Of a stretch of DNA of 12,103 nt, positions 1 to 12,103 are shown piece by piece (the stretch's first letter is position 1; every line of letters starts with the position of its first letter). A model generated the notes under the pieces. That model searched no databases. It was not told where the DNA came from and saw only the letters and a program-made list of their open reading frames with translations. Origin of the DNA: Acidobacteriaceae bacterium (GTDB taxonomy: Bacteria > Acidobacteriota > Terriglobia > Terriglobales > Acidobacteriaceae); NCBI GenBank assembly GCA_009781125.1, contig WQYS01000038.1, positions 1 through 12,103 of the forward strand. The letters run 5' to 3'. The translations under genes and the position numbers were made by a program.

Positions 1-411
1 ACGGAGCCGAAGTCGTCGCTGGTCAAGCAGGCCACGGCGCTGCTCGAAACCGAGGGCCTCAAGCTGGAGTTCACCCGCGAGGCCATTCAGGAGATGGCGC
101 AGTTTGCCTTCCGCGTCAACGAGACCACGGAAAACATCGGAGCGCGCCGTCTGCACACGATCCTTGAGCGCGTGCTGGACGAGATCAGCTTCCAGGCTCC
201 GGACCTGTTCCGCAGCGCGCGCGCAGAGACGACCGAAGAGGGCGTGGTGGCGCAGATTGCGGCGTCGGCGGGACAGACTCCGCCGTTGCCGGTCATCGAA
301 CGCCAGACGGCCAGCGGCACTGAGAAGGTCATCGTCGTCGATCCGGAGTACGTGCGCCAGCAGGTCGCCAGCGTGGTGAAGGATCAGGATTTGTCGCGTT
401 ACATTTTGTGA
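1..411 (+). CDS. hslU: HslU (ClpY), ATPase subunit of the HslUV protease, C-terminal part
   Basis: This is the last 136 codons of HslU, the AAA+ unfoldase that recognises cytoplasmic proteins and feeds them into the HslV peptidase; the 5' part lies outside the window. The fragment keeps the family's C-terminal helical domain. The block VNETTENIGARRLHT (fragment residues 39-53) contains the GARRL sensor-2 arginine that contacts ATP. The protein ends in DLSRYIL, like the conserved HslU tail that docks into HslV and switches it on. Between the helical domain (ending EISFQAPDL) and the VDPEYV segment lie roughly 40 residues (about 70-109) rich in Ala, Thr, Gly and Pro; from memory the E. coli protein has only a few residues there. 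Any hslV would be expected upstream, outside the window. The stop TGA at 409-411 is followed by strong hairpins. Identity is very secure; the insertion's role is unknown. Confidence 0.95.
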   Translation, partial: TEPKSSLVKQATALLETEGLKLEFTREAIQEMAQFAFRVNETTENIGARRLHTILERVLDEISFQAPDLFRSARAETTEEGVVAQIAASAGQTPPLPVIERQTASGTEKVIVVDPEYVRQQVASVVKDQDLSRYIL

Positions 412-433
412 AGCATTACACAATCTGGGTACC

Positions 434-468
434 CCATACATGACACGGCCTTATCGTGTCATGTGTGG
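434..468 (+). terminator. Hairpin after hslU, possible terminator
   Basis: A 14-bp stem pairs 434-447 with 455-468 (arm ACATGACACG at 438-447 against CGTGTCATGT at 455-464, one G·U pair at 437/465) around a 7-base loop. It begins 22 bases after the hslU stop. No T-run follows, so intrinsic termination is uncertain. It may instead be the inner arm of a diverged dispersed repeat. Confidence 0.5.
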
Positions 469-496
469 AAGGGATGTTGAGGGTGGAGAAAAGCGG

Positions 497-550
497 TTCG
501 TGCTTCGCACGAATATCCCACTCATGGCGCGATGAAACTGCGCCATGAGT
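497..550. terminator. Two hairpins in the hslU/transaldolase convergent gap
   Basis: TTCGTGC at 497-503 pairs perfectly with GCACGAA at 507-513 over a 3-base loop. ACTCATGGCGC at 520-530 pairs perfectly with GCGCCATGAGT at 540-550 over a 9-base loop. Both lie between two convergent genes, 21 bases or more past the transaldolase stop, so a bidirectional terminator role is plausible. Neither has a clear T-run. Confidence 0.5.
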
Positions 551-571
551 GAGGCACCCGATTTATTGGTG

Positions 572-1567
572 TTATTGGGCCGCCACCGGCTCGCTGATCT
601 CGGCCAGCCTCTTCGCTAGCGATTTTTCCAGGTCTTCGAGCGCCTTGGAGAAGCCTTCGATGCCTTCTTTCAGCTTGTCGCTGGCCATGCGGTCGGCGGC
701 GTGCATCTTGTCGAAGGTCGCTTTGTCTACGACGATCTTCTCCAGCTTCATCTCCTTCGACTTGGCGGCGTCCAGCTTGCGCGTGAGCGTACCCTCAGCT
801 GACTGCAACTCTGCCAGCAGCTTCGGAGCGATGGTCAGTAGATCGCAGCCTGCCAGCTCCACGATCTCGCCGGTGTTGCGGAAGCTCGCTCCCATGACCT
901 GCGTCTTGTAGCCGAAACGCTTGTAGTAGTTGTAGATTGTCGTCACCGATATCACGCCGGGATCATCGGCTCCGGCGTAGTCCTTGCCGGTGTCCTTCTT
1001 GTACCAGTCGAGAATGCGGCCCACGAACGGCGAAATCAGCGTGACGCCCGCCTCGGCGCAGGCGATGGCCTGATGCAGCCCGAACAGCAAGGTCAGATTG
1101 CAGTGGATGCCCTCGCGCTCCAGCAACTCGGCGGCCTTGATGCCCTCCCACGTCGCGGCGATCTTGATGAGCACGCGGTCGCGCGCGATGCCCGCCTCGT
1201 CGTACTGGCGGATGATGTCGCGGGCCTGCGCGATGGTCTCCCCGGTGTTGTAGGAGAGGCGTGCGTCTACCTCAGTGGACACGCGGCCCGGAACGATCTC
1301 CAGAATTCTGCGCCCGAAGGCGACGGCCAGCGTCTTGAAGGCTTCGGCTGCGATCTGCTGCGGAGTAGCTCCGGCTCCGGCGGTCTGGCGCGCCTGCTGC
1401 AGCACGCCGTCCACGATGGCCTGGTACTCCGGCATGGCGGCGGCGGCCTGAATCAGCGACGGATTGGTGGTCGAGTCGGTGGGCTTGAACTGCCGGATTG
1501 AGTTGATGTCGCCTGTGTCGGCGACCACGGTTGTCATGCTGCGAAGCTGTTCGAGCAATGTAGCCAT
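572..1567 (-). CDS. tal: Transaldolase
   Basis: A cytoplasmic enzyme of the non-oxidative pentose phosphate pathway. It moves a dihydroxyacetone unit from sedoheptulose 7-phosphate to glyceraldehyde 3-phosphate, giving erythrose 4-phosphate and fructose 6-phosphate. The 331 residues match the long TalA/TalB class in length. Family signatures are intact: TVVADTGD (13-20, with Asp17), the DSTTNPSLI motif (31-39), Glu100 in RVSTEVDAR, and [11 protein letters not shown] with Lys135 as the expected Schiff-base lysine. CNLTLLF (156-162), [11 protein letters not shown] (179-189), VMGASFRN (224-231) and LTIAP (244-248) also fit. The C-terminal ~60 residues are Lys/Glu-rich and less typical. The ATG start is supported by an AAAGGAG ribosome-binding site (1577-1583) nine bases upstream. 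The gene stands alone, convergent with hslU, with a likely promoter at 1607-1615. Identification is secure from whole-protein resemblance. Confidence 0.95.
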
Positions 1568-1576
1568 AGGGAGCGG

Positions 1577-1583
1577 CTCCTTT
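1577..1583 (-). promoter_or_regulatory. Ribosome-binding site of transaldolase
   Basis: Read on the minus strand this is AAAGGAG, nine bases before the ATG at 1567. It fixes the start codon. Confidence 0.75.
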
Positions 1584-1606
1584 AATGAGACCTTCGTTCT
1601 AACCTG

Positions 1607-1615
1607 ATTTTACCA
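1607..1615 (-). promoter_or_regulatory. Candidate extended -10 promoter of transaldolase
   Basis: On the minus strand the sequence reads TGGTAAAAT (TG-n-TAnAAT), an extended -10 element about 40 bases upstream of the start codon. A -35 box at normal spacing would fall at the edge of the repeat element at 1624 and shows no good match. The same TGGTAnAAT form precedes the gene at 11957. Confidence 0.45.
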
Positions 1616-1623
1616 ATCAACGC

Positions 1624-1778
1624 CCGGGTGCCCCATCCTGAGCGGTTTCATCGCGAAGGGTGGGAAAGTATACGGCTCAATCAACTATCTTTCTTTACGA
1701 CCGGAACAGTGGCGGGTGAGCGTCTTGCATTCCCACCCTTCCCCTTCGCTGCGCTCAGGGTCAGGATGGGGCACCCGG
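1624..1778. repeat. Composite inverted-repeat element, copy A
   Basis: The ends CCGGGTGCCCCATCCTGA (1624-1641) and TCAGGATGGGGCACCCGG (1761-1778) are a perfect 18-bp inverted repeat. A second inverted pair, AAGGGTGGGAA (1656-1666) and TTCCCACCCTT (1730-1740), lies inside it. The block GTATACGGC (1668-1676) and the block GAGCGTCTT (1718-1726) are 41 bases apart. The same blocks, in the same order and with 40-base spacing, occur in copy B at 3790. It lies between the FAA-hydrolase stop and the transaldolase promoter, where its arms could also end transcription of the former. Confidence 0.85.
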
Positions 1779-1783
1779 AGTTT

Positions 1784-2596
1784 CTACTCTGCCTGAAAGC
1801 TGTTACGCAACACGCCTATGCCGTCGATCTCCACTTCGACCACGTCGCCAGGCTGAACCGGCCCGACTCCGGCGGGCGTTCCCGTGGGGATGATGTCGCC
1901 GGGCTCTAGCGTCATGGCCGCCGTGATGTGCGCGAGCAGAACCGAAATCGGGAAGATCAGCTCCCGCGTCGAGCCTTGCTGCTTCACCGCGCCGTTAAGC
2001 CGCGTGGTGACCGTGACCGGCTCGCCGCCAACCGGATCGATCTCCGTGGACACGATGGGTCCGGCGGGGCAGAAGGTGTCGAAGCCCTTGGCGCGGGACC
2101 ATTGTCCATCGCTAGTTTGCAGGTCGCGCGCGGTGACGTCGTTGACAATGGTGTACCCGCGAATATAAGGACGCACGTCTACATCGGCGCGGAGCCGCGA
2201 TGCTCGGCGGCCTATGACGATGGCTAGCTCTCCCTCGTAGTCGACGCGCCGGGAAAGTGCAGGCATCCGGACGACTCCATTGGGAGCCAGCAGCGAAGAC
2301 GGCGGCTTCAAAAAGAGCAGAGGCTCTTTGGGAAGGTCATGGCCGAGTTCAGCAACATGATCGCGATAGTTGCGGCCTATGCAGACGATCTTCGACGGCG
2401 TTACGGGCGCGAGCAGTTCGAGCGAGTCGAGAGGCGCTGCGGCAAAGCGCGCTGATACCGCTGGTGCGAGACGCGCGGCTAAGTCTTCCGGCGGCGCTTG
2501 CATCGGGCTCACGGCCCATAAGACTCCGCCGCGCCGCTCGACATGGGCGTAGCGCGGACTTCCGGTTTCCTGGTCGAGATATTTGCAGTACGTCAT
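1784..2596 (-). CDS. Fumarylacetoacetate hydrolase (FAA) family enzyme
   Basis: A 270-residue member of the FAA-hydrolase superfamily: metal-dependent cytoplasmic enzymes that hydrolyse or decarboxylate C-C bonds in acylpyruvates and aromatic-degradation intermediates. The N-terminal ~60 residues form a cap-like region. The catalytic fold begins at VCIGRNYRDHVAELG (71-85, with the family His80). Metal ligands appear complete: Glu121 and Glu123 in DYEGELAIVIG, and Asp153 in VNDVTARDLQ. Lys170 in SRAKGFDTF and the TGTPAGVG loop (238-245) are also typical. Size and motifs fit acylpyruvase, fumarylpyruvate hydrolase or 2-hydroxyhepta-2,4-diene-1,7-dioate isomerase annotations; the exact substrate cannot be read from sequence. 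It starts 8 bases after the stop of the upstream lipoprotein gene, so the two are probably co-transcribed. The TAG stop lies 5 bases beyond repeat copy A. Confidence 0.9.
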   Translation of the reverse strand: MTYCKYLDQETGSPRYAHVERRGGVLWAVSPMQAPPEDLAARLAPAVSARFAAAPLDSLELLAPVTPSKIVCIGRNYRDHVAELGHDLPKEPLLFLKPPSSLLAPNGVVRMPALSRRVDYEGELAIVIGRRASRLRADVDVRPYIRGYTIVNDVTARDLQTSDGQWSRAKGFDTFCPAGPIVSTEIDPVGGEPVTVTTRLNGAVKQQGSTRELIFPISVLLAHITAAMTLEPGDIIPTGTPAGVGPVQPGDVVEVEIDGIGVLRNSFQAE

Positions 2597-2604
2597 GTGA
2601 TTTC

Positions 2605-3714
2605 TTATGGCGTTGCGATTTCCGTGACCTCGTTGCTGGGCTGGCTCTCATTGCCCGAGGTGTCGATGGCGGTTACGCGGTAGACGTATCTCTGGCCGCG
2701 CGCGGCGGTGGTGTCGGTAAACGCGGGCGTGGTGACGGGCGACTCGGTGAGCCTCTGAAACGGCTGGCTGGAGTCTGCCGGACGGCGATAGACATGGTAG
2801 CCCGCCAGTCCCGGATCGAGCACCGGACTCCACGAGAGACTGATGCTGCCGTCCTCGCCGGGGACGGAGACCAGCGCGGCGGGCGGTTCGGTCGGGAAGG
2901 TGTCGGCGAAGGGAACCGTAATCACCGGCGACGGCTCGCCGCGCAGCTCCAGCGCGCGCCCCGCAAGCGTGACGGTGCGGACGCGCTGCGCCTGATAGGT
3001 GTAGGTCGCGGCGCGCTCGGCGGTGCGGTCGAAGACGCCGCCGGGATCGGCTGATTCTCTCTGCTGCGGGGTTTTCAGGCGGACCAGACGGACCTCGGCG
3101 GTGGGCTCTGCGGCCAGCGGATTCGCTTTTGCAGCTTGCGGCTTTGCCGTCTGGGTGGGGCTGGAGACGCGGACGCGGTCGAGCTCGACCCACGCATCGG
3201 GAACGTTCTCGGGCTGCCATTCGAGGGTGATGCCGCTGCGCGAGGCCGTGGCGCGAAGGCCTGCGACTGGAGGTGGAGCGGTTCCGGCGGCGGCGTAAAC
3301 GGCGCTCGATGCCGCGGCGGAGCGTCCTGCGCCGTTCAGGATGCGGACTCGATAAGCGATCAGCGACGGCGGACCGGCGGCAAGCGCGGCGGGCAGAGTA
3401 TCGGTGTACTGGCCGGGCTGCGCAGGTTTGACGGGCAGCCTCGCAACCGGCGTGCAGGCCGGCGGCGAGTCTTCGCGGCAGAGTTCGGCGCTCACGCTGC
3501 CTTTGATGTCGAGGCCGTCAGTGGTGCGCGCGGGAGTTGTCCAGCGCAGAACGACTTCGTTGCCGGAACGCTGGGCGGAGAGATCCTTCACCGTCTGGGG
3601 GAGATGCAGCGACGGAGGCCGCGGCGGTCCGGGATTGGCGCAGGCCGCGAGAAAAGCCAGCAGCAGCAGGCCGCTGATGGCCACGGATGGCCGGAAGATT
3701 GGCTGAGAGATCAC
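2605..3714 (-). CDS. Lipoprotein with three fibronectin type III domains
   Basis: A 369-residue predicted lipoprotein. The N-terminus has a hydrophobic stretch (11-24) ending in the lipobox LAAC with Cys25, so after lipidation it should sit on the periplasmic or outer face of a membrane. A Pro-rich linker follows. Three beta-sandwich regions resembling fibronectin type III occupy about 42-145, 149-268 and 278-367. The last is the clearest, with ISLSWSP, GYHVYRR, YVYRVTAIDTSGNES and SNEVT. Such domains usually mediate binding; no catalytic motif is seen. The start codon is GTG (3712-3714 on the minus strand): an in-frame stop lies just upstream, no in-frame ATG gives the signal sequence, and the ribosome-binding site is weak (AGG about 9 bases upstream). 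It probably forms an operon with the FAA-family gene 8 bases downstream. Partner and ligand are unknown. Confidence 0.8.
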   Translation of the reverse strand: MISQPIFRPSVAISGLLLLAFLAACANPGPPRPPSLHLPQTVKDLSAQRSGNEVVLRWTTPARTTDGLDIKGSVSAELCREDSPPACTPVARLPVKPAQPGQYTDTLPAALAAGPPSLIAYRVRILNGAGRSAAASSAVYAAAGTAPPPVAGLRATASRSGITLEWQPENVPDAWVELDRVRVSSPTQTAKPQAAKANPLAAEPTAEVRLVRLKTPQQRESADPGGVFDRTAERAATYTYQAQRVRTVTLAGRALELRGEPSPVITVPFADTFPTEPPAALVSVPGEDGSISLSWSPVLDPGLAGYHVYRRPADSSQPFQRLTESPVTTPAFTDTTAARGQRYVYRVTAIDTSGNESQPSNEVTEIATP

Positions 3715-3789
3715 TGGTTCCAGCCTAAAGCATTTTCAGCGGCGCTGTGTGGTTCCGGAATCTGCTTTCCTTCGTCCTGCCACGAACGT

Positions 3790-3969
3790 CCGGGTGCCCC
3801 ATCCTTGTCGCCGCGGCGACCGAAGGGTGGGAATGTATACGGCCTAACTTACGATTGTCTGGCAACGGAAAACATGGTTGATCGAGCGTCTTCGATTCCC
3901 GCCCTTCGTCCGCCCAGACGTCATGGACTCCCCTGGGCGGCTTCGCCGGACGAAGGATGGGGCACCCGA
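3790..3969. repeat. Composite inverted-repeat element, copy B
   Basis: The ends CGGGTGCCCCATCCTT (3791-3806) and AAGGATGGGGCACCCG (3953-3968) form a perfect 16-bp inverted repeat. Inner blocks GAAGGGTGGGAA (3822-3833), GTATACGGC (3835-3843), GAGCGTCTT (3884-3892) and ATTCCCGCCCTT (about 3895-3906) parallel copy A with nearly identical spacing. An extra arm pair, CCGCCCAG (about 3910-3917) and CTGGGCGG (3933-3940), makes it about 25 bases longer. It fills most of the gap between two divergently transcribed genes (3715-4079); outside it only a weak promoter-like TTGACT (4023-4028) is seen. Confidence 0.85.
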
Positions 3970-4079
3970 ACGATTTTGCCGCTCCGAAACGACAAGTAAA
4001 ATCTGGTGAAACTATTTTTCTGTTGACTCCAGACCCTCGAAGATCGAGCATAAAGACTCATCACTGTTGAGAGTGGTTC

Positions 4080-7000
4080 GTGTTCCTCATGCGTAGAGCT
4101 TCTTTTGTCCGATATGATCCTCTTTGGTTTTGCCGTCTGTTTTGGGCATGTCTTTCCTGCTTCGGATTTCTTGCGGCTCCTCTTGCGGCAAGGGCGCAGA
4201 CTACAGGGCTGAACGCTGCATGGCAACCCGTCGGACCGGCGCGGGTGGCGAGTCTCCGCTACGGAAGCGTCACCGGCAGAGTGACCGCTGTTGCGGTCGA
4301 TCCCGCCGATCCATCCGGCAACACGGTCTATATAGGTACCACGGGCGGCGGCGTCTGGAAGTCTACTAATGCGGCGTGGCCTGCCGCGAGCGTCATCTTT
4401 CATCCGCTGACCGACACGCTTCCTGTCTTCAACGCCAATGCCGGAAGCACGGCGGCTCCTTCGCTCGCGATCGGCGCGCTGAGCGTGGCTAATGGAGTAG
4501 GTGGCGGCGTGATCCTCGCCGGAACCGGCGACCCGAACCATGCGGCAGACTCGTTCTATGGCAGCGGCCTGCTGCGCTCGACCGACGGCGGCCTCAACTG
4601 GACGCTGATCTCGTACGCCAACGCTGAACCTACCTATGTCTACAGCTTCGCCGGACTCGCGTTTGCGGGATTCGCCTGGAGCACAACCTCTCCCGCGACG
4701 GTGGTTGCGGCGGTCGCCGACTCGGCGCGCGGCTCGCTGGTCAACGCCACCGGCGGCACCGGCAGCGTGATGGGGATTTATTACTCGCTCGACAGCGGAC
4801 AATCGTGGCGCATGGCCACGCTGATGGATGGAACCCAGAAGGTGCAGGGCTCGGGCATGAACTCCGGCAGCAACGCCGTGACCTCGGTGGTGTGGAATCC
4901 GGTGCGGCAGAGGTTTTATGCGGCGGTGCGCTATCACGGCTACTACGAGTCGTCGGACGGCATCACCTGGAGCAGGATGGCTCAGCAACAGCAGCCCGGC
5001 CCCGGACTCACAACTGCGGTCTGCCCGGCGCAGGCAGGGATGAGCGGAAGCACCGGTTGTCCGATCTTTCGCGGAGCGTTGGCGGTTCAGCCAGTGACCG
5101 GCGACGTGTTCGCTCTGAGCGTGGATGCGGCCAACGTGGATCAGGGACTCTGGGAGGACGTGTGTGCTTCTAACGGTTCGGCATGTACAGGCGCGGACGC
5201 ATTCACGACGCAGCTATCCGCCACGCCGATGGAAACTGGCGGCGTGATTCCGCGGGGCGACTACAACCTTGCGCTGGCAGCGGTGTCTACAGGCTCGGAC
5301 ACGCTGCTGCTTGCGGGAACTCAGGACCTGTACCGGTGTTCGTTGAGTTCCGGCTGCTCGCTGCTCAACGCGACCAACGCGCTCGGCACAGCTCCGGCGG
5401 GAGTGGCTCCGGCGCAACATGCGATTGCCGCGCTGACCATATCGGGCCAGCCGACGGTGTTCCTCGGCAACGATGGCGGCCTCTGGCGTTCGACCGACGG
5501 CGCGAACAACTTCGACAACCTGAACGGCGGCCTCGGCTCGCTGGCTGAGGTGGTGAGTCTGGCCCAGAACCCCACGGATGCGGACACGCTGCTTGCAGGT
5601 CTGGGCGCGATGGGAACGGCTGCGACCAGCGCGGCGTCAGCAGGCACGCCGTGGCCGCAGTTGTCTGCCGGAGAGGGCGGAGTGGTTGCGATCGATCTCG
5701 CGCAGCCTTCGCTGTGGTACGTCTCGACAGCGCCGGGCGTGAGCATCACGCGATGCGCGAAGGGAAGCGCATGTACAGCGGCGGATTTCGCCGCGACGCC
5801 AACCATCGGAGCCTCGCAGGTGGCGCAGGACGCTTCGGCTGCGGATGCGCCGTGGATGCTTGATTCGGCGTACTCCGCGAACGCAATCGTAGGCACGTGC
5901 CGTGCATGGCGTGGTCCGGCAGACGGAACCGGGTGGTCCGCCGACAACGCGATCAGCGCCATGATGGATGAAAGCTCGACGTGCGTTACAGGTAACTCTG
6001 TGATTCGGTCTCTGGCCGCCGGAGGAGCGGCGTCCTCGACCGCGACTGCCGCGCAGAATATGGGTTCCGAGGTGCTTTACGCCGGAATGGCGGGCGCGCT
6101 CGATGGCGGCGGCGTACTGGGCGGACACATCTTCACAACCGCGAACGCAGCAACGTCTCCGGGCTTGCCGGTCTGGACCGATATTGCAATCAATACAGTT
6201 ACAAATGAAGTGATGTATCACGGAGTCTTCAATCCCGGCGGCTTCGATGTGCCGTCCATCGCCGTGGACCCCCATGACCCGTCAGGAATGACGATCTATG
6301 CAGCAATCATGGGGTTTTACAGCAACGGAGCCAGCGTGCCCAAGCTCTACCGCTCGGTGAACGGCGGAACAAGCTGGACCGCAGTTTCAAGCAATATGCC
6401 TTTTGTGCCCGCAAACAGCGTCGTGATCGACCCGAATGATGCTAACACGGTCTATGTCGCGACCGACGCTGGCGTATATGTAACTAACAACATTACCAAT
6501 TGTGCTGACATTACTTCGAGTTGCTGGAACCTCTACGGCGTCGGGCTGCCGAACGCTCCGGTCATGCAATTGGCCATCGCTGCCGCGATGCCTGCGGGAA
6601 GCGGACAGACCGGCATGCTGCGTGCAGCAACCTATGGGCGCGGAATATGGCAGATTCCCTTGATGACATCCGCGGTAACGCAGACCGCTATCGAGACCAG
6701 CACGGCTTCGCTGAGCTTCACCAATCAGCAGCAGGTAGGCACGGCCAGCGGTGTTGAAACTGTAACGGTTACAAATTCAGGAAACGCTCCGCTCATGGTG
6801 AGCAGCGTCGTAATTACAGGCGATTTCACCGAGACGAACCAGTGCGAGAATGCCGTGATCGCAGCGGGAGCAAGCTGTACCGTGCAGGTTCGTTTTCTGC
6901 CCGCGGCGACAGGCAGCCGGACTGGTGTGCTGACGATCTACGGAAATGTCAGCGGAGGCCAGGCGACGGTGGCGCTCACCGGAACGGCGATTCCGGGCGG

Positions 7001-8414
7001 CAACGTGGTGCTGAGTCCCGTGATGGCGAGCTTTCCGGCGACCACGGTCAATGCCGCCAGCGCGCCCGTGGATGTAACTATCTCCAACACCGGCACGGGC
7101 ACGGCCACGCTGCAGAAGCCTACGGTGACAGGCGATTTCGCCATCACGGCCAACACCTGCGGAGCTACTTTGGCGGCGCAGACAGGATGCACGGTGGCAA
7201 TCGTCTTCAGCCCCACGGCTTCAGGCAGCCGCGAGGGGACGCTGACCGTCGTGAGCGATGCAGGCACCGGGACCACAGCCCTGAGCGGAACTGGAACTCT
7301 GCCCGCAACCGGCAGCTTGAGTACGTTGGCGCTCGCATTCGCTCCGCAGCAGATGGGAACGGCAAGCCAGGTTCAGATTGTGACGCTGACCAATACGGGA
7401 GACGTCGCGCTGACGCTGATCGCCGCAGTTACGAGCGGCGACTTCAGCGTTGTCAGCTACTGCGGCAGCTCGCTGGCCGCGCATGCAAGCTGCTCGCTGC
7501 TGGTGTCGTTCCGTCCGCAGAATGTCGGGCCGGAGAGCGGCGCGCTGATTGTCAGCGACGAATACGGGACGCAGACGGTCGCGCTGACGGGCACGGGCGC
7601 GGCTCCGCCGGGCGTCTCGCTTGCGCCCAGCCAGGGGCTGACGTTTGCTGCGACCGGCGTGGGCATGGCCTCAGCCACGCAGGTCGTGACGCTGACCAAT
7701 AACGGCGGGCTTCCACTCACTATTAATAGCCTGAGCACCAGCGGCGACTTCGCGATCACGGCGAACGGCTGCGGTGCGACACTGGCCCTGGCATCGGCGT
7801 GTATCGTGCAGGTAGAGTTCACTCCGGCGGCGGCGGGCACGCGAACCGGCAGCCTCACGGTGATCGATGACGCTCCTGGATCGCCGCACACGCTGGCGTT
7901 GAGCGGTGCGGGCGTGGACTTCGCGCTCGTAGCCGACGGCGCGACCACGGTAACGGTTTCAAGCGGTGAGAGCGCGGTGTTTCCACTGCTGTTCAGCTCT
8001 GACACCGCGGTGAGCGGAACGGCTACGCTCACCTGCACGGGCGCTCCAGCGAACTCGGTCTGCACGGTGACTCCATCGAGTGTGACTCTGGGATATGCGA
8101 CGACGATCACAGCTACAGTGCAGACAGGAGTCTCGACGGCCTCACTGAAGACCAGCCGCAGCGCGTGGCTTGTCTTCGTTGTTCCGGTCGTCTGCCTGGC
8201 GCTCCGGCGCCGATGCCGGATTCCTTGGTATGCGGCTTTGCTTGTGCTCGTATGTCTGACGGGCTGCTCCGTGCAGCGGCTGATTCCGGGCGATGGAGGC
8301 TCCAGCGGGACAGGGCTCGGCGTGACGACGAGTCCAGGAAGCTACGGAATCGTGGTGACGGCAACCAGCGCGGGATTGTCGCGCTCGGTGAATCTAACCA
8401 TGGTCGTGCAGTAG
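4080..8414 (+). CDS. Large secreted Asp-box beta-propeller protein with Ig-like repeats and C-terminal hydrophobic hairpin
   Basis: A 1444-residue exported protein of unknown function. An N-terminal signal peptide ends near ARA-Q (after residue 39). Residues about 42-862 form one or two propellers of the sortilin/BNR type. Asp-box-like motifs occur near 93 (WKSTN), 165 (LRSTDGGLNW), 234 (YSLDSGQSW), 288 (YESSDGITW), 469 (WRSTDG) and 757 (YRSVNGGTSW). Four Ig-like repeats of the choice-of-anchor-D/HYDIN kind follow at about 875-972, 975-1078, 1080-1177 and 1178-1279, each with a C-x9-C or C-x10-C pair. A further Ig-like region covers 1280-1355. Then come a hydrophobic segment (1363-1375), RRRCR (1376-1380), a second hydrophobic segment (1383-1395) with LTGC (Cys1396), and a last Ig-strand-like tail (1418-1444). 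The start is GTG; GAGAG six bases upstream suits it better than the ATG at 4089, and an in-frame stop lies upstream at 4068. It is monocistronic as far as can be seen. Ligand-binding or adhesion is a guess. Confidence 0.8.
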   Translation: MFLMRRASFVRYDPLWFCRLFWACLSCFGFLAAPLAARAQTTGLNAAWQPVGPARVASLRYGSVTGRVTAVAVDPADPSGNTVYIGTTGGGVWKSTNAAWPAASVIFHPLTDTLPVFNANAGSTAAPSLAIGALSVANGVGGGVILAGTGDPNHAADSFYGSGLLRSTDGGLNWTLISYANAEPTYVYSFAGLAFAGFAWSTTSPATVVAAVADSARGSLVNATGGTGSVMGIYYSLDSGQSWRMATLMDGTQKVQGSGMNSGSNAVTSVVWNPVRQRFYAAVRYHGYYESSDGITWSRMAQQQQPGPGLTTAVCPAQAGMSGSTGCPIFRGALAVQPVTGDVFALSVDAANVDQGLWEDVCASNGSACTGADAFTTQLSATPMETGGVIPRGDYNLALAAVSTGSDTLLLAGTQDLYRCSLSSGCSLLNATNALGTAPAGVAPAQHAIAALTISGQPTVFLGNDGGLWRSTDGANNFDNLNGGLGSLAEVVSLAQNPTDADTLLAGLGAMGTAATSAASAGTPWPQLSAGEGGVVAIDLAQPSLWYVSTAPGVSITRCAKGSACTAADFAATPTIGASQVAQDASAADAPWMLDSAYSANAIVGTCRAWRGPADGTGWSADNAISAMMDESSTCVTGNSVIRSLAAGGAASSTATAAQNMGSEVLYAGMAGALDGGGVLGGHIFTTANAATSPGLPVWTDIAINTVTNEVMYHGVFNPGGFDVPSIAVDPHDPSGMTIYAAIMGFYSNGASVPKLYRSVNGGTSWTAVSSNMPFVPANSVVIDPNDANTVYVATDAGVYVTNNITNCADITSSCWNLYGVGLPNAPVMQLAIAAAMPAGSGQTGMLRAATYGRGIWQIPLMTSAVTQTAIETSTASLSFTNQQQVGTASGVETVTVTNSGNAPLMVSSVVITGDFTETNQCENAVIAAGASCTVQVRFLPAATGSRTGVLTIYGNVSGGQATVALTGTAIPGGNVVLSPVMASFPATTVNAASAPVDVTISNTGTGTATLQKPTVTGDFAITANTCGATLAAQTGCTVAIVFSPTASGSREGTLTVVSDAGTGTTALSGTGTLPATGSLSTLALAFAPQQMGTASQVQIVTLTNTGDVALTLIAAVTSGDFSVVSYCGSSLAAHASCSLLVSFRPQNVGPESGALIVSDEYGTQTVALTGTGAAPPGVSLAPSQGLTFAATGVGMASATQVVTLTNNGGLPLTINSLSTSGDFAITANGCGATLALASACIVQVEFTPAAAGTRTGSLTVIDDAPGSPHTLALSGAGVDFALVADGATTVTVSSGESAVFPLLFSSDTAVSGTATLTCTGAPANSVCTVTPSSVTLGYATTITATVQTGVSTASLKTSRSAWLVFVVPVVCLALRRRCRIPWYAALLVLVCLTGCSVQRLIPGDGGSSGTGLGVTTSPGSYGIVVTATSAGLSRSVNLTMVVQ

Positions 8415-8563
8415 GATTCTTTGCGAGACAGCAGCAATTTACCTGCCAACCGAACTATTCATAAGAAAGCCAATGTAACATCTGCGAAGAGGTCAGTTAC
8501 CAGGAACTTTTTACCTTAATCCATCGGCGGCCCAGGTCAGGAGCAGGAAACTTGTATCAAATA

Positions 8564-8619
8564 GTTCTACTTGTCCGTAAAAATGGATATGCGCAAGAAG
8601 CTGCAAGGATAAGTAGAAC
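8564..8619. repeat. Long inverted repeat with 30-base loop
   Basis: GTTCTACTTGTCC (8564-8576) pairs with GGATAAGTAGAAC (8607-8619) over 13 positions with a single G·T pair (8573/8610). It lies in the AT-rich gap, 150 bases past the large gene. It could be a small structured RNA, a factor-assisted terminator or a remnant of a mobile element; nothing decides between them. Confidence 0.5.
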
Positions 8620-8797
8620 ACCGGTACATTAATTCTTTAGTAATAAGAGTGCAGTCTCAGTCGGGAAAGAAAATACTAATTTATATTTTTACTGATAATG
8701 TAGTAATTCCACGAGTGTCCGGCAGCGCTGCACACACGGGAGCTTCGAGAGTGGTCCATGCGGGCGTGCTGCTTTTTGTCCGGAGCGGCAAAAACGC

Positions 8798-8814
8798 CCG
8801 GGTGCCCCATCCTT
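8798..8814 (+). repeat. Half copy (single end) of the dispersed repeat, copy C
   Basis: CCGGGTGCCCCATCCTT is the same terminal sequence as in copies A and B, but no matching opposite end is found nearby. The preceding CGGAGCGGCAAAA (8781-8793) also precedes the right end of copy B when B is read on the opposite strand (about 3976-3988), so the shared sequence extends outside the inverted end. Confidence 0.75.
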
Positions 8815-8935
8815 CCTCCGCTTCGCTGCGGAATGACAAGGGGAAGTGTAAGAATTGCGGCGACTGCGGAAGCCGTGTTTATGGAACTGTAAAAACTAAG
8901 TAGATGGAGTAAGTTGGCGCGATTCACCGCATAAG

Positions 8936-8951
8936 TGGCACACCAAGTGCG
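8936..8951 (+). promoter_or_regulatory. Sigma-54 type (-24/-12) promoter of PEP-CTERM gene 1
   Basis: TGGCACACCAAGTGCG closely matches the sigma-54 consensus TGGCAC-N5-TTGC: the -24 half is exact, the -12 half is GTGC, and GG and GC are separated by exactly 10 bases (GG 8937-8938, GC 8949-8950). Transcription would start near 8962, giving a leader of about 80 bases. Equivalent elements precede the next two paralogues. Confidence 0.75.
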
Positions 8952-9002
8952 TAGTAGATGCCGGGCGGGAAGGAGGTTCTCTCTGGTGCTCTTTCCTCTC
9001 GA

Positions 9003-9014
9003 CGAATCGATTCG
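9003..9014 (+). promoter_or_regulatory. Palindrome in the leader of PEP-CTERM gene 1
   Basis: CGAATCGATTCG is a perfect 12-bp palindrome centred about 32 bases before the start codon, just before the ribosome-binding site AAGGAAGG (9019-9026). It could be a repressor site or a short RNA hairpin. Genes 2 and 3 have unrelated palindromes in the same place. Confidence 0.5.
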
Positions 9015-9040
9015 AATTAAGGAAGGAAGTTTTCTTCGAT

Positions 9041-9778
9041 ATGAAACGCGCTTTAATCCTTGCTTCTCTGGCTGCAACCCTGGTTGCAGCTTCAACCGCT
9101 GCCTATGGAGATAGTATTGTATTTACGCTTGCGGCAAGCACCTGTAGCGGAAACTGCGCTGTACCTGCGGGCACAGTCACGCTCACGGATACTTCAGCCG
9201 GAGTCCTGGTAGATGTGCAGTTAGTCTCCGGCACCTACTTCAGCCAGGGTACTGGCGCCGGACCCACCTTTGCATTTTCCGCCGATCCCAGCTTTTCGCC
9301 TGGAGTTACAGGCGTTACGGCGGATAACTCCAGCCTGATCTTTTCGGTGCTGGCCGGTGCTCCTGATATCAACGGCAAGCATGGCAACTTCAACACCGCC
9401 ATCCAGTGCACCAACTGTAGTAACGGCGGGCCAGACTATGCCTCTAACCTGACCTTTGCTGTAACTGGAACCGATGCGGACGGAGCGGTCATTACCGTCT
9501 CGGATTTTCTCTCTTCTACGCTCAATGGTGATTCCACCAACTACTATTTTGCGGTCGATGTGAACCAGAGCGGCACCACGGGCCTGATCTATGCCGAGGG
9601 ACCAGGCGTGCTGATTGCGAGCGCTCCGGCTGTTCCCTATGTTCCTCCCGGTCTCGGTGCGCCGAAAGCCCCAGCTCCACCTCCCGCACCGGTTCCAGAG
9701 CCTTCGACGCTGCTCTTTCTAGGAACCGGCCTGACGGCCCTGGGCGGAATTCTTCGCCGCAGGCTCGCGCGCGAATAA
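9041..9778 (+). CDS. PEP-CTERM sorting-domain protein 1
   Basis: A 245-residue exported protein with signals at both ends. The N-terminal signal peptide (MKR plus a hydrophobic core) probably ends near AYG-D at residue 23. The C-terminus has the classic PEP-CTERM signal: VPEPST (218-223), a hydrophobic helix (LLFLGTGLTALGG) and an Arg cluster (RRRLARE). In known systems a membrane exosortase cuts at PEP and the protein goes to the cell surface or matrix. The body is small and beta-rich, with Cys35/Cys39 (CSGNC) and Cys123/Cys126 (QCTNC), positions shared with the two paralogues downstream. A Pro/Ala linker (about 197-217) precedes the signal. The ATG is supported by AAGGAAGGAAG at 9019-9029. 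It has its own sigma-54 type promoter and an intrinsic terminator, so it is monocistronic. The molecular function is unknown. Confidence 0.88.
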   Translation: MKRALILASLAATLVAASTAAYGDSIVFTLAASTCSGNCAVPAGTVTLTDTSAGVLVDVQLVSGTYFSQGTGAGPTFAFSADPSFSPGVTGVTADNSSLIFSVLAGAPDINGKHGNFNTAIQCTNCSNGGPDYASNLTFAVTGTDADGAVITVSDFLSSTLNGDSTNYYFAVDVNQSGTTGLIYAEGPGVLIASAPAVPYVPPGLGAPKAPAPPPAPVPEPSTLLFLGTGLTALGGILRRRLARE

Positions 9779-9820
9779 CTACAAAACTACAGAACAAGCC
9801 ATCCAGTCTGACGCCACCAT

Positions 9821-9860
9821 TCCCTGAAGAGACTCGCGTAGCCTCTTCAGGGATTTTTTT
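9821..9860 (+). terminator. Intrinsic terminator after PEP-CTERM gene 1
   Basis: TCCCTGAAGAG (9821-9831) pairs perfectly with CTCTTCAGGGA (9843-9853), followed at once by seven T (9854-9860). A textbook rho-independent terminator 42 bases after the stop codon. Confidence 0.93.
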
Positions 9861-9965
9861 CTTGTAAATATGCACAAAACCGCATAGTTTCCACGGCTTC
9901 AATTCCACCACACAATAGTAAAAAAGCAGATCTTCACAAATCCGCACGCGGCGCGGGCGGCTGAG

Positions 9966-9981
9966 TGGTTCATGAATTGCC
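9966..9981 (+). promoter_or_regulatory. Sigma-54 type (-24/-12) promoter of PEP-CTERM gene 2
   Basis: TGGTTCATGAATTGCC has TGG, a 10-base gap and GC within TTGC (GG 9967-9968, GC 9979-9980), the invariant geometry of sigma-54 promoters. It is nearly the same as the element of gene 3 (TGGTTACCGAATTGCC). The leader would be about 110 bases. It lies in the 322-base gap 9779-10100, which otherwise holds the gene-1 terminator, a bulged hairpin at 10021-10043 and the palindrome at 10056. Confidence 0.7.
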
Positions 9982-10055
9982 GTAGAGATGGCAAAGAGAG
10001 CTGGATGGTTGAGTCTATCTATATCCCCGTCATAAGGGAATATCCAGGATGCTCT

Positions 10056-10073
10056 TTGAGTTGATCAACTCAA
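10056..10073 (+). promoter_or_regulatory. 18-bp perfect palindrome in the leader of PEP-CTERM gene 2
   Basis: TTGAGTTGATCAACTCAA is a perfect palindrome centred 36 bases before the GTG start. As RNA it would form a 7-bp stem with a GAUC loop, 14 bases ahead of the ribosome-binding site. It could equally be a dimeric operator. Confidence 0.6.
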
Positions 10074-10087
10074 TATATTTGTGGATG

Positions 10088-10093
10088 AAAGGG
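10088..10093 (+). promoter_or_regulatory. Ribosome-binding site fixing the GTG start of gene 2
   Basis: AAAGGG lies seven bases before GTG at 10101. The same GTGG-ATGAAAGGG context precedes the GTG of gene 3 (GAAAGGG at 11086-11092), supporting GTG in both. Confidence 0.65.
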
Positions 10094-10100
10094 TTTCTCA

Positions 10101-10820
10101 GTGATTAAACGTTTAATTCTTCTTGGTTCCCTGGCTGTGGCTTTAGTTACAGCCTCAACTTCAGCCTATGCGGACAGCATCTCCTGGGGGCTGTCCAAGA
10201 GTAACTGCATCGATAGCAGTTGCGCCTCTTACGGGACAGTTACGGTCACGGACACGGCAGCCGGAGTCGATGTATCGGTGGTGTTGACGAGCGGTTACTT
10301 CAACTACAACAGCAATGGTCCGACGCTGTCGTTCAGCCTTGACCCGAGCCTCGTCCCTGCGGATGCGGCGATCACGAACATCGTTCTTACTAACAGCGAT
10401 GGCTCGGTTACTTATACGGACGCCACGGCGTCGCTGCCGCCGTTGGGCACCGATGCCGCCGGACTTACCAGCAACCAGGGCGACAACAACGTGGTGATCC
10501 AGTGCGCCGACTGCGGGCCGCAAGGCCCGATGGGCGATACGCTGACGACGATGACCTTCTCCATCAACGGCGTAAGCACCGGCGATTTTGTCCCCACATC
10601 GGGCGGCAACATCAAGAATGCGCCGTGGTACTTTGAGGCCAATACAGACTCGAGCGGCGGCGGCTCGGTGCTGGTCTGGGCCAATGGCGCGGGCACACTT
10701 ACTCCGTTCACGCCCGGCGGCGGGACTCCTCCGGCGGTTCCGGAGCCTTCGACGCTGCTCTTTCTGGGAACCGGACTGACGGCTCTGGGCGGAGCCATTC
10801 GCCGCAGGCTGAGCCGGTAA
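10101..10820 (+). CDS. PEP-CTERM sorting-domain protein 2
   Basis: A 239-residue exported protein, close paralogue of the gene at 11101 and more distant homologue of the one at 9041. The signal peptide (MIKR plus a hydrophobic core) probably ends at AYA-D (residue 24). The mature part begins DSISWGLS. Conserved pairs are Cys36/Cys41 (C-x4-C) and Cys135/Cys138 (QCADC). Blocks shared with gene 3 include SFSLDPSL (77-84), NQGDNNVVIQC (125-135), INGVSTGDFVPTSG (155-168) and APWYFEAN (174-181). A Gly/Pro/Thr linker leads to the PEP-CTERM signal: VPEPST (213-218), a hydrophobic helix, RRRLSR. It starts with GTG and has its own sigma-54 type promoter, leader palindrome and terminator. A surface or matrix protein released by an exosortase is inferred from the signal; the body matches no function I can name. 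Confidence 0.88.
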   Translation: MIKRLILLGSLAVALVTASTSAYADSISWGLSKSNCIDSSCASYGTVTVTDTAAGVDVSVVLTSGYFNYNSNGPTLSFSLDPSLVPADAAITNIVLTNSDGSVTYTDATASLPPLGTDAAGLTSNQGDNNVVIQCADCGPQGPMGDTLTTMTFSINGVSTGDFVPTSGGNIKNAPWYFEANTDSSGGGSVLVWANGAGTLTPFTPGGGTPPAVPEPSTLLFLGTGLTALGGAIRRRLSR

Positions 10821-10851
10821 TCAGACCGTCTCTTCCCCCAACTCCTGTTAC

Positions 10852-10889
10852 GCGGAACGGACTCCTTCATGGAGTCCGTTCCGCTTTTT
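10852..10889 (+). terminator. Intrinsic terminator after PEP-CTERM gene 2
   Basis: A perfect 14-bp stem pairs 10852-10865 (ending GGAACGGACTCC) with 10871-10884 (GGAGTCCGTTCCGC), loop TTCAT, followed by five T (10885-10889). The core GGACTCC/GGAGTCC is repeated in the hairpin after gene 3. Confidence 0.92.
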
Positions 10890-10929
10890 GCCCGGCGTTC
10901 GTGGCAGGGCGAAGGACACCTGTATTTCA

Positions 10930-10986
10930 GTCCCCTACGCCACAGCGAAAAGCTGGTTTTTCCAGCGCCTGCAACTTGCAGGGGAC
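10930..10986 (+). promoter_or_regulatory. Nested inverted repeats just upstream of the gene 3 promoter
   Basis: CCTGCAACTTGCAGG (10968-10982) is a palindrome of two perfect 7-base arms around one base, centred 20 bases before the -24 GG. GCTGG (10952-10956) pairs with CCAGC (10962-10966). GTCCCCT (10930-10936) pairs with AGGGGAC (10980-10986) around both. This may be an activator-binding site; no equivalent is seen upstream of genes 1 and 2. Confidence 0.35.
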
Positions 10987-10993
10987 AACCGTA

Positions 10994-11009
10994 TGGTTAC
11001 CGAATTGCC
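10994..11009 (+). promoter_or_regulatory. Sigma-54 type (-24/-12) promoter of PEP-CTERM gene 3
   Basis: TGGTTACCGAATTGCC: TGG, exactly 10 bases, then GC within TTGC (GG 10995-10996, GC 11007-11008). The first transcribed bases (GGTGCCAAAGAG at 11018-11029) resemble those of gene 2 (GATGGCAAAGAG at 9987-9998). The leader would be about 80 bases. Confidence 0.7.
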
Positions 11010-11059
11010 AGAAAGGAGGTGCCAAAGAGGTCAGGCAAAAAAACTCGGCCTCTCTTGGA

Positions 11060-11072
11060 ATGACTTAGTCAT
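11060..11072 (+). promoter_or_regulatory. Palindrome in the leader of PEP-CTERM gene 3
   Basis: ATGACTTAGTCAT has perfect 6-base arms around a central T and is centred 35 bases before the GTG start. The flank ATATTTTTGTGG downstream is shared with gene 2 (ATATATTTGTGG), but the palindrome itself is different, so symmetry rather than sequence is kept. Confidence 0.5.
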
Positions 11073-11100
11073 ATTTTTGTGGAATGAAAGGGATCCTAGA

Positions 11101-11799
11101 GTGACAAAACGAGTAATTCTTCTTGCATCTCTGGCTGCGGTGTTTGCCGTAGCCTCAACCTGTGCTCGCGCAGACAGCATCTCATGGAGCTTGTCTGACA
11201 ACTGTAGCGGCAGCAGTTGCGCCTCTGCCGGGATGGTCACGGCCACGGACACTCCGACCGGAGTCAACGTGTCGGTGGTGCTGACGGACGGATACTTTGG
11301 CTCCAACGGCTCGGCTCCTGCCTTCTCGTTCAGCCTCGACCCGAGCCTCATCCCCACCGACGCCGCGATCACGAACATCGTCTTCAGCAGCAGCGACGGC
11401 ACGGTGACCTATACCGCCGCTACGGCCTCGCAGCCGCCGCTGGGAACCGGCAACTCCGGCATCGGCGGCAACCAGGGTGACAATAACGTGGTGATCCAAT
11501 GCCCCGCCTGCGCCAAGAACCCCATGAAGGATACGCTGACGACGCTGACCTTCATCATCAACGGCGTAAGCACCGGCGACTTCGTCCCCACTTCGGGCAA
11601 CAACATAAAAGATGCGCCCTGGTACTTTGAAGCCAACACGGGCAACGCCATAATCTGGGCCTGGGGTACGGGCACTTGCACGCCGTCGATCCCTTCGGGC
11701 GGTAATCCTCCTGCTGTTCCGGAGCCTTCGACGCTGCTCTTCCTGGGAACCGGACTGACGGCTCTGGGCGGACTTATCCGCCGCAAGCTGATCCGGTAA
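11101..11799 (+). CDS. PEP-CTERM sorting-domain protein 3
   Basis: A 232-residue exported protein, close paralogue of the gene at 10101. The signal peptide (MTKR plus a hydrophobic core) probably ends at ARA-D (residue 24); Cys21 lies inside it. The mature part begins DSISWSLS, with Cys35/Cys40 (C-x4-C) and Cys134/Cys137 (QCPAC) as in the paralogues, plus an extra Cys193 absent from them. Shared blocks include SFSLDPSL, NQGDNNVVIQC, INGVSTGDFVPTSG and APWYFEAN. The C-terminal signal is VPEPST (206-211), a hydrophobic helix and RRKLIR. The frame is open upstream to 10888, but I place the start at GTG 11101: it gives a proper signal peptide, has GAAAGGG eight bases upstream, aligns with gene 2, and lies downstream of the sigma-54 type promoter. 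An exosortase substrate is inferred; no enzymatic motif is visible. Confidence 0.88.
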   Translation: MTKRVILLASLAAVFAVASTCARADSISWSLSDNCSGSSCASAGMVTATDTPTGVNVSVVLTDGYFGSNGSAPAFSFSLDPSLIPTDAAITNIVFSSSDGTVTYTAATASQPPLGTGNSGIGGNQGDNNVVIQCPACAKNPMKDTLTTLTFIINGVSTGDFVPTSGNNIKDAPWYFEANTGNAIIWAWGTGTCTPSIPSGGNPPAVPEPSTLLFLGTGLTALGGLIRRKLIR

Positions 11800-11833
11800 G
11801 CAGACATCTCTCTCCTCCCCAATCCGCAGCAGG

Positions 11834-11864
11834 CAGAACGGACTCCCCCGCGGAGTCCGTTCTG
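11834..11864 (+). terminator. Hairpin terminator after PEP-CTERM gene 3
   Basis: CAGAACGGACTCC (11834-11846) pairs perfectly with GGAGTCCGTTCTG (11852-11864) around a 5-base loop. There is no T-run, so termination may be weaker than after gene 2. The stem core is nearly the same as gene 2's, suggesting it was duplicated with the gene. Confidence 0.65.
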
Positions 11865-11877
11865 GTAAGAGGAAAAC

Positions 11878-11886
11878 TGGTAGAAT
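11878..11886 (+). promoter_or_regulatory. Extended -10 promoter of the gene at 11957
   Basis: TGGTAGAAT fits the TG-n-TAnAAT extended -10 form; no good -35 is seen. A 7-bp hairpin with one G·U pair (11898-11904 with 11909-11915) lies in the leader that would result. Confidence 0.45.
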
Positions 11887-11956
11887 TTAACCTCTGTGCG
11901 CTCCCGTAGGAGTGCCAACTCTCGCCACTCTCGCGAGCAAAGGAAGACCGGAACCC

Positions 11957-12103
11957 GTGGATCAGAAAACCCGCTACGCTCTCAAGCACGATCAGTTTGT
12001 CGATACAACCGCGCACGGCCTGGAATGGGCCAGCCAGCACCGCCGCACCGTGATGATGACCATCAGCAGCATCGTGGTTGCCGTGCTGGTGATCGTTGCA
12101 GCG
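11957..12103 (+). CDS. Membrane-anchored protein, probably YfgM/TPR_21-like, N-terminal part
   Basis: Only the first 49 codons are in the window and the reading frame is open at the right edge. The protein starts with a soluble, charged segment (MDQKTRYALKHDQFVD, through ASQHRR at 25-30), followed by a hydrophobic stretch (about 32-49) typical of a single membrane helix. This layout, and the ALKHDQFVD and GLEWA wording, resemble acidobacterial proteins annotated with a tetratricopeptide-like YfgM/TPR_21 domain, which sit in the inner membrane with a periplasmic helical repeat region. That resemblance is from memory and the TPR part is not visible. The start is GTG at 11957, with AGGAAG (11941-11946) ten bases upstream and an extended -10 at 11878. 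It is separated from the PEP-CTERM genes by a hairpin. Confidence 0.6.
   Translation, partial: MDQKTRYALKHDQFVDTTAHGLEWASQHRRTVMMTISSIVVAVLVIVAA

What the first reader, a model, noticed from the sequence alone, without database searches (positions are those of the whole stretch)
8936..11009. Three neighbouring PEP-CTERM genes each carry their own sigma-54 (-24/-12) promoter
TGGCACACCAAGTGCG (8936), TGGTTCATGAATTGCC (9966) and TGGTTACCGAATTGCC (10994) all show TGG-N10-GC. Each lies 90-121 bases before a PEP-CTERM gene, and all but the first are preceded by a terminator. In proteobacterial exosortase systems the PrsK/PrsR pair, with a sigma-54-dependent regulator, accompanies PEP-CTERM loci. 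Finding the signature in what looks like an acidobacterium suggests a small regulon of sorted surface proteins that is switched on together but transcribed gene by gene.
Basis: partly seen in the sequence, partly recalled or inferred. Interest (0 to 1): 0.75.

Follow-up and report, generated by a model that had tools for sequence, protein, structure and literature searches.

The report
Sigma-54 regulon of acidobacterial surface proteins
In this soil-type bacterium and its relatives, genes for surface-sorted proteins appear to be switched on one by one through a special type of promoter that needs a remote activator, using a DNA control element different from the one described for proteobacteria.

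Summary
The bare pattern is at chance (42 found, 40.7 expected), but a -24/-12 matrix learned only from relatives picks exactly these sites as best before each PEP-CTERM gene (13.5, 7.8, 8.7; 0/3000 joint shuffles). The window's genome is not held, so relatives were tested. In Acidobacteriaceae, PEP-CTERM genes carry sigma-54 sites (49/117 vs 8/222 control genes), a dyad atgTGCAAanntTTGCAcat mostly 66-134 bp upstream of them (78/117 vs 3/222; held-out 27/49) and an IHF-like box between, in helical phase: the textbook enhancer-IHF-sigma-54 layout, gene by gene. PrsR exceeds its cut-off in 0/60 genomes and the TTTACA core of the proteobacterial box is in 0/61 upstreams; the dyad resembles E. coli AtoC sites. 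A cassette of two activators and a kinase tracks exosortase and PEP-CTERM and carries the dyad itself. In the window g1 and g2 are good members, g3 plausible; their dyad is distant (g1), weak (g2) or missing (g3). Binding and RpoN dependence are untested.

The parts
8936..8951 (+). sigma-54 (-24/-12) promoter of PEP-CTERM gene 1
   Evidence: learned matrix 13.5, rank 2 in window, 1/222 control upstreams reach it
9041..9778 (+). PEP-CTERM gene 1 (245 aa) with C-terminal VPEPSTLLFLGTGLTALGG sorting signal
   Evidence: PF07589 22.5 bits over cut-off; TIGR02595
9821..9861 (+). intrinsic terminator after gene 1
   Evidence: hairpin 9821-9853 -19.3 kcal/mol, z -4.76, then T-run
9868..9887 (.). weak enhancer-dyad candidate of gene 2, ATATGCACAAAACCGCATAG, 98 bp upstream of the -24 element
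   Evidence: dyad score 4.8 at typical spacing; a score this high in the 60-140 bp window occurs in 9% of control positions
9966..9981 (+). sigma-54 (-24/-12) promoter of PEP-CTERM gene 2
   Evidence: learned matrix 7.8; 13/222 controls reach it; block conserved with gene 3
10101..10820 (+). PEP-CTERM gene 2 (239 aa)
   Evidence: PF07589 24 bits; 69% identical to gene 3
10852..10888 (+). intrinsic terminator after gene 2
   Evidence: 14-pair stem plus T-run; -30.5 kcal/mol, z -8.9
10994..11009 (+). probable sigma-54 promoter of PEP-CTERM gene 3 (weak -24 element, TGGTTA)
   Evidence: learned matrix 8.7; 10/222 controls reach it; recalled consensus matrix only 6.0
11101..11799 (+). PEP-CTERM gene 3 (232 aa), tandem paralogue of gene 2
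   Evidence: PF07589 23.5 bits
8589..8608 (.). distant enhancer-dyad candidate, ATGCGCAAGAAGCTGCAAGG, best in the whole window, 347 bp upstream of the gene 1 promoter
   Evidence: dyad score 12.3; 1/222 control 300-bp regions reach 12.3
11834..11864 (+). hairpin after gene 3, similar in sequence to the gene 2 terminator but without a T-run
   Evidence: -25.1 kcal/mol, z -4.15

Best explanation
The three PEP-CTERM genes belong to a family-wide Acidobacteriaceae regulon of exosortase-sorted surface proteins. Each gene is its own transcription unit with a sigma-54 promoter. An NtrC/AtoC-type enhancer-binding protein, most likely the receiver-less activator (EBP-A) and/or the response regulator (EBP-B) of a conserved divergent cassette (EBP-A | histidine kinase-EBP-B), binds a TGCA-N6-TGCA dyad mostly 66-134 bp upstream of -24. 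An IHF-like protein bends the DNA between them, and ATP hydrolysis by the activator opens the sigma-54 complex. One signal thus turns on many scattered single genes, and in some species also the exosortase gene and the cassette itself. Shown by sequence statistics: the three-element layout, its phasing and its association with PEP-CTERM genes in relatives, and sigma-54-type sites at the three window genes. Inferred: which protein binds, the signal, IHF identity, and that the window's species works likewise. Gene 1 and gene 2 are the firmer members; gene 3 is a tandem copy whose own enhancer is not recognisable and which may share an upstream one.
For: Sigma-54 sites >=10 in 49/117 PEP-CTERM upstreams vs 8/222 other genes and 3.6/117 in shuffles; sites >=9 peak 25-125 bp before the start. 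Dyad found de novo, >=10 in 78/117 vs 3/222 and vs 4.3/117 shuffled; held-out genes of close relatives 27/49 vs 1.7 shuffled. IHF-like box gTAAgTnncTgAtantaa in the spacer (EM log-likelihood 141.9, 120 starts, vs at most 71.6 in four shuffled runs of 40 starts; <=1 mismatch to YAANNNNYTGATW in 23/80 vs 5.0). Distances phased at 10.5 bp: n=64 R 0.39; after removing >=40% identical proteins n=46, R 0.41, median p 0.001, IHF box to -24 R 0.64, n=31. Homologues of g2 in other genomes have such sites too. Window sites. EBP-A (E<=1e-100) in 28/29 PEP-CTERM-positive vs 14/31 negative genomes, 33/35 exosortase-positive vs 9/25 negative; dyad-type palindrome >=10 near the EBP-A start in 19/20 loci (one of them 10.0). 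Strict enhancer-promoter pattern 110 vs 21 reversed-pattern hits, mean 2.29 per EBP-A-positive and 0.78 per EBP-A-negative genome. E. coli AtoC sites (PMC3118216, passages) score 20.1 and 16.0 on the dyad matrix.
Against: Window genome not held: no rpoN, activator or exosortase seen for this species. In the window the dyad is weak (g2), 347 bp away (g1) or absent (g3) and no clear IHF-like box lies near -24. g2/g3 have TGGTT instead of TGGCA. 38 of 166 surveyed PEP-CTERM genes have neither element at threshold. EBP-A also occurs in 14 PEP-CTERM-negative genomes, and by eye only 13 of the 110 strict pattern hits lie before a PEP-CTERM gene (11) or EBP-A (2). Phasing vanished in one test with one gene per 35%-linked family (n=16, R 0.08, p 0.9).
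Confidence: 0.77

Rival explanations
1. The three window sites are chance matches and the genes are transcribed from unrecognised sigma-70-type or ECF promoters.
For: The bare pattern is at chance in the window; g2 and g3 are individually reached by 13 and 10 of 222 control upstreams; no convincing enhancer for g3.
Against: Joint score 0/3000 shuffles; the sites are the best in 400 bp for all three genes and score well above anything before the other four window genes; TGGTTNNNGAATTGCC stands as a conserved block in the diverged g2/g3 upstream regions; family-wide enrichment; no sigma-70-type promoter-like site upstream of the genes on + in a simple scan.
Confidence: 0.12
2. This is the proteobacterial PrsK/PrsR PEP-CTERM regulon, acquired by an acidobacterium.
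For: Same logic (enhancer, sigma-54, single-gene units); exosortase locus with PrsT (TIGR02917 412.8 bits, cut-off 312.2, one locus scanned; its sequence cluster c2 is in 12 of 20 exosortase loci).
Against: PrsR over cut-off 0/60 (best 442 bits, 502.6 needed); TTTACA core 0/61; box centred on TGCA; the kinase of the candidate cassette (one scanned) is a 310-aa HisKA/HATPase protein with no PrsK match at E<=1e-30.
Confidence: 0.05
3. Only g1 and g2 are functional regulon members; g3 (and partly g2) are decaying tandem copies whose enhancer is lost, read weakly or through the enhancer of a neighbour.
For: g3 has no dyad (best -2.1) and g2 only 4.8; -24 elements are TGGTT; g2 and g3 are 69% identical tandem copies.
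Against: The -12 TTGC and the spacing are kept in both copies; both coding sequences and PEP-CTERM signals are intact; enhancers can act at a distance (established knowledge).
Confidence: 0.3

Closest known systems
Proteobacterial PEP-CTERM regulon with PrsK/PrsR (Haft 2006, PMC1569441: section 7 and passages read; DAP-chip of DVUA0057, PMC3333781: passages read; RpoN-dependent pepA, PMC9850573: passages read)
   Same: Single-gene PEP-CTERM units with long upstream regions, an activator box and a sigma-54 site; exosortase/EPS/PrsT context.
   Different: Haft reported the motifs only in Proteobacteria among the species discussed. Here the box is TGCA-N6-TGCA, without the TTTACA core (0/61); no PrsR over cut-off; an IHF-like box between; candidate regulators are a receiver-less EBP plus a kinase and a response regulator.
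E. coli AtoSC-atoDAEB control (PMC3118216, passages read)
   Same: 20-bp dyad GCTATGCAGAAATTTGCACA, sigma-54 dependence; the candidate activators have AtoC among their best NCBIfam matches.
   Different: Targets are surface proteins and EPS genes, not short-chain fatty acid catabolism; candidates score far below the AtoC equivalog cut-off (375.4 and 318 vs 714 bits).
Classical UAS-IHF-sigma-54 promoters (recalled textbook layout)
   Same: Order, spacing and helical phase of enhancer, IHF-type box and -24/-12.
   Different: Here repeated over dozens of single genes for sorted surface proteins in a phylum for which the searches made listed no such description.

Membership tests
Sigma-54-dependent promoter | GG at -24 and GC at -12, ten bases between TGG and GC | tested here: met
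Sigma-54-dependent promoter | rpoN in the genome | tested here: inconclusive
   window genome not held; 17 of 17 relatives have PF04552
Sigma-54-dependent promoter | activator enhancer at canonical distance | tested here: inconclusive
   relatives: met; window: weak for g2, distant for g1, none for g3
Sigma-54-dependent promoter | loss of transcription without RpoN | not testable with these tools
   needs a mutant
PrsK/PrsR PEP-CTERM regulon | PrsR (TIGR02915) over cut-off | tested here: not met
   0 of 60 relatives, at most 23 candidates scored per genome; not testable in the window's own genome
PrsK/PrsR PEP-CTERM regulon | PrsK (TIGR02916) | tested here: inconclusive
   0 of 60 but no control rang
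PrsK/PrsR PEP-CTERM regulon | motif 1 ending in TTTACA upstream of the sigma-54 site | tested here: not met
   0 of 61, 1.8 expected; only the TTTACA core was tested, on the coding-sense strand 25-115 bp upstream of -24; the full logo was not available
PrsK/PrsR PEP-CTERM regulon | PrsT (TIGR02917) beside the exosortase | tested here: met
   one locus scanned, 412.8 bits, in a relative, not in the window
PEP-CTERM proteins | C-terminal PEP-CTERM signal over the curated cut-off | tested here: met
   3 of 3
AtoC regulators | AtoC equivalog score (PRK11361, 714 bits) | tested here: not met
   EBP-B 375.4, EBP-A 318 of locus L401
AtoC regulators | AtoC-type 20-bp binding dyad | tested here: met
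   E. coli sites score 20.1 and 16.0 on the acidobacterial matrix; similarity of sites, not binding

The most novel reading that the evidence does not exclude
Acidobacteriaceae have their own matrix regulon: a cassette of two enhancer-binding proteins (a receiver-less activator divergent from a histidine kinase and an AtoC-like response regulator) that stands in for PrsK/PrsR, autoregulates through the same dyad, and drives scattered single PEP-CTERM genes, exosortase and exopolysaccharide genes through phased enhancer-IHF-sigma-54 promoters. A third, GAFTGA-less paralogue beside the exosortase may damp it.
Probability: 0.5. Interest if true: 0.7.

Novelty: new variant of a known kind. Interest (0 to 1): 0.6.

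Why it matters
PEP-CTERM proteins are abundant, mostly uncharacterised surface proteins of soil and sediment bacteria, and their sigma-54 control had been described for Proteobacteria only among the species of Haft 2006. A regulon motif in Acidobacteria, common soil bacteria, names the promoters, the likely activators and further targets (exosortase, exopolysaccharide genes), and makes matrix control in this phylum directly testable in cultured relatives.

Tried and rejected
Rfam riboswitch or RNA element in the window: nothing at E<=1. Bare TGG-N10-GC counts: uninformative. Direct scan of genome contigs for close homologues of g2/g3: none confirmed. PrsK/PrsR as the regulator. The recalled sigma-54 matrix gave g3 only 6.0, the learned one 8.7; both are reported. 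Nothing I saw in 8415-8935 completes a canonical module around the 8589 dyad (the best IHF-like score there is 7.5 at 8676); an intergenic repeat (GGGTGCCCCATCC type, 8799 on, seen by eye) lies between dyad and promoter, and an insertion that stretched the spacing is only a guess. Phasing with one gene per 35%-linked family was negative (n=16); with 40, 50 and 60% identity cuts it was positive.

Rows dropped before counts: 122 ORFs were recognised; 2 were dropped by hand because they are not PEP-CTERM (from L108 and L111); 119 entered, and the 117 with at least 300 bp of upstream sequence entered the counts. I fetched 100 regions plus the 30 loci printed, not every listed match; the set also holds a few genes, among them L083 and L088 (G007) and L084 (G003). 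Held-out: 60 regions fetched, 49 genes recognised, sequences already used excluded; two of those genomes (G003, G007) had thus given three training genes. Start codons were picked by a simple rule and some will be wrong. Control genes have higher G+C upstream (57.6 vs 51.1%), hence the added shuffles. The EBP-A palindrome count used about 790-bp regions, longer than the 300-bp controls, and one of the 20 loci (L415) holds a related activator, not one search hit.
Full report
1. What is in the window. The 12,103-base window carries the end of an ORF that looks by eye like an AAA+ protease subunit (not scanned), transaldolase, an FAA hydrolase, an fn3 protein, a 1444-aa choice-of-anchor-D protein, and three PEP-CTERM genes g1 (9041-9778), g2 (10101-10820), g3 (11101-11799). 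g2 and g3 are 69% identical tandem copies, g1 is 40% identical to g2. The transaldolase is closest to Acidobacteriaceae (Edaphobacter/Granulicella-type records, 79-82% for the best six loci). No whole genome is held for the window, so genome-wide tests were made in relatives.

2. The observation. All three TGG-N10-GC sites are as stated. The bare pattern has no value: 42 in the window, 40.7 expected. Scored sites do. A matrix learned from 80 acidobacterial sites anchored on an independent upstream element, with no window sequence in it, gives 13.5, 7.8 and 8.7; each is the best site within 400 bp of its gene, while the other four window genes reach at most 4.1. Empirical p against 222 control upstreams: 0.009, 0.063, 0.049, combined 0.0018; joint shuffles 0 of 3000. 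The terminators after g1 and g2 are well formed.

3. Relatives. TIGR02595 was found in 29 of 60 genomes of the family of G001 (G001 is the genome in which locus L001, record JAFDVV010000012.1, lies). From these and a few earlier hits, 119 PEP-CTERM genes with upstream sequence were obtained. The best sigma-54 score in 300 bp was >=10 in 49 of 117, against 8 of 222 other genes from acidobacterial loci and a mean of 3.6 of 117 in dinucleotide shuffles; on the antisense strand 8 of 117. Sites of >=9 peak 25-125 bp upstream of the start. With one gene per protein family, 20 of 49 vs 8 of 222.

4. The enhancer. K-mers upstream of the 61 genes with a sigma-54 site >=8 were enriched in ATGTGCA and TGTGCAA. 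Expectation-maximisation gave the palindrome atgTGCAAanntTTGCAcat. At score >=10 it is in 78 of 117 PEP-CTERM upstreams, 3 of 222 controls and 4.3 of 117 shuffles. Held-out test on 49 genes of G002-G005, G007 and G014, relatives with 76-82% identical transaldolase: 27 of 49, shuffles 1.7; sigma-54 >=8 in 27 of 49 vs 27 of 222 controls. The dyad lies mostly 66-134 bp upstream of -24, with some outliers. Homologues of g2 itself (7 of 398 genomes at E<=1e-10) carry sigma-54-type sites and, mostly, dyads; but in L253, L090 and L254 these lie 240-380 bp before the start, in L252 the dyad is only 30 bp from -24, and in L251 it is weak (6.8).

5. The middle element. Spacers of 80 modules share gTAAgTnncTgAtantaa (log-likelihood 141.9 with 120 starts vs 62.5-71.6 in four shuffled runs of 40 starts), which matches the recalled IHF consensus in reverse, YAANNNNYTGATW: <=1 mismatch in 23 of 80, shuffled mean 5.0, maximum 12; no mismatch in 9 of 80 vs 0.2. 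In the held-out part alone the <=1 mismatch count is 7 of 24 vs 1.6, maximum 8. Its distances to -24 fall at 28-31, 39-43, 49-54, 60-62, 72 and 76, and from the dyad start at 31, 38-39, 48-51, 58-63, 66-72 and 81-83. Phasing at 10.5 bp: dyad to -24 R 0.39 (n=64); after removing proteins >=40% identical R 0.41, n=46, median p 0.001; box to -24 R 0.64, n=31. A one-per-family sample of 16 showed no phasing (R 0.08, p 0.9). This is the recalled textbook layout enhancer, IHF, sigma-54.

6. The activator. PrsR over cut-off: 0 of 60 (at most 23 candidates per genome scored); all 60 genomes have NtrC-like matches to that model at E<=1e-50. The TTTACA core of the proteobacterial motif 1 (PMC1569441, section 7) is in 0 of 61. 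The dyad matches the E. coli AtoC sites GCTATGCAGAAATTTGCACA and GCTATGCAGAAAATTGCGCA (PMC3118216, passages), which score 20.1 and 16.0. A receiver-less activator, EBP-A (Sigma54_activat and HTH_8 in the two scanned), occurs at E<=1e-100 in 28 of 29 PEP-CTERM-positive and 14 of 31 negative genomes (p 1e-5), and in 33 of 35 exosortase-positive and 9 of 25 negative (p 1.4e-6). Of 20 loci read, 18 have it divergent from a histidine kinase gene and/or a second activator gene; in L409 and L414 no neighbour was tagged. The second activator, EBP-B, has a receiver domain in the two scanned. A PEP-CTERM gene sits beside EBP-A in 4 of 20 (L402, L403, L404, L408). A dyad-type palindrome, often of the form TGTGAAA-N4-TTTTCACA, scores >=10 near the start of that gene in 19 of 20 loci (L406 at 10.0, L407 only 8.9; L415 holds a related activator rather than one search hit), which suggests autoregulation. 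A strict pattern of dyad plus promoter gives 110 hits in 60 genomes against 21 for the reversed pattern, 2.29 per EBP-A-positive and 0.78 per EBP-A-negative genome, 2.14 per PEP-CTERM-positive and 1.55 per negative genome. By eye 11 of the 110 lie before PEP-CTERM genes and 2 before EBP-A; among the 30 loci kept, others precede an XrtA-associated ATPase-like gene (199 bits, cut-off 324.5), wecB (411.9 bits, over cut-off), an Rrf2-type regulator and an NRPS-like gene. Dyad plus sigma-54 site lie at or near the start of the exosortase gene in 3 of 20 exosortase loci (L262, L264, L265). So the regulon seems wider than PEP-CTERM genes. Which of EBP-A and EBP-B binds is not shown.

7. Back to the window. 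g1 has the strongest -24/-12; the best dyad of the whole window (12.3, 8589) is upstream but 347 bp away. g2 has a modest -24/-12 with a weak dyad (4.8) 98 bp upstream, a typical distance; such a score occurs in 9% of control positions. g3 has a modest -24/-12 and no dyad. TGGTTNNNGAATTGCC is a conserved block between the g2 and g3 upstream regions. I hold g1 and g2 as members (about 0.85 and 0.75) and g3 as probable (about 0.6); these are judgements.

8. Known or new. Haft and colleagues stated that, among the species they discuss, only Proteobacteria share the DNA motifs. Experimental support there: RpoN-dependent pepA in Aquincola (PMC9850573, passages) and DAP-chip enrichment of five predicted PEP-CTERM targets by DVUA0057 of Desulfovibrio (PMC3333781, passages). 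Francke 2011 ties sigma-54 to the bacterial exterior (PMC3162934, passages); the words Solibacter, Koribacter and Acidobacteri do not occur in its main text. Searches for PEP-CTERM or exosortase with sigma-54, rpoN, Acidobacteria, promoter, regulation and enhancer-binding protein listed no paper whose title or abstract start deals with an acidobacterial PEP-CTERM regulon; the library is open-access only. I rate it a new variant of a known kind.

Noticed in passing
L267:10886-11794 and L257:10656-11549; relatives: A ~300-aa enhancer-binding-protein paralogue; the two sequences printed lack the GAFTGA loop and have an altered Walker A but keep a Fis-type HTH. It sits divergent to, or near, the exosortase in 8 of 20 exosortase loci and is found at >=46% identity in 14 of 60 genomes, all exosortase-positive. 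Could be an anti-activator or a regulator of another promoter type.
   Followed up: partly
window 8448-8433 (- strand): The highest sigma-54 consensus score in the window (TGGCAGGTAAATTGCT, 15.3) points leftwards into the end of the 1444-aa gene, with no annotated gene close downstream on that strand.
   Followed up: no
window ~1622-1783, ~3787-3972, ~8799-8850: By eye: an intergenic repeat of the type CGGGTGCCCCATCC...GGATGGGGCACCCG, in inverted pairs twice and as a half copy between the 8589 dyad and the g1 promoter.
   Followed up: no
L262, L264, L265 (exosortase loci of G047, G051, G001): A dyad plus sigma-54 site lies at or near the start of the exosortase gene itself.
   Followed up: partly
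window 4080-8414: 1444-aa protein with a weak BNR repeat match and four choice-of-anchor-D stretches; best sigma-54 score in its 400-bp upstream only 4.1.
   Followed up: no
L009: Record titled Rhodanobacteraceae carries a transaldolase 76% identical to the acidobacterial query; the bin label may be wrong.
   Followed up: no
G043: Genome with 15 PEP-CTERM hits but no exosortase hit, perhaps incomplete.
   Followed up: no
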